DNA of 64,000 nucleotides, from positions 1 through 64,000 of the IMG/VR virus record IMGVR_UViG_3300027498_000003; one strand, written 5' to 3'. A program made the translations under genes and the position numbers. Below the pieces are notes generated by a model. That model saw only the letters and a program-made list of their open reading frames with translations. It searched no databases and was not told where the DNA came from. Shown in pieces: positions 1 to 64,000 of the stretch (positions are counted from its first letter, which is position 1; each line of letters opens with the position of its first letter). The stretch is from a virus.

Positions 1-12
1 CCCCCCCCCCCC
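1..12. other. Poly-C run at the window start
   Basis: The window opens with twelve consecutive C residues. No comparable C run is seen elsewhere in this AT-rich sequence. It may be an assembly or sequencing artefact at a contig end (poly-G reads give this on the opposite strand) or a real genome end. The sequence alone cannot decide. Confidence 0.5.
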
Positions 13-43
13 TACAAAGTGTCTACATCAAAATCTTTATATC

Positions 44-199
44 ATGAATACACAATCATTCATCCAAGTTCAAAAGAACAAAGTCAGAAAGCATTATAGC
101 CTCAGTAAAGATGAGGTTAAAGACTACATTAGAAAGGCCCGAGAAGAGAAAGCGCGCCGCAACCAGGAGTACACCTTTAAATTAAAACTATCACTATGA
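44..199 (+). CDS. Small basic protein, unknown function
   Basis: A 51-residue ORF starting at ATG 44. It is rich in Lys, Arg and Glu and looks like a single charged helix (VKDYIRKAREEKARR). Its TGA overlaps the next ATG as ATGA, the coupling used throughout this genome, which supports it as real despite its size. A nucleic-acid-binding role would fit the charge but is a guess. Confidence 0.6.
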   Translation: MNTQSFIQVQKNKVRKHYSLSKDEVKDYIRKAREEKARRNQEYTFKLKLSL

Positions 200-468
200 A
201 TTTTAAAGAGTACGCATTGAAGCATGTAGATGGTAAATCTTTTACCATTACTAAGGAGATGACCAAAGGTAAACTCTTTGATCCCTCTGATTGTAAAGGG
301 GCAAGACTACTGAAATCTATAACTCCTAAAGAATACCATAGGGGTATAGTTTGGGCATCAAGACATGGTTACCATAATTATTTCGGTAATAATATAGTTA
401 TAATAGATTCAAATAAGAATTTAATGAGAGCAAAAGAAGGAGATATAATTGAGCTAAAAGTATGGTAA
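196..468 (+). CDS. Hypothetical protein, 90 aa
   Basis: Starts at an ATG overlapping the upstream stop (ATGA). The protein is a mixed alpha/beta soluble chain with no signal peptide or membrane segment, ending EGDIIELKVW in a typical small beta-barrel style. I do not recognise a family. It is followed by a 170-bp spacer holding a hairpin. Confidence 0.65.
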   Translation: MNFKEYALKHVDGKSFTITKEMTKGKLFDPSDCKGARLLKSITPKEYHRGIVWASRHGYHNYFGNNIVIIDSNKNLMRAKEGDIIELKVW

Positions 469-584
469 AATACTTAAAGTAAAATTGTAAGAAAAGCTTG
501 TAAGTAGCTGAGTATCAGGGGGTCATAACAACCAACCTCTATATACTAACCACTTTAAACTCCATAAAAAACCCTAATTCATTA

Positions 585-613
585 GGACTATAGCGAAACC
601 AATGCTATGGTCC
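585..613 (+). terminator. Hairpin between early genes, possible weak terminator
   Basis: Positions 585-594 pair with 604-613: ten base pairs including one G-U, with a 9-nt loop. It is followed by TTTAAAC rather than a long U run, so termination would be weak. It could instead protect or process the mRNA of the downstream gene at 638. Confidence 0.45.
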
Positions 614-637
614 TTTAAACTTTAACACATTAAAACC

Positions 638-1027
638 ATGACATACTTTGAAGCAAGAAGAGCCAGAGCTCAACGAAACCACGAATCCTTGTATAACTTA
701 GCTAAGGATATCATAACTATAGAACCAGAGATGGAGGTGTATGTTAACCGCAATGACACGGTGCACGAGGCCATGGTTTTTATACATGGTGAAACCGTTA
801 ATAGAGTATCATTTTTGGAGGTTCCTTTTAGGTGGGATGGTCCTATTCCTGAGAATGGGTATTTGTATAATAATCAGATGCCTTATACTCCCCGCGACAT
901 CATTGAGAACATGGAGCCTATTGATTATCATAAAGGGCATAGTAAAGAACCTATCCGATATACGGATAGAGAATCTTTATTAAAATGGAAAAGTTATTTA
1001 GTACCTATAAATTTAGATAACATATGA
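638..1027 (+). CDS. Hypothetical protein, 129 aa
   Basis: Starts at ATG 638 after an A-rich leader. It is a soluble acidic protein with an N-terminal charged helix (YFEARRARAQRNHESLYNLAKDI) followed by a beta-rich part containing FRWDGPIPENGYLYNNQ. No family is recognised. It overlaps the next small gene by four bases (ATGA), so the two are probably translationally coupled. Confidence 0.7.
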   Translation: MTYFEARRARAQRNHESLYNLAKDIITIEPEMEVYVNRNDTVHEAMVFIHGETVNRVSFLEVPFRWDGPIPENGYLYNNQMPYTPRDIIENMEPIDYHKGHSKEPIRYTDRESLLKWKSYLVPINLDNI

Positions 1028-1191
1028 AAAACAAATTTAAAGAGATCTTATGCTATGTGTCGCTAATTGCTATCTTGTGGTTTAGCATCTCCACAATTAT
1101 ACAAGCACTCAAATGCCCTAAGATGACGCAAACAGAATTAATAGGAGCAATCCCAGACTCATTTACTTGTAGATGGCGGGATTGTATTTAA
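1024..1191 (+). CDS. Small single-pass membrane protein
   Basis: A 55-residue ORF coupled to the upstream gene by ATGA. Residues about 9-27 form a hydrophobic segment (LCYVSLIAILWFSISTII), followed by a polar tail with two Cys and two Trp residues. It is probably an inner-membrane protein. Function unknown; tiny membrane proteins of this kind are common in phage early regions. Confidence 0.6.
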   Translation: MKNKFKEILCYVSLIAILWFSISTIIQALKCPKMTQTELIGAIPDSFTCRWRDCI

Positions 1192-1212
1192 TAACCAATA
1201 AAACCACAGATA

Positions 1213-1401
1213 ATGACAGATAAAATCTATATAGGCCCGTACAAAGTGTTTAAAGTATTTAGAAGATCAAATAGGAGGCAGGTTATTGAGAGGGGATTGA
1301 CGAGATCGGCGGCGATGCGGCTGGTGGAATCATACCCTAACAGCAATACTTCTATGGTAGTTTTTGATAAACAATTCACCGCAGATAAATACTACATATG
1401 A
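1213..1401 (+). CDS. Hypothetical phage protein, 62 aa
   Basis: Contains a dense conserved-looking core: KVFRRSNRRQVIERGLT, then YPNSNTSMVVFDKQF and a terminal ADKYY. I believe similar short proteins occur in other phages, but no function is known to me. The stop overlaps the ATG of the next gene by four bases. Confidence 0.7.
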   Translation: MTDKIYIGPYKVFKVFRRSNRRQVIERGLTRSAAMRLVESYPNSNTSMVVFDKQFTADKYYI

Positions 1402-2105
1402 TAAAATTAGATCAAAAAGTAAGGATAGGAAATTTTACCTACAAAGTTAGGGGGTTACGCGGATGCGGTTGGTTTATGTGTAACATTGAAGGACCAAATA
1501 GTGCCATATTTGAAGAACTAGGTATAGCTAATAAGGACAGATATGTGTCCGATATAGTGGGGTACTCCGTAGGATCAGGAAATTTTCCCTATCTTAATAC
1601 CTTGGAAGACCTTACCAAGGTGGTGGCAGATCTGCAATCACAGTACGGTGAAAGGGTAACTATGCTAAGAAAAGACTTACTCCTGGCTCATAACGCCTTT
1701 GATTGTATCACAATTAAAGAAGGTATAAAAAATATATTAAACAAAAACCCTTTGAAAAGTGATGAGGATTCTATTGTTATCCCCGCCGAGTATATAAAGA
1801 GATTTAACAAAGAGGCTTCGTCGGATCAGAAAGAGGAGGCAGCCAAGTACGGCTATGTATCCCTTGAAGATGAAGAAACCTACTGCATGGGCGATAGATT
1901 TAAATTAGACGACGGGGAAGAGTATTTACTGGCCCAAGTGGCCCCTAATATGGTGTCTCTCATAAGTCTAAACTCTGGGTATAGATATAGAGATACTATA
2001 AAGGTATATGACCCTCATTCCATATCGAAAGAAGAGTTGATGCAGATGGCGAGTGAGGGTGTGTCTTGCACATACAAAACTGACTATTATATAAAGGGTA
2101 GGTAA
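1398..2105 (+). CDS. Hypothetical protein, 235 aa
   Basis: A soluble 235-residue protein starting at the ATGA overlap. The N-terminal third is beta-rich with a Gly/Trp/Cys patch (RGCGWFMCNIEG). The centre is helical, and the C-terminal part contains GDRFKLDDGEEYLLAQVAPNMVSLISL, which resembles a small beta-barrel module. No catalytic motif is obvious and no family is assigned. Confidence 0.75.
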   Translation: MIKLDQKVRIGNFTYKVRGLRGCGWFMCNIEGPNSAIFEELGIANKDRYVSDIVGYSVGSGNFPYLNTLEDLTKVVADLQSQYGERVTMLRKDLLLAHNAFDCITIKEGIKNILNKNPLKSDEDSIVIPAEYIKRFNKEASSDQKEEAAKYGYVSLEDEETYCMGDRFKLDDGEEYLLAQVAPNMVSLISLNSGYRYRDTIKVYDPHSISKEELMQMASEGVSCTYKTDYYIKGR

Positions 2106-2128
2106 TTATTTAACCTAAATATTTTAAC

Positions 2129-2488
2129 GTGAATAAAAAATATAAAGAAGTATTTGTTAATGCTGAACCAGTATTGACTAAGGAAGACAAAGCCCAGTGG
2201 ATCGGGGCTTTGCGTTCGGGTAAGTATAAACAAGGGTTTGAGGTCTTTGTAGAGGAGGCTAAGATAGATGGTAAAGAGACTGAATGTTTATGCTGTTTAG
2301 AAGTATACAACGTTCTTCACGGCGGGAGGGATGGGAATTTGAATGCTCCTTGTGAGGTAGTAAATCGAAGCGTCCTCTTTGGCCATAAAGCAAATCTCAT
2401 ACCGCACATAAACGACGAGAATAGACCCGAGGCGCGGGACTATAGCAATATCATTCCTTACTTGGAATTACTTCCAACAATCGATTAA
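2129..2488 (+). CDS. Phage protein with CCL motif, 119 aa
   Basis: Uses a GTG start at 2129, since no in-frame ATG precedes the conserved part. It carries the pattern W-x-x-ALRSGKYKQG followed by ECLCCLEVYNVL, which I recognise as a widespread phage family (KYKQG... FCCLGVLC) with no assigned function. The gene at 2976 looks like a divergent relative with PQGRKKL and FCCLGFGC. The two cysteines could bind metal. Confidence 0.75.
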   Translation: MNKKYKEVFVNAEPVLTKEDKAQWIGALRSGKYKQGFEVFVEEAKIDGKETECLCCLEVYNVLHGGRDGNLNAPCEVVNRSVLFGHKANLIPHINDENRPEARDYSNIIPYLELLPTID

Positions 2489-2492
2489 ACCT

Positions 2493-2879
2493 ATGAAAAA
2501 GATATATGAAAACCCTTATAGTGAAGGTCACCCTAATGCCATAAAAGACTGGGCTAAAGTACTGCTTACCCCTTTCGAAAAGGTAGATCAAGACATGTTA
2601 GATGAATTAGCAGATGCTGCTGACGACTGGGAGATATGCGCATGCGGTAACCTATGTGCTGCTATACCTCGTACGGACGATGGGCAGCCCTTGGATCAGA
2701 GGCTTAGAGCTCTGGGCAGGCGGTTTGATGGAGATGTTAGCGATATGATGTTTACTTATACCTACCGTAAATATAATACCAAGAAACATTACGAAGATAA
2801 CCAACGAGCAGCCATAGCAACCCATAAAGCTATAGAAGAAAGGGCTGCCGAGATATTAACAGAGATGGGCTTACTATAG
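2493..2879 (+). CDS. Hypothetical protein, 128 aa
   Basis: A helical, acidic protein with a central WEICACGNLCAAIPRTDDGQPLDQRLRALGRRF stretch. Three cysteines in that stretch may form a metal site. The ending RAAEILTEMGLL is helical. It resembles a type of small phage protein whose role is unknown. A terminator-like hairpin follows directly, so this probably closes a transcription unit. Confidence 0.7.
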   Translation: MKKIYENPYSEGHPNAIKDWAKVLLTPFEKVDQDMLDELADAADDWEICACGNLCAAIPRTDDGQPLDQRLRALGRRFDGDVSDMMFTYTYRKYNTKKHYEDNQRAAIATHKAIEERAAEILTEMGLL

Positions 2880-2910
2880 CCCCTGAATATAGTTTTGTTC
2901 CAAAGAGAGG

Positions 2911-2950
2911 GAGCCTGCGGTAGTAGAAAGCTATTACGGGGCTCTTTTTT
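2911..2950 (+). terminator. Rho-independent terminator
   Basis: GAGCC at 2911-2915 pairs with GGCTC at 2940-2944. An inner 7-bp stem (2920-2926 with 2931-2937, one G-U) is capped by an AAAG tetraloop. Six T residues follow immediately. This is the clearest intrinsic terminator in the early region. Confidence 0.75.
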
Positions 2951-2975
2951 ATTTCAAATTAAAAAATTAAATCAA

Positions 2976-3356
2976 ATGAATACAGTACAATCACAAATAG
3001 AATCCGCTATCCTATGGCTGGCCGGGTTAGCAGTTACAGATCTTCCTCAAGGAAGGAAGAAGTTAGGGAATATGGATACAGGATTTTGCTGCCTGGGCTT
3101 CGGGTGCTTTTTATTAGGCATACCATATGACCCTAAAGACGGCGTATCTTATGATCTCCCATATTTTATAGGTATGAAATCAAATAATCCTAATATATAT
3201 TCGGACCAATATGGTGGGAAAATATGCATAGCGGAACTTAACGATATAGAAAAGCTAAGCTTTAAAGAGATAAGAGAAGTCATCATAGATAATTTAGATG
3301 ATGTGTTTGCTCCAGAGGTTGCGGCGGGGCTGAAGGATCACTACATGAAAGATTAA
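2976..3356 (+). CDS. Phage protein with CCLG motif, 126 aa
   Basis: The ORF extends further upstream, but that extension runs through the terminator, so ATG 2976 is chosen. The protein contains IESAILWLAG, then DTGFCCLGFGCFLLG, a pattern shared with the protein at 2129, so the two are probably distant paralogues. The C-terminal half is helical (FKEIREVIIDNLDDVF). The family occurs widely in phages but its function is unknown. Confidence 0.75.
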   Translation: MNTVQSQIESAILWLAGLAVTDLPQGRKKLGNMDTGFCCLGFGCFLLGIPYDPKDGVSYDLPYFIGMKSNNPNIYSDQYGGKICIAELNDIEKLSFKEIREVIIDNLDDVFAPEVAAGLKDHYMKD

Positions 3357-3422
3357 ACCTATGACAGAATACAAAGACCTTACCAACCAGTAGATTAAAT
3401 AATATATTTAATATAAATATAA

Positions 3423-3662
3423 ATGAATGTTAAAACCAGCCGATTAAGACCAGAGTTTGCCCGTATAAGGCAAGCTCTTAAAATCCAGAGAATTAAAGAT
3501 AGAACAGATTATCTTAGCGAATATAATATAGACTGCGAGAGAATGGCTCTGCCGAAGGGGGAGCTTGGTCAAGTAGTAGAGACCGAAAAATACATTAAAG
3601 TCCAAATTTCGCAAGGGATAGGGGCTCAGCATGTGTGTATGACCGCATTAATTCACTTATAA
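3423..3662 (+). CDS. Hypothetical protein, 79 aa
   Basis: A basic N-terminal half (RLRPEFARIRQALKIQRIKDR) is followed by a short beta-like tail. No domain is recognised. It is preceded by an AT-rich stretch (TTAAATAATATATTTAATATAAAT) that could hold a promoter, though no clear -7 TAnnTTTG box is visible. Confidence 0.6.
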   Translation: MNVKTSRLRPEFARIRQALKIQRIKDRTDYLSEYNIDCERMALPKGELGQVVETEKYIKVQISQGIGAQHVCMTALIHL

Positions 3663-3671
3663 ATTAAACAG

Positions 3672-3872
3672 ATGAGCAAACCATGTATAAAACTCTCAGT
3701 AAGAGAGGAAGACGGAGTAGACGGCCTCGACATAGAGATAAGGGGCACTGAGTACGATAAGATTGACATATTCGTCAATGCTTTTGAGTTATCTCCAGAT
3801 CTAATGAGGCAGGCTACCGTAGCCGCCAGCTTTGTAGAGATGAAAAATAGAAAGAGAAGAATAGAAAATTAA
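3672..3872 (+). CDS. Hypothetical protein, 66 aa
   Basis: A small acidic alpha/beta protein starting with MSKPCIKLSVREEDG and ending in a basic helix (EMKNRKRRIEN). It lies nine bases after the previous stop, so the two are probably cotranscribed. Function is not recognisable. Confidence 0.6.
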   Translation: MSKPCIKLSVREEDGVDGLDIEIRGTEYDKIDIFVNAFELSPDLMRQATVAASFVEMKNRKRRIEN

Positions 3873-3904
3873 TTATTTATAATATTTATTAAATCATATA
3901 CACT

Positions 3905-4903
3905 ATGGCACACAATTTAAACATCATTGATAACAGAGCATCGTTTGCATCCACTAAGAAAGCTTGGCACGGGTTAGGGCAAATACTAACTGAAAGAATG
4001 ACGGCACAAGAAGCTCTTGAACATGCAAGTCTTAATTATAATGTAGCTAAGGTCCCTACATTGACTGAGAGTTTCATTACAGAAGATGCTGAGGTAATAC
4101 CTCCCTTAGAGACGGGGCACTTCTCTACGATACGAACAGATACCCAACAGGTATTGGGCAATGTTGGATCGCAATATACTGTGATACAGAATAGAGATGC
4201 TTTTAAGTTCTTCGATCCTATTATAAGTAGAGACGAAGCTATCTACGAAACCGCCGGGGCGCTGGGCAAGGGTGAGATTGTATTTCTAACTGCTAAACTT
4301 CCCGCCCATATAAGGGTAGGTAAAGATGATCTGGTAGAGATGTATGTGGTATTCTGGAACTCTCATGACGGGTCGTCGGCATGTTATGGGCTGATCACAC
4401 CTGTCAGAGTTGTATGTAATAACACCTTGAATGCCGCGATTAGAGTTAGTAAAGGTAAGGTATCAATAAGACATAGTGCCTCAGCTGAGCAAAGACTTAA
4501 GGAGGCTCACAAGATACTTGGTCTATCTAATAAACTACAAGAAGAATTGTCCGATATATTCGCGGTGATGAATACATCTAAGATATCTGATAAAGATGCG
4601 GGTAAGACGATCACTAAGTTCTTTGCTACTGATGATGAGTTTAAGAGATTGTTGACTGGAGAATCCGGCGGGGAAGTATTCTCTACTAGAAAACAGAACA
4701 TAATAAGAGAGGCTTGGGAGTTCTACAACCAAGGCATAGGGCAAGAGGAGATTCTGGGCACAGGCTGGGGAGTATATAATGGCCTAACCGGATACCTATC
4801 TCACAAGAAGAAGTATTCATCTCCTAAGAATAAGATGAAAGGCTTATTAGTAGACAATACCACGGCCAAGGCGATGAACCTGGTAATGTCCGCGATCGCT
4901 TAA
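3905..4903 (+). CDS. DUF932 family protein
   Basis: A 332-residue protein recognised by its opening (MAHNLNIIDNRASFASTKKAWHGLGQ), the NRDAFKFFDPI segment and the central ITPVRVVCNNTLNAA block. These are hallmarks of the DUF932 or phage/plasmid-like TIGR03299 family. Members are common on phages and plasmids near replication or early genes, and their biochemical role is unknown. Length is normal for the family and the start fits it. A large hairpin RNA element follows. Confidence 0.85.
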   Translation: MAHNLNIIDNRASFASTKKAWHGLGQILTERMTAQEALEHASLNYNVAKVPTLTESFITEDAEVIPPLETGHFSTIRTDTQQVLGNVGSQYTVIQNRDAFKFFDPIISRDEAIYETAGALGKGEIVFLTAKLPAHIRVGKDDLVEMYVVFWNSHDGSSACYGLITPVRVVCNNTLNAAIRVSKGKVSIRHSASAEQRLKEAHKILGLSNKLQEELSDIFAVMNTSKISDKDAGKTITKFFATDDEFKRLLTGESGGEVFSTRKQNIIREAWEFYNQGIGQEEILGTGWGVYNGLTGYLSHKKKYSSPKNKMKGLLVDNTTAKAMNLVMSAIA

Positions 4904-4933
4904 TTTGCAATAACCAATCTCATTTTACCATAG

Positions 4934-5019
4934 AGAGCAGTCCACGTTATAGGCCCAGCGTCACAGCATTAGAGATGTACGAACTTCGCGAGTGATGACC
5001 TATAACAAAGGGCTGCTCT
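4934..5019 (+). ncRNA. Long structured hairpin, candidate ncRNA or complex terminator
   Basis: An 86-nt segment folds as a rod of three stacked stems. 4934-4943 pairs with 5010-5019 (10 bp, one G-U). 4946-4953 pairs with 4999-5006 (8 bp). 4959-4964 pairs with 4992-4997 (6 bp, one G-U). A 27-nt apical loop remains and TATT follows. It is far larger than an ordinary intrinsic terminator. It may be a small phage RNA released between genes, or a processing or termination element for the DUF932 transcript. Confidence 0.5.
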
Positions 5020-5079
5020 TATTAAACCTCTATTCACTATGAAAAGACTATTTAATAAAGGGTTATTACAATATTACCT

Positions 5080-5352
5080 ATGAAGATACTCGCATCGCCG
5101 CTACAACTTAGTATATTACTGAGCTGCAGAACTACGACAAGTACCTACATAGTAACAGTTGGATCGCACCCCATAGAACACAGCGCTAAGCTGTACAAGA
5201 AACACAAACTGGGAAACACTTACCATCTACAAGGAACTAACTGGTTCTATTCAGAAGTAGATTCCACTATATCTAATAGGGACGGAGACATATTACGTAT
5301 GCCTGTAACGGTCGATTCAATAGACCTTATTAATAAATCAAAAAATAATTAA
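5080..5352 (+). CDS. Putative small lipoprotein
   Basis: A 90-residue protein with an N-terminal hydrophobic segment ending in an LLSC lipobox (Cys at about residue 16), suggesting export and lipidation. The mature part contains YKKHKLGNTYHLQGTNWFYSEVDS. An upstream 14-codon ORF (5040-5084) overlaps its start as ATGA and could be a leader, though this is weak. A surface-modifying role such as superinfection exclusion is possible but unproven. Confidence 0.65.
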   Translation: MKILASPLQLSILLSCRTTTSTYIVTVGSHPIEHSAKLYKKHKLGNTYHLQGTNWFYSEVDSTISNRDGDILRMPVTVDSIDLINKSKNN

Positions 5353-5354
5353 TT

Positions 5355-5990
5355 ATGCATAAACATAAAGAAACATATAGAGGTTATCAAATAGAGGTAC
5401 TACAAGACACTCACCCTTCTAACCCCCGAACTTCGTGGGATAATTTAGGTACATTTTATTCGAGATATGGGGAAGCTAACTTCAGTGATATAAATCAAGG
5501 GGATATACAATCCACTCTTAATTGGTTAGATGTTAATGAGTATATCTATAGAGTAGTATATGGCCACAGTCACGGCGGCGCAACTATCAGAACTTCCGCA
5601 CCTTTTGGGTGTCAATTTGATTCAGGCATAGCTGGTATCATAGCAGTCAGTAAAGATAAGGTACGCACAGAATATGGATGGAAGAACATAACTAAAGAAA
5701 GACATAATCAGATACTGAAATACTTAGACGGCGAGATAGAAACACAAGACGATTACCTAACAGGTAATGTATGGGGCTATGATGTCACTAAAGACGGAGA
5801 AGATATAGCATCATGCTGGGGATACTTCGGCGACTATGACAACGACGATTACGGACCTATCACAGAGGCTAAATCAGTCATAGATCATGAAATAAAGACA
5901 GCATACAAAGATCACATAGAGCAAGTTAAGGCTTGGATCAAGAATAGAGTACCATTTATTTACCGACAAACATTATCAATTAACCCCTGA
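5355..5990 (+). CDS. Conserved phage protein, 211 aa
   Basis: Starts with YRGYQIEVLQDTHPSNPRTSWDNLGTF. The NPR...DNLG motif near the N-terminus marks a family seen in many phages and plasmids. The centre has VVYGHSHGGATIRT and a cluster of aromatic and acidic residues (WGYFGDYDNDDYGP). No catalytic function is established. It follows the lipoprotein gene by two bases. Confidence 0.75.
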   Translation: MHKHKETYRGYQIEVLQDTHPSNPRTSWDNLGTFYSRYGEANFSDINQGDIQSTLNWLDVNEYIYRVVYGHSHGGATIRTSAPFGCQFDSGIAGIIAVSKDKVRTEYGWKNITKERHNQILKYLDGEIETQDDYLTGNVWGYDVTKDGEDIASCWGYFGDYDNDDYGPITEAKSVIDHEIKTAYKDHIEQVKAWIKNRVPFIYRQTLSINP

Positions 5991-6039
5991 TGACTTCGAA
6001 AAAAACTACAGAAATAGAAACATTTAAATCACAATTAAC

Positions 6040-6270
6040 ATGACCACATACATAATAACCCACACTACCAAATATGGTATAACGAATCGGATGTTTAAAT
6101 CCCCAAACCCTGACTTAAATATATCCTTATGTAAAGACGATATTTATGATGAAAAAATTCAGAAGATAACGGCGGCGCTTGGTATAGAATACAATCATGA
6201 CGGATTAAATGAGTATCTTGATATAGTAGATTACGATATAGTTAATGATTTAAAAACAATAGAAGTTTAG
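6040..6270 (+). CDS. Hypothetical protein, 76 aa
   Basis: A small acidic protein beginning MTTYIITHTTKYGITNRMFKSPN. The composition alternates beta-prone and acidic segments. There is no recognised domain, and the sequence gives no clue to function beyond its place among early genes. Confidence 0.55.
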   Translation: MTTYIITHTTKYGITNRMFKSPNPDLNISLCKDDIYDEKIQKITAALGIEYNHDGLNEYLDIVDYDIVNDLKTIEV

Positions 6271-6309
6271 ATGTATGTAAGATTACGATCACATTAAAAT
6301 ATTTACATA

Positions 6310-6510
6310 ATGACTATCACACTTAAAGAAACTCATAGATATCAATTCATTCAGGATATGCATACCAAATGCACCTACATTATTGACAAGGTAACAGACA
6401 AGAGTACCTTTAGGAATGTAGGGCACGATGCCACATTAGAAAAACGTGCGGTACTTAGTAAGACAGATCAAGAGCTCGATATCTACGCCGCCAAGCAATC
6501 GTTCTTCTAA
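6310..6510 (+). CDS. Hypothetical protein, 66 aa
   Basis: A soluble 66-residue protein with single Cys, HRYQFIQDMHTKCTYIIDKVT at the N-terminus and a helical C-terminus. No family recognised. The following 136-bp spacer has no strong hairpin; a TTCAATTTG at about 6572 might be a promoter -7 box. Confidence 0.55.
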   Translation: MTITLKETHRYQFIQDMHTKCTYIIDKVTDKSTFRNVGHDATLEKRAVLSKTDQELDIYAAKQSFF

Positions 6511-6646
6511 CAGCCTGCAGGAAGCAACAACATAACAGTTTCCAAATTCTTACATTTTATTTTCAATTTGCGACAAATAAGATGCCAATAACAGTACCCA
6601 GACTATCCCCGCACTATTATTAATTCACTTAAAAACCTTCAAACAC

Positions 6647-7054
6647 ATGACGACAAAAGAAAAGAAAGAAGCGATCGATGATGTTATCCGTCTCTTCAAA
6701 GATAATACGGAAGAGCTTAACCAGACCCAGCCTTGGGACTATATCGTGGAGCGCCGTAAACATGCATTAGAATACAACGAAACCGAAGACATAACAATTA
6801 ACTTATCCTTCGATGATAAAGAATTAAAAAAGATACTAAGTGCAAAACTCATAACTATGTACGAAGATGCATTAGAATACGAGGAAGCTAAACATGATGA
6901 TACTAAAGAGGAGTTGGCAGATGTAACCTGCGAAGGACCTACAAACACTATACAAGAAGCGGTGTTGGTACAGAAGTTTCGAGAGAAACTAAACGATTTC
7001 CGCAACTGCAAGACATCTTTTCAAGAACTATATAACACACTAAATTTGATATGA
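6647..7054 (+). CDS. Hypothetical helical protein, 135 aa
   Basis: A strongly acidic, mostly helical protein with a possible coiled coil in the middle (YEDALEYEEAKHDDTKEELADV). No domain is recognised. It overlaps the next tiny membrane gene as ATGA. Confidence 0.65.
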   Translation: MTTKEKKEAIDDVIRLFKDNTEELNQTQPWDYIVERRKHALEYNETEDITINLSFDDKELKKILSAKLITMYEDALEYEEAKHDDTKEELADVTCEGPTNTIQEAVLVQKFREKLNDFRNCKTSFQELYNTLNLI

Positions 7055-7155
7055 AAAGATTCATCGAAGACATGGTGCTCGCGATAATGGGAGCCATAGC
7101 ACTCTTTCTAATATGCCTATTCATGGTAGGATTTATTAACATATTTACATTATAA
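7051..7155 (+). CDS. Tiny membrane protein, 34 aa
   Basis: Begins in the ATGA overlap with the upstream stop. After a short charged N-terminus, about 25 residues are hydrophobic (MGAIALFLICLFMVGFINIF), a single membrane span. Its coupling at both ends (next ATG three bases after the stop) supports it as a real gene. Function unknown. Confidence 0.55.
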   Translation: MKRFIEDMVLAIMGAIALFLICLFMVGFINIFTL

Positions 7156-7157
7156 TT

Positions 7158-7346
7158 ATGCCAAGATTAATAGAAGCACAATACATCAAGACTTACTACA
7201 AAACTATAACAAGGACTATCGAGGTGTCAGGAATGTTAGACGACAACGAAGTATACGACTATGTAGATGAGCATTTCCCTAAAGAAGAAGTGGATAATGC
7301 ATCCTTAGTATTAGAGGATTGGGAATTAATATTATTAAATTTATAA
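7158..7346 (+). CDS. Hypothetical protein, 62 aa
   Basis: A small acidic protein with YKTITRTIEVSGMLDDNEVYDYVDEHFP, a strand-helix pattern. It sits two bases after the tiny membrane gene and before a 173-aa gene, so it is probably in one transcript. No known family. Confidence 0.6.
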   Translation: MPRLIEAQYIKTYYKTITRTIEVSGMLDDNEVYDYVDEHFPKEEVDNASLVLEDWELILLNL

Positions 7347-7348
7347 TT

Positions 7349-7867
7349 ATGGAAAACATACAATGGTTTATAGAAAAGTACTATCCTAAGTATTTTTCTT
7401 GTTGCAGAATAGCTAGATGGAATGATCTATCTGTTATATTAGATGACGAGCATGTAGAAGGCAGTATAGCATGGGAGGTATTTATGACGGAGCATAGTGG
7501 CAGCCAAGCTTCTGTCGGTCGAGAGTATGATGAGATTAATGCCGATATACTTGAGCAATCTATACAAGGCTACTTAGAACAGCAACAGCCCAAATACTTC
7601 TTATTAGGATCAACGGCGGAACGCTATTTCAATGAGGAAGGGCTTATCGGAGTTATAGAGGCTGTTGAAGGTAATGAAATCACAATGGTTATATATAAAC
7701 ATAACCATGATGGGAATGTAGAAAATCTACTGTGGATGGCGCAACAAGAAGGAGGTTATGTAGCTATTAATGCGGAAGAGTATAAGTTCTTGAATGAATA
7801 TACTACAGAAGACGTAGCACTATGTCATGTAATTAAATTTTTTAAACAAATAATAGAAGAGATATGA
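7349..7867 (+). CDS. Hypothetical protein, 172 aa
   Basis: The ORF is open further upstream from a TTG inside the previous gene, but ATG 7349, two bases after the previous stop, is the sensible start. The protein is acidic and aromatic, with CCRIARWNDL near the N-terminus and a helical C-terminus. No domain is recognised. Its TGA overlaps the next ATG. Confidence 0.65.
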   Translation: MENIQWFIEKYYPKYFSCCRIARWNDLSVILDDEHVEGSIAWEVFMTEHSGSQASVGREYDEINADILEQSIQGYLEQQQPKYFLLGSTAERYFNEEGLIGVIEAVEGNEITMVIYKHNHDGNVENLLWMAQQEGGYVAINAEEYKFLNEYTTEDVALCHVIKFFKQIIEEI

Positions 7868-8160
7868 ATATAATAGAAGGCTATGTAACAGTGCAAGGCA
7901 TAGCACATCACGAGGATATAGCTTGGCGAGAAGAAGACGGACATCCTATATTCTTCCGCACAAGAGAAGAGGCGCAAAAAGAATGTGATATCGATTATGA
8001 AGAGAGACTTAAGACAGACGCCGACGCAACAGGTGACGATAAAGATTGGGTATCTTGGGCGATCCAAATATCGAATAAAGAATACGAAATATACGACTTA
8101 CCTTATAGTAAAGAACTCAGTAGGCCCACATTTATCTATAATATAGAAAACCACTTATAA
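7864..8160 (+). CDS. Hypothetical protein, 98 aa
   Basis: Coupled by ATGA. It contains FFRTREEAQKECDIDYEERLK, reminiscent of the short modules by which phages wrap small alpha/beta folds, and ends IYNIENHL. Unknown function. Confidence 0.6.
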   Translation: MNIIEGYVTVQGIAHHEDIAWREEDGHPIFFRTREEAQKECDIDYEERLKTDADATGDDKDWVSWAIQISNKEYEIYDLPYSKELSRPTFIYNIENHL

Positions 8161-8179
8161 CCAATAGTAACTTCTTGAT

Positions 8180-8536
8180 ATGGAAATTTTCGAAGAATTT
8201 TATAATACACAAGTAAAACTCATACAAAAAACTAAGTTAACTCCTAAAGTATTAGATACCTTCCGTAGAGTGGTTATAATTTACATAGCTGAATTTGTAG
8301 CCACAACTAATGAACTGTTAAAATTATCTGAGAACCTGCTTCATTATGAATTCATAAGGGAGGCACGGCTTAGCCATCATTTCAAACACAACGGAGTTTA
8401 CCATGAGGGGCAAATAAGGGAGATAGGCAATACCTTAGATTACTCCATAATATATCTAAAAAATGATATAGAATATTGTGAGTCGAAGCTTTTGCATTAT
8501 AAAAAATTGATCACACTGATAACTAAATACTTATGA
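8180..8536 (+). CDS. Hypothetical helical protein, 118 aa
   Basis: Almost entirely alpha-helical by composition, with long leucine and isoleucine heptad-like spacing at the C-terminus (YCESKLLHYKKLITLITKYL) suggesting a coiled coil. No export signal. The stop overlaps the next ATG as ATGA. Function unknown. Confidence 0.6.
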   Translation: MEIFEEFYNTQVKLIQKTKLTPKVLDTFRRVVIIYIAEFVATTNELLKLSENLLHYEFIREARLSHHFKHNGVYHEGQIREIGNTLDYSIIYLKNDIEYCESKLLHYKKLITLITKYL

Positions 8537-8883
8537 ATAACAAATTAAAAGTAACCCCAGGTAAATGGGAAATGTCATTTGATAATATATTAGACTCAGA
8601 TACCCAAGTCAATGCGGACGGAACTACATCTGAGCATAACATAGCATCTATATCAGATGAGCATCCCGACTATGAGTACAATAAGAAAGCTATAGTAGCA
8701 GCTGTTAACCTATTCAAAAGTATAGATACTGAGCTGCTTAAACAACAGAAAGAGTTTTTACTTAATTCTGGTGGCGAGGAGGCTATGGGATTAGCACATA
8801 TGGTAGATGATATACAAGCTATATTAGTTGACAGTTTCGGCGCGGAAGACTATGAAGTATTCAATTTCGAAGGAGAAGAATAG
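8533..8883 (+). CDS. Conserved small phage protein, 116 aa
   Basis: Opens with VTPGKWEMS, followed by a DEHPDYEYNKKAIVAAVNLFKSI segment. The layout TPGxW ... N-x-x-A-I-x-A-A-x-x-L recalls a small protein family found in many phages, without known function. Acidic, no membrane segment. Confidence 0.65.
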   Translation: MNNKLKVTPGKWEMSFDNILDSDTQVNADGTTSEHNIASISDEHPDYEYNKKAIVAAVNLFKSIDTELLKQQKEFLLNSGGEEAMGLAHMVDDIQAILVDSFGAEDYEVFNFEGEE

Positions 8884-8919
8884 ATACACAAACTTTAATT
8901 AAACTTAAATCTTTATTAC

Positions 8920-9591
8920 ATGAAATATGAATTCCATCATAACAACTGCGTACATGTTATTGAGTACAAAAGCTCGGCAAACAAGAAGTTAGGAATGCTA
9001 ACTCGATTAGTAGGCACTTATCATTACAGCTTAGATCAGGTACTAAACAATAACTTTAAATTAGATTCATCTAATTGTTTAGATTGCCCGTTTTCATATA
9101 ACCAAGGTAAGCCACAATGTTATACACATAAATCCTATATGAGGTTAGGGCTACTTGCTAAACTTAAGTCTTTGCATAATAGATTTGTAACCATCAAAGC
9201 TTTCGATCAAGATAAGTTCGATGAGTTCTTTAGTAAGCTAAGCGGTGTAGAGTTAGTACGTTTCGGGGTATATGGGGAACCTGTATTACTACCAGATGGA
9301 GTTATACCCAAGCTAAGCACATTAGCCAATAGTACCGGGTATACGCATCAATGGAACAAAGATATCAACCATAAGCATTCTAAGTATCTTATGGCATCTA
9401 CCCACTCAGCTATCGAAGCTGCTGTAGCTAATGATTTAGGATGGAGAGTATTTAATGAGGGAGAGTTAGAAGGGGCTGTAAACTGCCCGGCATCAAAAGA
9501 ACAAATGAGAAAATCGACTTGTACTCAGTGCTCACTATGTGGTGGTACGAGCGGTAATAGTAAAAAGAATATCTCAATATTAAAACACTAA
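8920..9591 (+). CDS. Gp88-like phage protein, cysteine-rich
   Basis: A 223-residue protein with an N-terminal CLDCPFS...CYTHKSYMRLG region and a C-terminal WRVFNEGE...NCPASKE...CTQCSLCGGTSG block. This layout (CP near the start, CYxxxxxxR, terminal CPAS...CxxCxxC) matches my memory of the phage Gp88 family, whose function is not established. The cysteines probably bind metal, conceivably an iron-sulfur cluster. Family assignment is moderate. Confidence 0.6.
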   Translation: MKYEFHHNNCVHVIEYKSSANKKLGMLTRLVGTYHYSLDQVLNNNFKLDSSNCLDCPFSYNQGKPQCYTHKSYMRLGLLAKLKSLHNRFVTIKAFDQDKFDEFFSKLSGVELVRFGVYGEPVLLPDGVIPKLSTLANSTGYTHQWNKDINHKHSKYLMASTHSAIEAAVANDLGWRVFNEGELEGAVNCPASKEQMRKSTCTQCSLCGGTSGNSKKNISILKH

Positions 9592-9593
9592 TT

Positions 9594-9839
9594 ATGAAAG
9601 TATATATGTTCAATGTAAGCTGGGAAGATGAGCACGACGGACATCCTGTCGTAGAGAGAAGGATAGGATTCACTATTAACGGCGTGGATGGGGTCCATTG
9701 TAGGAGTTGGCAGATGCAAAATCAGGTCGGATATATAGAAAAGGCCGGGCATGAACCTATCTTCTTACAAGGCAAAGAATGCAATACCCAGTCTGGCCAT
9801 GTTAAAATATTGATCGACGGGCCAGATCAAGTTAAATAG
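9594..9839 (+). CDS. Hypothetical protein, 81 aa
   Basis: Starts two bases after the previous stop. It contains WEDEHDGHPVVERRIGF and a Cys/Trp pair in the centre. It is likely cotranscribed with the Gp88-like gene. No domain recognised. Confidence 0.6.
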   Translation: MKVYMFNVSWEDEHDGHPVVERRIGFTINGVDGVHCRSWQMQNQVGYIEKAGHEPIFLQGKECNTQSGHVKILIDGPDQVK

Positions 9840-9925
9840 AATCCTTATATTAGCAAAAGAAAATAGAGGTGACCATTAAAGAAGCGGGGAATCGGAATCC
9901 TCGGTGGGTAAAATAGTTTGAAGTA

Positions 9926-10028
9926 CAAGAGGGTTTTCATTTTTCCACCTCTTGATATTTAAAAAAGTCTCGGTCGCCCGGTTTGAGCAGAGCCGAAGTG
10001 TGAGATCAAAAACTATTCAAACACGGGC
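9926..10028 (+). ncRNA. Structured intergenic region, possible RNA element
   Basis: The 239-bp spacer 9840-10078 is unusually long and GC-richer than its neighbours. CAAGAGG at 9926-9932 pairs with 9948-9954. A second stem pairs 9976-9986 with 10017-10028 (11 bp with one bulged A) around a 30-nt loop. It precedes the operon that includes the Thg1-like gene. A regulatory leader or small RNA is possible. A 64-codon ORF across it (9952-10146) is rejected because it runs out of frame into the next gene and has an odd Arg-rich composition. Confidence 0.4.
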
Positions 10029-10078
10029 GGGAGCTGCCAGAGTGCCACTTTTTAGAATTAACAAAATCAAAAACATAT

Positions 10079-10309
10079 ATGAATCAAATAGTTATCAACG
10101 TGAAAGATGGCGTCGTACAGAGCGTCGTTACCTCAGAAGATATTAATGTCTTAGTACTCGACCATGATCCCGACGATCAGGATAATCCTCTTGAGTATAC
10201 CTTAAGAGAAAAAGAATATTCTGCGGAAGTAATGTCTCCTGAGATAGATCTAAACCCGGAAGAAGCGGCGTTAGTATTCTTTCAATACTCAGAAAGCATG
10301 TCACAATAA
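10079..10309 (+). CDS. Hypothetical acidic protein, 76 aa
   Basis: A small, very acidic protein (VLDHDPDDQDNPLEYTLREKEY). Seven bases separate it from the Thg1-like gene, so they form an operon. Acidic small phage proteins are sometimes DNA mimics, but nothing specific shows that here. Confidence 0.6.
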   Translation: MNQIVINVKDGVVQSVVTSEDINVLVLDHDPDDQDNPLEYTLREKEYSAEVMSPEIDLNPEEAALVFFQYSESMSQ

Positions 10310-10316
10310 GCTGAAT

Positions 10317-11219
10317 ATGGATAAGACAGGAATTGGAGATCGAATGAAATCTCAATACGAACATAGGACTCGGCAGTCCCTCCCGAGAAGAACTAATACT
10401 ATTATTAGATTAGACGGGAAATCGTTCCATACCTACACTGAAGGATTAGATAAACCCTTCGATGAAGGACTAATAGAAGATATACAACAGACAGCCATAT
10501 ATCTATGTGAGAATATACAGGGAGCTAAATGCGCATTCACTCAAAGTGATGAGATAACCCTGTTGCTTACTGACTATGATACTATAACTACTCATGCTTG
10601 GTTTGATGGTAATGTGCAGAAGATAACTTCTACTTCAGCAGGCTATGCCTCAGTTAAATTTTATCAGCAAAGATTACTAAGGGCTGTTGAGGGTAACCTA
10701 CCTATGGATGAGGTTATATTTAAAGATAGTTTACCTACATTCGACTCAAGAGTGTTTACTATAGCAGATAAAGAAGAAGTAGTAAATAACTTCATCTGGC
10801 GGCAACAAGACGCTGAGAGAAATTCTATACAGATGTTGGCTCAAAGTTTATACTCTCATAACGAATTGCATAAAAAGAATACATCTATGCTCCAAGACAT
10901 GTGCTTTGATAAGGGGCATAACTGGAACGATTTACATTTCAGTAAGAAGAGAGGTAGTCTTATACTTAATAATACTTATATAGATAATCGAATAGTAGAT
11001 GGGGATAATATAGAATTTTATAGAAATGGATATGGAAGTTTCAAAGAGCCGTGCTATATGGAAAGGTACCAAGAGTTTTATGAAGCTGAATCTGGTATAA
11101 ACAAATGGAATTACAGACTAATTAAAGATCCCAAAATAAGGACTAAATGGGAAGTAGTAGATACTCCTATATTTACAAAATATAGAGATATTATTAAAAA
11201 CTTAATGCCTATAATATGA
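10317..11219 (+). CDS. Thg1-like 3'-5' RNA polymerase (tRNA-His guanylyltransferase family)
   Basis: A 300-residue protein with the family signatures. IIRLDGKSFH holds the first metal-binding Asp (about D33). FTQSDEITLLL holds the second Asp-Glu pair (about D78/E79). GNVQKITSTSAGYASVKFY follows. Thg1 enzymes add nucleotides to RNA 5' ends in the 3'-5' direction; non-eukaryotic Thg1-like proteins repair 5'-truncated tRNAs. The C-terminal half (WRQQDAERNSIQMLAQ...) fits bacterial-type members. In a phage it could restore tRNAs damaged by host defence nucleases (inference). The next gene starts in an ATGA overlap. Confidence 0.85.
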   Translation: MDKTGIGDRMKSQYEHRTRQSLPRRTNTIIRLDGKSFHTYTEGLDKPFDEGLIEDIQQTAIYLCENIQGAKCAFTQSDEITLLLTDYDTITTHAWFDGNVQKITSTSAGYASVKFYQQRLLRAVEGNLPMDEVIFKDSLPTFDSRVFTIADKEEVVNNFIWRQQDAERNSIQMLAQSLYSHNELHKKNTSMLQDMCFDKGHNWNDLHFSKKRGSLILNNTYIDNRIVDGDNIEFYRNGYGSFKEPCYMERYQEFYEAESGINKWNYRLIKDPKIRTKWEVVDTPIFTKYRDIIKNLMPII

Positions 11220-11680
11220 AAGACAAAATTACACGGGAAGAAGTTGCAAAAAGGATGCTCAATGACTGGAAATTCAATCGATACAATCACGGCGGAAGTA
11301 GGTCATATATAGATGGTCAGAGCGGAGACAGACAACTAATAATAGATACCTACTATGATAGCACCTTTGCTGAATACATGGATGACTGTGCTAAACGCTA
11401 TTTCGCTCTTGAAGAGAGTATGCAATATACTTTAAGTGAATATAAAACTATGGAAGAACTCTTTAATCATGCGAAATTGGATGAACATTCTCTGTATTTT
11501 ATAGAAGTTAAGATAAGTCCAGATAATGTAGAGCATTACTCTTTCCTTTTTACAGGATTTGCGAATGGCAACTACTGTGAAGTTTATAATAATAGCTATG
11601 AAACCGCTGCAGATTTAAGTACAATCCATTCTTTTAATATAATTAAAAAGTTACACACAAATGAATACAAAAACATTTAA
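11216..11680 (+). CDS. Hypothetical protein, 154 aa
   Basis: Translationally coupled to the Thg1-like gene (ATGA). It begins with a basic helix (ITREEVAKRMLNDWKFNRYNHGGSRSYIDGQSGDRQLII) followed by an acidic beta-rich body. Its tight linkage suggests a related role, but no domain is recognisable. Confidence 0.65.
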   Translation: MKDKITREEVAKRMLNDWKFNRYNHGGSRSYIDGQSGDRQLIIDTYYDSTFAEYMDDCAKRYFALEESMQYTLSEYKTMEELFNHAKLDEHSLYFIEVKISPDNVEHYSFLFTGFANGNYCEVYNNSYETAADLSTIHSFNIIKKLHTNEYKNI

Positions 11681-11996
11681 TGACGGTTTTAAATATGCCG
11701 TAATAGAACCAGAAGAATCCTTAGTGACATCGGTGCATGGTACAGAGGAGTCCGCTGTACTTACGGCGGAGACACCTTATGAGGAGGTTGTGGTATTAGA
11801 TCATACTAATGCCTTTTGCGTGACGGGAGAGGGGATAGTATCTATGGAGCATGGTACAGTAAAGAGAGTAGTTTTAGATAGCATACAAGACGATTCGGCG
11901 GTCTACCTCACCGAACCTTTATTTAACTCCCTCATCTCTTATTTCAAAAAAACTTATGACCTACAAAAGGAATCAATAATTCAAGACGCTATATGA
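11661..11996 (+). CDS. Hypothetical protein, 111 aa
   Basis: Overlaps the preceding gene by 20 bases in another frame. It is acidic and beta-rich (YAVIEPEESLVTSVHGTEESAVLTAETPYEEVVVLDHTN). No family recognised. The overlap is longer than usual here, but the start codon is the first ATG in a frame with consistent codon usage. Confidence 0.6.
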   Translation: MNTKTFNDGFKYAVIEPEESLVTSVHGTEESAVLTAETPYEEVVVLDHTNAFCVTGEGIVSMEHGTVKRVVLDSIQDDSAVYLTEPLFNSLISYFKKTYDLQKESIIQDAI

Positions 11997-12064
11997 CGTA
12001 CGTAGTACTGTTTGTATGTCTGTGGATATATCACAGCCATAAGAATAATCAAAAATTATATTAA
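11993..12064 (+). CDS. Possible micro-ORF, 23 aa
   Basis: Begins in an ATGA overlap with the preceding stop and has a hydrophobic start (YVVLFVCLWIYHS) like a very short membrane peptide. The coupling is the only support. It could be chance. Confidence 0.3.
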   Translation: MTYVVLFVCLWIYHSHKNNQKLY

Positions 12065-12089
12065 CTTAAAATCTAAAATCACTAATACA

Positions 12090-12590
12090 ATGCGACAATT
12101 CAAATCTTTATTAAAACTCAATTTCAAATCTATACCTAAAGGTAGAGAAGATCTATTAGCACAAGAGTTCGAGAGCGGCGAGGATGCTGTTGATTTCTTA
12201 TCATTCGTAACGGTGGCCGCCCACTCTGAGGTTCTATCTGGCTTAAAAAAGAAAGCCTACAAAGCCATAGAGGATATGGGCAAGGGTAAGAAGTTCGTCA
12301 TAGGCAATAGGACTATCACTGCGGTGATGGGCGATACTCCCGAGGAAGTCAAGGTAGGTAAGAAGTCTGCCGAGTACCAAAGCATGGAGGCTGCTCTCGA
12401 TGATAATCTTGACAGCATTAAGCAATATGAAAAGAATATTGCAGATTGGAAGAAGCAGATCGATGTTCTTAAAGAAGAAAACAAAGAGTTACGGCAAGAA
12501 ATGCGGACGGACCCTAATACTAAGTTCACTATCATTCAACCCGCGGTTAAGAATGATTATGTAAAGCATTATAAGATAGCACAAGCATAA
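12090..12590 (+). CDS. Coiled-coil phage protein, 166 aa
   Basis: ATG 12090 is preferred over an upstream in-frame start that would translate the spacer. The N-terminal half is mixed (FLSFVTVAAHSEVLSGLKKKAYKAIEDMGKGKKFVIGNRTI). Residues about 95-140 form a charged coiled coil (IKQYEKNIADWKKQIDVLKEENKELRQEM). It lies just before the primase, so a replication accessory role is plausible but not shown. Confidence 0.7.
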   Translation: MRQFKSLLKLNFKSIPKGREDLLAQEFESGEDAVDFLSFVTVAAHSEVLSGLKKKAYKAIEDMGKGKKFVIGNRTITAVMGDTPEEVKVGKKSAEYQSMEAALDDNLDSIKQYEKNIADWKKQIDVLKEENKELRQEMRTDPNTKFTIIQPAVKNDYVKHYKIAQA

Positions 12591-12591
12591 C

Positions 12592-13626
12592 ATGGATCTA
12601 ACCCTGGCAGAGCAGTCTAAAGTGTTTAGCTTCTATATGAAGCACCCCATATGCCCCGGCGAGGCGTATATAAGCCCTATACCTGCATCTATCAGAGGTA
12701 AAGAAGACCATTCCCCTTCCTTTTCTATATTCTACAATAAGGAAGGGGATACTTTACTATTCAAGGATCACGGCGGCAATAATGAGAATGAAAGATCCTA
12801 CAATAAGAAGAAGCTCATAGGAGATTGTTTAGTATTCATGGTACTTATGGACTCTAAGGTTAAGTCACATAAACAGGCGTTATTTAAGTACCATACAAAA
12901 ATAAAGGATGCCAACATAGAATATAGTGCAGAGATAAAGAAAGGCGCGAGACGGCGTAATAAGCAAGCTCCTCCTATAATGTACAGAGAAACAAAGTTCA
13001 AAGACTTTGAATTAGAATGGTGGGATCAGTATAACATCTGCAGGAAGCAGCTAATTGACGAATATATATACGGATCCGACGGAATCAAAGTGAAATCTGG
13101 CGTAATCTTTGAATCATCTCCAGAATTACCCACCTTCATATATGATCTCAACTATTTTGATCCTTTAAAAACATATCAGATATATAACCCTGAATGCCCT
13201 AAGGAGTTAAAGATGAAGTGGAGGTTATGGGCCGACGATGAATCTATATCTCAATCATACTACACTACTCTGCCCGAGCAGGGAGAGACGTTCCTATTAG
13301 CATCTAGTAAGAAGGATATGTTATGTATCAAAAATTCGGGATACTTCTCAGACGCCCCCCTATCTGAATCAAATAGATTTAGGTTCCTATCTAAGTACAA
13401 AGACTATGATAGAAGATTCAAAAACAAATACATCCTATTCGACGGCGACAAGGATGGACTTATCTATGCCAAAACCCTATTAGCAGAGATAAAAAAAATA
13501 CACAGACATACCCAGTGGAAAGTAATTAAACTTAATTATCCTACAGGAACGAAAGATGTAGCCGATATAGTTAAAGCCTATGGACAAGACTGCTTATCGG
13601 ATATGTTATACAAACTTAAATTATGA
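12592..13626 (+). CDS. DnaG-type primase-like protein with TOPRIM domain
   Basis: A 344-residue protein. The N-terminal part (about 20-65) has HSPSFSIFYNKEGDTLLFKDHGG, typical of DnaG-like catalytic N-domains. The C-terminal TOPRIM half has LLASSKKDMLCIKNSGY and the DxDxDG-like ILFDGDKDG (D284, D286, D288). The usual TOPRIM glutamate appears to be replaced by Ser in ASSKKD, a variant worth noting. It lacks an obvious N-terminal zinc-binding domain. Likely makes primers for the phage DNA polymerase. Its stop overlaps the next ATG. Confidence 0.75.
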   Translation: MDLTLAEQSKVFSFYMKHPICPGEAYISPIPASIRGKEDHSPSFSIFYNKEGDTLLFKDHGGNNENERSYNKKKLIGDCLVFMVLMDSKVKSHKQALFKYHTKIKDANIEYSAEIKKGARRRNKQAPPIMYRETKFKDFELEWWDQYNICRKQLIDEYIYGSDGIKVKSGVIFESSPELPTFIYDLNYFDPLKTYQIYNPECPKELKMKWRLWADDESISQSYYTTLPEQGETFLLASSKKDMLCIKNSGYFSDAPLSESNRFRFLSKYKDYDRRFKNKYILFDGDKDGLIYAKTLLAEIKKIHRHTQWKVIKLNYPTGTKDVADIVKAYGQDCLSDMLYKLKL

Positions 13627-13862
13627 TTAAAAAAAAGAAAATAGAAGACATACTCACTAAATGGCAAACGAAAGATTATCGAAGTAAGCAGACAGTAATA
13701 TCTGTACATGATTTTGGGTATGTGGCTGGGGAGATAATTGACGCTATTAACAAGGATACATCATCGCGGCCTATTATAGATCCTACTCCCGAAATAGATG
13801 AATCGGAGTACGTAACTGTGAAAGTCAAGGTAGGATCATACATTATACCACCGGAAGTATAA
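13623..13862 (+). CDS. Hypothetical protein, 79 aa
   Basis: Coupled to the primase gene by ATGA. Basic N-terminus (MIKKKKIEDILTKWQTKDYRSKQ) and acidic, beta-rich C-terminus (DESEYVTVKVKVGSYIIPPEV). No domain recognised; it may assist the primase. Confidence 0.6.
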   Translation: MIKKKKIEDILTKWQTKDYRSKQTVISVHDFGYVAGEIIDAINKDTSSRPIIDPTPEIDESEYVTVKVKVGSYIIPPEV

Positions 13863-13924
13863 TACACATTATTAAGCAGTGTATGGGAAATGATAAGTAC
13901 CGTTGCTTCTAAAATTGAAACACA

Positions 13925-14167
13925 ATGATTAAGAATATGATAAAAACAATACTTGAAAAACTAAAGGTCAAGAAACCAAAAAGTAATGGTATCTTATCTA
14001 ATATTAAGTCTCGTGATTATACATTCTATAGAGTTAATAGAACTCACGTTATATACAATGGAGATCATCTTGAACTGATAGGTACTAAAGTAAGGGTATG
14101 TTATTTTGACTATATGAATAATAAAAAGTACTCTCGTAAATATATAGACAATCTTCATGAGACTTAA
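13925..14167 (+). CDS. Hypothetical basic protein, 80 aa
   Basis: A lysine-rich protein (MIKNMIKTILEKLKVKKPKSNG then beta-rich YTFYRVNRTHVIYNGDHLELIG). Its stop codon is part of a TTAATGGATAG string that resembles the start of the promoter modules seen downstream, so it marks the left edge of the cassette array. Confidence 0.55.
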   Translation: MIKNMIKTILEKLKVKKPKSNGILSNIKSRDYTFYRVNRTHVIYNGDHLELIGTKVRVCYFDYMNNKKYSRKYIDNLHET

Positions 14168-14246
14168 TGGATAGGTACATACGGTAAGGATGGATGATAA
14201 TGCTGTTGATATGTGCCGTCATAACGAAACTATTAATTGAAAACAA
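14168..14246 (+). promoter_or_regulatory. Degenerate cassette spacer with promoter-like elements
   Basis: Contains the 20-mer-like string GGTAAGGATGGATGATAATG (14183-14202), which recurs almost exactly at 18667-18688 with two extra bases. It is followed by GTTG, then GTGCCGTC as in the spacer at 15173. A late TATTAATTG might be the -7 box. No strong hairpin. Confidence 0.4.
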
Positions 14247-14483
14247 ATGAATAAAGAATACCACCTAATAAAAGAACAGACATCTGATGCTCGTGATGGC
14301 ATCATATCTGATATTAGTCGCAGTATTTACGGCTATGTTATTGAGTACAAATTAGAAACCAAGACAGAATATAGCTGGCTGATGTATACTAATCGCATAT
14401 ACACAAGTGAAATGGAAGCTATGAACAACTTAAAATTAGTCACTAAATATGAAGCCAGATTAAGGACTCTATATTACGACTAA
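14247..14483 (+). CDS. Cassette ORF, hypothetical, 78 aa
   Basis: First clear member of the small-gene array. Soluble, with mixed strands and helices (GIISDISRSIYGYVIEYKLETKTEYSWLMYTNRIYTSEMEAMNNL). Its TAA is the first part of TAATGGACTG, the conserved promoter start, so the coding end is fused to the module. Function unknown. Confidence 0.65.
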   Translation: MNKEYHLIKEQTSDARDGIISDISRSIYGYVIEYKLETKTEYSWLMYTNRIYTSEMEAMNNLKLVTKYEARLRTLYYD

Positions 14484-14525
14484 TGGACTGCGTACATCTC
14501 CCGTCATCTATCAAATTGCGGGAGA
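14481..14525 (+). promoter_or_regulatory. Promoter module with dyad around the -7 box
   Basis: TAATGGACTG (-33 ACTG at 14487-14490), a 20-bp spacer, then TCAAATTG at 14511-14518 in the -7 position. A 7-bp dyad, TCTCCCG (14497-14503) with CGGGAGA (14519-14525), encloses the -7 box. It precedes the gene at 14540. Confidence 0.55.
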
Positions 14526-14539
14526 GCAAAATAATAAAA

Positions 14540-14707
14540 ATGAAAAAAGAGAATAAACAAAAATGGAGAACTACCGCATGGATGCTAATAGCCACATCAG
14601 CAGGAGTCCTTATAAGGCACACATGGGGAACTGAATATGTAATATCCTCAATAATAATATTAGCGGTAGGTATGTGGCTATATTCCACAGATGATAAAGC
14701 GGGATAG
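14540..14707 (+). CDS. Cassette ORF, two-span membrane protein, 55 aa
   Basis: ATG 14540 is chosen because the in-frame ATG at 14483 lies in the promoter element. Basic N-terminus (KKENKQKWR), then two hydrophobic segments (WMLIATSAGVLI and VISSIIILAVGMWLY). Probably an inner-membrane hairpin protein of unknown role. Confidence 0.6.
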   Translation: MKKENKQKWRTTAWMLIATSAGVLIRHTWGTEYVISSIIILAVGMWLYSTDDKAG

Positions 14708-14736
14708 GCTTGATAGATTATGGGATGATAGCGTAT

Positions 14737-14880
14737 ATTATAAGTAGGTGCAATTCAAACTGATAACCAAGTGTACAGTAGAATGATTGAACAATTCGGA
14801 TGCTAATATCTGAAAATCAATCTGCACTTACTTATAATGGATTGGCGATAACGATTGTCACCTATCAATTTTGAGGGTGG
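14737..14880 (+). promoter_or_regulatory. Hairpin-promoter module with 16-bp arms
   Basis: Left arm 14737-14752 and right arm 14823-14838 pair over 16 bp with one G-U, around a 70-nt loop. The right arm runs into TAATGGATTG (-33 ATTG 14841-14844), a 21-bp spacer and CAATTTTG at 14866-14873. CACC (14859-14862) and GGTG (14876-14879) flank the -7 box. It drives the ORF at 14908. Confidence 0.7.
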
Positions 14881-14907
14881 ATTTTATAACGATTAAATTA
14901 AAATAAA

Positions 14908-15087
14908 ATGATAAAAATAGCAGTAACAGAAGACCAAAGAGAGCTTATTATAGACGCTTTAAATAACTACTATCACTACTCAAATAACAAAGCTACTAAT
15001 AAAGAGTCCGGTGATATAGAAAAGAAACAATACAAGTCTATAAGAGATAAGTGTAAGCGGTTAATGTCAAGGCTCGACCCCTTTTAG
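14908..15087 (+). CDS. Cassette ORF, hypothetical, 59 aa
   Basis: A small charged helical protein (MIKIAVTEDQRELIIDALNNYYHYS...KKQYKSIRDKCKRLMSRLDPF) ending in TAG. It sits alone between two promoter modules. It resembles short phage proteins beginning with a helix-turn-helix-like pair, but no family is claimed. Confidence 0.6.
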   Translation: MIKIAVTEDQRELIIDALNNYYHYSNNKATNKESGDIEKKQYKSIRDKCKRLMSRLDPF

Positions 15088-15113
15088 CGCTGGCTTGATA
15101 GGTTATAATCTGT

Positions 15114-15202
15114 TATCGCCTATTATAGTTAAGCGATAGCGACCGTAGGTTAACTATAATGAGATTGGCGTATGTGCCGTCTTACCCATTTTGAGCGATG
15201 GG
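15114..15202 (+). promoter_or_regulatory. Hairpin-promoter module, copy 1 of a 48-bp exact repeat
   Basis: An 11-bp perfect inverted repeat (15122-15132 with 15150-15160) encloses an AAGCGATAGCGACC-type apex. Positions 15114-15161 are identical to 19375-19422. ATTG at 15164-15167, an 18-bp spacer and CCATTTTG at 15186-15193 form the promoter. CCCAT (15185-15189) and ATGGG (15198-15202) form the dyad around the -7 box. Confidence 0.7.
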
Positions 15203-15226
15203 ATTTATAAAACTAAAAATCAAAAC

Positions 15227-15478
15227 ATGAAATATAGTGCTGTACACAAACAATTAATTGTAACTCCAAAAGACTTGGGAGAGGCTGCGGATTCGATACT
15301 ATGGGCAATGAAAAGGTATAGAGACCTTGCAGGAATACCATTAAAACGAAGTAAGCCAGATAGTCTTGAAGATATAGATTTTGCTGAAAAAGAAATGCTT
15401 GAAGGTCTCGGCAAGATAGGCATAGACTTAGGGGCGAAGTGGGGTTATGAACTCGACCTTAGCGGGCTGGATGGTTAA
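15227..15478 (+). CDS. Cassette ORF, hypothetical, 83 aa
   Basis: ATG 15227; an upstream TTG start would fall in the -7 box. Mostly helical (LGEAADSILWAMKRYRDLAG...DIDFAEKEMLEGLGKIGIDLGAKWGYEL). Each boundary is a promoter module. Function unknown. Confidence 0.6.
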   Translation: MKYSAVHKQLIVTPKDLGEAADSILWAMKRYRDLAGIPLKRSKPDSLEDIDFAEKEMLEGLGKIGIDLGAKWGYELDLSGLDG

Positions 15479-15497
15479 TATGGTCATCATGTATCAT

Positions 15498-15545
15498 ATT
15501 ATCAGCTCCGTAGCGAAGCGGAGTTGCTGATAATGGATTGCAGAC
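15498..15545 (+). promoter_or_regulatory. Hairpin module with nested stem
   Basis: ATTATCAGC (15498-15506) pairs with GCTGATAAT (15526-15534). Inside it CTCCG (15506-15510) pairs with CGGAG (15519-15523) around TAGCGAAG. The right arm continues into TAATGGATTG (-33 ATTG), but no TTTG box lies at the expected distance, so promoter activity is less certain here. Confidence 0.6.
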
Positions 15546-15585
15546 ATGCGGTGGACTTATTAATTAATATTAACAATAAATATTT

Positions 15586-15879
15586 ATGACAGAGCAAGTA
15601 CTTATAGGAGTAATCAGACAAGGTGCAATAGAGCTGAGAGATGAAAAATATCAGTTAGAAAGAAATGGATTGTCAAAAGCAATAAAAGATGCCGTTGATA
15701 GTCTAGAAACCTTAATTAATAAGTCTAATGTCATATCGCCTATTATAGAGAGGGATTGCGTGGAGGCTTGCAAGACTGTAGTAGAATCTTATGAAGGTGA
15801 CGGAATGGAAAATATGGACAATAGAGATCAAGTAATGTACGATACTTGCAAAAAAGCGTTGGCGAATCATTCTCTATAA
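15586..15879 (+). CDS. Cassette ORF, possible fusion, 97 aa
   Basis: A helical acidic protein. In its middle (15731-15748) it contains the 18-base string TCATATCGCCTATTATAG, which elsewhere forms the left arm of a spacer hairpin (19372-19389) and is read in the same frame (ISPII). This suggests two cassettes joined through a module, leaving a scar. It ends in TCTATAATG, so the stop lies in another module-like string. Confidence 0.6.
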   Translation: MTEQVLIGVIRQGAIELRDEKYQLERNGLSKAIKDAVDSLETLINKSNVISPIIERDCVEACKTVVESYEGDGMENMDNRDQVMYDTCKKALANHSL

Positions 15880-15990
15880 TGTACAAAGACATCCATCGTC
15901 TGCGAAGCATATGATGTGATCGTCGGTTATTATATGCTGACTCCCACCAATACAAAACTAAATTTTAAACACTTAAAAAATAAAAAAGCG
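15880..15990 (+). promoter_or_regulatory. Cassette spacer with weak hairpin
   Basis: GCATAT (at about 15908) and ATATGC (at about 15943) could pair around a loop ending TTATTAT. CTGCGAAGC matches the apical motif of other modules. No good -33/-7 pair is visible. It precedes the ORF at 15991. Confidence 0.35.
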
Positions 15991-16197
15991 ATGGCAAATC
16001 ACACAGAAATTAGATGGAGCTCAGGACAAGATGAATACACGGTATCAGAGATAGAATATATGTTACAATCTCAAAGGGCAATGATATACAACGATATTAA
16101 TCACCTAATACGTCAACAGAAAGGCAGCGGTAAAAGGTCTAAGGAAGAAATAGAGATAATGGACTACCTAAGAGACCCAAGGAAGGTAGAGATATAG
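15991..16197 (+). CDS. Cassette ORF, hypothetical, 68 aa
   Basis: ATG 15991 chosen over an upstream start that reads through the spacer. Contains EIRWSSGQDEYTVSEIEYMLQSQRAMIYNDINHLIRQQKG, predicted helical and charged. Unknown function. Confidence 0.6.
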   Translation: MANHTEIRWSSGQDEYTVSEIEYMLQSQRAMIYNDINHLIRQQKGSGKRSKEEIEIMDYLRDPRKVEI

Positions 16198-16275
16198 GCT
16201 TTTATTTTTTATGCCAAGTTCAACTACAATCTTTAAATCGAAGAACCGAACTTAGCTTGCATATAATGTAGAATT

Positions 16276-16306
16276 GTAATCACTGTGCGATAGCATGGTG
16301 TATTAC
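16276..16306 (+). promoter_or_regulatory. Spacer hairpin with GATA tetraloop
   Basis: 16276-16288 pairs with 16293-16306 (13 bp including two G-U pairs and one bulged T) around the loop GATA. It follows a TATAATGTAG string, and ATATTATTAAC follows it. Promoter boxes are not clear. The 143-bp spacer 16198-16340 holds nothing else recognisable. Confidence 0.5.
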
Positions 16307-16340
16307 ATATTATTAACTGCTGTTTTTAAAGTATTTTACG

Positions 16341-16604
16341 ATGAAATTAATATTATGTAGAAAGTGTCAAGACGTGGTTCGGCTGATGCAAGATGAAGTA
16401 AGAACCTGTAAGTGTGGAGAATGCAGTGGTCAATATACTGACGACTTAAACGCATGGTACAAAGGTGAACAAGCTGTCCCATTAGGGTTTGCCAACCACT
16501 CATTAGTCAATGCTGTAGTTAATCAGCCGAAAGAGGGATGGGGAGAAGATTTCAAGGCTTTTGTTATACCCGAATCTTGTGATACTTTTAAAAATTGCAG
16601 TTAA
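16341..16604 (+). CDS. Cassette ORF, zinc-ribbon-like protein, 87 aa
   Basis: N-terminal LCRKCQDVVRLMQDEVRTCKCGECSGQY gives a four-Cys CxxC...CxCxxC arrangement, probably a zinc ribbon. The rest is unremarkable and ends with two Cys. No enzyme motif. Zinc-ribbon microproteins often bind nucleic acid or partner proteins, which is only a general expectation. Confidence 0.65.
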   Translation: MKLILCRKCQDVVRLMQDEVRTCKCGECSGQYTDDLNAWYKGEQAVPLGFANHSLVNAVVNQPKEGWGEDFKAFVIPESCDTFKNCS

Positions 16605-16611
16605 TGTCAAT

Positions 16612-16649
16612 GATAACCATAGCGTAACGGGGTGGAGTTATGTGTTATC
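16612..16649 (+). promoter_or_regulatory. Spacer hairpin
   Basis: GATAACCATA (16612-16621) pairs with TATGTGTTATC (16639-16649) with one bulged T. It follows TAATGTCAATG at the end of the previous ORF. Similar TAATG...GATAACC strings occur at 17731 and 31690. Confidence 0.4.
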
Positions 16650-16676
16650 TATTATTATACTCCGTAAATTATAAAT

Positions 16677-16955
16677 GTGATAACTAAGAGTGAAATACTA
16701 AAAAAAGGGTGGGTGGAGTCCCTACCCGAGTTCCTTATGGTCACAACAGGGGGTATACCCAAGTACTATGTCTATGTAAAACAAAAAGGTAAAAGAATAA
16801 CTATATATAAAATGACCATAGGAGGAGCCTTGATGTGTAATAAAACTTTAAAGATACAAATTAAAAGAGATATAATATTTAAAGGGACTCTTAGTGGGGC
16901 TGAGGACTTAAACAAACTGATGATGATGCTAAGGATAATCCCTTATGGAGTATAA
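16677..16955 (+). CDS. Cassette ORF, hypothetical, 92 aa
   Basis: GTG start at 16677; the overlapping ATG at 16675 is followed at once by TGA. The protein opens ITKSEILKKGW and contains YYVYVKQKGKRITIYKMTIGG and a basic strand-rich centre. It ends in TATGGAGTATAATGG, touching the next module. Function unknown. Confidence 0.55.
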   Translation: MITKSEILKKGWVESLPEFLMVTTGGIPKYYVYVKQKGKRITIYKMTIGGALMCNKTLKIQIKRDIIFKGTLSGAEDLNKLMMMLRIIPYGV

Positions 16956-16964
16956 TGGAGAATT

Positions 16965-17000
16965 ATATCGAGAGGATGAGGCACGAATCTTCTCTGATAT
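16965..17000 (+). promoter_or_regulatory. Spacer hairpin
   Basis: ATATC-G-AGAG (16965-16974) pairs with CTCT-GATAT (16992-17000), nine base pairs with one bulged G. It follows TATAATGGAGAATT. No convincing TTTG box. Confidence 0.4.
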
Positions 17001-17037
17001 GTATTATTATATGTCGTGACAACACAAAACGTAAATA

Positions 17038-17250
17038 ATGAAAGTATACGAAATAATTAAGATTACAGGATTAGGAGTAATGGAATGTCCAAGTAAAACA
17101 CATCCAACTGGTATGATATATGACACTAAAGAAGCTGCCCAAAATAAAGCAAATGAACTATGGTTAGAAAATACTACTGACGAAGAAAGAAAGTCTGGAT
17201 GGTGTCCACTCAATTACTCCGTGTCTGAGGTGGAAATACAATCTGCATGA
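17038..17250 (+). CDS. Cassette ORF, hypothetical, 70 aa
   Basis: Contains KTHPTGMIYDTKEAAQNKANELW and ends LNYSVSEVEIQSA. The fold looks alpha/beta; the DTKEAAQNKANEL pattern is common in small phage proteins. No function known. Confidence 0.6.
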   Translation: MKVYEIIKITGLGVMECPSKTHPTGMIYDTKEAAQNKANELWLENTTDEERKSGWCPLNYSVSEVEIQSA

Positions 17251-17253
17251 CAT

Positions 17254-17299
17254 ATAATGAAAAATTGTATCTCCCGTCTCATTTTCTTTTTGTGGGAGG
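17254..17299 (+). promoter_or_regulatory. Promoter module with dyad
   Basis: TATAATGAAAAATTG is followed by CTCCC (17271-17275) and GGGAG (17294-17298), enclosing CTTTTTG in the -7 position. The -33 to -7 spacing is shorter (about 17) than in other modules. No upstream hairpin here. Confidence 0.5.
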
Positions 17300-17324
17300 A
17301 TTGAAAACTTAAAATATAAAACAA

Positions 17325-17717
17325 ATGACTAAATCTGAATTATTAGAAGATGTAAAATTCTTAGCACAAAGGCAAAGTAGGGCAGGCTCTTTCGGTGGTC
17401 ACGGAGATAGAAGATATGTAGGCAGTAGCAGCAACTCTATTGTGTCAATCGCATATGGCGTAGCTGAATTAAAAGATCAATATATGCCAGGGGATGGCGC
17501 TGATGTACAGAGTTGCATAAATATGTGGACAATACAACTACCTAACCACCGAAAGAAAGGGAAGGCATTAAAGGCTTATCAGTCTGCCATAAATTCCGAA
17601 TGGTATTATAAAAATACATATAGGCAATGTCCAAAATGCGAAGGATTAAGTAAAAAAGAGACTGATAAATGCGATTGGTGTGGGGAGGCAATAGGAAAAG
17701 AAAATGATATGGCATGA
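17325..17717 (+). CDS. Cassette ORF with C-terminal zinc ribbon, 130 aa
   Basis: N-terminal helix (TKSELLEDVKFLAQRQSRAG), a glycine/serine-rich segment and RRYVGSSSNSIVSIAYGVAELKDQY. The C-terminus has CPKCEG...CDWCGEA, a classical two-knuckle zinc ribbon (about residues 105-120). The largest gene in the first half of the array. Function unknown. Confidence 0.65.
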   Translation: MTKSELLEDVKFLAQRQSRAGSFGGHGDRRYVGSSSNSIVSIAYGVAELKDQYMPGDGADVQSCINMWTIQLPNHRKKGKALKAYQSAINSEWYYKNTYRQCPKCEGLSKKETDKCDWCGEAIGKENDMA

Positions 17718-17724
17718 TACATAT

Positions 17725-17773
17725 TATTATAATGGATAGTGATAATCACTGCTTTCTTCATCTTTTGAGGGAG
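17725..17773 (+). promoter_or_regulatory. Promoter module
   Basis: ATTATAATGGATAG (-33 ATAG 17736-17739), then exactly 20 bp, then ATCTTTTG (17760-17767), followed by AGGGAGG. AGTGATAATCACT (17738-17750) forms a small perfect inverted repeat inside the spacer. Confidence 0.55.
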
Positions 17774-17799
17774 GCTTTACTAAAAATTAAATCATAAAA

Positions 17800-18030
17800 A
17801 TGGTAGTTGCTTTAGGAAAAATCGTGGTCGAGATGACCGAGGAGGAATTTAATAAACTTGCTGTAGCAAAAAATAAGCGTGACTTAGTAGAGGCTAAAGA
17901 AGATATAGATAATGGTATTGCCCATGATGATGAATGGGACAAAGCAAATAACGCTTATTGTGCGGTTTATAAACAACTCTTAGAATCAAGAAAACCTATC
18001 TCGACCTTTGAAGAACAATTGTTTATTTGA
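17800..18030 (+). CDS. Cassette ORF, hypothetical, 76 aa
   Basis: Acidic, helical protein with an internal VEMTEEEFNKLAVAKNKRDLVEAKEDIDNG and a helical C-terminus. Its TGA falls in TTTGAGGGAGGGG, copying the string found after -7 boxes elsewhere. Unknown function. Confidence 0.6.
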   Translation: MVVALGKIVVEMTEEEFNKLAVAKNKRDLVEAKEDIDNGIAHDDEWDKANNAYCAVYKQLLESRKPISTFEEQLFI

Positions 18031-18053
18031 GGGAGGGGATAGACGACTTGCGT

Positions 18054-18079
18054 ACTACCGATAATATACTGATGGTAGT
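18054..18079 (+). promoter_or_regulatory. Spacer hairpin
   Basis: ACTACC (18054-18059) pairs with GGTAGT (18074-18079). The loop holds ATAATATACTG. CTTGCGTAC precedes it, as in other modules (GCGTA). A TTTTTTG at about 18096 may be a -7 box. Confidence 0.4.
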
Positions 18080-18119
18080 CTGAGGATTTTTTGACAGTAA
18101 ATGAAAAACTAAATTAAAT

Positions 18120-18389
18120 ATGAACGAATTATTATTAAGATGGTGGAACGAGGAAAGAAAAAGCTGGTCTGTTATAGATGATACAGATTTATGTGGATAT
18201 GATGATTTATGTGACTTCGCAAGGTGGGTAAACCTAAATGCCAGTCAAAAATCTTCTGTACTACCATCTATTATCTCAGAGAGCGAAGCGAACGGCGTAT
18301 GCTCTGACTGCGATGGCGACAGAATATATGAAGAATATGGCTCTACTTATCCGTGCGAAACTTGTAACGGAACTGGGAAGAGCATATGA
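18120..18389 (+). CDS. Cassette ORF with DnaJ-type zinc motif, 89 aa
   Basis: The C-terminus contains CSDCDGDR...CETCNGTGK, two CxxCxG-type repeats as in the DnaJ cysteine-rich domain (about residues 62-86). The N-terminal part is acidic and Trp-rich (LLRWWNEERKSWSVIDDTDLCGYDDLCDFARW). It probably binds one zinc ion. Function unknown. Confidence 0.65.
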   Translation: MNELLLRWWNEERKSWSVIDDTDLCGYDDLCDFARWVNLNASQKSSVLPSIISESEANGVCSDCDGDRIYEEYGSTYPCETCNGTGKSI

Positions 18390-18392
18390 GAG

Positions 18393-18439
18393 ATAATGTA
18401 GTTGTGATAAGATGAGTTAAATCCTACTTTGAGGGTAGG
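18393..18439 (+). promoter_or_regulatory. Promoter module with dyad
   Basis: ATAATGTAGTTG (-33 GTTG 18401-18404), a 19-bp spacer, then CTACTTTG at 18424-18431. CCTAC (18423-18427) and GTAGG (18435-18439) form the dyad around the -7 box. Confidence 0.6.
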
Positions 18440-18467
18440 CAAATTAGTAAACAATAAAATTAGAAAT

Positions 18468-18662
18468 ATGGAAGATTTTAAGAACCAAATAGTAGGTCAA
18501 CTAAAAGCACAGGGCAAAGAATCTGCTGCTAATGTAATGAAAGGTCGTCATGTAGTAGTAGTAAAATACTGTGAGCAAAAAGGATGGGATATGAACGACC
18601 TATCATTTGATAAAATACTTGAGATTAGGAAGACCGATGCTTGGAAGAACGGTGATGTATAA
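18468..18662 (+). CDS. Cassette ORF, hypothetical, 64 aa
   Basis: ATG 18468; an upstream TTG would lie in the promoter. Short basic helical protein (MEDFKNQIVGQLKAQGKESAANVMKGRHVVVVKYCEQKGWDMNDLSFDKILEIRKT). No known family. Confidence 0.6.
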   Translation: MEDFKNQIVGQLKAQGKESAANVMKGRHVVVVKYCEQKGWDMNDLSFDKILEIRKTDAWKNGDV

Positions 18663-18666
18663 GCGT

Positions 18667-18726
18667 GGTAAGGATGGATGATATAATGTATGAGTACATC
18701 TCCCGTCTTACTATCATTTGAGGGAG
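18667..18726 (+). promoter_or_regulatory. Promoter module with dyad
   Basis: GGTAAGGATGGATGATATAATG (18667-18688, shared with 14183) precedes -33 TATG (18689-18692), a 20-bp spacer and ATCATTTG (18713-18720). CTCCC (18700-18704) and GGGAG (18722-18726) enclose the -7 box. Confidence 0.6.
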
Positions 18727-18753
18727 GCATTAAATAAACTAAACAATTTTAAA

Positions 18754-19002
18754 ATGGATAAACCTATAAAATTAATACAAGGAGAAACTTATATCTTCCA
18801 AAAAAGAACATACCCGAATCCAGTAAAGAAACTGAAAATCAGGGAGCTTACGAAGACTTCTATCTATGTCCAAGATGTAGACCAAGAAAATAGCTACAGA
18901 GATGAGTTACACACCTTTAACCGAGAGTGGAAACCAATAGAAGTCATGCCAAATAAATTAATCGAAAGTCTAATGAGGGAGGCTGATAGTAATATGGGAT
19001 GA
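18754..19002 (+). CDS. Cassette ORF, hypothetical, 82 aa
   Basis: ATG 18754; an in-frame TTG at 18718 is part of the promoter. Beta-rich N-terminus (IKLIQGETYIFQKRTYPNPVKKLKIRELTKTSIYVQDVD), suggesting a small SH3-like or OB-like barrel. Unknown function. Confidence 0.6.
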   Translation: MDKPIKLIQGETYIFQKRTYPNPVKKLKIRELTKTSIYVQDVDQENSYRDELHTFNREWKPIEVMPNKLIESLMREADSNMG

Positions 19003-19010
19003 TGTACGGT

Positions 19011-19070
19011 ATTATAATGCAGCCTAGCGACCCAACGGGTGCATTATAATGGCATGGCGATCATGTTCTG
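19011..19070 (+). promoter_or_regulatory. Hairpin module with 11-bp arms
   Basis: ATTATAATGCA (19011-19021) pairs perfectly with TGCATTATAAT (19040-19050). The loop holds CCTAGCGACC and an inner CCC/GGG. It continues with GGCATGGCGATCATG, aligned with the -33 region of other modules. The TCTAATTTTTA that follows is only a weak -7. Confidence 0.6.
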
Positions 19071-19118
19071 TCTAATTTTTATTAGCGTGAGATATTCCAC
19101 AAAATTTAAACTTGAAAA

Positions 19119-19400
19119 ATGAATAACTGGATTAACGTAAATGATAGGCTGCCTACCATAGGTGATGAGGTTTTAATTATAGACAACGATAGCAGTGTCG
19201 GGATTGCATTTTTAAATAAAGGATTAAAATGGTATGAAGCACAGACGTGGACTTTTGTATCAGGTGATTGGGGACACTACGACAATGATACAGAAGTGGA
19301 TAATAAAGTTACCCACTGGCAGCCGATTCCCGAAGCACCAAGTGAAGAAGTAGAGCAAAGATCAGATGGAATCATATCGCCTATTATAGTTAAGCGATAG
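19119..19400 (+). CDS. DUF551-like protein, 93 aa
   Basis: Recognised by NWINVNDRLPTIGDEVLIID at the start and VTHWQPIPEAP near the end, the signature of DUF551, a family common in phages with no known activity. Its last residues (IISPIIVKR) are encoded by the left arm of the following hairpin, so gene end and regulatory module are physically merged. Confidence 0.8.
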   Translation: MNNWINVNDRLPTIGDEVLIIDNDSSVGIAFLNKGLKWYEAQTWTFVSGDWGHYDNDTEVDNKVTHWQPIPEAPSEEVEQRSDGIISPIIVKR

Positions 19401-19460
19401 CGACCGTAGGTTAACTATAATGGATTGAGTATAAAAATCGTCTATCCTATATTTGAGGAT
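19375..19460 (+). promoter_or_regulatory. Hairpin-promoter module, copy 2 of the 48-bp exact repeat
   Basis: Identical to 15114-15161 over 48 bp. Arms are 19383-19393 and 19411-19421. Promoter: ATTG (19424-19427), exactly 20 bp, TATATTTG (19448-19455), a full match to the Bacteroidota TAnnTTTG box. The dyad ATCCT (19444-19448) with AGGAT (19456-19460) surrounds it. This is the best promoter in the array. Confidence 0.75.
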
Positions 19461-19480
19461 GAGCATAACCAAAATAAATT

Positions 19481-19678
19481 ATGACAGAAAAACAATACAT
19501 AGAAGTAAAAGCACTCGGAACTATAACCGCTGCAATAAATACGCTAAGAGACTTAGTACCAGCCAATCTAACCCATATAATCAAAGAGAGTGAAGCCAAA
19601 AAAACCATAGGTACATTAATGGAGTGGCAAGACAGATTATTTGAAGTTTTACAGATAAACCAAGATGAAGAAGAGTAA
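19481..19678 (+). CDS. Cassette ORF, hypothetical, 65 aa
   Basis: A short helical protein (KALGTITAAINTLRDLVPANLTHIIKESEAKKTIGTLMEWQDRLFEVLQ) with acidic tail. Driven by the strong module at 19375-19460. Unknown function. Confidence 0.6.
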   Translation: MTEKQYIEVKALGTITAAINTLRDLVPANLTHIIKESEAKKTIGTLMEWQDRLFEVLQINQDEEE

Positions 19679-19697
19679 AGGGTACAAGTCGCTTATG

Positions 19698-19729
19698 GTG
19701 GCGGTAGCGAAAAATAATATTGTACATAA
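19698..19729 (+). repeat. 32-bp repeat shared with 22698-22729
   Basis: The string beginning GTGGCGGT and ending ATTGTACATAA is repeated at 22698-22729 with four differences. The second copy supplies the -33 ATTG of a promoter with a perfect -7 box. Here the -7 position is less clear. It lies in the spacer before the ORF at 19786. Confidence 0.55.
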
Positions 19730-19785
19730 TGTGGAGTGATAGTGAGAGTCTATTTTTTAATTTAGCGAGAGCAAAAAAAACACAA

Positions 19786-20046
19786 ATGTCAATAGTAAAA
19801 TACTTCATCAAGGATAATGTAAAAACATTCAGTAACAAACAAGCTGTAAACGACGGATGGGATGCGGAACTAAATGAAGAAGCGTTGATTGGACTAATCC
19901 TTGAAGACAGAAGCAATCCTAAACACAAAGTCAAAATCAAAGGATTGAATTACCACTTAGGAACTATGATAGTCCATTGGGAAGAGGGAGGCTGGAACTG
20001 CTTAGATCATGCGGTAGAACAATTTAAGAGGGTTGGCAAAAAATAG
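19786..20046 (+). CDS. Cassette ORF, hypothetical, 86 aa
   Basis: ATG 19786 is chosen; the longer frame reads through the promoter region. Contains NKQAVNDGWDAELNEEALIGLILEDRSNPKHKVKIKGLNYHLGTMIVHWEEGGWNCLDHAV. Mixed alpha/beta, single Cys. Unknown function. Confidence 0.55.
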   Translation: MSIVKYFIKDNVKTFSNKQAVNDGWDAELNEEALIGLILEDRSNPKHKVKIKGLNYHLGTMIVHWEEGGWNCLDHAVEQFKRVGKK

Positions 20047-20063
20047 ATTCTCTACTATCACAT

Positions 20064-20150
20064 ATTATCATAATGAACGTAGTGAATGACGGTGAGGTAC
20101 GAACTGGATGATAATGAATGGTGATAAGTGTAGTTTTCTATCAATTTGAG
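20064..20150 (+). promoter_or_regulatory. Hairpin-promoter module
   Basis: ATTATCAT (20064-20071) pairs with ATGATAAT (20108-20115). Then -33 AATG (20117-20120), exactly 20 bp and TCAATTTG (20141-20148). The dyad around the -7 box is absent here. Confidence 0.65.
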
Positions 20151-20180
20151 TAAAGCAATTTTTAAATCTAAATAAATATT

Positions 20181-20456
20181 ATGAGTCACCACAGGATTAA
20201 GACTAAATACGAAAATGATACAGGTATGGGTATAGTCGAACAAAAGACACTATATATGGACATCAATAATTCTTGCGATGTAGTAACAATAAGGGATGAT
20301 GATGGTAGTGTTATCTATAGCTACGGTGAAGGTAGTAACAACTTTGAAGATGCTCTTATACGACTAATCAAAGGAATGCCCGAAACTGATGACACTATCG
20401 AGCGATGGGATAAGGAAGACCTGTATCTGCACGGAGTGCTAAAGAGGGAGGCTTGA
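20181..20456 (+). CDS. Cassette ORF, hypothetical, 91 aa
   Basis: Soluble, acidic, beta then alpha (TLYMDINNSCDVVTIRDDDGSVIYSYGEGSNNFEDALIRLIKGM). Ends in AAGAGGGAGGCTTGATAG, a string similar to others at cassette edges. No family recognised. Confidence 0.6.
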   Translation: MSHHRIKTKYENDTGMGIVEQKTLYMDINNSCDVVTIRDDDGSVIYSYGEGSNNFEDALIRLIKGMPETDDTIERWDKEDLYLHGVLKREA

Positions 20457-20480
20457 TAGAAAATTATCATCTTATCACAT

Positions 20481-20538
20481 ATTATACGGAGTCATTAGCG
20501 TGGCTTCGTGTGATAGGATGATTCCGTATAATGGACTG
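20481..20538 (+). promoter_or_regulatory. Hairpin module with 15-bp arms
   Basis: 20481-20495 pairs with 20518-20532 over 15 bp with a single G-U. The 22-nt loop contains TAGCGTGGCTTCG. It continues into TAATGGACTGCGTATAAA. No TTTG box at the usual distance, so the promoter part may be degenerate. Confidence 0.65.
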
Positions 20539-20578
20539 CGTATAAAATGAGTGCGACATTAAACACTAAAATATAATT

Positions 20579-20869
20579 ATGGAAGAAATAGTCAATTGCC
20601 CTCTTTGTGGGAGGGAGGAAGAATACGGAAATATGTATGAGTACAGAGGTGCTTTATCTTGCGGAGAATGCTTTGAGGAATCACAGAAGAAAAGAGACGT
20701 GGAAAGAGCAGAGGTTATCACTGAAGAAAAATCCAAGACAGATAAATTCAAAGGATTAGACCTAAGTGACAGCACGATAGGTAAGGCTAACAAGCATATA
20801 CTTAAAAGCGATATAGAGATAGCAAAAAAAGAGGGCTTACGAATAGCTAAATACGAAGGTAGAATCTAA
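20579..20869 (+). CDS. Cassette ORF with zinc knuckle, 96 aa
   Basis: N-terminal CPLCGREEEYGNMYEYRGALSCGECFEE gives a CxxC...CxxC zinc ribbon (about residues 7-32). The rest is charged and helical. Likely binds nucleic acid or a protein partner; no specific function. Confidence 0.65.
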   Translation: MEEIVNCPLCGREEEYGNMYEYRGALSCGECFEESQKKRDVERAEVITEEKSKTDKFKGLDLSDSTIGKANKHILKSDIEIAKKEGLRIAKYEGRI

Positions 20870-20878
20870 GCATTCATT

Positions 20879-20966
20879 TTTATACGCTATTATCAGTAAG
20901 CGAAGCGACCCTTTAGGTTACTTATAATGGATTGCGTATAAACTTAGTCTCACCCTTATGCGGGTG
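20879..20966 (+). promoter_or_regulatory. Two-level hairpin module with dyad
   Basis: Outer arms TTTATACGC (20879-20887) and GCGTATAAA (20934-20942) pair over 9 bp. Inner arms 20889-20899 and 20918-20928 pair over 10 of 11. GGATT forms an asymmetric bulge between them. A further dyad CACCC (20951-20955) with GGGTG (20962-20966) lies where the -7 box is expected. This is the fullest example of the module fold. Confidence 0.7.
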
Positions 20967-20994
20967 GGCGATTAAATAACTTTTAAAATTATAA

Positions 20995-21276
20995 ATGATG
21001 GAATTATACAAAATAGATTCTGGCGAAATAGAATACGTTGCCGCTGAAAGCCTGGTGAAGCTATTCATCTTCTACAAAGAAGAAACTGGCGAAGACTTAT
21101 TAGACATGGACGCTAGTGTAACAAATGTTCATAAATCTAAGTGGCCACACATGAAAATATACGACTCAGATGAAACAGATGAAAATAATGAGCCTCTTTA
21201 TATCCAAACATTTGAAGAAGCCATGAGCGATAAATCATTGCATAAGCCTTGCTTCATAGCATCTTCGGTTTATTAG
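20995..21276 (+). CDS. Cassette ORF, hypothetical, 93 aa
   Basis: Two adjacent ATG codons at 20995 and 20998. Acidic protein (VKLFIFYKEETGEDLLDMDASVTNVHKSKWPHMKIYDSDETDENNEPLYIQTFEEA). No domain recognised. Confidence 0.6.
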   Translation: MMELYKIDSGEIEYVAAESLVKLFIFYKEETGEDLLDMDASVTNVHKSKWPHMKIYDSDETDENNEPLYIQTFEEAMSDKSLHKPCFIASSVY

Positions 21277-21310
21277 AGTTAGGCAAGGGTGATATTAAGT
21301 TTTATACGCC

Positions 21311-21364
21311 ATTATAGTGAGTGCTTCGGGTTGGCATTTGTGGGCTTGCTGCATTCACTATAAT
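21311..21364 (+). promoter_or_regulatory. Hairpin module with 14-bp arms
   Basis: 21311-21324 pairs with 21351-21364 over 14 bp with one G-U at the same place as in the module at 20481. TTTATACGCC precedes the left arm, as at 20879. TAATGTATAG then starts the promoter part, but the -7 region (TATTTTTTAG) is off consensus. Confidence 0.65.
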
Positions 21365-21416
21365 GTATAGTGATATGCTCTGTATTTTTTAGATATTTTA
21401 AAACGAAAATAAATTC

Positions 21417-21683
21417 ATGAAAACTAAGCAAGAAATAAAGGAAGATTTATGGTCAGATGCAGAATTAGAGTCTGATGGATGGCAATCAAGAATGGAATAT
21501 AATGAGTTTATGCTAACTCTTGATAAATACGAAAAGGCTCTAAAAAATATGGAGTCATCATCACGTATTATAGACCGAAGGGAACTGTTAGAGGCTTTCA
21601 AAAAGTATAGTAACGAAGCTGATAATGTTTTACACATAGGGGATGATGACATTGAAAAATTCTTAGCCTCTAATAGTCTATAA
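21417..21683 (+). CDS. Cassette ORF, hypothetical, 88 aa
   Basis: Helical, acidic (MKTKQEIKEDLWSDAELESDGWQSRMEYNEFMLTLDKYEKALKNMESSS). Ends AGTCTATAATGTAC, like the ORF at 15586, so its stop is embedded in a module-like string. Unknown function. Confidence 0.6.
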   Translation: MKTKQEIKEDLWSDAELESDGWQSRMEYNEFMLTLDKYEKALKNMESSSRIIDRRELLEAFKKYSNEADNVLHIGDDDIEKFLASNSL

Positions 21684-21763
21684 TGTACAGTACATATCGA
21701 GAGTATATTTTTTTGAGTTGCGGAGCTGAACACGTTTAAATAGAAAAAAATTAAATCTTAAAT
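21684..21763 (+). promoter_or_regulatory. Degenerate cassette spacer
   Basis: TGTACAGTACA is a short palindrome after the stop, and TTTTTTTGAG at about 21707 resembles the -7 and downstream sequence of other modules, though the spacing from ACAG is shorter. No long hairpin. Confidence 0.35.
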
Positions 21764-22048
21764 ATGAAAAAGATATTCAAATATGAAATGTCAATCAAGG
21801 AGAAGCAATCAATACAATTACCTATCGGTGCTGATATAATCAGAGTTGATGATGTAGACGGTAGATTCTTTCTATGGGCTATAGTGGCTCCACAAGAAGA
21901 GCCTGAGACTGAAACGAGATACTTAGAGTTCTATAAAACTGGACAAGAAATATTAACTAACACCGAAGATCTAAAGTATATCGGATTCTGCAAACTATTC
22001 ATTATGCAAGAACTCGGATTATATGTCTTTGAAAATATATCTAAATGA
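21764..22048 (+). CDS. Conserved small phage protein, 94 aa
   Basis: Has IFKYEMSIKEKQSIQLPIGADIIRVDDVDGRFFLWAIV, a pattern (IFKY...QxIxLPxGA...LWAxV) I recognise from many unrelated phages. The family has no known function. The stop overlaps the start of the dioxygenase-like gene by four bases, so the two are coupled. Confidence 0.75.
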   Translation: MKKIFKYEMSIKEKQSIQLPIGADIIRVDDVDGRFFLWAIVAPQEEPETETRYLEFYKTGQEILTNTEDLKYIGFCKLFIMQELGLYVFENISK

Positions 22049-22689
22049 GATACGGAGAATTACCAAAAGACTTAGGATTAGAAAAAGTCAATCCTACTGA
22101 GATGTTTTTCTATCAGTACTTACCAATAAAGCTAAGTGGACAAACTGAGCCTGTGATAGAAAAGCGACTTATGTGCTTGTCTGAACTGATAGGGAATATA
22201 AACTGCCAATTCGTAGCTGAGTATGGGTTAGAAAACTTTGTTAAGCATAATACCTATGTGACAGCAAAACATCAATTCCAAACTCCAGGATGTAGCTTTA
22301 ACAGAAAAGGCTATCACTCTGATGGATTCCTAACAGACGATATAAACTACGTATGGAGTAATAAGCAACCGACTGTATTCAATAGCGGAAAATTCGAATT
22401 AACATTAGACGACTCTATATCTCTAAGTGAGATGCAGGAGCAAGCTGAAAAGGAAAACGAAGTAACTTACCCTAACGGAACTCTACTGAGGCTAAACCAA
22501 TACAACATCCATAAAGTCGGTGAATGCAAAGAAGTAGGATTAAGATTGTTCGTGAAAGTATCCTTCTCTTTAGACAAATATGACCTATTGGGAAACAGTA
22601 AGAACTATCTATTAGATTACGACTGGGATATGCAACAAAGAAAGAATAAAAGAAATATCCCACAATCTAATATCTTAATTAGCTCATAG
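22045..22689 (+). CDS. Putative 2-oxoglutarate/Fe(II) dioxygenase-like protein
   Basis: A 214-residue protein whose centre reads CSFNRKGYHSDGF (an HxD iron-binding pair), with a distal NIHKVG histidine and a GLRLFVKVSFS segment supplying a possible 2-oxoglutarate-binding arginine. The order HxD...H...R is the double-stranded beta-helix oxygenase signature. Such phage enzymes may modify nucleotides or proteins; the substrate here is unknown. Coupled to the small gene upstream. Confidence 0.55.
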   Translation: MRYGELPKDLGLEKVNPTEMFFYQYLPIKLSGQTEPVIEKRLMCLSELIGNINCQFVAEYGLENFVKHNTYVTAKHQFQTPGCSFNRKGYHSDGFLTDDINYVWSNKQPTVFNSGKFELTLDDSISLSEMQEQAEKENEVTYPNGTLLRLNQYNIHKVGECKEVGLRLFVKVSFSLDKYDLLGNSKNYLLDYDWDMQQRKNKRNIPQSNILISS

Positions 22690-22697
22690 AGCTGAAA

Positions 22698-22751
22698 GTG
22701 GCGGTGTCAAAAAATAATATTGTGCATAACATCCTTTCTTCGCTATCTTTG
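22698..22751 (+). promoter_or_regulatory. Promoter for the secreted peptidase gene
   Basis: The 32-bp repeat shared with 19698 ends with ATTG at 22719-22722. After 21 bp comes TATCTTTG (22744-22751), a perfect TAnnTTTG -7 box. The ATG at 22757 lies only six bases on, so the mRNA may be leaderless or almost so. Confidence 0.65.
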
Positions 22752-22756
22752 TCTGC

Positions 22757-23323
22757 ATGAAAACATTATTTATATTACTATTTCCTATTTTACTTTCATC
22801 TCAGATAATAGAGGTAGATGACCAGCCTATAGATATGTGGGATGAGTACCATTTAATCATATCTCCGAGGGTTACTACTGATCAGTTTGTTTCCAAGTCG
22901 CCGGACGTGGAGGTAAGTTACATAGATATACAGCTCATAGCTGTCATATCTTTTCTATCATCGTATTATGATTCTGATATCTACATAACATCTGCTGGGA
23001 GATCGGCCTCAAATAACCCTGGATCCAGCAAATCACAACACATATACTGGAGAGCAGTTGACTTCAGGATTGCTAACAAAAAGGCTGCAGCTGACTTTAG
23101 AAAACAAATAACTAACAAAGAGGGGGAGGTATTTGAAAGCCTATTGTATATGGGAATAAAGGGATTCGGCGTTTATTCTCAAGGATTCTTCCATATAGAT
23201 ACCCGTATTTTCGCAGAAATGTTTACATTTAACTCAGATTACGGGCCTATGAACTACAATTACTGGACAACATTCTCTTCTAACTATGTTAATTATAATA
23301 ATTCCCCTATATGCACGCATTAA
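22757..23323 (+). CDS. Secreted M15-type peptidase, probable peptidoglycan hydrolase
   Basis: A 188-residue protein with an N-terminal signal peptide (MKTLFILLFPILLSSQ). SQHIYWRAVDFRI (H95, D102) and GVYSQGFFHIDTR (H146, D148) match the zinc-binding layout of M15 D-Ala-D-Ala carboxypeptidase or endolysin-like enzymes. It probably cleaves peptidoglycan cross-links in the periplasm, aiding lysis. It heads a group of exported proteins and has its own strong promoter. The next gene begins within about 20 bases of its stop. Confidence 0.75.
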   Translation: MKTLFILLFPILLSSQIIEVDDQPIDMWDEYHLIISPRVTTDQFVSKSPDVEVSYIDIQLIAVISFLSSYYDSDIYITSAGRSASNNPGSSKSQHIYWRAVDFRIANKKAAADFRKQITNKEGEVFESLLYMGIKGFGVYSQGFFHIDTRIFAEMFTFNSDYGPMNYNYWTTFSSNYVNYNNSPICTH

Positions 23324-23343
23324 CTTCTACAAAAAATTATATT

Positions 23344-24348
23344 ATGAATCGAATTAAATACTTATATCTAATAGGACTTGTGTTCCTATTTTCTCAATGC
23401 AAAGTTCTTAAGCCTCCCGCGCCTACGTCTCAGCAAGAAGTAGTTACTGCCTATGGCATGTCTCTTGATACTGAGTACGATGTTATGATCACCCCTGAGT
23501 ATCTTATAGATAAAGGTTATGTAGATCAAGAGGATCGCGGCGCTTTATACCTTGCGCAGCGGCAGTGGAGATGGCCTGTAGACAAAACAATCTATATAAG
23601 ACTCAACAACCCGCCTCCGGGCAGGAAGCAGGAGATACGAGAGGTATGCGACCTGTATGAAGCCAAAGCTAACCACAGGATCAAAATAGTACTAGACCCG
23701 CCTGTGGGAGTGCAGGAGCAGCACAGGTGGTCATTCGTACCAGGATCTGCTTGGATGATAATGGGCTCAGTAGTAGAGGTCCTGAACGACAAGACCCGAC
23801 CTACTGGCAATATAGGATTTACAGGGAAGAAGGTATTGTGGCACGAAATAGGCCATATGTTTAACTTAGGCCACTCTCATCAGTGTGGATGTATACCATG
23901 GAATAAGTCATTCATATACGCATATATGGCCGCTCGGGGGTGGAGCCAGGCGCAAATCAACTCTCAGATAATATTCCCAGCCAATCCTGATCTATTCGAA
24001 ATAGAAGGATACTATGAGAACGATTTCATGGGATATGACTATCCTCCCAGCTGGCGAACAGACGGTGTATCCGCATTTGGGCAATTGATATTCTTGCCCA
24101 GTCATGATAAGTATTTCAATAAATACTATCCTCCCAAGGCCACGCCGCCCATAATAGTTACTCCTCCTGACAATGAGAAAGATAATATAATAGCTCAGCT
24201 AAGAGTTGAATTAGATAAATGTAAAGTAAATCTAAAGAAAAAGCAGGAAGTGATCTCCAGAGTAATAAACTCATGGCTATCTGATACAGTACCAGACTTC
24301 ATCGATGTATTCAATGAAGAGTTCTTTAGCCAAATACAACGACCTTAG
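23344..24348 (+). CDS. Zincin-type metalloprotease lipoprotein
   Basis: ATG 23344 is chosen because it starts the signal peptide; a start 33 bases upstream adds a non-signal stretch. MNRIKYLYLIGLVFLFSQC ends in a lipobox Cys. VLWHEIGHMFNLGHSH (H167, E168, H171, H177) is the HExxHxxxxxH zinc motif of the metzincin/zincin group. The C-terminus is a helical, charged tail. Probably anchored in the cell envelope, acting on proteins there. A terminator follows. Phage-encoded zincin lipoproteins are rare, and the target is unknown. Confidence 0.75.
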   Translation: MNRIKYLYLIGLVFLFSQCKVLKPPAPTSQQEVVTAYGMSLDTEYDVMITPEYLIDKGYVDQEDRGALYLAQRQWRWPVDKTIYIRLNNPPPGRKQEIREVCDLYEAKANHRIKIVLDPPVGVQEQHRWSFVPGSAWMIMGSVVEVLNDKTRPTGNIGFTGKKVLWHEIGHMFNLGHSHQCGCIPWNKSFIYAYMAARGWSQAQINSQIIFPANPDLFEIEGYYENDFMGYDYPPSWRTDGVSAFGQLIFLPSHDKYFNKYYPPKATPPIIVTPPDNEKDNIIAQLRVELDKCKVNLKKKQEVISRVINSWLSDTVPDFIDVFNEEFFSQIQRP

Positions 24349-24381
24349 GCATAGATTCAATTTGTTATATTTTTTCATATT

Positions 24382-24417
24382 GCAGCTGGTCCGTAAAAAT
24401 ATCAGCTGCTTTTTTTA
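24382..24417 (+). terminator. Rho-independent terminator
   Basis: GCAGCTG (24382-24388) pairs with CAGCTGC (24403-24409), plus a G-U, and is followed by eight T residues. It ends the peptidase/zincin unit. Confidence 0.8.
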
Positions 24418-24453
24418 TTCTAACATAAAACCATTACACACATAACTACGCAC

Positions 24454-24717
24454 ATGAATATATACGCACAAGAGGGATTTAAAGTTAAAGTCACCACACT
24501 GAAAGGTGGATATGACCCGGATCAAAAGCTGGCAGAAAAGCATCTTGAAGTTGGCAAAGAGTATACAATAGATAGCACAAGTGTATCTGGATGGCACACA
24601 AATGTAAAACTAAAAGAGATACCAAATATAACTTTCAATAGTGTATTTTTTGAAGATGTAGAAAGTCAAATTAATGACGACCAAAGTCACCCTGATTATT
24701 TAAAATATAACCGTTAA
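24454..24717 (+). CDS. Hypothetical protein, 87 aa
   Basis: MNIYAQEGFKVKVTTLKGGYDPDQKLAEKHLEVGKEYTIDSTSVSGWHTNVKLKEI fits a small beta-barrel fold. Proteins of this style (a GKEYTI...W...V-L-L pattern) are frequent in phages. No function assigned. It starts a new unit after the terminator. Confidence 0.65.
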   Translation: MNIYAQEGFKVKVTTLKGGYDPDQKLAEKHLEVGKEYTIDSTSVSGWHTNVKLKEIPNITFNSVFFEDVESQINDDQSHPDYLKYNR

Positions 24718-24722
24718 TAACT

Positions 24723-25154
24723 ATGAAAACAATAATACTATTATTATTTACCCTGAACATAGGGTATTCTCAGACAGATACAGACGTAGCATTCATGCTG
24801 TTTAACCAGCAGAACCTATCTGTAGATCAATTAACCCAAGCTATAGAGGGGGATCCCGCCAACGATATGCTTTATACAGATTTAGCTGTATATAGTATTC
24901 AGTATGGGATAACAGATCAGCACTTCATCGGGGGATTACTTAGAAGGATCAATACTCATAACATAGAAGACGGCTTCACGGCGCTTCTGGATCTATTTGC
25001 TACGAACAAACGTATTAGAATAGATGATGTTTACAGGAGCTTAGGTAAGGCAGAATTCCTAAATATGATGGAGATCGCCGCGATCAATAAGACATCCTCA
25101 ACAGCATCTCAACAAGAACTATTAGAACTCATTAATAAATTAAGAAATCAATAA
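24723..25154 (+). CDS. Exported helical protein, 143 aa
   Basis: N-terminal signal peptide (MKTIILLLFTLNIGYSQ, cleavage after about residue 17). The mature part is helical with repeat-like sections (LAVYSIQYGI...LLDLFATNK). No enzyme motif. Secreted to the periplasm; role unknown. Confidence 0.65.
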   Translation: MKTIILLLFTLNIGYSQTDTDVAFMLFNQQNLSVDQLTQAIEGDPANDMLYTDLAVYSIQYGITDQHFIGGLLRRINTHNIEDGFTALLDLFATNKRIRIDDVYRSLGKAEFLNMMEIAAINKTSSTASQQELLELINKLRNQ

Positions 25155-25163
25155 ATTATACAC

Positions 25164-25415
25164 ATGAATACATACAAACTTAGGTACGAGTCAACCCATG
25201 ATGTTATTCAATTTTTACTACTGGCTACAGGCATGGCGCCTGTGTATTACGTAGATGATCCTGATTACCAAAGCGGAGATGAGTTAACTTTCCGGACAGC
25301 CATATCTTTGCATATACTCTTAGATTTGACGAAAAAAGTCCCTGATGGGCATTGCATGACGTACACATTAGCTCTTATAGAAGATTATACAGGAGATGAA
25401 ATAATTAGAAAATAA
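25164..25415 (+). CDS. Hypothetical protein, 83 aa
   Basis: A soluble protein with YVDDPDYQSGDELTFRTAISLHILLDL and a helical C-terminus. Located between two exported-protein genes. No domain recognised. Confidence 0.6.
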   Translation: MNTYKLRYESTHDVIQFLLLATGMAPVYYVDDPDYQSGDELTFRTAISLHILLDLTKKVPDGHCMTYTLALIEDYTGDEIIRK

Positions 25416-25422
25416 ATTGCAT

Positions 25423-25716
25423 ATGAAAAGAAGAAAATTCATAACCATACCCTTCGTCGCGTCATTAGCTGCTTTACTCGGTATAAACAAAATCAAGGAA
25501 GATGAGAGTCTTCCATATATACAGGACAAAGGGCGTATGCTTAGGCACGAACACCCTGCATTACCTATGGAGCTATTACCAGGAGGAGATAGCATATCAT
25601 ACGAGGCAGAGCGTAAGTATATGATAGGCTGTGATCCCTATCATCCTAATGTGCAGAGTACTCAGATTTGGAAGATAGATAAAGAGGGAAATTATAAACT
25701 TATTAAATCCACATAA
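25423..25716 (+). CDS. Exported protein with twin-arginine-like signal, 98 aa
   Basis: ATG 25423 is used; an upstream TTG adds only two residues. MKRRKFITIPFVASLAALLG has a basic RR-K-F motif and a hydrophobic core, resembling a Tat or Sec signal. The mature part is short, with one Cys. The RR could be coincidental. Function unknown. Confidence 0.6.
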   Translation: MKRRKFITIPFVASLAALLGINKIKEDESLPYIQDKGRMLRHEHPALPMELLPGGDSISYEAERKYMIGCDPYHPNVQSTQIWKIDKEGNYKLIKST

Positions 25717-25717
25717 T

Positions 25718-26029
25718 ATGGAAAATACTATAACAACCAAAGAGCCTATAATTGATTATGTTAAGCTTAGGAAAGCTGCCTCAGTCTTACATGCTGTAAA
25801 CCACAAACTAAGACAACGTGTGATTGATATGTTACAAGAGTATGAGCACATGACCGTCACTGATATCTACATTAAGTTAAGATTAGACCAGTCTGTTGCT
25901 TCATTCCACTTAGGCCTACTAAAAAGAGCTGGCGTGGTGTCAACAGAACGACAAGGTAAATTTATCTATTACTCACTTGTTAGAGATAGGTTGAGAGAGA
26001 TTAACAAGGCTGTTAAAATACTTAAGTGA
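25718..26029 (+). CDS. ArsR-type winged-helix transcription regulator
   Basis: A 103-residue protein with HAVNHKLRQRVIDML (first helix), MTVTDIYIKLRLDQSVASFHLGLLKRAGVVSTERQGKFIYYSL (helix-turn-helix and wing). This is the ArsR/SmtB-like fold. No Cys pair for metal sensing. It probably represses or switches nearby promoters in the phage programme. Confidence 0.8.
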   Translation: MENTITTKEPIIDYVKLRKAASVLHAVNHKLRQRVIDMLQEYEHMTVTDIYIKLRLDQSVASFHLGLLKRAGVVSTERQGKFIYYSLVRDRLREINKAVKILK

Positions 26030-26036
26030 AAATACA

Positions 26037-26417
26037 ATGACAAATAGATATTGGACAAACATAATCTTATTAACAATAATAGCATCGATCTACTTATGGG
26101 GGATATTTGGGTGCTTAATAATGAAAGCAAATATTATGGATATAAATAAACAATCTATTAAAGAGCTAGGATGGGAACAAGTACCAAACAGTTCCGTATT
26201 CATAATACACAAACCTATACCTCGTAATATGATGGATGGATATGAGTATGATTACTATTTAGAGATGCTTCCTTTTGGGATAAGGATAGAGGAATATGAA
26301 TCTGGAGGATTCGCGGGAGATACAAATAATACTGTGATATTCGAGGGATCCCCAAAGACTTTACCTAATTTAGAGATGTTGATGGGATGGCTTAATATTC
26401 CTATAAAAGATAAATAA
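26037..26417 (+). CDS. Membrane-anchored hypothetical protein, 126 aa
   Basis: N-terminal hydrophobic segment (NIILLTIIASIYLWGIFGCLI, residues about 8-28) followed by a soluble acidic region with YEYDYYLEMLPFGIRIEEYESGGF. Probably an inner-membrane protein facing the periplasm or cytoplasm. No family recognised. Confidence 0.6.
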   Translation: MTNRYWTNIILLTIIASIYLWGIFGCLIMKANIMDINKQSIKELGWEQVPNSSVFIIHKPIPRNMMDGYEYDYYLEMLPFGIRIEEYESGGFAGDTNNTVIFEGSPKTLPNLEMLMGWLNIPIKDK

Positions 26418-26419
26418 CA

Positions 26420-26788
26420 ATGATTAAACTTAAAGTAAAAGTAACTAAAGAGATTCTAAAAGAATCAATGATGTGCGGACATGATTGGTATGAAGGTGTA
26501 TCATCTAATTGTGCTGTAGCATTGGCTATTAGGGAAATATTTCCAAAAGTAAGAGTAGCTCGTCGTTACTTCAGACTATCCCCTAGAGTATCCTCACAAC
26601 ATGATGGTAGGGATTTTATAAACCAATTCGATGCCTTAAGAGGTACTCCCGAGAAGAGATTAGAACTACCAGAAACAGTAGTTACATTAGATATAACAGA
26701 TGAAATAATAGATCATCTATCTACTATGATACCTAACTACGAAGAAGTAGTTAATGCTCAGCCTCATTTAGAATTAGTAACAGTATAA
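26420..26788 (+). CDS. Hypothetical protein, 122 aa
   Basis: Contains MCGHDWYEGVSSNCAVALAIREIFPKVRVARRYFRL, similar in style to small phage proteins with a C-A-V-A-L-A core. The C-terminus is acidic. No function assigned. Confidence 0.6.
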   Translation: MIKLKVKVTKEILKESMMCGHDWYEGVSSNCAVALAIREIFPKVRVARRYFRLSPRVSSQHDGRDFINQFDALRGTPEKRLELPETVVTLDITDEIIDHLSTMIPNYEEVVNAQPHLELVTV

Positions 26789-26792
26789 TATT

Positions 26793-26963
26793 ATGGGATT
26801 ATCAGATTGTATCGAGTGTTGGGACACCCCTTGCACTTGCGGCCTTGGTTATCAGCATTTATCTGATAAGGATATGGCTAAGTTTATAGCGGGTATCCTG
26901 GGCAAAAGGCCCACAGATAATGCTGTTTATATATTGCTTGACGCTAAAGGGTATGTAATATAA
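26793..26963 (+). CDS. Small Cys-rich protein, 56 aa
   Basis: Starts MGLSDCIECWDTPCTCGLGYQHL; the four Cys (CxxC...CxC) suggest a zinc site. Overlaps the next gene as TAATG, supporting expression. Unknown function. Confidence 0.55.
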   Translation: MGLSDCIECWDTPCTCGLGYQHLSDKDMAKFIAGILGKRPTDNAVYILLDAKGYVI

Positions 26964-27805
26964 TGGCCAGTAGATTCACACAAAGCATTCACAAAACTAT
27001 ATGTAAATTGGAGAAAAAACACTGGGCAGATATTCAGGATAATCTTATCGCCGACAAGACAGAGCAGCTTATGCTTAAAAACATGGAACGTATAGCTCGT
27101 ATTGATTCTCAGGGGTTTCAAGTCGCTACTATATCTAATGGAGAAGTGATAGATATGAAGATTTTAGATGTAAATGGAGTAGAACACAAGGTAGATGACA
27201 CAGATTGTCCCGATAATTTAGTGTGTGCTAACGGTCAATGCGTAGAGAAAGCTAAGGAGACCCCGAATTACATAGGAAGGAGATACAAGAAAGGGCACCT
27301 GACTGTTCAAGTAAGCAATCACGAAGAGGGTAAGTTTACCATGGTTATTACCCAGGATAGCAGTGATTACTATGGTCGGCGTATTGGGCATGCCATTATT
27401 ATATCTGAAAGTAGTTTGAAGGATTGGGAAGAGGTAAAATATGGGCAATGTATGAAGGCTAAACATGCAGAACCTGCTTTTGAGTTCGATAGTAGGAGAT
27501 GGGCGGAGGTCGTTCCTGAGCCTATCAATAAACTATCTATAATGTTTGAGGTAGGAGAAGTTTGGTATGATAGAGGTGCTGACAAACTTATGGTCTACAA
27601 AGGTATTGCCTCTAAAGATATACTTAAATTTGTCGTAATGCATTGCCTCAGTTCTATCTCGTTCCATAATGACAGAGCTAAGACTTTCACATATGTAGCC
27701 TCCTCTATGGAAGAGTACCGTAAACCTATATCTAAATCTTGGCTAACCAAGATCAAAGATTACATCTACAACCTTTTCCATATGGAAGAATCAGAATATG
27801 TATAA
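26963..27805 (+). CDS. Hypothetical protein, 280 aa
   Basis: A soluble 280-residue protein. Residues about 78-100 include a short Cys-rich DCPDNLVCANGQC patch. Later parts contain YKKGHLTVQVSNHEEGKFTMVI and a helical C-terminus. No domain recognised. It ends just before a convergent gene on the other strand. Confidence 0.65.
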   Translation: MASRFTQSIHKTICKLEKKHWADIQDNLIADKTEQLMLKNMERIARIDSQGFQVATISNGEVIDMKILDVNGVEHKVDDTDCPDNLVCANGQCVEKAKETPNYIGRRYKKGHLTVQVSNHEEGKFTMVITQDSSDYYGRRIGHAIIISESSLKDWEEVKYGQCMKAKHAEPAFEFDSRRWAEVVPEPINKLSIMFEVGEVWYDRGADKLMVYKGIASKDILKFVVMHCLSSISFHNDRAKTFTYVASSMEEYRKPISKSWLTKIKDYIYNLFHMEESEYV

Positions 27806-27845
27806 AAAATGCCCCGACCAAACCAATCTCGTAGAAAAGCCGGGG
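27806..27845 (-). terminator. Possible terminator for the minus-strand M43-like gene
   Basis: CCCCG (27812-27816) pairs with CGGGG (27841-27845) around a 24-nt loop. On the minus strand it is followed by GCATTTTTTA. The stem is short, so termination would be modest. Confidence 0.4.
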
Positions 27846-27866
27846 ACTTAAGGGGTGGGATACTCT

Positions 27867-28742
27867 TTAATACTGATAGTTTGGATTATATCTTGTCAGC
27901 TTCAATGGCCAGTTAACCTCACCATTCTTTCTTATAATAGCCAATTGATCTTCTGTAAAGCATACCATACAGTCGGGGTGGCTGTATCCTGCATAGTTCT
28001 TTATGTATATTTTACGCTCTGCTTTACTTAAAGTGTCACCAACCCCTGGTAAGTACTTGCACCCTGGCATTACTGTACCGTGCCCAGCTCCCGGCACAGG
28101 CGTATCTGGAGCCCAGTCACCGGTATAACAGCCGTTTCCTGATATAGAACCCCTTCTGCTATCGAAAGGGTGTGCAACGCCGAATAAATGGGCCATCTCG
28201 TGGACCAGGATGTTACTCTCAACTTCAGATAAACGTATAATTATTATAGTCCTGTTCTCTGAGGGATTATCTATCTCAGGTATATCACCCGCGATACCCT
28301 TAACACTCCCTGGCTCTCTTTCAATAGATAAGAATGTATCGTCAGGGATAACTACGATATCAATAGCTTCAAAGCTATTGTATGTTCTAAAAATCTCTAT
28401 ATGATCGGTGAAGTTATCAGGGCCTAAAGTTAAATCCAGGTGAGTCCGGGTGCTGTTTGTATTTTTAAATACTATAGGAGCCTTGGAAAACCCTTTGTTA
28501 AGGGTAGCTATAGCTTGTTTTTCTGAGAATTTGGGGGGTAACGGCGTATTAGTTAGGTTAGTAAATCTAATCGCCTGAGTTAAGGTGTCCTGCGACATAT
28601 ACAAACTCTCATCTTCTAACACATTTACCTCACAAGTATATACGAATACTTGCTCATTTTTTCTTATCTTCACTTTCTGCGTAAAGCAAGAGCTTAGCGC
28701 AACGCTTAGAAATAAGATTATAAAAAAACGGGACATAATCAT
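27867..28742 (-). CDS. M43/pappalysin-like metalloprotease lipoprotein
   Basis: A 291-residue protein, alone on the minus strand within a plus-strand region. The signal peptide ends ALSSC (lipobox). ILVHEMAHLFGVAHPF (H181, E182, H185, H191) is a metzincin zinc motif, and NGCYTGDWAPDTP downstream matches the M43 pappalysin pattern. It is therefore a lipid-anchored protease in the envelope. Together with the zincin at 23344 this phage carries two such enzymes. It may attack envelope proteins to aid release or block superinfection (inference). Confidence 0.75.
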   Translation of the reverse strand: MIMSRFFIILFLSVALSSCFTQKVKIRKNEQVFVYTCEVNVLEDESLYMSQDTLTQAIRFTNLTNTPLPPKFSEKQAIATLNKGFSKAPIVFKNTNSTRTHLDLTLGPDNFTDHIEIFRTYNSFEAIDIVVIPDDTFLSIEREPGSVKGIAGDIPEIDNPSENRTIIIIRLSEVESNILVHEMAHLFGVAHPFDSRRGSISGNGCYTGDWAPDTPVPGAGHGTVMPGCKYLPGVGDTLSKAERKIYIKNYAGYSHPDCMVCFTEDQLAIIRKNGEVNWPLKLTRYNPNYQY

Positions 28743-28813
28743 CTAAATTTTTAAACACATTCAGATGCTACTTACATGTAAATGAACGTACAATCATAAT
28801 AATTAGTTAGCAT

Positions 28814-29209
28814 ATGCCGGAATATTTGTACTATAAAACAATAAAAAAGCCTAGATACGGCGAGCACCGGAAACATATATCCGAGGATGGGGTAAGAACA
28901 CTATGCTATTCGTGGATAGAAGGTAGGCACCAACCGTCTCCCCCCTCTGACGGTTTGAGTATGTGCAAGATATGCACAGCAGCAAGAGACAAAGTACCTT
29001 ATACACCTAAGCCTAAGAAGATTATCTTAGGCAATCTCCTGATAAAATCTGGAGCTTTCGCAGGGTGTAAACTTTCTGAAGTGCCTAAATACTATATATC
29101 AAGGTATGTAGAAGCAGTGATCAGCGGGGATACACACCCTTTTTTAGGTATAGAAACAACTATAGTAGAAGAATATTTAAAATCAAAAAACATTATAACA
29201 GATGAGTAA
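28814..29209 (+). CDS. Hypothetical protein, 131 aa
   Basis: Contains paired cysteines (LCYSW...CKICTAARDK) and a C-terminal GNLLIKSGAFAGCKLSEVPKYYISRYVEAVI. The last segment resembles exodeoxyribonuclease-like putative quorum or helper domains in phages (a G-x-F...G-K-L-x-E-x-P-x-x-Y pattern) seen in small phage proteins. No clear function. The next ATG lies inside its end. Confidence 0.6.
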   Translation: MPEYLYYKTIKKPRYGEHRKHISEDGVRTLCYSWIEGRHQPSPPSDGLSMCKICTAARDKVPYTPKPKKIILGNLLIKSGAFAGCKLSEVPKYYISRYVEAVISGDTHPFLGIETTIVEEYLKSKNIITDE

Positions 29210-29318
29210 ACATACCTACGACAAGAAAATGGAAGCAAGAATAGCCAACAAGACTAAGAAGAAAGCTAACAAAGCTAAGGCAAGTGCAGGGCGTAATAAA
29301 GGAAAATCAAAAAACTAA
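29202..29318 (+). CDS. Small lysine-rich protein, 38 aa
   Basis: Overlaps the previous gene by eight bases. Very basic (KKMEARIANKTKKKANKAKASAGRNKGKSKN), a composition typical of nucleic-acid-binding microproteins. Support comes from spacing and composition only. Confidence 0.5.
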   Translation: MSKHTYDKKMEARIANKTKKKANKAKASAGRNKGKSKN

Positions 29319-29322
29319 ATAA

Positions 29323-29631
29323 ATGGATACTAAATACAAAGACTTTTGCGATAACTACAAAGAGAAATTAGTACTCGATGAAGACATTGCAACTAATGAG
29401 ATAGCCCTGTTTAGAGACTATAGGCATCGAGTACATTTCGAACTACATATGACAAGAAGGTCACCCACGCAACTAATGAGTTTGGAAAATCCAACCCAGC
29501 GAATGTTTACTCTCGATGATGAAGACATCCAATACTTATACAACAAGTACTCTAAGAAAATTCAAGCAGAAAGAGATGCTAATATCGCAGAATTAAAAAC
29601 CAAATATGAAGAAACGTTGGGAAGAAGTTAA
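29323..29631 (+). CDS. Hypothetical protein, 102 aa
   Basis: Acidic, helical protein (KDFCDNYKEKLVLDEDIATNEIALFRDYRHRVHFELHMTRRSPTQLMSLENPTQRM) with a C-terminal charged helix. Overlaps the next ORF by 26 bases. No domain recognised. Confidence 0.6.
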   Translation: MDTKYKDFCDNYKEKLVLDEDIATNEIALFRDYRHRVHFELHMTRRSPTQLMSLENPTQRMFTLDDEDIQYLYNKYSKKIQAERDANIAELKTKYEETLGRS

Positions 29632-29791
29632 TGTAGATATTGATTTTAGCAAACATGAACCTACATCAGTGCGCGGCTCATTACATATCTATGAAGAGAT
29701 TTACGAGATTGACGGTAATGTGTATCGTAAGCGATGCGCCGTAGATAATGGAAGCGAGCCAGAAGTAGAAATTCAGTTGCCTTATTCATAA
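29606..29791 (+). CDS. Hypothetical protein, 61 aa
   Basis: Starts within the previous gene in another frame. Beta-rich with a central IYEEIYEIDGNVYRKRCAVDNG. Placement suggests cotranscription, but the overlap lowers confidence. Confidence 0.5.
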   Translation: MKKRWEEVNVDIDFSKHEPTSVRGSLHIYEEIYEIDGNVYRKRCAVDNGSEPEVEIQLPYS

Positions 29792-29809
29792 AAAACTAAA
29801 ATTATTAAA

Positions 29810-30037
29810 TTGAAATTAATCAAAGTAAACAACCACTATGAGGATAGCGGAGGAATTAAGTATAAGAAGATAACTGCTATCTTTAAGGTTAACAAGGACG
29901 GCTCTGAAGAGAGACAATATGGAAGCCTAACACTAAACGAGGAGGGCGTTGAATCAGCATGGCTTGACCTTAAAGACTTCGCAGAACGGAATAATCGGCT
30001 ATTATACTATGATCCTAAATCAACCGACAAAATATGA
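29810..30037 (+). CDS. Hypothetical protein, 75 aa
   Basis: TTG start at 29810, as no in-frame ATG or GTG precedes MKLIKVNNHYEDSGGIKYKK. Beta-rich then helical. The stop overlaps the next ATG as ATGA. Unknown function. Confidence 0.55.
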   Translation: MKLIKVNNHYEDSGGIKYKKITAIFKVNKDGSEERQYGSLTLNEEGVESAWLDLKDFAERNNRLLYYDPKSTDKI

Positions 30038-30171
30038 AATTCATAAAAGAAACAAACTATAGCTCACTTAAAAAAGATGATATTATAATAATATTTAACG
30101 ATATTGAAGAGGTTATTTCCTATTTAAAGGATCAGATCAGTAACTTAAAACGGCACTATAAGTACGCTTAA
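30034..30171 (+). CDS. Hypothetical protein, 45 aa
   Basis: Coupled by ATGA. A short charged protein ending in a helix (IEEVISYLKDQISNLKRHYKYA). One base separates its stop from the HAD gene, so they are in one transcript. Confidence 0.5.
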   Translation: MKFIKETNYSSLKKDDIIIIFNDIEEVISYLKDQISNLKRHYKYA

Positions 30172-30172
30172 T

Positions 30173-30676
30173 ATGAAAATAATATTTTTAGATATAGACG
30201 GGGTTCTCAACTCTCAAGACCACGCAGACAGCCTATACGAGGCGTGGGAAATAAGAAGGAATCATAACAAACCATATATAAGTAAGTCTGATTATGAGAG
30301 CTTTAGAGATGGTATATATCAAGATGAGTTTGGGGTATTATTTGACCCCAGATGTGTTAGATGGCTGGATTCACTGATAAAGAGGACCGGCGCATATATA
30401 GTCATATCAAGCGATTGGCGTAAGTCTGGAATACAAAGTTTGCGGCGAATGTGGGAGCATCGTAATCTGCCGGGAGATGTGGCAGGTGTGACATTAGTAG
30501 ATCAGCAAGGAATTAGAGAAAATGAAATACTCCAAGTTGTAGAGGAGTTTAAACCCAATAAATGGGTAGCCATCGATGATTTAGATTTGGATTTAAAATC
30601 TAATTTTGTAAAGACTGATTTCAGTATTGGCATAGATAGAACATGCTATCATAAGTGTAAGAATTTATTATTGTAA
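30173..30676 (+). CDS. HAD-family phosphatase, RNA-repair (SAK) type
   Basis: A 167-residue protein starting MKIIFLDIDGVLNSQDHADS, the DxDGV motif I of HAD phosphatases (D7 nucleophile, D9). AYIVISSDWRKSG (S/T motif II) and WVAIDDLDLD (acidic motif IV) complete the active site. The DxDGVLN form and SSDWR resemble the HAD domain of Swiss-army-knife RNA repair proteins, which remove 3' phosphates. With the Thg1-like protein it could form part of an RNA repair set (inference). Confidence 0.75.
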   Translation: MKIIFLDIDGVLNSQDHADSLYEAWEIRRNHNKPYISKSDYESFRDGIYQDEFGVLFDPRCVRWLDSLIKRTGAYIVISSDWRKSGIQSLRRMWEHRNLPGDVAGVTLVDQQGIRENEILQVVEEFKPNKWVAIDDLDLDLKSNFVKTDFSIGIDRTCYHKCKNLLL

Positions 30677-30686
30677 ATAAATAAAA

Positions 30687-30911
30687 ATGACTATATATAA
30701 AAGTCAAGAAGAGGCTATAACTAATAGGAAATGTAAAGATAGATACATTATAATAGGAGAGAGTGTGTCCGCTCATTGTTGTTTTAGTTATAGCATAATA
30801 GACACATCTAAAGGTGTAGAGAGTTATGGACACTACTACATCGGATACGTATGTGAAACTTTTGAAGAGCCCGAAGCTCTGCTAATAGCTAACTCTCTTA
30901 ACCATAGATAA
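30687..30911 (+). CDS. Hypothetical protein, 74 aa
   Basis: Alpha/beta composition with SVSAHCCFSYSIIDTSKGVESYGHYYIGYVC. The paired Cys may be structural. No known family. Two bases precede the next gene. Confidence 0.55.
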   Translation: MTIYKSQEEAITNRKCKDRYIIIGESVSAHCCFSYSIIDTSKGVESYGHYYIGYVCETFEEPEALLIANSLNHR

Positions 30912-30913
30912 AT

Positions 30914-31201
30914 ATGATATACGAAACCAAAATGTACAGTGCTAAATGTGATCACTGCCAAACTAAATGGGTAGACGAACATACTGGATTTGTAGCTTTC
31001 ACAGATGAATCATTTATGAAGGATACTTTATTAGATAGTGATTGGATAGAAGGGGGAGGGGAGCTCGGTAAAGATGGAGAATATTTCTGCCCAGAATGCT
31101 TCGCGTATGATCGCCTTGGTAACCCTATTCTAAATCCTTTTAGAAAAGATTTTGTAACAAAACTACGTAACAAAACGCGGAGTATACTGAATGAAGTATG
31201 A
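30914..31201 (+). CDS. Zinc-ribbon-like protein, 95 aa
   Basis: CDHCQTKWVDEH near the N-terminus and FCPECFAYDRLGNPIL later give a CxxC...CxxC pattern. Probably binds zinc. Overlaps the next tiny gene by four bases. Confidence 0.6.
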   Translation: MIYETKMYSAKCDHCQTKWVDEHTGFVAFTDESFMKDTLLDSDWIEGGGELGKDGEYFCPECFAYDRLGNPILNPFRKDFVTKLRNKTRSILNEV

Positions 31202-31374
31202 AATACAATTTTAAATATTTTAGAAGAAAATCAGGAATAGAAGTATGGGTCTACACACGGCTCAGGGGTTGGATTACTGTTGATGACTATAACGAGTATT
31301 TAGCTTATCAATTTGATCCGCAAGGAACTTCAATAGAATGCTATGTAAATCTTGAGGGTAAGCGAGTCACCTAA
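31198..31374 (+). CDS. Hypothetical protein, 58 aa
   Basis: Coupled by ATGA to the zinc-ribbon gene. Basic, beta-rich (MKYNFKYFRRKSGIEVWVYTRLRGWITVDDYNEYL). Unknown function. Confidence 0.5.
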   Translation: MKYNFKYFRRKSGIEVWVYTRLRGWITVDDYNEYLAYQFDPQGTSIECYVNLEGKRVT

Positions 31375-31408
31375 CAATGTCTGACAAATATTAAAAACAA
31401 ATATAAAA

Positions 31409-31693
31409 ATGAAAGTATTCAAATTTTTACGAAATGGTAAGTCATACACCATATCATCAGATTCAAAAGAAAATGCTCAACAGCACCTAAAAAATGAATA
31501 CGGTGTGAATATTCCCAACTGCTTTGAAGTGCCTGAAAGCGAGTGGGATTTAAGAGATATAAAAATGTTCGTTGATAACGATCCAAGTAAAGATAAATTC
31601 TACACATCAATTAGAGAGCAGATACCACGATCTGGAACGCAATTATTGGCTACTACTGAACCTGAGATGTTCGGTTATCCTAACGGCGACTAA
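31409..31693 (+). CDS. Hypothetical protein, 94 aa
   Basis: Soluble protein (KVFKFLRNGKSYTISSDSKENAQQHLKNEYGVNIPNCFEVPESEWDLRDIKMFVDND). The stop is the TAA of TAATGTGCAAGGATAGCGATAACC, resembling cassette-array spacers. It may be an outlying cassette. Confidence 0.55.
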   Translation: MKVFKFLRNGKSYTISSDSKENAQQHLKNEYGVNIPNCFEVPESEWDLRDIKMFVDNDPSKDKFYTSIREQIPRSGTQLLATTEPEMFGYPNGD

Positions 31694-31720
31694 TGTGCAA
31701 GGATAGCGATAACCGCTGTC
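31690..31720 (+). promoter_or_regulatory. Possible outlying cassette-type spacer
   Basis: TAATGTGCAAGGATAGCGATAACCGCTGTC shares its TAATG...GATAACC-GTC layout with spacers at 14838, 16604 and 17731. No hairpin of the usual length. It suggests the array once reached further or that a cassette moved here. Confidence 0.3.
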
Positions 31721-31764
31721 AAGAATAAAGAATGAATATTAAACACAAATAAAATGTCAAGTAA

Positions 31765-32085
31765 ATGATACAATGGCTAAAATCAAAATGCAATTATCTA
31801 CTATCTATTACTAATTGCCGTACTCCCCCGAAAGGCTTGCACGAAGAGTGGCTACTTACTAACGGATATGACACATATGGCTTTGTGGAAATCATTGAGG
31901 ACTCACTAAGAATAGCACGATGGAATTCAGATGGTAAAAACGATATAAACAACTGGGTGGTCGAAGTGAAAGGTAGCCCGCATCCTTGGGGTGACCAAGA
32001 TGATGTTTGGGTTACAACAGGCTTCAGAATCCGCTACGTTCACGAACTGAAAACTTTATTGGAAATGCATGAGTATGACTCTTAG
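31765..32085 (+). CDS. Hypothetical protein, 106 aa
   Basis: Contains RTPPKGLHEEWLLTNGYDTYGFVEIIEDSLRIARWNSDGKNDINNW. Mixed alpha/beta. N-terminal two Cys (KCNYLLSITNC). No family assigned. Confidence 0.55.
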   Translation: MIQWLKSKCNYLLSITNCRTPPKGLHEEWLLTNGYDTYGFVEIIEDSLRIARWNSDGKNDINNWVVEVKGSPHPWGDQDDVWVTTGFRIRYVHELKTLLEMHEYDS

Positions 32086-32112
32086 TTGTTAGGTTTTAAA
32101 CACTAAAATTAA

Positions 32113-32370
32113 ATGAAAAAGGAATTAGTAATTATAAAGGGGTACATCAATTCTATATACGGATTGGTATCAGAAGGGGATAGATACCATATATTAGAAA
32201 TGATAGATGCATTAATTGAGCACTGCGATGATAGTCAAAAACATTCTGTACTGTCAGCTGATATCATAGCGGAACAAAGTGAAGCGACGGCCCGTTGTCT
32301 TTCCGAAGATCATACAGATAGCATAAGACTATTTAAAAAGTGTAAGGTTTGCGGCCACACTAACACATAG
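32113..32370 (+). CDS. Hypothetical protein with terminal CxxC, 85 aa
   Basis: Helical N-terminal two-thirds (IIKGYINSIYGLVSEGDRYHILEMIDALIEHC) and a final KKCKVCGHTNT, half a zinc knuckle. Last plus-strand gene before the convergent minus-strand block. Confidence 0.55.
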   Translation: MKKELVIIKGYINSIYGLVSEGDRYHILEMIDALIEHCDDSQKHSVLSADIIAEQSEATARCLSEDHTDSIRLFKKCKVCGHTNT

Positions 32371-32492
32371 GCAGACTGGATTATAATTCATTTATATCAG
32401 CGCATACTCAGAAAAAGAACTAAATGATGGTTGGAGCGATATAAGGTGGCACTGGAATTAGCAAGTAAAAGTTTCGGATAGGGCTTGTATAC

Positions 32493-32524
32493 AAAAAAGC
32501 CTTACTCAATAAAGAATAAGGCTT
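32493..32524 (-). terminator. Rho-independent terminator for the minus-strand block
   Basis: 32497-32507 and 32514-32524 form an 11-bp stem with one G-U when read on the minus strand (a C-A mismatch on the plus strand), followed by six U. It terminates the gene set ending at 32589. The surrounding spacer 32371-32588 holds nothing else recognisable. Confidence 0.75.
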
Positions 32525-32588
32525 AACATCGTGTAAGTAGCATCGATCTTTATCAATACTTATAAGTTTTTAATCGAAGCTAAGTTTA

Positions 32589-32771
32589 CTAATCAACCTG
32601 GCCTATGAGTTCGTTCTTTAGGTTGATAAGCATCTGAATTGTTTTATGTCTTTTCTCAACGGCGCCGCCTTTACAATTACATGGGTATAGCCCCGTAGCA
32701 TTATCATCCTCCTGACATAAGGCACAAATCGCCGCTTGATACATAATCTCTATGGCTTCTTTAGTAGTCAT
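32589..32771 (-). CDS. Small zinc-binding-like protein, 60 aa
   Basis: Contains CALCQEDDNATGLYPCNC, a CxxC...CxC pattern that may bind zinc. It is the last gene of the minus block. Four bases separate it from the next upstream gene. Unknown function. Confidence 0.6.
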   Translation of the reverse strand: MTTKEAIEIMYQAAICALCQEDDNATGLYPCNCKGGAVEKRHKTIQMLINLKNELIGQVD

Positions 32772-32774
32772 TTA

Positions 32775-33563
32775 TTATGAGTTTTTAAAATCTTTTCTAA
32801 TAAAGACATCTTTAGCCATCTTTATCCCGGCTAATGCCCATGATTGTAGATTAGAGTTTAACCAATGTACGGGCCCGCCGGATCTGCCGTGCGTTCTCAC
32901 AGAAAGAAAAGTAACTACTTTTAAGTCTTGCTGCGGATTGTAGGCGTATATATCTCTTGCGTGATCTAACACTTCTCCGTCCTTACCCCCATGCCCAGTT
33001 GGAATTTCGGGGTGACCAGGATTGTTATAATGCACCATGCATGCAGGATCACACCCTAATAACTCAGCTAATAGGTGCAGAGGTCTTAGAGTTTTATACT
33101 TATAGTAGTTGAAGTATTTTTGATCAAACACTTTCTCCATGGTTCTTATGCCTCTATCTACCAATCTACCGTATGCCCCATATCCATCCCCTTTAATGAA
33201 GTCTCTGTTAGGTTTTTTAGGCACTTTGTTTCTCTTAGACCACTTAGCTACTGATACAAAGTTCTCGACGCATTCATCGTCCTTAACATGGTCTACAACC
33301 TCTCTCCAAGAGTTAAAACCAAACTCAGACAGGGTGCCGGGGATATCTGCATCTAACTCCCATGGTGTGTATTTTCTAAGAAGCTCTATCACTTTGTCAG
33401 GCCAAGGTTCATCGTTTACTTTAGCCAACTGGCTGATCTCCATGGTATCTTCGAATACTTCTTTAAATTCTGGAGTATCATAGGCTAAGGGGGCCAATAA
33501 GCCCCAGTCTTTTCCTTTCCTAAATTCTACCCCTTCCTGGGGTGGTAAATTATTATTTGGCAT
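32775..33563 (-). CDS. Hypothetical protein, 262 aa, haloperoxidase/PAP2-like motif
   Basis: A soluble 262-residue protein in the minus block. Its centre has HYNNPGHPEIPTGHGGKDGE, faintly like the P(S/T)GH motif of vanadium haloperoxidases and PAP2 phosphatases, with a later LSVRTHGRSGGPVHW. The resemblance is suggestive only; overall homology is not established. Could be a virion enzyme or scaffolding factor. Confidence 0.55.
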   Translation of the reverse strand: MPNNNLPPQEGVEFRKGKDWGLLAPLAYDTPEFKEVFEDTMEISQLAKVNDEPWPDKVIELLRKYTPWELDADIPGTLSEFGFNSWREVVDHVKDDECVENFVSVAKWSKRNKVPKKPNRDFIKGDGYGAYGRLVDRGIRTMEKVFDQKYFNYYKYKTLRPLHLLAELLGCDPACMVHYNNPGHPEIPTGHGGKDGEVLDHARDIYAYNPQQDLKVVTFLSVRTHGRSGGPVHWLNSNLQSWALAGIKMAKDVFIRKDFKNS

Positions 33564-33614
33564 TTTGTTTAGTTTTAAACTACGTCTTCTTTAATAGAAT
33601 AATATCCTAATAAC

Positions 33615-33848
33615 TTACAGTAAGTTATTATCTAATATCAGCTTAATTAAATCGTCTTCCTTTAGGCGGCTGTATCCCTTTATCTCAGCTTTCTTCAAGA
33701 TAGCTTTAAGTTCTCCTACTTTATATTCCTTCTTTATTTCTTTGAATTTAGCATCGGAGTCTTTACCTAATAAGAAAGCTTCAGCTTCTAAAGGGTCATG
33801 TTCTCTCGGGTCAAATCCGAGTGAATCTATGCATTCTTGATCAATCAT
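33615..33848 (-). CDS. Small protein with SAP/HeH-like C-terminus, 77 aa
   Basis: The C-terminal YKVGELKAILKKAEIKGYSRLKEDDLIKLILDN has the spacing of SAP or HeH helix-extended-helix motifs that bind nucleic acids. The N-terminus is acidic. Located between tail-type genes, perhaps a small virion or assembly protein. Confidence 0.6.
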   Translation of the reverse strand: MIDQECIDSLGFDPREHDPLEAEAFLLGKDSDAKFKEIKKEYKVGELKAILKKAEIKGYSRLKEDDLIKLILDNNLL

Positions 33849-33849
33849 A

Positions 33850-35193
33850 TTATCCTATTTGACAAAGAGATGCACTCCTTGTATTAGTTACAAAATTATT
33901 AAGTGTCCCGTGCTCGCTTGAATCATAATACAAACACGCGCCGCCTGTGGTGTCAGGAGTAGTTCTGACTATATTACCATTTATTAAATACTCTATATTA
34001 CCACCTATTCTTCTTACCTCAAAATCTATGCAAGACTTTTTAAATTGTCTCTCATAATGATACCAAGACCTTTGTGTACCTGATTCATAAATATAAACTA
34101 TCCAATATGGGGTAGCTATATCATACCTTAGTATACTGTATATAGCGAAATCTATTTCTTGAAAAGATGCACTATTAGAGCAAGTATCTGATAACCCAAC
34201 CATAGTATATGATCTTGCAGATTCATTTGGATCTACGCATTGAGTCCATTTAATAGATACATCACCATCTAAGCATTTGTCACAAGGTGCTAATTGATTT
34301 GACCAACCTCCAGTAATACTAGGATCAATTGATTGTTCATAGCAACAGCAGTCTGTATAATCTACATCTGTACTACAGCATTCACACGCTTTAGACGCGC
34401 AAGGATGGGGTACAAATGGGCCTGTTACAGGGCTTTCTGTAACGACAACACCTTCTACCCTCACTCCATTGGTTATCGTGTCCTCACGGTAAGCTGAGAC
34501 ACGATTAACGCAGCCCTGTACTATTTCCAATTGTACTTGATCAGGAAATACTATTGGATCTGCAGCAGGGCATGGTGGTATATTAATCTGATTAAGACAT
34601 GATGTTAATTCCCCTTGAGGAGCTTCTTCTAATTGTTTACCAGATTCTATATCAAAAAAAACGGGACCATCCCCGTCTTCGCATATCATACACTTGTACT
34701 CAGTAATGTTATCTATAAGAATACTTAGATCTTCATTCCCTCCCGAACAAGTAGGGACAGTCAAGTTGTAAACTTTACCATTCTTATCTGTGTAAGTGAA
34801 AGGGTAATCGTAAGATGCGGGGCTTTGGTTTCCACCCCATGCCCAACAAAAATTAGAACCATCCCAAGAGTATTCCCCCGATGTTGAAGGTACTGTAAAC
34901 GTTCCCCCTGCGCCGTTATCGCTAAAGAGTCCATTGGTACACAGTGTGTCTCCTATTTCTAAATCTGCTGGGTCACAATCTCCTGTCCCATAAGATATCT
35001 CCGCCTTTTCTTGTACATTATAGCATACCGTAGAAGACGCACATTTAGGTGTTGGCGGGCATTCAGGGCACGGGGGTATCTCAGTAGGCAATACTGATAC
35101 TATGTCATATACATCACATAGTTTTGCAAGTAACTCTTTATCATTACCGCATAATTTACAAAGCAAATCGTATATAGCTTGATTTCCTGCCAT
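33850..35193 (-). CDS. Cys-rich virion protein, probable tail or receptor-binding component, 447 aa
   Basis: ATG 35193 (TAATG with the upstream stop) is preferred over the ATG at 35214. Unusually rich in cysteine, including CPECPPTPKC and CASKACECCSTDVDYTDCCCYEQ. The middle and C-terminus are beta-rich with a WYHYERQFKKSCIDFEVRRIGGNIEYLINGN segment like a carbohydrate-binding jelly roll. Disulfides would suit an exposed adhesin. Assignment as a tail protein rests on context and composition. Confidence 0.6.
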   Translation of the reverse strand: MAGNQAIYDLLCKLCGNDKELLAKLCDVYDIVSVLPTEIPPCPECPPTPKCASSTVCYNVQEKAEISYGTGDCDPADLEIGDTLCTNGLFSDNGAGGTFTVPSTSGEYSWDGSNFCWAWGGNQSPASYDYPFTYTDKNGKVYNLTVPTCSGGNEDLSILIDNITEYKCMICEDGDGPVFFDIESGKQLEEAPQGELTSCLNQINIPPCPAADPIVFPDQVQLEIVQGCVNRVSAYREDTITNGVRVEGVVVTESPVTGPFVPHPCASKACECCSTDVDYTDCCCYEQSIDPSITGGWSNQLAPCDKCLDGDVSIKWTQCVDPNESARSYTMVGLSDTCSNSASFQEIDFAIYSILRYDIATPYWIVYIYESGTQRSWYHYERQFKKSCIDFEVRRIGGNIEYLINGNIVRTTPDTTGGACLYYDSSEHGTLNNFVTNTRSASLCQIG

Positions 35194-35483
35194 TATTTTA
35201 TTATTTTTTTCCAATGAGTAGCTTCTACGCTTTCCTTAGTTCTCCAATGTACATCTGCATGAAGTAGACCTAAGTCTCTAGGATTAGTATAGAATATTCT
35301 CTTTGGTTTGTCTTTACAAATTACTTGTATGTCCCAATCAGAATCTTTAGTAGGTTCTTTCTTGGTCTTGGTGCTTCTGCTGCCAGCAATAAACACATCA
35401 TCTACAAAACTTAATGTTAAGAGATATTGTATATAGGCTTTAGCAGCCTTTTTGCTATTGGTTATTTTAGACTTGCTACTCAT
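35193..35483 (-). CDS. Nucleotidyltransferase-fold protein, 96 aa
   Basis: Contains VFIAGSRSTKTKKEPTKDSDWDIQVI, the GSRxx...SDxDI motif of minimal nucleotidyltransferases (MNT, Pol-beta fold), followed by HADVHW that may supply the third acid. It is compact for the family. It lies between two Cys-rich structural genes, an odd place for such an enzyme. It may modify host factors or be an antitoxin-like remnant. Confidence 0.7.
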   Translation of the reverse strand: MSSKSKITNSKKAAKAYIQYLLTLSFVDDVFIAGSRSTKTKKEPTKDSDWDIQVICKDKPKRIFYTNPRDLGLLHADVHWRTKESVEATHWKKIIK

Positions 35484-35486
35484 CTA

Positions 35487-38042
35487 TTATTCACAATTAC
35501 ATTCTAATATTGATTCAGCTATTTTGGCTCTATTAACAGCGTCCCCTGTTCCTGAGAAGGTTGCGTTTCCGCCTACCGAGGATGTTCCCTGATATGATGT
35601 AGCTAAAAATTCATAACTATTATTACCAAAATCAACAATAAGTATTTTAGCAGTACCTCCCGCATCTATACAATCCATGATGGCTTGTGTGAAATCTACA
35701 GCACCTTGAGTATTTGCTCCCGTGCTTATATTCCAATTAAGAGTATTAGATGTAGAACTAAAATCTATGTCAGTTGTATTCTCTAAAGCTAGGTAATCGG
35801 TATTAAATTGAGAGCAGTCTTCGGGTACATCAAAGTCAGGGCATTGTACGAATGTTTCCGATTCTATGTTATTACCCGATTCTGTAAACGTCCCTGTCAT
35901 AACTCCCTGATCATCAACAGTAAGCGTCATAGTATCACCGCCATTTCTTACAATCACTAATTCAGATTCACATGGCCCTACAAACTGGAATACTGGTTTA
36001 GGACCTTGTTCTGATGAGTCTACGTCTGTAGCCACACTCATTGTCCATCCAGCATTACTGTTCACATTGGCTATAAGGTTAGTATACCATGAAGCTTTAC
36101 CTCCATCATCCTGAGACGATGGTTGATCCACTGAAGTACCTGCAGGAGTTTCCCACTCCATAGAACCCTCCTCCCATGAATTTAAATTTTGATAATCAAA
36201 TCCTCTCACACAAAAAGGAGCAGATTCACACTTTTCGTCACAACCTGGCTCAACTGTAAGCAACTCTGCTATCTCACAGAGCTTATCTAATATAGCTTGA
36301 TCTAATCCTTCTCCACACTTAGTGCAACATACCTCAGTTAAACATTCATCATCGAGTACTACAGGCTGTTTATTGTCATCAAAATACTCACAAATTAATT
36401 CCCCTTTACAATCGAAGTACTGTAATCCGGTATATCTACTTTCAGGTTGGGCTGTTTTTCTTATAGAAAATCTCCATGTCTGACCTTTACAATCTGTTAC
36501 ATCAAAATAACCTATGTTCCCATTTTCATCGGCGGGTATATCATCACAAGAAATACTTCTTCCAAAACAATTTGCACTTGGAGTAACAGGTGGGAGATCG
36601 CAACCTCTTCCTGCGGGCAGATTATACTGACTATTAGCAGTTATTGTATCGTATAACAAATTACTAAGCGGTATCCACGTACCTGTAGTGGTCGTTTCTA
36701 CGACAGGGTTTGTAAGTAGATCTACTCCATTTATATTTATTTGATCTATAGTAGCTGTACCACAAGTCAGTAATCTATCTATAACTCCTTTATACGTAGT
36801 TGGTAACTCCCCATTTAATAATAATACAGAGCCGTGAGGTGTGTTATAAACCCCGGGCTGCGTGTCTATATTAGGTCTATATCCTACGTAACCATTATCC
36901 CATTCATAATAGAATAACTGCGATTTAAAACATTTCTCAGATATTATATTCTTATCTATGCACTCAACTAAATCACCTTTGGGTGAGGCAGGTATATTAG
37001 TGCCATATAGTAGTATTTCTGTAGGGCAATTGCTATAACTTTTTACTTCATATTTATCACAAGTATTAGGATCACACAATATTAAAGATCCTGTGAATTC
37101 ACAAGGCGCACAACCTTCTCCGTTTAATTCTCCTTGTAATTCATAATCTATTAATGCATTAGGGTCATCTGGATCAGGCGTATAGTAGCCTGTAAATATT
37201 TGACCGCCGCCACAATCCTGAAAGACTGCATAAACTACTTGATCAGGGTTATCAGAATCGCAAACAGGTTGCAAATCAGTCTGACAAGATAGAGTTGGTA
37301 CAGGTGGGAATTCTGTTTCACAAGGAATAGGGCATATAGGTGGGCAAGTTCCCCCGTTTAAAGGGGTCCAAACTTCATTTAACTCCTCACTATCACAATC
37401 ATCAGCGCAATCCAAACATCTTTGGTAATAGAATGTATCAGATTCTACATATTGTATGACTAAATTCTTAGGCGTAGTTGATTGATCAGATGTATAAGCT
37501 ACTGATACTGGTATCTTTTCTCCGGGACATATCCTGAAGCCCACGTACCTTGCGAACATTTGATTAAGTTCAACTACAGGTGCAGATAATCCACCACAAC
37601 CATTGGGGAAGTTACAGAAAGGAGCTACAGTTATAGCCCAAGGCATTATGCCATCTAAACCAGTTGCCATTTGGTTAACTTGGTCAGTCCAGCCCGTGGC
37701 AGAAGGTACAGTAAATGTGTCTATATCCCCATTGTCAAAAGTGACAGTATATATCTGATTTGTATGTCGGAAAGACGTGAAAGTATTATCTAATCCGCCC
37801 TCTACAAATTTATCTTTCCAGCATGAGTTGTTGTTAGGGGATTTAGAGCATTCCCCAGGGGAAGCCTCATCCCCTTCTGAGGGAGTTATGGGGTTACCTA
37901 GTGCATCTGTATATGTAGTAGATACTAATATAGTGTTACCCGCGGCGTCTTGGCCATATTCATAATGAATAGAGATAGCCTGAAAAGTGCCATCTGCTTT
38001 TTTCAAACATCCAATAATTGGTGTAATATCTTTACATTTCAT
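35487..38042 (-). CDS. Large Cys-rich virion protein, 851 aa
   Basis: Many cysteines spread as CxxC pairs. The N-terminal 65 residues (IHYEYGQDAAGNTILVSTTYTDALGNPITP) closely match the start of the 152-aa neighbour at 38077, showing duplication. The rest has repeated beta-rich CxxC modules typical of exposed adhesins. Likely a tail fibre or tailspike-like protein cross-linked by disulfides. Function is inferred from position, size and composition. Confidence 0.65.
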   Translation of the reverse strand: MKCKDITPIIGCLKKADGTFQAISIHYEYGQDAAGNTILVSTTYTDALGNPITPSEGDEASPGECSKSPNNNSCWKDKFVEGGLDNTFTSFRHTNQIYTVTFDNGDIDTFTVPSATGWTDQVNQMATGLDGIMPWAITVAPFCNFPNGCGGLSAPVVELNQMFARYVGFRICPGEKIPVSVAYTSDQSTTPKNLVIQYVESDTFYYQRCLDCADDCDSEELNEVWTPLNGGTCPPICPIPCETEFPPVPTLSCQTDLQPVCDSDNPDQVVYAVFQDCGGGQIFTGYYTPDPDDPNALIDYELQGELNGEGCAPCEFTGSLILCDPNTCDKYEVKSYSNCPTEILLYGTNIPASPKGDLVECIDKNIISEKCFKSQLFYYEWDNGYVGYRPNIDTQPGVYNTPHGSVLLLNGELPTTYKGVIDRLLTCGTATIDQININGVDLLTNPVVETTTTGTWIPLSNLLYDTITANSQYNLPAGRGCDLPPVTPSANCFGRSISCDDIPADENGNIGYFDVTDCKGQTWRFSIRKTAQPESRYTGLQYFDCKGELICEYFDDNKQPVVLDDECLTEVCCTKCGEGLDQAILDKLCEIAELLTVEPGCDEKCESAPFCVRGFDYQNLNSWEEGSMEWETPAGTSVDQPSSQDDGGKASWYTNLIANVNSNAGWTMSVATDVDSSEQGPKPVFQFVGPCESELVIVRNGGDTMTLTVDDQGVMTGTFTESGNNIESETFVQCPDFDVPEDCSQFNTDYLALENTTDIDFSSTSNTLNWNISTGANTQGAVDFTQAIMDCIDAGGTAKILIVDFGNNSYEFLATSYQGTSSVGGNATFSGTGDAVNRAKIAESILECNCE

Positions 38043-38076
38043 ACTTTAAAAACTATCTCTATTATTATAAATTCTG

Positions 38077-38535
38077 TTATTTGCCTGCTCCCCAAGCTGT
38101 CTTGAGTCCTACAGGAACTCCTGGGTCACACTCTTCCTCGCATTTACCTACAGTACCTTGGGGTTCATAAGGAGTGGCTTTATCTAATTCGTAATTAGCA
38201 ACAGCTGGCGGCACAATAGGCAAACAGTTGTCATCGAAAGATGTAATTACCTGGCAGAAAAACTGAACAATATCAGTCCGGTCATCATTTACGTCATCGC
38301 AAAGTAATTCCCATTCTACATCAGGCGAAGGCTTTGCACAAGCTCCCGGAGTAACTACCACCTCTCCCACAGATACGGGGGCACCTACAGCATCCGTGTA
38401 TATGGTAGACACTAGTATCGTCTCCCCAAGCGCATCTTGTCCGTATTCATAATGAATTACTACTGTTTGTTTTAGCCCGTCTGCGTCAGTGTAGCACCCT
38501 AATTCAGTGGATAATTGTTTGCATTTAAGTCCCAT
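38077..38535 (-). CDS. Cys-rich small virion protein, 152 aa
   Basis: The N-terminal 65 residues (IHYEYGQDALGETILVSTIYTDAVGAPVS) are paralogous to the start of the 851-aa protein. The C-terminus ends VPVGLKTAWGAGK, a tag also found at the end of the gene at 38571. The shared ends suggest a conserved attachment or chaperone-recognition signal. Confidence 0.65.
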   Translation of the reverse strand: MGLKCKQLSTELGCYTDADGLKQTVVIHYEYGQDALGETILVSTIYTDAVGAPVSVGEVVVTPGACAKPSPDVEWELLCDDVNDDRTDIVQFFCQVITSFDDNCLPIVPPAVANYELDKATPYEPQGTVGKCEEECDPGVPVGLKTAWGAGK

Positions 38536-38570
38536 TTCTTTCTTATTGTTTTTGGATTATTATTAAAATT

Positions 38571-39140
38571 CTATTTAGCAGCTCCCCATACTGATTTTAA
38601 ACCTTGAGGCTCTGAGGGGATACATATATCATTACAAACTTCTTCTGTTGGAGTAGCCTCTATTTCTACCTTAACTCCTTCACTATCAATTAGATATGTA
38701 ACTATATTTACAAAACCGTCACGACATTCTCTTATTAAAAAAGGAACTGTGTCTGCACATGCTTCAGAAGTAGGTATGGCTAAGATTTCTTCTGGAGTGT
38801 CATCTTCTTCTATAAGGACATAATGTACTATGGTAATAACCCCATCGCGGCACTCTCTAACTGAGGATAGTTCTATATCTATATCACATAAAACGCCTGT
38901 ATCAGTTATCGTAGGCTCGCCGGGAACTCCGTCGGTTATCACAATAATAACCTGACTATATGTGTTAGTCTCCTCGTTACATTCCCACTCTAATTCAGTT
39001 GTAACTACTGGAACAGGCTCGCATTCTGTACACTCTGCGCAATCTACTAAAGTAGTCTTACCGTCGACAACAGCGTAACATAACTCGCTCTTTATCGCGC
39101 CAGTAGTAGGGTTTATTATTATTCGTTTAGTACAAAACAT
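38571..39140 (-). CDS. Cys-rich repeat protein, 189 aa
   Basis: Contains two tandem repeats of about 44 residues (RECRDGVITIVHYVL...EIL AIPTSEACAD and RECRDGFVNIVTYLI...EIEATPTEEVCND), plus a looser N-terminal copy starting WECNEE. Each has two Cys that probably pair. It ends QGLKSVWGAAK, matching the C-terminal tag of the 38077 gene. A virion surface role is likely. Confidence 0.65.
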   Translation of the reverse strand: MFCTKRIIINPTTGAIKSELCYAVVDGKTTLVDCAECTECEPVPVVTTELEWECNEETNTYSQVIIVITDGVPGEPTITDTGVLCDIDIELSSVRECRDGVITIVHYVLIEEDDTPEEILAIPTSEACADTVPFLIRECRDGFVNIVTYLIDSEGVKVEIEATPTEEVCNDICIPSEPQGLKSVWGAAK

Positions 39141-39145
39141 TATAT

Positions 39146-39892
39146 TTATTTTTTAGTAGGGCATTCATCTAAATCTACAGCAATACATGGTTCAGGGAAC
39201 TCTATATTTATATCTGGAGGACAGTGAGGGCTGTTTAGTACAATCGCTACTGGACACTCTGTCTCAGTCACCTCAGCGCACGGCACCATAGCCCCATCTA
39301 TCATATATCCGTAACATTCTGGTGGTAGCGGAATTAAGCAGTCATATTTGATAATGTCATATCTAGGTATCCCTTCTATGCACTTTCCCTCTTGATCTAT
39401 GCAAACCTTACCTGGTACAGGTACAATAGCATCTACAGGAGGATCACAGTTAGGAATAAGGTTTTCCGGACAATCTATAACCGCTCCGCCGCTATCTGTA
39501 CAAACTTTAACTATTTCTGGGGCTCCTGGTATGTAAGTACACGTAGGGCCTTCGGGGCCACCGTCTACAGGCTGCACTGACTTCTTACACGGAGATGCGG
39601 GATCGCACACTACCTCTAATCCCCCTGATCCGGGAGAAGATGCAGGATCTAATACATAAGGTATGGTGGTTGTTGTTGTCACCCACACAATATCACATGT
39701 CCCCGCAATACAGCATTTTACTGTAAAAGGAGTTACGGATGGAGGTATAGGAGGGCATGAGCTGCTTGACTGAGCTAACATTACGTCAGTCATAGTGCAC
39801 ATAATACCATTTAGGGATTTAAGTTGTCCAGCTAATTTCTTAGTGAGCCTATTCAGATATCCAGAATTGGATTCAGTAGGGGATTGATACAT
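39146..39892 (-). CDS. Cys/Pro-rich virion protein, 248 aa
   Basis: First gene of the minus block. After a helical N-terminus (GYLNRLTKKLAGQLKSLNGIMCTMTDVMLAQ) it becomes Pro-, Val- and Cys-rich (CPPIPPSVTPFTVKCCIAGTC) without a repeat as clear as its neighbours. Resembles exposed fibre or appendage proteins. Start at ATG 39892 near a divergent promoter region. Confidence 0.6.
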   Translation of the reverse strand: MYQSPTESNSGYLNRLTKKLAGQLKSLNGIMCTMTDVMLAQSSSSCPPIPPSVTPFTVKCCIAGTCDIVWVTTTTTIPYVLDPASSPGSGGLEVVCDPASPCKKSVQPVDGGPEGPTCTYIPGAPEIVKVCTDSGGAVIDCPENLIPNCDPPVDAIVPVPGKVCIDQEGKCIEGIPRYDIIKYDCLIPLPPECYGYMIDGAMVPCAEVTETECPVAIVLNSPHCPPDINIEFPEPCIAVDLDECPTKK

Positions 39893-40051
39893 ATTGTTAT
39901 TTTTACATAATTCAAGACCAATAATAAATCTTGAATAGGGCAGCTATCAATATTGATAAACAGGCTATAAAGTTAATTCATATTAATTTTAAAAAAACTA
40001 CATTAATTAATACTAAGTGACTATATTTGAAACCCACTAAAAATAAATACT
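39893..40051. promoter_or_regulatory. Divergent promoter region with 14-bp palindrome
   Basis: The spacer between the minus virion block and the plus replication block. TATCAATATTGATA (39947-39960) is a perfect 14-bp palindrome, a likely operator. TATATTTG at 40023-40030 is a perfect -7 box reading right, although the -33 match is poor. No -7 box is clear for the leftward direction. Confidence 0.6.
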
Positions 40052-40249
40052 ATGAGCGAATACACACATAACGTACCTAAAGATGACCCCACGGAAGATG
40101 GGGTTTATTTATGTAAGACCTTTTTTCATTTCACTCCTACTTCAGAGGGGACTCCTGTTAACATAGAGTTTAAAGATGGAGAGTGGCAGGGATTGCCGGC
40201 GATGAGAGGTGTATATGATTGGGAATTAACTGAATATAAAATAATATGA
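40052..40249 (+). CDS. Hypothetical protein, 65 aa
   Basis: A small acidic protein (MSEYTHNVPKDDPTEDGVYLCKTFFHF...WQGLPAMRGVYDWELTEYKII). First gene of the replication block. No domain recognised. Confidence 0.6.
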   Translation: MSEYTHNVPKDDPTEDGVYLCKTFFHFTPTSEGTPVNIEFKDGEWQGLPAMRGVYDWELTEYKII

Positions 40250-40273
40250 ATCCATTATTAAAAACAGAAACCT

Positions 40274-40336
40274 ATGAAAGGACTTAAAACAGTAGACGGA
40301 GACGTAATTAAATTAACTGTAAATCGCCCTTCTTAA
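40274..40336 (+). CDS. Possible micro-ORF, 20 aa
   Basis: MKGLKTVDGDVIKLTVNRPS, between the first gene and the polymerase. A 13-codon ORF also precedes it (40246-40287). Neither has independent support. Confidence 0.2.
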   Translation: MKGLKTVDGDVIKLTVNRPS

Positions 40337-40355
40337 TAAACTCGAAATAAAGTAG

Positions 40356-43157
40356 ATGTATATAATAACAGAAAGACCTGAGTATTTTAAAGAGATAGGG
40401 TGGGATAACTTTGCCGAGACATCTGATGTTTACGATCATTTCGAAGGAAAGGATGGGGTAGAGTTTGATATAGAGACGAACGGCTTAGGCTTTATGTTTT
40501 CTAAGATATGGTGCACTCAGTTCGGGGATTTTGATGAGCAGTTCATTGTGGACATACCTACTATCAATATCTTAGAGTATAAGAAGCTTTTAACTGAGAA
40601 AGAGATATTCATCCATAAATCGGATTTTGAGCTACCTTTTATGTACGCTTGTGGTATCATTATACCTATGGATAATGTTAGGGATACCTTTCCTTCTGAG
40701 AAGTCGTTAACTTTAGGTAAATTGGAGGAGAAGAACTCGCTGGCGGCGTGTGTTAAGAAGTACTTTGACATAGAGCTGTCTAAAGATGAGCAGCTTACTA
40801 TTATAGATACTGGGTTAGATAGATTAGAACATATAGAATACTCTGGGTTAGATGTTAAGTATTTGCAAAAGATATATGACGCACAGACCCCTCTCCTCGC
40901 GGCGCAAGGGCTTAATACTCGGGAGATCGATAATAAATTTACTTCCCCTATGTCTTATATAGAATACTGTGGGATGTATCGAGATCCAGATAAAGTTTAT
41001 CAATTAGTTAGAGATATAGAATATGAAGAGTGGGGTGCATTAAAAGCTTTGAATAAATATTTCGAAGATAATTACCCGGATCTTAGGGAGGAATTCCCTA
41101 ATCTCAACTGGGCGAGCTCTAAACAAGTTGCAGAGGCATTTAAAATTATGGGCATAGATGTACAGAAGAAAGATAAAGAGACTGTAGACATAAAACACCT
41201 AAAGCCCCAGTCGGAGGAGTTTCCTATAATTCAAAAGCTTATAGATTATAAAGGCGCCAATAAGTTGGTAACTACTTATGGCCGATCGTGGGATGAGTAT
41301 GTTATGTCTGATAAAAGAATACATACCAAGTACCGCGCATTGGTAGATACCGGAAGAACAGCTTCAGGGGATACAAGGAAGAAAGCCGGGAGAAAGCATG
41401 ATCTAAAACCTTTCCCTAATTGCCTATCTATTGATACTCAAGTTTTAACTAAGGAAGGTTGGAAGTTTCATAATGAATTGAAGGAAGATGATATTGTCGC
41501 GGCCTGGGACTATGAGATCTTTTGGGAAACCCCTACTAACTATATATTTAAAGAAGATCAAGAGTGTGTTAGATTGCACAGCAAACACTTGTTGGATATA
41601 GTAAGTACTGCTGATCACCGAACTCTCCTTTACCATTCTAAAAAGGGAAAATATCTAACACTGCCCGCGAAAGATGCGCTGAATAAAAAGAAGGAATGGT
41701 CTATAAAGAATGCTTGTGAATTATTATATAACAACAATGTTGCTGAGTATTCTAATGCTTTCATTAAAGTATCTGTGTCTATGAGGAGACTGGGATACTG
41801 GAATAACGGATTCACTATACAGATTCTCGGGAAAGAAGATTTGGATTTAGAGCAACAATTCTTAGATGCTGAATTGCCATACTCCAAAGCCATTTCAACA
41901 AATAAGAAGTTAGGTCAGACTTTTGTCAACTATAAAGTAGAAGAAAACGATCTGATTCGAGGTACGTGCTTTACGGGGGCTAAGTATGGATACGAGCTAC
42001 TTGATATGAGCATGGTCAATAGAAGGGTATTCATAGACGAGATAAGAAGTTGGCTAATCTTTAACGGTTCTGCTTACTGGCAAGATGAAGCAGACGTTAT
42101 ACAGGCCGTAGCTTGTACCGTGGGCGTGAGGTGTTATCAAAGAGAAATAAAGGGCGAGCCTCGGATGGTTTCCTTGACCTTTGAAGATAACGAATACTCT
42201 TTACTGAAGTATAGTAGTATATCTCCCGTAGAAAATCAGGATGTATGGTGCATAGAGGTACCCTCAGAGTATTTCTTGGCCCGCCGCAATGGGAAGACAT
42301 TCATCACAGGTAATTGCCAGAATATACCCAAAGAAGAGAGGTTTAGAAGCGTAGTGGTAGGACAGGGGCCTAATCATATTATAACAGCTGATTATTCTGG
42401 GCAAGAATCTGTGATACTTGCAGATATAAGCGAGGATCCTGATTTATTAGCTTTCTACAGAAGTGGCGAGGCGGACCTGCACTCTTTTACTGCTCAGAAG
42501 ATGTACCCGGATAAATTAGATGGTATGGTCTTATCTGAGATCAAATCGAATTTCGGGGATCTAAGACAGTCAGCTAAAGAAATTAACTTCCTACTTGCCT
42601 ATGGAGGTACTGTATGGGGGTTAGCAGATAAGCTAGGGACAACCAAGGAAGCAGCCCAAGCACTTCTGGATCTTTACTTTGAGAAATTCGGAGGACTTAA
42701 AGCCTTCTTCGACGAACAAAGATTAGAAGCTATCAGAAAGGGCCACATACTTATACCAAGTAAGTACGGCAGGAAAAGATACGTAAGTAATTATGCGGAG
42801 CTCAAAGATCAGATTGCAAATAAGAAAAGCTTATCATGGCCAGAGCAACGTAAGTTAGAGTCAGTGCTGGGGCAATTAGAAAGGCTGTCACTCAATACTC
42901 CCATTCAAGGATTAGCCAGTGAAGTTACGAAAACAGCTATGATCTATATGTATGAGGAGATCATAAAAAGAAAATGGTTTGGTAAAGTTAAGATGATCAA
43001 TATGGTCCATGATGAGATTGTATTAGAGGCTCATCAGAAGACCTGCCCTAAGGTTGCCCCTATTCTTGAGGAGTGTATGATAAGGGCTGGCGACGACTTA
43101 TTGAATCATCTTAGTTTGAAAGTAGATGTAGTCATTAAAAAAGAATGGAGTAAATAA
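40356..43157 (+). CDS. Family A DNA polymerase with 3'-5' exonuclease and an intein
   Basis: A 933-residue protein. The N-terminal exonuclease has VEFDIETNGLG (D38, E40) and YSGLDVKYLQ. Polymerase motifs: DYSGQE (motif A, D679), RQSAKEINFLLAYGG (motif B) and MVHDEIV (motif C, D886). A 298-residue intein spans residues 356-653 (41421-42314), between FPN and CQNIPKEER, the conserved PNxQNIP site. Without the intein the polymerase is about 635 residues, usual for phage Pol A. It replicates the phage genome with the primase and helicases. Confidence 0.9.
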   Translation: MYIITERPEYFKEIGWDNFAETSDVYDHFEGKDGVEFDIETNGLGFMFSKIWCTQFGDFDEQFIVDIPTINILEYKKLLTEKEIFIHKSDFELPFMYACGIIIPMDNVRDTFPSEKSLTLGKLEEKNSLAACVKKYFDIELSKDEQLTIIDTGLDRLEHIEYSGLDVKYLQKIYDAQTPLLAAQGLNTREIDNKFTSPMSYIEYCGMYRDPDKVYQLVRDIEYEEWGALKALNKYFEDNYPDLREEFPNLNWASSKQVAEAFKIMGIDVQKKDKETVDIKHLKPQSEEFPIIQKLIDYKGANKLVTTYGRSWDEYVMSDKRIHTKYRALVDTGRTASGDTRKKAGRKHDLKPFPNCLSIDTQVLTKEGWKFHNELKEDDIVAAWDYEIFWETPTNYIFKEDQECVRLHSKHLLDIVSTADHRTLLYHSKKGKYLTLPAKDALNKKKEWSIKNACELLYNNNVAEYSNAFIKVSVSMRRLGYWNNGFTIQILGKEDLDLEQQFLDAELPYSKAISTNKKLGQTFVNYKVEENDLIRGTCFTGAKYGYELLDMSMVNRRVFIDEIRSWLIFNGSAYWQDEADVIQAVACTVGVRCYQREIKGEPRMVSLTFEDNEYSLLKYSSISPVENQDVWCIEVPSEYFLARRNGKTFITGNCQNIPKEERFRSVVVGQGPNHIITADYSGQESVILADISEDPDLLAFYRSGEADLHSFTAQKMYPDKLDGMVLSEIKSNFGDLRQSAKEINFLLAYGGTVWGLADKLGTTKEAAQALLDLYFEKFGGLKAFFDEQRLEAIRKGHILIPSKYGRKRYVSNYAELKDQIANKKSLSWPEQRKLESVLGQLERLSLNTPIQGLASEVTKTAMIYMYEEIIKRKWFGKVKMINMVHDEIVLEAHQKTCPKVAPILEECMIRAGDDLLNHLSLKVDVVIKKEWSK
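41421..42314 (+). mobile_element. Intein in DNA polymerase, 298 aa
   Basis: Starts CLSIDTQVLTKEGW (block A Cys1), has a TADH block B (IVSTADHRTLL) and ends VWCIEVPSEYFLARRNGKTFITGN before Cys+1. The penultimate residue is Gly rather than the usual His. The middle (RVFIDEIRSWLIFNGSAY...ADVIQAVACTVGVRCY) looks like a degraded LAGLIDADG endonuclease. It can probably still splice but no longer home. Confidence 0.85.
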
Positions 43158-43160
43158 ATT

Positions 43161-43382
43161 ATGCAATACAAAATAGCAAATAAGAATAATCGATTAAGAG
43201 TTACTGATGGTAATAGAATGTATTTCATTAGGAATTGGGATCAGGTTAAATCTAAGGTTAAAGAGGGAGATGAGGTTAGCGGGGATTTAATAAATCATGG
43301 CAAGAATAATATGGTTGATTTTGATATTAAGAAATCATTCTTTATAAGGAAATGTAACGGAATTAAAATTGCAGGTAAATAA
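43161..43382 (+). CDS. Hypothetical basic protein, 73 aa
   Basis: Basic, beta-rich (MQYKIANKNNRLRVTDGNRMYFIRNWDQVKSKVKEGDEVSGDLINHGKNNMVDFDIKKS). Four bases after the polymerase stop. Could be a small DNA-binding accessory but no domain is clear. Confidence 0.6.
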   Translation: MQYKIANKNNRLRVTDGNRMYFIRNWDQVKSKVKEGDEVSGDLINHGKNNMVDFDIKKSFFIRKCNGIKIAGK

Positions 43383-43389
43383 TATACTT

Positions 43390-43590
43390 ATGGACAAAAT
43401 AGTAACCTACCAAGAGCTAAAAGAGGAGAGTTTAATGTCCAGCTTTTTAGATTTAGTATTAAGGGTTAATAACTACGGGAGCCCCTCGCGGCAAGACATA
43501 ATTTCTAAAAAAGAAGTGCTGAATAATTATGGACGAGACAAGTACACTGAAGAAGAGATTGAATTAATTAAAACTACTTTTAAATTATGA
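43390..43590 (+). CDS. Hypothetical helical protein, 66 aa
   Basis: ATG 43390 is chosen; an upstream TTG would overlap the previous gene. Contains TYQELKEESLMSSFLDLVLRVNNYGSPSRQDIISKKEVLNNYGRDKYTEEEIELIKT, helical. Coupled to the next by ATGA. Confidence 0.55.
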   Translation: MDKIVTYQELKEESLMSSFLDLVLRVNNYGSPSRQDIISKKEVLNNYGRDKYTEEEIELIKTTFKL

Positions 43591-44006
43591 GCAAAAGAAG
43601 TTTAAATAGCTATCTGAAACGTATAGAAGAAAGTTTCAAAGATTACAAAACCATGAACGAAGAGATAGATAAATACGAATACGCAAGTATGTGCTTATTT
43701 GATTTCACTACCTATGATGGTGAGATGGATAAATTGTTTTGCACTAAGATGTCTGAGGTAATGGCAGCCATACTGTCTAATAAAACATATGACTACATAG
43801 ATAATGAAGACAACTATCTAAATTATATGTATATGATAAATATGCCTTTCCTCGTTGAGACTATTGATTGGGGGACATCTGTAAGAGGTGCTTGGATAGA
43901 TTTACCTGTTGGCAATACTTTTAGAACTCAAATTGTAGGAGATATCTGGACTACTAAACATTTGGAGGATTACTGGGGAGCTATTATTAAATTCTTAAAT
44001 AAATAA
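43587..44006 (+). CDS. Hypothetical protein, 139 aa
   Basis: A soluble protein with an N-terminal helix and an aromatic acidic core (YASMCLFDFTTYDGEMDKLFCTKMSEVM...WGTSVRGAWIDLPVGNTFRTQ). No family assigned. Confidence 0.6.
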   Translation: MSKRSLNSYLKRIEESFKDYKTMNEEIDKYEYASMCLFDFTTYDGEMDKLFCTKMSEVMAAILSNKTYDYIDNEDNYLNYMYMINMPFLVETIDWGTSVRGAWIDLPVGNTFRTQIVGDIWTTKHLEDYWGAIIKFLNK

Positions 44007-44009
44007 ATT

Positions 44010-44207
44010 ATGGATAAAGCTAAGAAGTATATAAAAGATAATAGATACAGAAGCTATGTTGGGGATGTTAAAAACGAAGACATACAAATAGCAATAAAGA
44101 TAGCCTACTTAACAGGTGCTATAGATGCATGCAAAGTGGATTTATCTATTTCTGATATGAAAGAGGCTCAGCAAGAATTACAAAAACTATTAAATACTAG
44201 AAGATGA
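44010..44207 (+). CDS. Hypothetical protein, 65 aa
   Basis: A basic helical protein (MDKAKKYIKDNRYRSYVGDVKNEDIQIAIKIAYLTGAIDACKVDLSISDMKEAQQELQKLL). Overlaps the next gene as ATGA. Unknown function. Confidence 0.55.
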   Translation: MDKAKKYIKDNRYRSYVGDVKNEDIQIAIKIAYLTGAIDACKVDLSISDMKEAQQELQKLLNTRR

Positions 44208-44365
44208 AATTTATATTTACAATAATATTATGCTGTTCAGCGGCTTTTCTACTTGATCAATACGTAAAAGGAGCTTATGCAGACATACTTCCTATCTGGT
44301 TCCCGTTAGCTGGAGCTTTAGTAAACATATTCTCTATACTGGAAATACTGAAAGATGAAAACTGA
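44204..44365 (+). CDS. Small two-span membrane protein, 53 aa
   Basis: Hydrophobic N-terminus (MKFIFTIILCCSAAFLLDQYV) and a second span (LPIWFPLAGALVNIFSILEIL). Coupled upstream by ATGA and overlaps the next gene by 11 bases. Two-span phage microproteins in replication blocks may be holin- or anchor-like; not proven. Confidence 0.55.
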   Translation: MKFIFTIILCCSAAFLLDQYVKGAYADILPIWFPLAGALVNIFSILEILKDEN

Positions 44366-44618
44366 TTTAATATCCCCTGAAGAAAGGGAAAAAGCTATGA
44401 TAGGGCTTCAGACTGCTATAGAGGCTACAATAACACATGATATGGAAGATCCTTATTGGGAAACAACCCCAAGTGGTACGGGGGCGTATGATGGCGCATT
44501 AGAGCCTATACTTGTAGCTATAGTGCAAGGAGTTACGCAGGGCGCGATGGCAGTTATGGACTTAATGACCCCAGAAGAAAAATTAAAATACATGAAAAAT
44601 ATGTTTGAAAATGAATAA
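44355..44618 (+). CDS. Hypothetical protein, 87 aa
   Basis: Soluble and helical (MKTDLISPEEREKAMIGLQTAIEATITHDMEDPYW...VQGVTQGAMAVMDLMTPEEKLKYMKNMF). No domain recognised. Overlaps the next gene by a few bases. Confidence 0.6.
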   Translation: MKTDLISPEEREKAMIGLQTAIEATITHDMEDPYWETTPSGTGAYDGALEPILVAIVQGVTQGAMAVMDLMTPEEKLKYMKNMFENE

Positions 44619-44880
44619 GAGACCATTTAAAAATGCTGATGAAGCCTATGCTGTTTTCTTCAAGATGGAAGCGGTGTATGAGAGTTGCGAAACTCCGGAG
44701 CAGAGGGAGGGTGCTATGAGATATTTCAGGCTTATGATGAAGAAGTTCTCATTTCCTAATACCCCGAGCATGCCTTTCTATATAGCACACCTTCTATCGC
44801 ATGTGGATCTACATGCGTATATCACATTAACAGAGTTAGATACTATCGAACAAGAATTATATGGCCATTTCGGTAGATAA
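44611..44880 (+). CDS. Hypothetical protein, 89 aa
   Basis: ATG 44611 is preferred over an upstream TTG. Helical, with KMEAVYESCETPEQREGAMRYFRLMMKKFSFPNTPSMPFYIAHLLSHVDLH. Unknown, positioned just before the DnaB/RepA-like gene. Confidence 0.55.
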   Translation: MNKRPFKNADEAYAVFFKMEAVYESCETPEQREGAMRYFRLMMKKFSFPNTPSMPFYIAHLLSHVDLHAYITLTELDTIEQELYGHFGR

Positions 44881-44898
44881 ACATTTTTCAAACACATT

Positions 44899-45810
44899 AT
44901 GATTATAGACATTAAAGAGGATCCTTGGGAAGAGGATGACGAGGAGATTGCCGGGGAATTGATCACGGCGGATAGTATAGAATTTGAGTCTAAGTATGAC
45001 GAGGATAATTTACCTCCTCATATACAGCAGATGTTATCTGGGAAGTTTGATGTTAATAAGCCTCCTAAGGAATTACTTAATCCTGTATTGACACATAACT
45101 TCTCTCCGGGGCAGACGAGGGATTCTGATTTAGCTGGTAGGGGGGATATAGTTGTTATAGGTGGCGGAGACGGCGCGGGAAAGACGGCTCTTATGGGGGC
45201 CATAATATCCTCTGCTTTCACTAGTAAGCTAAAGTATACCTTTGGATTCAAGCTCAATCTTAATCCAGGTAATATGATGATTCATATCGATACTGAACAG
45301 GGCGGTAGAAGTTATTACAACTACAATAAAAGGCTTGCAAAAACAAGTGGATATGAACAGGGTAATCTACCTAATTTCTTATCTTACCCTCTCGCCTCTT
45401 TGGACTTTGATCAGCGTGTAGATGCTATTGAGTACTTAGTACTTAAGCATAGTAAGAAATTAGATGTATTGGTTATCGACGGCGCGTTGGATTTAGTGGT
45501 AAATATGAATGATACCGACTCCTGCGCTTTATTGCTGCAGCGAATGTTGGATTGGAAGGAAATAGCAGACTGCACTATAATTATAATGATGCACATGCCT
45601 AAAGGGATGCAGGACTCTGAGATACTAATAGGCACGTTAGGTAGCTTCTTATCAAGAAAAGCTACCACTATAATGGGAGTCTATCATATTGCAGAAGCAG
45701 GGATGAAGAAAGTGAAGTTGATCAAAGATCGGATCGGGGATAAGTTACCTACAATAGAATTCTATTTTGATAAAAAAGAAAAAGTACCAATCTTAAATAA
45801 AATAACATAA
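44899..45810 (+). CDS. DnaB/RepA-like RecA-fold ATPase
   Basis: A 303-residue protein with Walker A GGGDGAGKTAL (residues 88-98) and Walker B-like VLVIDGALDL (about residue 190), followed by IIIMMHMPKG. The N-terminal part is acidic and disordered-looking. The arrangement matches RecA-fold replicative helicases of the DnaB/RepA group, without the usual primase-interacting N-domain. Together with the primase-like protein it likely forms the helicase-primase of the phage replisome. Confidence 0.7.
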   Translation: MIIDIKEDPWEEDDEEIAGELITADSIEFESKYDEDNLPPHIQQMLSGKFDVNKPPKELLNPVLTHNFSPGQTRDSDLAGRGDIVVIGGGDGAGKTALMGAIISSAFTSKLKYTFGFKLNLNPGNMMIHIDTEQGGRSYYNYNKRLAKTSGYEQGNLPNFLSYPLASLDFDQRVDAIEYLVLKHSKKLDVLVIDGALDLVVNMNDTDSCALLLQRMLDWKEIADCTIIIMMHMPKGMQDSEILIGTLGSFLSRKATTIMGVYHIAEAGMKKVKLIKDRIGDKLPTIEFYFDKKEKVPILNKIT

Positions 45811-45812
45811 CT

Positions 45813-46127
45813 ATGGAAAAAATTGATTTAAATAATATTACTGTTCAAGTAACCGACAACTCTGCTTTGAGCATAAAGAGAGGGCTGAATGCCCCTCAAA
45901 TTATGACATTAGAACGATGTATGAGGGGCGCAGTTACTAATTATATAAATTTTAGTGAATGGAAAAAAGATCACGAAATTTCTGTAATTACAGAAGCAGA
46001 TAATGAATTTTTACTTGAGGCTTATGAGCAACGAAAAGCTGAGATTACTGACATTGAGAGACAAGCAAGATATGAGACCTATTTAAAACTTAAAAAAGTA
46101 TTTGAAAATAATGAAATAGATGGATAG
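45813..46127 (+). CDS. Hypothetical protein, 104 aa
   Basis: A helical, charged protein (MEKIDLNNITVQVTDNSALSIKRGLNAPQIMTLERCMRGAVTNYINFSEWKKDHE) overlapping the next gene by eight bases. It may be a helicase partner because of its position. No domain recognised. Confidence 0.6.
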   Translation: MEKIDLNNITVQVTDNSALSIKRGLNAPQIMTLERCMRGAVTNYINFSEWKKDHEISVITEADNEFLLEAYEQRKAEITDIERQARYETYLKLKKVFENNEIDG

Positions 46128-47124
46128 ACAGTTTTTTGATAATGTGATTATTACGGATATCCGGAAGGAGTCCAAGCAGCCTACAGAGTGGCATCATTAT
46201 ATCGTAGATTTTGAATACGAAGATGAGGTGTATAAGAAGCAGACCATAGGTATACGGCCGGCTATGGTTAAGAAAGGTGAACAACTTACCGAGGGCCAAG
46301 AAGTTAATTTAATTCAATCTGTCCATGGTATATGGATTTACAAGGATTCTAATTATATTAGCGAAACCGAGAAGAGAACTCTCGAAGAAACAGTAGAAAA
46401 AATTACTAATAAACGTAACAATTCAGAAATTATGGCAGAAACAATTACTGGGGTACTCAGTGACCTCACTTACAAAGCCCCCAAAGCGGGCAGCACCAGC
46501 AAATACCATCGATATGAGGGTAAAATTAATGGTGACAATATCAAAGTCGATGCTCCTAAAAAGCAGGGGGCGACGGGATTTGTATTCTCTAATGAGAATG
46601 ATAAAGATATCATTGAGAATGGCATGAAAGTAACTTTAGCAGTTACCGATTGGGGGTACGTTTTAGATGTCGATAACCTGCCTAAGAAGGGCGGCGACAT
46701 CAAAAGCTCTAAGTCATCCAGCGATAATAAGACAGTTACTATTACTGTAGATGAAATTGAACTTGTTAGAAAGGACAAGGACGGTAAAGACCAGTATCTT
46801 ATAGAAAATGAAGACCACGGGGATATCTGGATCTTTAAGACTGCGGGCAATGATGTTGGTATCAAATCTGGGCAGACAGTTGAGTTAGAGATATTCCAGC
46901 ATGGCGGGAAGCAGAAAGGTAAGTTAGTAGAGAAAGAGAAGAAGTCTTCTGGAGGCGGAGGCAGCTACGGCGGTGGTGATCAGACCTCTTTTACATACAC
47001 TGCTGGAAGTGCTGCAACTATAGTAGCCGCGCACAAAGGTGACATAGATGATCTCAAGGACAAACTTAAGGTCTGGGAAGATGCTGTGGTTTCCTCTCAT
47101 AAAAGGTTCTTAAATGAGCTCTGA
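46120..47124 (+). CDS. Possible ssDNA-binding or OB-fold protein, 334 aa
   Basis: Contains what look like three successive OB-like beta segments (about residues 8-75, 105-190, 205-275) and then a glycine-rich linker (SSGGGGSYGGGD) before a C-terminal helix. SSB-like proteins of phages often have such a Gly-rich region. No acidic tip is present. Placement among replication genes supports the idea, but sequence-level identification is weak. Confidence 0.5.
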   Translation: MDRQFFDNVIITDIRKESKQPTEWHHYIVDFEYEDEVYKKQTIGIRPAMVKKGEQLTEGQEVNLIQSVHGIWIYKDSNYISETEKRTLEETVEKITNKRNNSEIMAETITGVLSDLTYKAPKAGSTSKYHRYEGKINGDNIKVDAPKKQGATGFVFSNENDKDIIENGMKVTLAVTDWGYVLDVDNLPKKGGDIKSSKSSSDNKTVTITVDEIELVRKDKDGKDQYLIENEDHGDIWIFKTAGNDVGIKSGQTVELEIFQHGGKQKGKLVEKEKKSSGGGGSYGGGDQTSFTYTAGSAATIVAAHKGDIDDLKDKLKVWEDAVVSSHKRFLNEL

Positions 47125-47533
47125 ATCAATCGAAGCTAAATTAGCTGAGATAGTAGCCAATCAAGGCTCTATTACCGACGAAAAAGCCCTGCGTGACGTG
47201 CGTAGGGCTCTTCGTGATTACCTACTTAAGCTTACTCAACCTTTAAAGAGTTCATGGCTAAACATAGGAGTAGGAGAAGCAGAACACAAAGAAGCACTTA
47301 ATACCGCTTTACTTGATATAAAAGATAGAAAAAAAAAGAAGGAAAAAGGGTACAAAGATCTAACTGTCGATGATATTAGAGCTACTGCTTACATAGATAC
47401 ATTAGACTCTTATAAAGAGTTGGAAGAAAAGAAAGCCGAGCATAGGGCTATATTACATTTAATTAAGGTTGGATTTTTGGCGGATAACTCTATTGCATCT
47501 GATCTTAATGCAGCTAAAAATGATAGGGGATGA
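47114..47533 (+). CDS. Hypothetical helical protein, 139 aa
   Basis: Charged and helical, with a KKEKGYKDLTVDDIRATAYIDTLDSYKELEEKKAEHRAILHLIKVG core. Overlaps the previous gene by 11 bases and the next by four (ATGA). Unknown function. Confidence 0.6.
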   Translation: MSSESIEAKLAEIVANQGSITDEKALRDVRRALRDYLLKLTQPLKSSWLNIGVGEAEHKEALNTALLDIKDRKKKKEKGYKDLTVDDIRATAYIDTLDSYKELEEKKAEHRAILHLIKVGFLADNSIASDLNAAKNDRG

Positions 47534-47721
47534 TTACTAAAGGCGACGGATGGGAGCTATTTACCTTCAACATCGGTGAAGGTAATCCCAATATTAAACC
47601 AATACAACCACCTAAAATTTTAAAAATGGCAAAACTTAAATTTCTTAAAGGCGATAAAGAGCTTGATCCTAAAGATTACGAAAGTGCGGGGGACATGATT
47701 AAAAAGAAGACAGTACTATAA
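47530..47721 (+). CDS. Hypothetical protein, 63 aa
   Basis: Start at the ATGA overlap. An internal ATG at 47626 (MAKLKFLKGDKELDPKDYES) could be the true start of a 31-residue basic protein. The N-terminal part looks loop-like (GEGNPNIKPIQPP). Both readings are possible. Confidence 0.45.
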   Translation: MITKGDGWELFTFNIGEGNPNIKPIQPPKILKMAKLKFLKGDKELDPKDYESAGDMIKKKTVL

Positions 47722-47726
47722 CTGTT

Positions 47727-47927
47727 GTGGAAAGATCTATAGAGCAAATAACTCCTAAATTTGCCGCAGATGAAATGATTGGGCTTCGTCGAACTATGGA
47801 TATATTAGATTTCTATTACTCTTACTGTATGAGTAATTTAGGTCTTACTCATGTAGAGGTATTTCGTAAGTGTGTAACAAAGTATGGAGCTACGGAATTA
47901 TTTGAAGCATTTAATATGAATAAATAA
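47727..47927 (+). CDS. Hypothetical protein, 66 aa
   Basis: GTG start (47727). Helical (MERSIEQITPKFAADEMIGLRRTMDILDFYYSYCMSNLGLTHVEVFRKCVTKYGATELFEAFNMNK). One base separates it from the next gene. No domain recognised. Confidence 0.55.
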   Translation: MERSIEQITPKFAADEMIGLRRTMDILDFYYSYCMSNLGLTHVEVFRKCVTKYGATELFEAFNMNK

Positions 47928-47928
47928 T

Positions 47929-48198
47929 ATGGTATATGTAGATACATTAGATAAACCTTATATGAGCATGCTTATGTCTCATATGGTGGCAGATACAAGA
48001 AAAGAGCTTATCGATATGGCTGATAAAATCGGCATTAAAGAGAGGTGGATTCAGAATTACGGAAAAGCGAAAGAGCACTTTGATGTGTCTAAAGTTAAAA
48101 AAGAGATGGCTATAAAGCACGGAGCAAAGCTTGTTAGCCCTAAAGAGATAGTTAGAATTATTAATAACAGAGATTTGATAAAATATCAAGAAGGATGA
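47929..48198 (+). CDS. DUF4031-like protein, 89 aa
   Basis: MVYVDTLDKPYMSMLMSHMVADTRKELIDMADKIGIKERWIQNYGKAKEHFDV resembles small phage proteins of the DUF4031 type (MVYVD...W.HM.AD...EL...A..IG). Function unknown. Overlaps the NinG-like gene by ATGA. Confidence 0.7.
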   Translation: MVYVDTLDKPYMSMLMSHMVADTRKELIDMADKIGIKERWIQNYGKAKEHFDVSKVKKEMAIKHGAKLVSPKEIVRIINNRDLIKYQEG

Positions 48199-48674
48199 AT
48201 CTTAAGAGTTTAGCGGATTGGGGGCATAGACAGTTTAGGATAATGCTGGCAGCGGATGAGGATGGGATGATTAGATGCTTCATATCCGGTAAGAAATACC
48301 CTATAGATAAGATACAGTTAGCTCACTATAAAGATCGCTCCTGCAATGCTCTTAGATATCATATGAAGAATACGCAGCTGATTAGCAAGAAGTCTAATGT
48401 GTTTGATGCTAATGAATATGTAGATGGGGAAAGTATTCATCACCGCGATTTCAGGCTGAAGCTGATCGAGGTGTTCGGGGAAGATATTATTCCTTGGTTA
48501 GATCTTAAGAGTCAGAAGATAGAGCAACTTACTCACTACGAATTGGAGCAGAAAATAAAAGGCTATCTATTAGCCATAAAACAAGAGATGGATCATAATA
48601 AAAACATACATCCTTCTATAATTAAATCATTAAAAAAATACCTGAATGCCAGCAAAGAAATCGTCAGTACCTAA
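48195..48674 (+). CDS. NinG/Rap-like Holliday-junction nuclease-like protein
   Basis: CFISGKKYPIDKIQLAHYKDRSCNALRYHMKNTQLISKKSNVFDANEYVDGESIHHRDFRLKLIEVFG follows the layout of lambda NinG/Rap (C.SC..H...R...LR...N...QC...N...G...Y). Only part of the usual zinc Cys set is present (the first CxxC is CFIS). NinG resolves branched recombination intermediates. Its place just before the recombinase fits a role in recombination. Confidence 0.6.
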   Translation: MNLKSLADWGHRQFRIMLAADEDGMIRCFISGKKYPIDKIQLAHYKDRSCNALRYHMKNTQLISKKSNVFDANEYVDGESIHHRDFRLKLIEVFGEDIIPWLDLKSQKIEQLTHYELEQKIKGYLLAIKQEMDHNKNIHPSIIKSLKKYLNASKEIVST

Positions 48675-49749
48675 GGAGGTGCAAGCTTTAATGAAAGATA
48701 TCACTAAGAAATGGAAGACTTCTAAAGTGCATAATTTCGCCGCAGATCCTATTGAATTTGAAGTGACCGCTACGGGTAGACCTACTGTTGACTTCGTTAC
48801 TAATGGTGGATTTAAGCGGGGATCTATCTCTTTAATCGGCGGAGTTCGCAGCAGTGGGAAAACGATGCTTGCTTTTCAGGGAGGTAAAAAGATTATAGAC
48901 TTGGATCCTAAATACAGAATAGCTTATGTAGATTCTGAGCATAGTGTAGATAATAATCACCTAATAAACATGGGGATTGACCCTGGTAAGGTTGAAAGAT
49001 ACGATTTCGAAACTTTGGAAGATGCTATCGACGCCATGACTCAGGCTATTATGCCCTCGGGGCTATACCCTGTTATTATCTGGGATTCTCCTTATAATAT
49101 GATGTCTGTGGAGCAGTCGGGTAAAACTGCTAAAGATCGCTCGCGGGCGAACATGGCTTTGGTACTCTCTGTGGAAGCTAAAAGATTAAGTAGAGCTGCC
49201 AATATTACTAATACGTCCCTTATTATCTGCGCTCACGTAAGTCAGAATCAAGAAAGATTAACTAAGTATGACCCAAGATTCTATATCGCCGGGGGAGAGA
49301 GGTTGATGCATAACTGTGATCTCATCCTTATGATGTTCCCATTAGCTAAGGCTAAAGGGGATAAGAATGAGTGGGGCTATGACTCTATTATAGGCCGTAA
49401 AGTTAAGATTGTGTGTGAGAAGTGTAAGTACGGGCCGGATTGGAAGGTAGGCACTTTGATACGCTTGCATGAGGGCGGATTCGATATTACTGAGGATGTA
49501 TTCTATACAGGGTCTAAGTTTGGTATTATAGAAGGAGAGAGGACCAGGATGTACGGAGATCTAAAGTTAGGAGGATCGCGGGATAAGGCTGTCGCTTTTA
49601 TGAAAGCTAACCCTGATACGACTGAGGATATTCGTAAAGCTATTGATCAACATTACATTGATAATGAAATGGTCTATACTACTGATATTAATGCTTCATT
49701 CATTACGGATGAAGATTTAGAAGAATCTAAAAAAGAAGATGATGAGTAA
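48646..49749 (+). CDS. UvsX/RecA-like recombinase
   Basis: A 367-residue protein with Walker A GGVRSSGKT (residues 65-73), YVDSEHSVDN and VIIWDSPYNMMS (Walker B region). AHVSQNQERL and CEKCKYGPDWKVGTLIRLHEGGFDI resemble the core of UvsX-type recombinases. It probably drives strand exchange and repair, and would permit recombination between the repeated modules of the cassette array. Overlaps the NinG-like gene by 29 bases. Confidence 0.75.
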   Translation: MPAKKSSVPKEVQALMKDITKKWKTSKVHNFAADPIEFEVTATGRPTVDFVTNGGFKRGSISLIGGVRSSGKTMLAFQGGKKIIDLDPKYRIAYVDSEHSVDNNHLINMGIDPGKVERYDFETLEDAIDAMTQAIMPSGLYPVIIWDSPYNMMSVEQSGKTAKDRSRANMALVLSVEAKRLSRAANITNTSLIICAHVSQNQERLTKYDPRFYIAGGERLMHNCDLILMMFPLAKAKGDKNEWGYDSIIGRKVKIVCEKCKYGPDWKVGTLIRLHEGGFDITEDVFYTGSKFGIIEGERTRMYGDLKLGGSRDKAVAFMKANPDTTEDIRKAIDQHYIDNEMVYTTDINASFITDEDLEESKKEDDE

Positions 49750-50164
49750 CAAGCACGATTGGGCTAACAAAGGCTTAGATAATATTATATCCGATTTGAA
49801 AGATGCGTGGGGAAATATACAGCTCAGAAGTCGCAAATTCAATATGATCGGAACTCATAGTGATGTTATTTTAATGAATAAATGGATTAAAGAGAAGTTC
49901 GGCGGTGTATGGACGGATGAAGATCAGTTAAAAGCAGAAGCTAATACTAAGCCCGGCGTATATGATATGAGCGAAGGTACTGTTAAGTATTTAGGCTTCT
50001 ATGCTGACGAAGCCCAAAACGATGGTTGGTACGGAGCTCAGTATACTTTAGGGGGAGAAGAGAGGTATGAGACATACTATGTCAAAGATGGATGGGTCTC
50101 TGCAAATTCAATAAAAGACTTAACTAAAGAGGAATTTGAAAAAGCTAAAAAAGAAATATTATGA
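49742..50164 (+). CDS. Hypothetical protein, 140 aa
   Basis: ATG 49742 chosen (a second ATG at 49739). Basic N-terminal helix, then DGWYGAQYTLGGEERYETYYVKDGWV. Coupled to the recombinase gene, and overlaps the next ORF by ATGA. Unknown function; possibly a recombination accessory. Confidence 0.6.
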   Translation: MSNKHDWANKGLDNIISDLKDAWGNIQLRSRKFNMIGTHSDVILMNKWIKEKFGGVWTDEDQLKAEANTKPGVYDMSEGTVKYLGFYADEAQNDGWYGAQYTLGGEERYETYYVKDGWVSANSIKDLTKEEFEKAKKEIL

Positions 50165-50334
50165 ATAAATTTTTACGATGGCTTGTCCGTAAGAAGAGAA
50201 AGTTTTTCTGCAAGCATAAATTTAAGCATACCGGACCTTTGTCCGTAAAGGATATCAATACTGGCAGAGGGTTTATTATCTATAAGAAGACTTGTGAAAT
50301 ATGTGGCTACAGTGAATTGTATATACCTATTTAA
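50161..50334 (+). CDS. Small basic Cys protein, 57 aa
   Basis: MNKFLRWLVRKKRKFFCKHKFKHTG then TCEICGYSELYIPI; the CxxC plus Cys/His pairs suggest a zinc knuckle. Very basic, so nucleic acid binding is plausible. Coupled at its start by ATGA. Confidence 0.55.
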   Translation: MNKFLRWLVRKKRKFFCKHKFKHTGPLSVKDINTGRGFIIYKKTCEICGYSELYIPI

Positions 50335-50346
50335 AAAAACTAAATA

Positions 50347-50454
50347 ATGAGCAGCAAAGTACATATAGAAAATTTTATTCCAAGACTTCTCGGGGAAGAG
50401 CTGACTGTATATGAAATGCGCGAGATAGCTAACCTCAAAAAAAAAGGAAAATAA
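50347..50454 (+). CDS. Small protein, 35 aa
   Basis: MSSKVHIENFIPRLLGEELTVYEMREIANLKKKGK. Overlaps the next ATG by one base (TAATG), which supports expression. Unknown function. Confidence 0.45.
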   Translation: MSSKVHIENFIPRLLGEELTVYEMREIANLKKKGK

Positions 50455-50657
50455 TGAGTAATAAAGAGATTACAGAACAGAGATCAGAAGAAAGGGCAAA
50501 AATAATGGAATTAGCAGCTAAGCTCTCTGACGATGGGTCTAATTGGGAAAGCAAAGAAGACCATATATACGCAGAATTGGCACGTCAAAGACTTATGATC
50601 GATAGGATTACAGAAGCCGTGGATCGCCTTGTAAGTTTAGTAACGCCGAGGCTATGA
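50454..50657 (+). CDS. Hypothetical protein, 67 aa
   Basis: Helical and charged (NKEITEQRSEERAKIMELAAKLSDDGSNWESKEDHIYAELARQRLMIDRITEAVDRL). Could be a coiled coil. Overlaps the next as ATGA. No domain recognised. Confidence 0.55.
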   Translation: MSNKEITEQRSEERAKIMELAAKLSDDGSNWESKEDHIYAELARQRLMIDRITEAVDRLVSLVTPRL

Positions 50658-50782
50658 TTTTAGCTTTAAATTTTAGAGAGAAAATACCTAAAGGATTTGA
50701 AGTACTTAATAACCCTAACTACAAGTACGGGCATGGGTTTGTTTTAGCAAACTATGCCATAAATTACCTAAATGGATTATAA
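50654..50782 (+). CDS. Small protein, 42 aa
   Basis: MILALNFREKIPKGFEVLNNPNYKYGHGFVLANYAINYLNGL. Overlaps the helicase gene by 11 bases. Support is from coupling at both ends only. Confidence 0.4.
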   Translation: MILALNFREKIPKGFEVLNNPNYKYGHGFVLANYAINYLNGL

Positions 50783-53183
50783 ACTAAGACCACACCAGCA
50801 AGTAGCTGTTGATGCTGCTGTAGAATACTTTCATTCTAAGAGGACTGATAAGGTTGTATTAGTAGAGCCCACAGGCTGTCATGCTCCTGGCTATGAGGTG
50901 CTTATGTACGATGGGTCTCTGCGTAAAGTAGAGGACGTACAGGTAGGGGACCTATTAATGGGCCCCGACAGTCAGCCACGGGAAGTACTCAAGCTGCACT
51001 CTGGAGAATCCGAAATGCACAGAATAACGCTAAGAAACAAACAGTATCTTGATGTTAATACTGACCACATACTATGGTTAGACCGTACTCAGTGTGAAAA
51101 GTCTAAAGAACATTTATATCCAGAAAAACTGGCTATATCTGTGAGAGACTACTTACTTTTAGCTAAATCAAGAAAGCATTTATACAAATTCAAAAAAGCG
51201 GGCATTATACAATACGAAGGTAAAAACGAGATCCTACCTATAGACCCGTACTTTCTTGGGCTATGGTTAGGGGATGGATCAGCTGCCAATACAGTAATAA
51301 CTACACCAGATAATGTTATAGAAAAATGGTTGTATAGCCATGCAGAAGATATTGGTCTTAAAACCAATTCAAGATGGGTAAACGCTAAAAATTGCTGGAC
51401 AGTAAGCACTGTAAGGAGGACCGGCAGAGATATAAATCATCTTCAAAAAAATTTAATAAGACTAAATTTACGCAACAACAAGCACATCCCTTTTAAGTAT
51501 CTAACTACTTCTGAAGAATATAGATGGAAGTTATTGTCGGGCATAATAGACTCTGATGGAAGTCTGTCTAAAGGTAGATATGAGGTTACATTTAAGCAAG
51601 AGGAAATGGCTCATCAACTATTTCAGTTGGTGAATAGTTTAGGACTATTCGGAGCAATAAATATTAAATACAATAGATGTAATAATTGCAAAGATAAAAG
51701 ACTTAGAAAGTACTATAGAGTTAGTTTCCGAGGCGGGGAGGGTATAAAGTGCTTAGTTCCTAATAAAAAATGGAATAGCTACAAATACACGACTAATGGT
51801 AGTAGGTATGGGTTCACTGTAGAGAGTATAGGTAGAGGTAAATACTATGGATTTGAATTGGATGGAGATCATCTTTTCTTGGACTCTATGCACAACATTA
51901 TTCATAACTCTGGCAAGAGCATTATCGCGGCGAAGATAGCCGAATTATGTAAAGTCAAGACTATAATATCAGCTCCAAGAAAAGAGTTAGTAAAGCAGAA
52001 TTTGGAGAAATTTGAAAGCTTTGGATATACTGCAGGTGTTTACTGCGCATCATTGAATAGGAAAGAGCTCGATAAAGATGTCGTATTTGCTACTCCTCAA
52101 TCACTTAAAGCTATAGCCCCTGACTTAGTTGGTAAAGGATTTAAGATGCTTATAATGGACGAGTGTGGAAGAGGTAGTAAGAAGAAGTCTATGGTAGATA
52201 ATATCATAAAGGCTGCTAAGATTAAGAAAGTAATAGGGCTCACTGCCACGCCGCTTGAGACTCGGTATATATGGAATCAGGCTTGTTTGAGCATGATCAC
52301 TCGGTCGCGGGAGAATATATTTAATAAGATTCTTAATGTTACGCAGATTCAGTATCTGGTAAAGATGGGTTGGTGGGCTCCTATTATATATGATAGTAGG
52401 GAAGTTGACTATACGGCGCTTGAGGCGGTGTCTGGGAAGGCTGTACAGGGAGATTATAGTGAGGATCAACTGAATGAGTATTTCGCGCAGAATCGTCTCT
52501 CAGAGCGGATCCTACAGGCTATAGATGATAATCCTGATAGAAAGAGTATAGCTATATTCGTACCTTCTATATCTTATGGCCAGGAATTGGCTGATATTAT
52601 CCCGAATTCTGCCATGATTTACTCTGGTATGAAGATGAAGGATAGGGACTTTATTATAGAATCCTATAAGACCGGGGTCCTTAGAACTATAGTTAATGTT
52701 GATATATTAGGTATGGGGTTTGATCACCGGCCAATGGATCTTGGGATCATGGCCAGGCCGAGTAGATCTCTTACAGTATACTATCAGCAGGCAGGGAGAT
52801 TAGTAAGGCCTTATCACGGGGCGAATGATTGGGATCCCATTCCAGAGTTCCCTGATCCTAAGCTTAATGCTAAGATAATCGATTTCTCAGGTAATGTAGA
52901 GAATTTCGGGGCTTTAGAAGATCTTAAGTTTGTCCATACCCAAAAAGGACATTGGGATCTATTTTCTAAGAACATACTAATGACTAATGCCCAGACTATT
53001 GGAATGCCTGGGGGTAAGGGTAAATGCATGTTTGGTAAGCTTCACTATGGTAAGCCTATGGATCAAGTGCCTACGGGGTATTTGTTGTGGATGTATAAGA
53101 ATGTTATACCTAAGGATGAGAATGATATGGCTACTTATGTCGCGGCGGTTGCTATTTTGAAAGAGAAGAAAATAATTAAATAA
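50772..53183 (+). CDS. SF2 helicase with an intein in its Walker A motif
   Basis: An 803-residue protein. The extein is an SF2 helicase of about 459 residues: VEPTG/SGKS (Walker A, interrupted), LIMDECGRG (motif II, D463-E464), GLTATPLETR (motif III) and QQAGRLVRPY (motif VI). A 344-residue intein (residues 36-379) sits between Gly and Ser of the Walker A loop. Helicases of this sort (UvsW-like) unwind branched DNA in replication and recombination. Confidence 0.85.
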   Translation: MDYKLRPHQQVAVDAAVEYFHSKRTDKVVLVEPTGCHAPGYEVLMYDGSLRKVEDVQVGDLLMGPDSQPREVLKLHSGESEMHRITLRNKQYLDVNTDHILWLDRTQCEKSKEHLYPEKLAISVRDYLLLAKSRKHLYKFKKAGIIQYEGKNEILPIDPYFLGLWLGDGSAANTVITTPDNVIEKWLYSHAEDIGLKTNSRWVNAKNCWTVSTVRRTGRDINHLQKNLIRLNLRNNKHIPFKYLTTSEEYRWKLLSGIIDSDGSLSKGRYEVTFKQEEMAHQLFQLVNSLGLFGAINIKYNRCNNCKDKRLRKYYRVSFRGGEGIKCLVPNKKWNSYKYTTNGSRYGFTVESIGRGKYYGFELDGDHLFLDSMHNIIHNSGKSIIAAKIAELCKVKTIISAPRKELVKQNLEKFESFGYTAGVYCASLNRKELDKDVVFATPQSLKAIAPDLVGKGFKMLIMDECGRGSKKKSMVDNIIKAAKIKKVIGLTATPLETRYIWNQACLSMITRSRENIFNKILNVTQIQYLVKMGWWAPIIYDSREVDYTALEAVSGKAVQGDYSEDQLNEYFAQNRLSERILQAIDDNPDRKSIAIFVPSISYGQELADIIPNSAMIYSGMKMKDRDFIIESYKTGVLRTIVNVDILGMGFDHRPMDLGIMARPSRSLTVYYQQAGRLVRPYHGANDWDPIPEFPDPKLNAKIIDFSGNVENFGALEDLKFVHTQKGHWDLFSKNILMTNAQTIGMPGGKGKCMFGKLHYGKPMDQVPTGYLLWMYKNVIPKDENDMATYVAAVAILKEKKIIK
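50877..51908 (+). mobile_element. Full-length intein with LAGLIDADG endonuclease in the helicase
   Basis: Starts CHAPGYEVLMYDGS (Cys1) and ends HNIIHN before Ser+1, with the standard His-Asn. The endonuclease core has two LAGLIDADG-like motifs, PYFLGLWLGDGS and LLSGIIDSDGSL, with both acidic residues. It appears intact and potentially active as a homing element, unlike the polymerase intein. Confidence 0.88.
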
Positions 53184-53257
53184 CAAGGGAGTTGTTTTAT
53201 AAGAAAAATAACGATGATTAATAATATTTTTTTAACGTTTTACTAAAATTACTATTT

Positions 53258-53464
53258 ATGAAAAACACAAGTGAATTAAGGACAGAGATGATCGAAGTCT
53301 TTAAAGACTTAAAAAACAGAAAAATTGATACCAAGTCTGCTAAAACAATGGTGATGGTGTCAAACTGTATTCTTAAAAGCGCATCCATTGAAGCAGACTA
53401 CAATAAGTTCTTAGGAAAAAAGAATGAAATCGATTTCTTACAAACTGGTGGAAAAAAAGCGTAA
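53258..53464 (+). CDS. Hypothetical helical protein, 68 aa
   Basis: Helical and basic (MKNTSELRTEMIEVFKDLKNRKIDTKSAKTMVMVSNCILKSASIEADYNKFLGKKNEIDFLQTGG). Overlaps the next gene as TAATG. The 74-bp spacer before it has an AT-rich ATTTTTTTAACG stretch. Unknown function. Confidence 0.6.
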   Translation: MKNTSELRTEMIEVFKDLKNRKIDTKSAKTMVMVSNCILKSASIEADYNKFLGKKNEIDFLQTGGKKA

Positions 53465-54270
53465 TGAACGGTAGAAGATGGACGGATAATGAGTTGCTCC
53501 TGTTGGCAGAGCATTTCCCTAAAGGAGACCTATCTATCTTATCAAGTAGGATTGGTAGGTCCCTATCTTCTATTCATGCTAAAGCGCTAAGAATAGGGAT
53601 AAAAAGGGTTACAAAAGGTAATAATTGTCCAGATAAAAAATGTATAAAATGCAAAAAAATAAAGCCAAGGACTGCTGAATATTTTTACACTAAAATAGTT
53701 AAGACCAAAATAAAAAACGGATCTATAAAAAAATATAAGTGCTATAGGTCCATGTGTAAAGAGTGCCATTCCAAAGAGACTGTCAATAGAAAAAGAAGAA
53801 AAAGATCAAAAGAACTTGGAATAGAATTTGACCAATATATTCATCTATGTAAATGGTATAAAAAACACGGGATTAAAAGGGTTAGAATGCGTCAGCTATA
53901 CGAAAGTAGCCCAGGGCTGTTAGATAGTAGAATAACAAAAAAAGAACGAAGAACAATCAGAAGATGGATACGAAAGGGGTATAAATTCACTGATTATGAC
54001 GCCTTTAAATTAGATCAATTGGAAGTAAAGAAGGAAAGATCGGTTAAGAAAAGGAAATACCACGATCTCCCATCTAATTATGATTTTTATAGCCAAGTAC
54101 CTAAAAAAGAATTAAATAAGATAAAATTCGAAAGGAGAAAAAATAACCCTACCAAAGGTACAGTTGCTAATTGGTTAGGCTTAAAATCAAATGAAATATC
54201 AGATGAAGTTTATAAAACGAAAGTTCTGCTATGGCATATCACAAATTTTATAAAAACAGAAGATAGCTAA
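53464..54270 (+). CDS. DNA-binding protein with Myb/SANT-like and zinc-finger regions
   Basis: A 268-residue very basic protein. N-terminal RRWTDNELLLLAEHFPKGDLSILSSRIGRSLSSIHAKALRIGIKR is a Myb/SANT-like or homeodomain-like helix set. Then CIKCKKIKPRTAEYF...CYRSMCKECHSK gives a CxxC...CxxxxCxxC zinc motif as in HNH-type phage proteins. No HNH catalytic triad is clear. Likely binds DNA, maybe a homing-type or regulatory protein. It ends the plus replication block. Confidence 0.65.
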   Translation: MNGRRWTDNELLLLAEHFPKGDLSILSSRIGRSLSSIHAKALRIGIKRVTKGNNCPDKKCIKCKKIKPRTAEYFYTKIVKTKIKNGSIKKYKCYRSMCKECHSKETVNRKRRKRSKELGIEFDQYIHLCKWYKKHGIKRVRMRQLYESSPGLLDSRITKKERRTIRRWIRKGYKFTDYDAFKLDQLEVKKERSVKKRKYHDLPSNYDFYSQVPKKELNKIKFERRKNNPTKGTVANWLGLKSNEISDEVYKTKVLLWHITNFIKTEDS

Positions 54271-54281
54271 GAATTACATAT

Positions 54282-54704
54282 TCATTCAGAAGAATCTTTC
54301 TTGTAGTTCTTAGATATCTTTACTAAAGATTCATAGTATCTAGTAGCTAAATGTTCTGTTATTTTGAATAGTGTGTTTTGTCCGAAGGTTGAATTAGCGT
54401 CTACTCCTGATTGATCGGCGATCATGCTGGCTAAATAGTATAGTTTGGATGTTATCTCCGCGCCGCGCTTAGGAGTAAACACAGGTTTAGGGAACCAAGA
54501 TCTGAATATAAATTCATTATAGCCAATCTGGTTAGTGCTGCAGCCATCCCTATCTTCTTGTTCCATGTCTTTCAACTGCCCATGGATAGACGCGCAGTCC
54601 GCTAATATCATCTTCTCGGTGCACAACTTAAACTCATTGTCTGTTTGGCTTATAGACATATACACTCTACACGGCAGAACCGATAACTCCAACACTATAA
54701 ACAT
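54282..54704 (-). CDS. Hypothetical protein, 140 aa
   Basis: A soluble protein with SISQTDNEFKLCTEKMILADCASIHGQLKDMEQEDRDGCSTNQ and a helical C-terminus. Located at the end of the ejection-protein block, only 11 bp from the convergent plus-strand gene. Probably a minor virion or assembly protein; unconfirmed. Confidence 0.55.
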   Translation of the reverse strand: MFIVLELSVLPCRVYMSISQTDNEFKLCTEKMILADCASIHGQLKDMEQEDRDGCSTNQIGYNEFIFRSWFPKPVFTPKRGAEITSKLYYLASMIADQSGVDANSTFGQNTLFKITEHLATRYYESLVKISKNYKKDSSE

Positions 54705-54711
54705 ATCTTAT

Positions 54712-57700
54712 TTATTTTTTAGGTATAGGTAAATCTAAACGTTCGAAATGAGATTTAATAACTAACGTAGGTATTTTATCTTTTTTACCTGTAATATAGT
54801 CTTTTTCTTTTCTACTGAATTTATTTTTATCAAAAGAAAAGTCATTAAGTTGGTTTTTAAGATCTATATCTAAGTGATTTTTTGTGTCTTTATACATGTC
54901 TCTTAGTTGGTTAAGAGCCTTATTATATCTTCTGACTGACCTATCATAGGCTTTAGTTCTTTCACTGTCAGTAGATCCAGGATCTGTTCTACTAAAATAT
55001 AAGTCTTTTGATTCATTGATATTCTTCATCTCATCTATGAACCTAAATCTAGACCCTCTCTCTGGGTCCAGTATAGAGAAACGTAGTCCTGTAAATGCTA
55101 TATTCTCATTTCTTATCTGCCTCTCTAATAAACGTATTTGTTTCTCTAATTTTTTATCAGTCTTACCCGCTTTAGTTTTCTTCTCAAGTTTTCTTTTTGC
55201 ATCTTCCAATCTATCATGGACCTTGCCCTTCTTACCGAGCATTCTTACAACCCCCGGAGTAGGTCCTTTGTTAGCTAAAAAAGTAGCTATGTCTGCCGTC
55301 TTGCCTATTGCATCCCTTACGCTGTTTATATCTTCTGAATATATCTTATTTCCAAAAGCATCTGAATTACTAAATACTTGGAGTAGGGCTTCCACGGCGG
55401 GCTCTGTGGATGTGAAAGGTTCTGCAAGTACTCTAAGAGCTTTAGCCATTCCCTCACGCTTCAAGGCTGACTCGAAGTCTCCTAAAAACCCTATAGGGTT
55501 TATAGTGCTCGGGTTAGTGTACTCATAAAATCCATCCTTCTTCTCGACTATGGCATCATTGACCCACGGTGGCATGTAATATTTCATTAACGTCTCGTAC
55601 TCTTCGTCCTCAGTGTCCGAAAACATCTCCCCTGCAAATAACGTAACAAGGAACATAGCACCTGTGCCTAAGGATCGATTTATACCTATCTGCTTTAGTT
55701 TGGGGTTGCCCGATTTTATTTCTAATATAGATAAATCAACTCTACCTATAGTAGTTCTAATTACTTCTCCCGCAAAAGAGGCAAACGGAGCTATAACAGC
55801 TAAGTTTTTAAGTCTTTTTACAAATTTATAAGTCTCATTATAATTAGGTAAAGTGTCCCTTACGATCTTAGCAGACCTCTGATCTACTGTAACCCGCTCT
55901 GCATCTGCTAAGTCTTCATATTTCTTATCGTAAAGAGCTTCCGCTTGCTGCTTTGTTTCAAAACTAAAAGCTACCATCTTGAACATATCATCACTGGCTC
56001 TATATGCGAATTTCCAAGCATCAAATGCCCATTTCTTCGTGAACTGCCCGGCAACGTTCTTATTAAGATTCTCCTCTAATCCTTTTCCTATTCTCTTTAG
56101 AATTTTAGAATCATCGAAAAGAGAATTTAATTCCCCCACATCTACGTTAGTTCCCAATAGGCCTAAGCCTACCATCTTATCTATAAGATCAGCTCTCTTC
56201 TTGTTTCTGGTAATGTTGTCCCCTGCAAATTCCTTTAATCTGGTAACCGTCTCTATTCCTAATTCTTTGAATACTTGGGCACCAAACTTATTAGAGGGCC
56301 TGAAATAACCGTTCATCATCATGAAAGGTATGTTGCCAAACAGATTACGGTTTTGAGTAGTAGGAGAATATACTGTTAAACCCATCTTAGTCATAGCATT
56401 CAGGGCTTTGAGAAGTCCAATGCCCGCAGAATAATCGGTCATGAATGAGCTTATTTCCCCTTGCATTTCGGGAGTTACCCATATATTATTGATACCCCTA
56501 TCTCTAAATATCTGAAGGCGAGAATCCTTAGTAGATATTCGCTTTGTGTGTCTTTTTGATTCATTTCTATCTAAAGAGAAGTACTTATCATTATCTAATA
56601 AAGCCATCTGGAAATGATTTCCAGTTATATTACTTTGCATCTTAGCAATAGTAGCTAAGAATAAAGTGTCGGGATCTCTTATTTCCCCTAATAGTTTTCT
56701 TATTGAAGCAGGGACATCTTTCTTTTGTCTCAATATTGATATATCCGCAGCTCCCTTCTTATTGCCCTCTATGGTAGGATCAAAGTTAGGGTTAGACATG
56801 TTCTCTAATTCCCCTAATACATGTTCATCTAAAGCTGTCCTGTCATTTATCAGATTTTGTAATCTGCTTTGTAGTATCTCCTGAGCTCTTATTCTCTTCT
56901 CTACAGCTTGCCTTGCAGCTCTTTCGGCCGCGTTAGAATTAGGAAGATTAGCTAAGCTTGTCCTTAGCCCATCTAAGCGTTTTTCATTACTCTTAAATCT
57001 GCTTCTGTAGAGGCGTTCGTATGCGTCTAAACCTTCGCTCCATATATCAGGCATACCTTTAACCTTCTCGGCCCACGCTGGATTTCTGTGTGCTTCATAT
57101 ATACGTGTAGTATATTTACCTAAGTTATTTTGTATCACCTCAACTTGTACGTCATTAACTGCTCCTGGTATCCTCGATATCTCTCTACTCAAGGCATCTA
57201 TCGTCTGCCTCATATCTAAAATGATCTCAGATATACTATCTAATTTATCCTTAGATAGTATTGAATTATCGACTTCAATTCCATTCAATTCGTTAGTAAC
57301 CTGCTCTTTCTGATCTTTAGTCCATTTTTTAGTAGCTGAATTTAACCTTATTCTTATACGATCCCCTTTACTTAGGAGAGCGTTCATTTGGTTTGTCTTA
57401 TCTGTCATGGCTTCATAAACTTCGGGAGACCTTCTAAGTCCTCCACGCTTATTAAGCTCATCAAGAAGCCGGGCACCTCCGTCTTTTAGGAAATCCTTCA
57501 ATCTAGCCATAGACGTACTTAGCCCCTTCTTAAATAGATCTGGAGTTAACCCAAATCCAGAATTAGAACTAATACCTGGGTTTTTGTTAAAATCTGTCTC
57601 TAAGTTTGATTGCTCGGGCACTGCTTGCTCCTGCACCCCATCCGATGTTTCTTGCACACTGGGCACTGCGGCACTATCTGCATCTGCTGGTGTGCTTCCT

Positions 57701-60585
57701 TCTCTATCTGGTTGGTTGTTTTGTTGTGGGTTAGTTTCTGTTCCATCTGTTGTATTATCTTGGTCCCGTCCTTGAGGAGGGTTACTTGTCTCGGTGCTTG
57801 TAGTATTGTCATTTATATTTCCTCTATTTGCTAATATTGGTGTTGCTTTGCTTTTCACTATTTCAATCACTTCTTGTAGCTCCGAGGTTTCTATAGGCCC
57901 TAATGCCTCCTCTTTGGCTCGTATGGCTATGTCTAAAGCGGTATCTTGGTCATTTATAGTAAACTCATTGCCGTTCCTGTTATCCACCAAAGTAGCAGCT
58001 ACAACAGCTCCATTATCGTCTTTTGTAGTGTCTCTGAAACTTAAAAAGTTAATGTCAATAATGTCTTGAGGGCCTTGTTGGGTTCTAGTTTCTGCTACAT
58101 TTTGTTCAGCCTGTTCTTGCTTTGTTTTAGATATAGGGGAAGATGAAGGTTCCCCATTAATCTTAACTCTTCTCCAACCCTCCCCAACTTTAACTACGTC
58201 TATTTTTTGCCCTTTGTTATTAGTCACAAAAGATGTACCGGGCCTATCGACTATCGTTGGTGTGAATGTCAACTCTGAAGACTGACCTGGGCCTAACCTA
58301 CCTTGCTGTGTATTTCCCTCGGAATTTGTGAATGTTACTGAAATATCTGATAGGTTACCTAATCTTTCGGGAGTAATTAAGGTTTCACTTCCTTCTTTTC
58401 TTTTCGGCTTTCCAATAATTCTAAAACCTCTAGGCGCTCTCGTTTCGACAATTTCGCTAGGATCGTTAACTGTTGCAAGTTCATAATTTTCTAATTTTAT
58501 AATTGAATTTTCTATATTAGATTTTATAACATTCTTTAGCCCATCACTTAGCGTGTCGTCAGCATCAATTTTATCATATAATTCGTATAATTTATCTGCA
58601 TTAGAATCTAACTCAAATTCAGATATAAAATCTGCATTATTTATTTTGGAATTAACTTCCCCTACTGTATTGTCTATATCTAAATCAGAAAACTGCTGTC
58701 CTAATTCATTTATATTAACTAAAGCCTGAGTGACGGCTTGCTGCTGCTCTGGTAGGCTATCGTTAAAGTTCTCTATAGGGATACCACGGGCTTGTAGTAC
58801 CTCGGCTTTCTTAGCAGCTGAGTTTTCTGCTCCTACTGTGGTTACTTTATTTTCTGGTAATCCTATTATGTCTGATATGAAGGATTTCTGATCATCGTCG
58901 CGGGCCGTTAGTATCTCTATATCTTCTCCATTTCTTATCCTATTTGACACATCTTCTCCTAAAGGAGTTAGGTTACCTGTCTTAGTATCGAATAGTGTAT
59001 CATCGAAATCATATACGGTCGGTAAATTTTGCTTTATTTCCCCGTCCCCGTCCTGCTGATCACTCTGCTCAGTTTTCGTAGGAACTTCTGCCACTGGTGC
59101 TTTCTTCTGTACTGTCGCATCTTTTTCTTGCTCGGCATTAGGAAGCACGGTATCTGTCGGAGAGATCTCTTCATTTATTATATCATTTAATTCCTCAGTT
59201 AATTGTTTCTTCTTTATTTTACCTGTAGGAGAATTATCATCTTTAAGTTCATCCAACTTTGACTCAATCTCCGCTACTTTAGGTACGCTTTCTGCTTTTA
59301 CATTTGGCAATTTTTCTTTAATCTCTGCCTGCTTAAACTTCGCAGCAAACTCTTTTTCTAAAGTAGGATCGTTGCTTATCTCTACATTAGCAGCTTTAAC
59401 TTGTTCTGGAGTCGCTGTCTTTATGAAGTTCTCTAATTCGTTTTTACCTACTCTGTTCCCGTTTAGTTTATAAGGAGGCCCTTTCGATGCCGCTACGCTT
59501 GTAGTTACAATAGCAGGGCCTACGCCGCCTATACCCTCTAATAAAGTCTCTGTTATGTCAAAAGGTTGGCCGGCTACTCGTCTAGCTGCTGCTTCACCTG
59601 CACCGTCCCCTACAGCTCCTACAGCCGCTGCCTTAGCCCCTGCTACGCCTGCCCTACCCGTGTTCTTTATAGTGTTAGCAGCTACTGTGCCTCCTATCCT
59701 GGCAGTTAATCCATTTATTACACCTATAGTTAACCCCGCTCCTATGGCTCTATTTCTTAAAGAATTAAACTTATCAGAATCCTCAAGTATATCTTTTACG
59801 TTTTCTGCATTGAATTCTTTTTCATTATCCTTAAGCTCTTCTTGAAGTATTTCTGAAAATCTTAATGAAGATTCCAACACAGTAGATGCTGCGGTGAATG
59901 CCCCCGTAGCCGCTCCCCCAAGGCCTCCTATGGCTGTTCCTACTGGGCCTAAGCTTGATCCAACTAAAGCAGAAGTACCTGCTGTGGCCGCTCCTCCTGT
60001 AGCTCCTGCCTTTAGCGTAGTACTGTTCCCCAATAAAGCAGCTGTAGAGCTTGCTAAAACCTCGGGAACTATGGTAAACGAGTTAAGTGCAAACGTTTTC
60101 CAACCTTCAAGAGTGCCAAATCCCCCTGCTTCTATGAAAGAATTAAACTCATCTGAATTGCCCTGCTCTGCTAAGAGGTTATTAGCTTCTACAAATTTAG
60201 CTATCTCTTCGTCTGTTGTGTCTTTTCCAGAAGTTAGTAAGCTCAAAGATTCCCCTACAGAATCTCCTTGCAGATTTCCTTTAGATACAGCTCGGGCCAT
60301 ATCATCTATGAAATCCCCTACAATAGGTACTTTATTTATTATGTTACCTACTGTTCCTGTAAGAAATTGATTCTCTCCAGTCTGCTCTTCTGTAGGTTCT
60401 GTTTGATCAGGATCTGAGCTCCCTATCATTTTATTAAAATCCTCTATAGACCCTTTATCAGAATAGTGCTGACCATAGATACCTTCAATAACACCAGGCT
60501 GAGCTGCTGCTTTTTTGAAATCCTCAAACGACCCTTTATCTGAGTAATGTTGATTATATATCCCTAAAAGGATTTCTTCATTCAT
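54712..60585 (-). CDS. Giant virion protein, probable ejection (gp16-like) protein with embedded HAD domain
   Basis: A 1957-residue protein. The N-terminus duplicates a motif (IYNQHYSDKGSFEDFKK and IYGQHYSDKGSIEDFNK). Residues about 160-330 are Gly/Ala-rich and hydrophobic. A HAD domain at about 520-620 has YDFDDTLFDT (D526, D528), ILTARDDDQ and NFNDSLPEQ. Helical and coiled-coil regions follow. Size, position and neighbours match the largest podovirus internal core protein (T7 gp16 analogue) that enters the host with the DNA. The HAD part is unexpected in such a protein. Confidence 0.65.
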   Translation of the reverse strand: MNEEILLGIYNQHYSDKGSFEDFKKAAAQPGVIEGIYGQHYSDKGSIEDFNKMIGSSDPDQTEPTEEQTGENQFLTGTVGNIINKVPIVGDFIDDMARAVSKGNLQGDSVGESLSLLTSGKDTTDEEIAKFVEANNLLAEQGNSDEFNSFIEAGGFGTLEGWKTFALNSFTIVPEVLASSTAALLGNSTTLKAGATGGAATAGTSALVGSSLGPVGTAIGGLGGAATGAFTAASTVLESSLRFSEILQEELKDNEKEFNAENVKDILEDSDKFNSLRNRAIGAGLTIGVINGLTARIGGTVAANTIKNTGRAGVAGAKAAAVGAVGDGAGEAAARRVAGQPFDITETLLEGIGGVGPAIVTTSVAASKGPPYKLNGNRVGKNELENFIKTATPEQVKAANVEISNDPTLEKEFAAKFKQAEIKEKLPNVKAESVPKVAEIESKLDELKDDNSPTGKIKKKQLTEELNDIINEEISPTDTVLPNAEQEKDATVQKKAPVAEVPTKTEQSDQQDGDGEIKQNLPTVYDFDDTLFDTKTGNLTPLGEDVSNRIRNGEDIEILTARDDDQKSFISDIIGLPENKVTTVGAENSAAKKAEVLQARGIPIENFNDSLPEQQQAVTQALVNINELGQQFSDLDIDNTVGEVNSKINNADFISEFELDSNADKLYELYDKIDADDTLSDGLKNVIKSNIENSIIKLENYELATVNDPSEIVETRAPRGFRIIGKPKRKEGSETLITPERLGNLSDISVTFTNSEGNTQQGRLGPGQSSELTFTPTIVDRPGTSFVTNNKGQKIDVVKVGEGWRRVKINGEPSSSPISKTKQEQAEQNVAETRTQQGPQDIIDINFLSFRDTTKDDNGAVVAATLVDNRNGNEFTINDQDTALDIAIRAKEEALGPIETSELQEVIEIVKSKATPILANRGNINDNTTSTETSNPPQGRDQDNTTDGTETNPQQNNQPDREGSTPADADSAAVPSVQETSDGVQEQAVPEQSNLETDFNKNPGISSNSGFGLTPDLFKKGLSTSMARLKDFLKDGGARLLDELNKRGGLRRSPEVYEAMTDKTNQMNALLSKGDRIRIRLNSATKKWTKDQKEQVTNELNGIEVDNSILSKDKLDSISEIILDMRQTIDALSREISRIPGAVNDVQVEVIQNNLGKYTTRIYEAHRNPAWAEKVKGMPDIWSEGLDAYERLYRSRFKSNEKRLDGLRTSLANLPNSNAAERAARQAVEKRIRAQEILQSRLQNLINDRTALDEHVLGELENMSNPNFDPTIEGNKKGAADISILRQKKDVPASIRKLLGEIRDPDTLFLATIAKMQSNITGNHFQMALLDNDKYFSLDRNESKRHTKRISTKDSRLQIFRDRGINNIWVTPEMQGEISSFMTDYSAGIGLLKALNAMTKMGLTVYSPTTQNRNLFGNIPFMMMNGYFRPSNKFGAQVFKELGIETVTRLKEFAGDNITRNKKRADLIDKMVGLGLLGTNVDVGELNSLFDDSKILKRIGKGLEENLNKNVAGQFTKKWAFDAWKFAYRASDDMFKMVAFSFETKQQAEALYDKKYEDLADAERVTVDQRSAKIVRDTLPNYNETYKFVKRLKNLAVIAPFASFAGEVIRTTIGRVDLSILEIKSGNPKLKQIGINRSLGTGAMFLVTLFAGEMFSDTEDEEYETLMKYYMPPWVNDAIVEKKDGFYEYTNPSTINPIGFLGDFESALKREGMAKALRVLAEPFTSTEPAVEALLQVFSNSDAFGNKIYSEDINSVRDAIGKTADIATFLANKGPTPGVVRMLGKKGKVHDRLEDAKRKLEKKTKAGKTDKKLEKQIRLLERQIRNENIAFTGLRFSILDPERGSRFRFIDEMKNINESKDLYFSRTDPGSTDSERTKAYDRSVRRYNKALNQLRDMYKDTKNHLDIDLKNQLNDFSFDKNKFSRKEKDYITGKKDKIPTLVIKSHFERLDLPIPKK

Positions 60586-60588
60586 TTA

Positions 60589-63351
60589 TTATATATCATA
60601 TCCGATTAGTGTAGAAGATACTTCATCTACAGAGCCTAAAGCTATTACTTGTTGCTGTTCCGGAGAGTTTACCGTACCTCCCACGCCTGTTAGACCTGTG
60701 CCTGATTGCAAGGTTCTTTGCGGCACCGTTAAAACAGCTTTATATTGATCAGTTTCCTTTCCTTTTTTAACTTGTATAGTGCTGCCGTCCTGCAAAGTAT
60801 AAGACGTTTGCCCACCGTTTGGTATATCTTTTAAGTCTTTTTGTAATTTATTAAATTTATCTTCTTGCTTTACCGCTTCGTCGATTTGTCTTTTCAAAAC
60901 TTGCCTCTCTTTTGCTGCTTCAGGTATGGGGTCCCCAAAGTCATCCTCTAAAGGTATGGCATCTAATTGAGTTTGTAATTGTTCTACAGTAGCCGCTATT
61001 GTATCAGATACTGTAGGAGGATCCTTTTCAATGGTCTCTCCGGCACTTGCCGTAGTATCGACAGATGCTTCTTCCTCCCCTCTCCCTACAATAGGTATAC
61101 CAAATCCAAAACTATCGGTACGCCTTCCGCTCTGTACTGGCGTAGTTGTTTTCAAGAACTCGGATCTCTCGGCCTCAAACCTATCCTTAGTTGCTGGGAA
61201 TTTTTCTATTTTAGCATCGGTAACTGCGTTTATAAAGTCCTCTCTATTATTAACAGATTCTACAGGTATATCTCTTATGACCCTGTTTATAGACCCAAAT
61301 TGATTATGAGTACCTACTGCTAAATCTAATGTTTCAGCATCTAAAACTAAATTAGGGAATTTAGACTTAATAGCACTCGTAACTTTAGGTTCTACATTTT
61401 GTACAATAAAAGCCTCCTGAGCACGGGCGAATCCGTCCTCGTCTCTGGATGTCGAGGAATTAAACCATGCATTTATATCTTCGTTAGAGTTAGATGCAGG
61501 TTTCCCAAATCCTGCGGCTTCTGCTGCTTGTAAAAACTGAGGTAGAACAGAGTTTTTATTAAATTGGTAAAGCCCCCATGACGGTTCTCTGCTGAGTTTT
61601 ACAGCACCATCTGTACCTTTAGGGACCACTTTGTTTCCATCCCAAAATAAATCTTCCGGGCCTATATTACCTGATCCTACGTTTATAATATTTCCAGAGG
61701 GATCAGTGTATATGCCACTCCTTATAGATGGGTCAAATCCTGATTCTCTAGCTATAGTAGACTTGTGTCTAAATGTAGTAGGATTAGCTGTGGAAGCATT
61801 TGATTTAAAATTGAGTACAGACGAAGGCGGCGTCTGAACTTTGCCTTTGCCTACTATGCTGCTTACATTTCTATAGACGGTAGGGGTATTTTCAAATTCT
61901 AGAAAACTCTTTTCTAAAGCATTTTGTATTGTTTCAGTAGTAGCGCCTTCTTTTGCGGACTCAGTCTCTGCTAACTGCACCATCCTGGCTAAATCTACTG
62001 GGCCTAATTTATTTGTAGCATTCGCCAATCCTCTAGCTTCTGCATCCGCTATCTCATAACCTAAACCGGTTATAGTATCTCTAAATCCTATGGCCTCAGT
62101 TTCATCGGCATCTAAGCCAGATTGAGAGGTACTCTCTGCCGCTGCCTGATCTACTTCGGCCGCTAATCTCGCCTCTTTAGCCACCTCGGTGTTAGCCTTT
62201 ATACGATCAGTATTTTCGGAAAAAGCATCATTGGCCGCTTCATTATCTTCCTCTCTAATGTTATTATCAGTTTCTAAAGTGTCTGACCGGTCGTCTCTTA
62301 TAGCCTTGGCCGCTCCTACAGCTGAATCCCCTTCTCTTGCTATAATCGTATTACGCTGAGACTTAGATCTTTTTGCTATTGCAAACTTATTATCAACTTC
62401 ATCTTTTACCCATTGATCAAATGTTTTAGGAGGTAACCCTGCCGCTCTTTGAGCATCTACATGTTTTCCATATCTGTACCTATATATAGAAGATCCTTGG
62501 GTGTTTGATTTTATAAATTTCTCTAAACCCAATTTCTTCTGTTCTAATTGTTCATTGGATGCGCCAGCTTCCATCCTTGCCGCTACTGCAGAGGAGTCAT
62601 CTGAAGTCATATTTTGAAGTATCCATTTATTAGAAAAAGCTTGATCATCTACAAACTGAGTTACAGATTCATCGAACTTATCTACTGTATCCTTACTTAT
62701 GGAACCGTTAGCCTGTGTGTTCATCCAAGCTCTAACTAACCTTTTGAAGTCTCCAGAGTCTTTACTTCCTGAAGATTTGAACCGCCTTACCGCGTCCATC
62801 GCCGCATCATGTGCTGCGTAATTAGGTATATCCTCATCTGATATGCCATCAAGAGACTCTAGCATCTTTCCATATATAGCATTACCTTGTACCGCCCTTA
62901 TAACATCTTTATCTTGGTAAAATGCCCCTAATTGAGCCTGCAAAGCCTTAAACTCTTGAGACTTCTGCTGAGCAGTTCGTGGAGATAAAGCTACGTCTGA
63001 TCCTAATTGAGTTAATCTAGATAACAAAGCTTGTTCCTTATTAAACAGAGCCATCTCTTCGGCGCTGTTGGTATCCAATAAGCTGGGAGTTAATCTAGCT
63101 TTGAACTGCTTCTGCATAGCGCTTACCTGATCTAAAAAGGTATCTCTCCTATCTCTGGAGATACTCTCTTCTAATCTCTGCCTGTTTAAGGCTGTATTCA
63201 TGGTAGATAGAAACGGCTGAATGCTCGGGCCGGATCCTACATCAATACCTTGAGTACTTAATCTACCTAAATTAGTATTAAGGCCGGCGTTAGGTAGTAC
63301 TCCACCAACTTGCTTATTAATGATATCTATTATTCTAATCTCTCTTGCCAT
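60589..63351 (-). CDS. Virion protein with lytic transglycosylase-like domain (gp15/gp16 analogue), 920 aa
   Basis: Helical N-terminal half. Residues about 525-740 resemble a lysozyme/transglycosylase fold: STIARESGFDP (E536, probable catalytic), WGLYQFNKNSVLPQFL and a later LAVGTHNQFGSI. It would open the peptidoglycan during entry. It overlaps the upstream gene stop by one base (TAATG) and is followed three bases later by the giant protein, forming an ejection-protein operon. Confidence 0.7.
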   Translation of the reverse strand: MAREIRIIDIINKQVGGVLPNAGLNTNLGRLSTQGIDVGSGPSIQPFLSTMNTALNRQRLEESISRDRRDTFLDQVSAMQKQFKARLTPSLLDTNSAEEMALFNKEQALLSRLTQLGSDVALSPRTAQQKSQEFKALQAQLGAFYQDKDVIRAVQGNAIYGKMLESLDGISDEDIPNYAAHDAAMDAVRRFKSSGSKDSGDFKRLVRAWMNTQANGSISKDTVDKFDESVTQFVDDQAFSNKWILQNMTSDDSSAVAARMEAGASNEQLEQKKLGLEKFIKSNTQGSSIYRYRYGKHVDAQRAAGLPPKTFDQWVKDEVDNKFAIAKRSKSQRNTIIAREGDSAVGAAKAIRDDRSDTLETDNNIREEDNEAANDAFSENTDRIKANTEVAKEARLAAEVDQAAAESTSQSGLDADETEAIGFRDTITGLGYEIADAEARGLANATNKLGPVDLARMVQLAETESAKEGATTETIQNALEKSFLEFENTPTVYRNVSSIVGKGKVQTPPSSVLNFKSNASTANPTTFRHKSTIARESGFDPSIRSGIYTDPSGNIINVGSGNIGPEDLFWDGNKVVPKGTDGAVKLSREPSWGLYQFNKNSVLPQFLQAAEAAGFGKPASNSNEDINAWFNSSTSRDEDGFARAQEAFIVQNVEPKVTSAIKSKFPNLVLDAETLDLAVGTHNQFGSINRVIRDIPVESVNNREDFINAVTDAKIEKFPATKDRFEAERSEFLKTTTPVQSGRRTDSFGFGIPIVGRGEEEASVDTTASAGETIEKDPPTVSDTIAATVEQLQTQLDAIPLEDDFGDPIPEAAKERQVLKRQIDEAVKQEDKFNKLQKDLKDIPNGGQTSYTLQDGSTIQVKKGKETDQYKAVLTVPQRTLQSGTGLTGVGGTVNSPEQQQVIALGSVDEVSSTLIGYDI

Positions 63352-64000
63352 TAAACTGCATTTGAAGGATTAGCAAAATTACCTTGTGATAGTATTTGTA
63401 GAGGTATATTTTGTAAGGCTTGATTAAATGCTCGCCTCGCCGCGATTTCTGCATTTGCTCTTTGAGACGCCACGTCATTTTTACTTTGAGCCTCATTCGT
63501 CAGTAAGTTAGTATTTAGCCCTAATAGCTGGTTAGCTAAAGCTTGCTGCTGATCAACTATACCTAAGTCAAATCTTGCTCTGTTTGTAACCTGCCCACTG
63601 TTAAATCCAAATTGATTCTGGTTAATCCCAGAGTTAATACCAAATATTTGATTAGCAATACCGTTTTGTAAATTTATATTGTTATTAGTTGCATCGAATA
63701 TTCTTCCTATGTTGTTGGCCTGGTTATTAAAACCTGTTTGTATTGCACCGTTAAATCCTTGAAATCTATTAGTTAGCCCTGCAACTTGTCTATCCGCATT
63801 GAGGTTATCTGTATCGATAAATGCATTAGCCTGATTCGTTCTGAGTTCCCCTAATCTTAGGTCAAAATTGGGATTAAATCCTGCCTGCTGTTGTCGGGCT
63901 AAATTAGCTCTCACTAAAGCGTCCTGTACTGGATCTCCTGTAGACACGTTGTTAGCGAAGTTGTTGGCCGCCTGTCTGGATGCTCTGTCGCTTATAGCTG
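63351..64000 (-). CDS. Asn/Gln-rich ejection-like protein (gp14 analogue), incomplete at window edge
   Basis: The reading frame is open to the window edge, so the start is missing; an internal GTG at 63947 is not the real start. Very rich in Asn, Gln and Gly (GINQNQFGFNSGQVTNRA), with helical ends. It precedes the transglycosylase-type gene, as T7 gp14 precedes gp15. Likely a small internal virion protein. Confidence 0.55.
   Translation of the reverse strand, partial: AISDRASRQAANNFANNVSTGDPVQDALVRANLARQQQAGFNPNFDLRLGELRTNQANAFIDTDNLNADRQVAGLTNRFQGFNGAIQTGFNNQANNIGRIFDATNNNINLQNGIANQIFGINSGINQNQFGFNSGQVTNRARFDLGIVDQQQALANQLLGLNTNLLTNEAQSKNDVASQRANAEIAARRAFNQALQNIPLQILSQGNFANPSNAV

Follow-up and report, generated by a model that had tools for sequence, protein, structure and literature searches.

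Positions ~13,892 to 21,685 of the window (the whole 64,000-nucleotide stretch of viral DNA analysed here) hold a + strand array of one-gene units, whose arms covary within each unit and pair with fixed irregularities. Nearly all of its ~22 small genes are bounded by matching arms able to pair into stems built to one design. This identifies the genes as cassettes, each exchangeable or processed separately, of a kind that we could match to no known system. Our best reading, which we hold tentatively, is that these are folded-strand gene cassettes, working like the attC cassettes of integrons without being integron cassettes. The main rival, itself a serious possibility, is that the stems fold a polycistronic transcript into consecutive RNA domains of one gene each, at which the RNA is cut or insulated.

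crAss-like phages frequently carry blocks of short genes of unknown function, for a purpose under debate (reviewed in PMC10136315). In the block described here the boundaries of units are sharp and defined by structure, so that the collection and sorting of accessory genes by a phage becomes directly testable at ~20 sites. If the exchange reading is true, the array represents a cassette system outside known integrons; if the RNA reading is true, a single fixed motif folds almost all genes of one transcript into individual domains, one per gene.

Architecture of the array

The array is a near-unbroken chain of two alternating stems, A and B, running through the small ORFs on the + strand only (Table 1). 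B stems (ATTAT.../...ATAATG) are the hairpins noticed in a preliminary description of this DNA, and both these inverted repeats and the small ORFs with their spacers proved real: ATTAT/ATAAT repeats with at least three further perfect pairs occur 11 times in 13.9-22.8 kb, where a first-order Markov model predicts 0.064, and not once in the remainder of the 64 kb. The array had been placed at 14,168-22,756; it proved more highly ordered than described there, with a true extent of ~13,892-21,684, while two genes at 21,764-22,689 lack such stems and lie outside. A stricter stem scan of the window returned 8 A and 17 B stems, every one of them in the array and on the + strand, and found 16 A and 37 B stems across 2.8 Mb of other loci.

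In an A stem, the leader of a gene pairs with sequence 3' of its stop codon, so that the A stem of most genes loops around the gene itself; four genes sit in B-stem loops instead. Units extend between successive TAATG points and comprise a left A arm, a single ORF and a right A arm, followed by a B hairpin. None of 22 TAATG points falls strictly within an ORF at an ORF coverage of 71%, whereas six of 18 inner junctions do. Linkers are asymmetric, mostly 1-2 nt before a B stem and 5 nt after it. In several B stems the left arm falls within the ORF that precedes the hairpin, or even 5' of that ORF's start codon, giving loops of up to ~320 nt; those of A stems reach ~430 nt. Junctions are incomplete at 14,198, 17,730, 18,030-18,120, 18,684 and 19,727, and B4 and B16 belong to an exact 48-bp duplicate that includes the whole B stem.

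Table 1. Stems of the array, with coordinates in the window
Feature	Position	Strand	Arms and relation to ORFs
A0 stem	13892-13998	+	arms 13892-13908, 13981-13998 (outer GATAAG/CTTATC, bulged T, TACC/GGTA, G.T); covers start of ORF 13925-14167
B1 stem	14003-14168	+	ATTAAGTCTCG.../...TGAGACTTAAT-G; stop of ORF 13925-14167 in right arm
A1 stem	14208-14308	+	arms 14208-14221, 14294-14308; covers start of ORF 14247-14483
B2 stem	14313-14484	+	left arm within ORF 14247-14483; right arm at its stop codon
A2 stem	14496-14729	+	arms 14496-14514, 14710-14729; encloses ORF 14540-14707
B3 stem	14737-14838	+	16 bp including one G.T
A3 stem	14844-15120	+	arms 14844-14868, 15095-15120; encloses ORF 14908-15087
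B4 stem	15122-15160	+	same sequence as B16
A4 stem	15172-15490	+	weaker, gapped; encloses ORF 15228-15478
B5 stem	15498-15534	+	
A5 stem	15540-15739	+	core GACTTATTAATTAA/TTAATTAATAAGTC; covers start of ORF 15586-15879
B6 stem	15742-15880	+	left arm within ORF 15586-15879; right arm at its stop
A6 hairpin	15888-15924	+	short loop
B7 stem	15929-16267	+	encloses complete ORF 15993-16198
A7 hairpin	16272-16311	+	short loop
B8 stem	16312-16605	+	encloses ORF 16341-16604, stop codon in right arm
A8 hairpin	16612-16649	+	short loop
B9 stem	16654-16956	+	encloses ORF 16677-16955, stop codon in right arm
A9 hairpin	16965-17000	+	short loop
B10 stem	17006-17258	+	encloses complete ORF 17038-17250
A10 stem	17266-17721	+	arms 17266-17290, 17696-17721; encloses ORF 17325-17717
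Collapsed B site	17723-17733	+	ATTATTATAAT; no stem, assigned by sequence
A12 stem	18071-18268	+	arms 18071-18097, 18242-18268; covers start of ORF 18120-18389
B13 stem	18270-18397	+	left arm within ORF 18120-18389
A14 stem	18694-19007	+	arms 18694-18716, 18984-19007; encloses ORF 18754-19002
B15 stem	19011-19050	+	
A15 stem	19056-19381	+	arms 19056-19080, 19357-19381; encloses ORF 19119-19400 minus last codons
B16 stem	19383-19421	+	same sequence as B4
A17 stem	19736-20061	+	arms 19736-19758, 20038-20061; encloses ORF 19786-20046
B18 stem	20064-20115	+	
A18 stem	20118-20480	+	arms 20118-20144, 20453-20480; encloses ORF 20181-20456
B19 stem	20481-20532	+	
A19 stem	20538-20887	+	arms 20538-20554, 20870-20887; encloses ORF 20579-20869
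B20 stem	20889-20928	+	
A20 stem	20934-21309	+	arms 20934-20957, 21285-21309; encloses ORF 20995-21276
B21 stem	21311-21364	+	
A21 stem	21370-21564	+	covers start of ORF 21417-21683
B22 stem	21567-21684	+	left arm within ORF 21417-21683, right arm at the stop codon; final array unit

Covariation, folding and proposed functions of the stems

Our first idea, that the outer boxes of a single junction (the A arms of neighbouring genes) pair with each other, was dropped for want of covariation (p = 0.73), and this failure led us to examine pairing across the gene. There, A arms fit their own gene, with a summed score of 478 compared to 278 +/- 21 when genes were swapped, a value reached by none of 100,000 permutations. 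Covariation is strong in both types of stem: double-change cells number 96 in A stems (34 +/- 4.5 expected) and 55 in B stems (19.4 +/- 3.3 expected), and both signals are lost on sliding. A local 'second hairpin' around TTTG, which overlaps the left A arm, reached only p = 0.058 and was discarded. A bulged T and a G.T pair are each present in 16/16 scored A stems, and in all well-aligned A stems the order is one bulged T, then four freely covarying pairs, then G.T. Wobbles outside these fixed columns are scarce, with 10 G.U and 6 A.C set against 394 Watson-Crick pairs.

Such near-exact pairing, with few wobbles of either kind, is what might be expected if the arms had no present function, being either the remains of terminal inverted repeats or sequences maintained by template switching during replication (quasi-palindrome correction), and an IS200/IS605 element does reside elsewhere in the genome. 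However, repair would erase both the bulged T and the G.T, which are invariant, and terminal repeats from a single family should resemble each other in sequence, not covary freely from copy to copy. We therefore set terminal-repeat transposons aside as the origin of the arms and regard the absence of function as very improbable.

The preliminary description had favoured hairpin-plus-promoter modules preceding early genes, comparable to the promoter-early stem-loops (PeSL) of T4, with Bacteroidota boxes at a near-constant -33/-7 spacing. The hairpin would terminate the upstream transcript, a host or virion RNA polymerase would start at each module, and homology between modules would drive shuffling. 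Each gene does have its own module, the virion RNA polymerase of crAss-like phages transcribes their early genes (PMC10136315), and the near-constant position of TTTG was upheld, lying 31-35 nt after TAATG in 9/20 modules, with TTTGA in 8/20 against 0.84 in shuffles. The Bacteroidota consensus, by contrast, was not: in Flavobacterium promoters T-12, A-11 and TTTG are nearly invariant (PMC6847099), but the sigma-A -7 element TAnnTTTG (consensus from PMC6847099 and PMC2483708) is missing from 19 of 20 modules, and the '-33 to -7' stretch is mostly the left arm of the A stem that closes over the downstream gene. Sigma-70-like promoters stand at chance (34 found, 35.6 expected, in a scan that would not cover the promoters of another polymerase), as do terminator-like sites (2 found, 3.1 expected); the stems are AT-rich without a T run, and a role as terminators was set aside. 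Furthermore, promoter modules leave arms that pair across a gene, and left arms within ORFs, unexplained, making this an improbable account of the array.

Division of a transcript into RNA domains could take two forms. A structure-specific nuclease might cut the 5-nt linker at UAAU|G, yielding single-gene messages with a paired 5' end and a hairpin at the 3' end; alternatively, the stems might insulate and stabilise each message without cutting. Every stem folds on the coding strand, the fixed irregularity is G.T and not A.C, and TAATG is never crossed by an ORF. When 19731-20960 is folded as RNA without constraints, the chain of stems is recovered. Mean pairing probability is 0.78 with RNA and 0.63 with the DNA top strand, and + strand folding energy has a mean z of -1.5 within the array, compared to -0.7 and 0.1 in two other regions. 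Against this, G.U outside the fixed column makes up 10 of 404 standard pairs, barely above A.C, which is unusual for drifting RNA helices, and the short boxes show sequence conservation. No member of the RNase III family scored above cut-off in the phage, and no Rfam 15 model matched at gathering score within the window.

In the folded-strand cassette reading, the unit boundary would be an exchange point read as a folded single strand. Release of a unit as a circle at TAAT|G would bring its own A arms to flank its own B hairpin. Arms and hairpin would then combine into a single extended hairpin whose middle contains an internal loop, a bulge and a wobble, which is in outline how integron attC sites are laid out. 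Within the array the second A arm would come from the neighbouring unit, so that common sequence would be needed only in the boxes GYGATAA and TTATCRC. With DNA parameters, the junction of the circle form is more stable than that of the array in 12/13 units. By this means the phage would capture and reshuffle small genes, probably accessory ones. Exchangeable small-gene cassettes had already been suggested, and the single ORF per unit, the cassette-specific arms and the exact duplication of one hairpin at boundaries speak for that suggestion. The narrower proposal, of an undescribed phage system whose arms form a folded recombination site, bearing the bulged T and the G.T, upon circularisation at TAAT|G, independent of the integron integrase/attC family, is possible but somewhat doubtful.

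Several observations count against cassettes. The longest A loops are long for DNA folding in a linear array, RNA folding accounts for the fold at least equally well, and several junctions are incomplete. In the 126.5-kb record, tyrosine recombinases (PF00589) gave no match at E 10, using a profile that matches 14/14 control genomes, nor did serine recombinases (PF00239) match. A recombining enzyme would belong to neither of these families as far as the record can be read; its source might be the host or a different element, or it might represent a family that is not yet recognised. An invertible or shufflon array served by a serine recombinase was rejected on the absence of PF00239 and on its sites, which differ between units instead of being identical and inverted.

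The carrier phage and searches for relatives

Judged from its genes, the carrier of the array is an uncultured crAss-like (Crassvirales-like) phage. Its terminase is best matched by that of Cellulophaga phage phi14:2 (25.7% over 88%), its primase and DNA polymerase are related to those of crAss-like phages and its genome layout matches phi14:2. One TnpA and one TnpB (an IS200/IS605 element) lie elsewhere in the genome, away from the array, and one array cassette resembles the restriction alleviation protein Lar at a score below the Pfam cut-off.

The preliminary description had proposed looking for the module beside different ORFs in related phages; the collections searched, from which records very near the window's own were possibly left out, yielded neither a second copy nor a relative whose array is rearranged, so that exchange itself was not observed. 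A blastn search of 50,697 phages gave no match to the array. Matches to the left and right boxes in IMG/VR lay in coding sequence and were no more than chance would give; further searches with box patterns, in IMG/VR and in bacterial genomes, yielded at most lone, scattered matches, with no arrays by strict stem scan. Stems of this kind were absent from the IMG/VR relatives of ORF 22045-22689 (loci L010-L026), and a covariance model of the short-loop B modules (R1) gave no convincing match when run on phi14:2 and on 34 records of relatives by terminase or small genes (best E about 0.3). Neither the primase nor a structural protein of the late block (524 aa; a capsid candidate by position) found relatives in IMG/VR.

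Comparison with known systems

RNase III processing stems occur in phage early operons and rRNA precursors, where they may enclose or separate the genes of one transcript, as the array stems also may. They were set aside since the motif of the array is far stricter, with boxes, bulge and wobble at fixed positions, and no phage enzyme was identified. Hairpins read by both sequence and structure, with an unpaired T, are found in IS608, and the ends of IS200/IS605 elements are in this respect alike, with TnpA and TnpB present in the carrier. In contrast, the stems of the array enclose genes and alternate in two types, and the strict stem scan found no array-like clusters at the TnpA/TnpB locus.

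As relayed in PMC4503421 from Arbiol 2010 and Comeau 2014, the PeSL cassettes of T4-type phages share with the array a multitude of small phage genes split by a repeated stem-loop module, with shuffling mediated by that module suspected. The array differs in having no promoter or terminator signal above chance and in stems that covary across whole genes, with loops of 8 to >400 nt.

Parallels can also be drawn with integron cassettes and their attC sites, of which integrase-less clusters (CALIN) occur in virulent phages (PMC9892861). Like these, the array consists of one-ORF units in a single orientation, each with a hairpin site at its 3' end that may overlap the end of the ORF, and combines short conserved boxes with variable stems and loops and asymmetric spacers. 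Its bulged T and G.T recall the strand-specific extrahelical bases of attC sites known from the literature, and, as in CALIN, no recombinase adjoins it. The differences begin with the boxes GTTRRRY/RYYYAAC, which the array lacks (GTTRRRY lies near 1/22 right boundaries, RYYYAAC upstream of 0/14 left boundaries). The carrier record holds no integrase, which a CALIN does not need, and recombination of the array is putative. Finally, the array possesses a second, cassette-specific stem that closes over the gene, and its genes reside in the loops of either.

Two alternating sets of stems

The ATTAT/ATAAT hairpins to which the preliminary description drew attention bear counting out: 11 of them have three or more additional perfect pairs, where 0.064 were expected, and none of this build lies in the window outside the array. 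A strict scan for these B stems, numbered B1-B22 along the array (eight exact pairs, TAATG and a T at position 11), returned 17, every one of them on the + strand of the array; 2.8 Mb of other loci gave 37. Stem positions 1-4 are invariant (ATTA/TAAT) and positions 6-9 covary freely, with 55 double-change cells versus 19.4 +/- 3.3 in shuffles; at position 11 the right arm has T in 16/16 rows, which faces G in 10 of them and A in 4. Extending the partner search upstream of each right B arm placed several left arms within the ORF that comes before, or upstream even of its start codon. Complete ORFs are enclosed by B7, B8, B9 and B10, one in each, and at six places the left arm lies inside an ORF, the gene spanning both loops or ending in the B stem.

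The same search uncovered a second set, the A stems (A0-A21), in which a gene's leader pairs with sequence 3' of its stop codon. A and B stems alternate along the array; four units have the gene in the B loop and only a short A hairpin. An A stem has an outer helix of 6-8 bp, GYGATAA against TTATCRC. Inwards of it the right arm carries a single bulged T; exactly four pairs and a G.T come next, then in most stems a T-A pair, in many a C.T mismatch, and some 8-11 further pairs. All 16 scored stems have T as the bulge and G.T as the wobble, neither T being imposed, since the anchor G on the left arm was picked by eye and the right arm was positioned by best pairing. Aligned gap-free, the 12 long-loop A stems show both-side changes in 22 of 24 pairs and 96 double-change cells (34 +/- 4.5 in shuffles), and sliding the alignment by one to three columns gave no comparable signal. 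Percentages of pairs are biased upward because stems were located by complementarity; permuting arms across genes, for the 14 units whose next B stem had been located, reached the observed value in 0 of 100,000 trials. Comparing leader with trailer in fixed windows, a simpler test free of that choice, gave z = 5.2 for the array, 0.1 for other genes of the same phage and 0.2 for Cellulophaga phage phi14:2. The anatomy of the stems and its specificity are what the data show directly.

Favoured folded strand and proposed promoters

A folded + strand is favoured by the coding-strand irregularity, the unconstrained RNA fold, the pairing probabilities and + strand stability, but with a single genome RNA and single-stranded DNA fit alike. 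That the stems are folds at the RNA level is likewise quite possible: the fixed irregularity on the coding strand is G.T and not A.C, and RNA folding, run without constraints on 1,230 nt, yields the chain unaided, but wobbles of either kind are few (394 Watson-Crick, 10 G.U and 6 A.C pairs at core positions outside the fixed columns), which argues against freely drifting RNA pairing. Mean pairing probability is 0.78 for RNA, 0.63 for the DNA top strand and 0.52 for the bottom; against shuffles, the folded + strand of the array has a mean z of -1.5, more stable than in two other regions.

The proposal of a Bacteroidota promoter in every hairpin module was not confirmed. TTTG occurs 31-35 nt past TAATG in 9/20 modules, and the full TAnnTTTG element, nearly invariant in Flavobacterium (PMC6847099; consensus also in PMC2483708), in 1/20. 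The suggested likeness to T4 PeSL cassettes fails, as far as tested, on the promoter and terminator features, sigma-70-like promoters and terminators being at chance. Such Bacteroidota-type promoters may nonetheless occur in the phage, since a textbook TTG-N17-23-TAnnTTTG stands outside the array directly before the gene at 22,757. This promoter (TTG ... TATCTTTG), ahead of an endolysin-like gene (22757-23323), is overlapped by one copy (22691-22729) of a 39-nt repeat whose other copy, 82% identical, lies at 19691-19729. A promoter for a virion polymerase may also lie within the A arm.

Units, genes and carrier phage

TAATG points never fall strictly inside an ORF (0/22, while ORFs make up 71% of the span) and several coincide with a stop codon, while 6 of 18 inner junctions lie inside ORFs; the natural unit therefore runs from TAATG to TAATG, with one ORF each. 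Junctions near 14,198, 17,730, 18,030-18,120, 18,684 and 19,727 are incomplete, either lacking a convincing left B arm or having collapsed; those at 14,198 and 18,684, where GGTAAGGATGGATGATA precedes TAATG, may be scars or degraded units. GAGGGAGG has 7 + strand copies in the array (18030-20720 and cassette leaders) and about 3 in the remaining genome, both within leaders (TTTGAGGGAGGC) and where ORFs end (GAGGGAGGCTTGATAG). The B6 and B22 loops (15742-15879, 21567-21683) encode C-terminal ends that look alike by eye (II[ED]R...EA.K ... SL), and the N-terminal parts differ; these segments were possibly exchanged at the inner junction.

The array ORFs mostly lack known identity and include weak CxxC zinc-ribbon-like matches; they may plausibly serve accessory or counter-defence functions. 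The 126,546-bp virus record of which the window is a part has primase, DNA polymerase and terminase related to those of crAss-like phages. Among named phages the phi14:2 terminase is nearest (25.7% identity over 88%), and terminase relatives in IMG/VR, at 21-28%, are about equally distant, with no close genome among them. In an unrelated viral contig (L011:5700-7188), ATAACATGGCACAACAGACA is common to many gene starts as a repeated start-codon context and N-terminus.

Features of the array and the carrier phage (window positions unless marked)
Feature	Position	Detail
A stem of ORF	14908-15087 (ORF)	upstream arm GGCGATAAC-GATTGTCACCTATCAA; downstream arm TTGATAGGTTATAATC-T-GTTATCGCC
DUF551	19119-19400	
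Restriction alleviation protein Lar	20579-20869	weak match, below cut-off
phrog_5459	20995-21276	phage family of no known role
Thg1-family tRNA-His guanylyltransferase	10317-11219	few kb upstream of array
phrog_1843	22045-22689	family in phages of very different hosts (Microbacterium, Rhizobium, Pseudoalteromonas, Acinetobacter), 32-42% identity
TnpA (IS200-type transposase, PF01797) and divergent TnpB (PF01385, Cas12f1-like_TNB)	L004:7785-9312 (record 108785-110312)	in crAss-like genome
SET-domain protein (PF00856)	L004:12468-13520 (record 113468-114520)	unexpected for phage

Proposed cassette exchange and known systems

The model covering most observations, which we hold tentatively as quite possible, is an array of cassettes whose release or exchange takes place at TAAT|G. 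Once a unit had been freed and circularised, its own A arms would bracket its own B hairpin, all combining into a single long hairpin; by DNA parameters this own-arm form is more stable than a hybrid with the neighbour in 12/13 cases (mean -20.1 vs -13.4 kcal/mol). Exchange through such a circle would explain why covariation is cassette-specific and neighbours show none, why only short boxes are conserved, and why the exact duplicate B4/B16 ends at a boundary. We infer the remaining steps, namely that the stems fold inside the cell, that units are exchanged, that a circle forms and that an enzyme acts; a search of the phage record found no tyrosine or serine recombinase.

No Rfam family matches, and IMG/VR, 50,697 phages, bacterial genomes and relatives' records yielded no second example. 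The array would work in the manner of integron cassettes, and clusters of attC sites that lack an integrase do occur in virulent phages (PMC9892861), but the boxes that define attC are absent, and for this reason it is not classed as one. Were a recombination site proven, the array would join the cassette-array kind as a variant.
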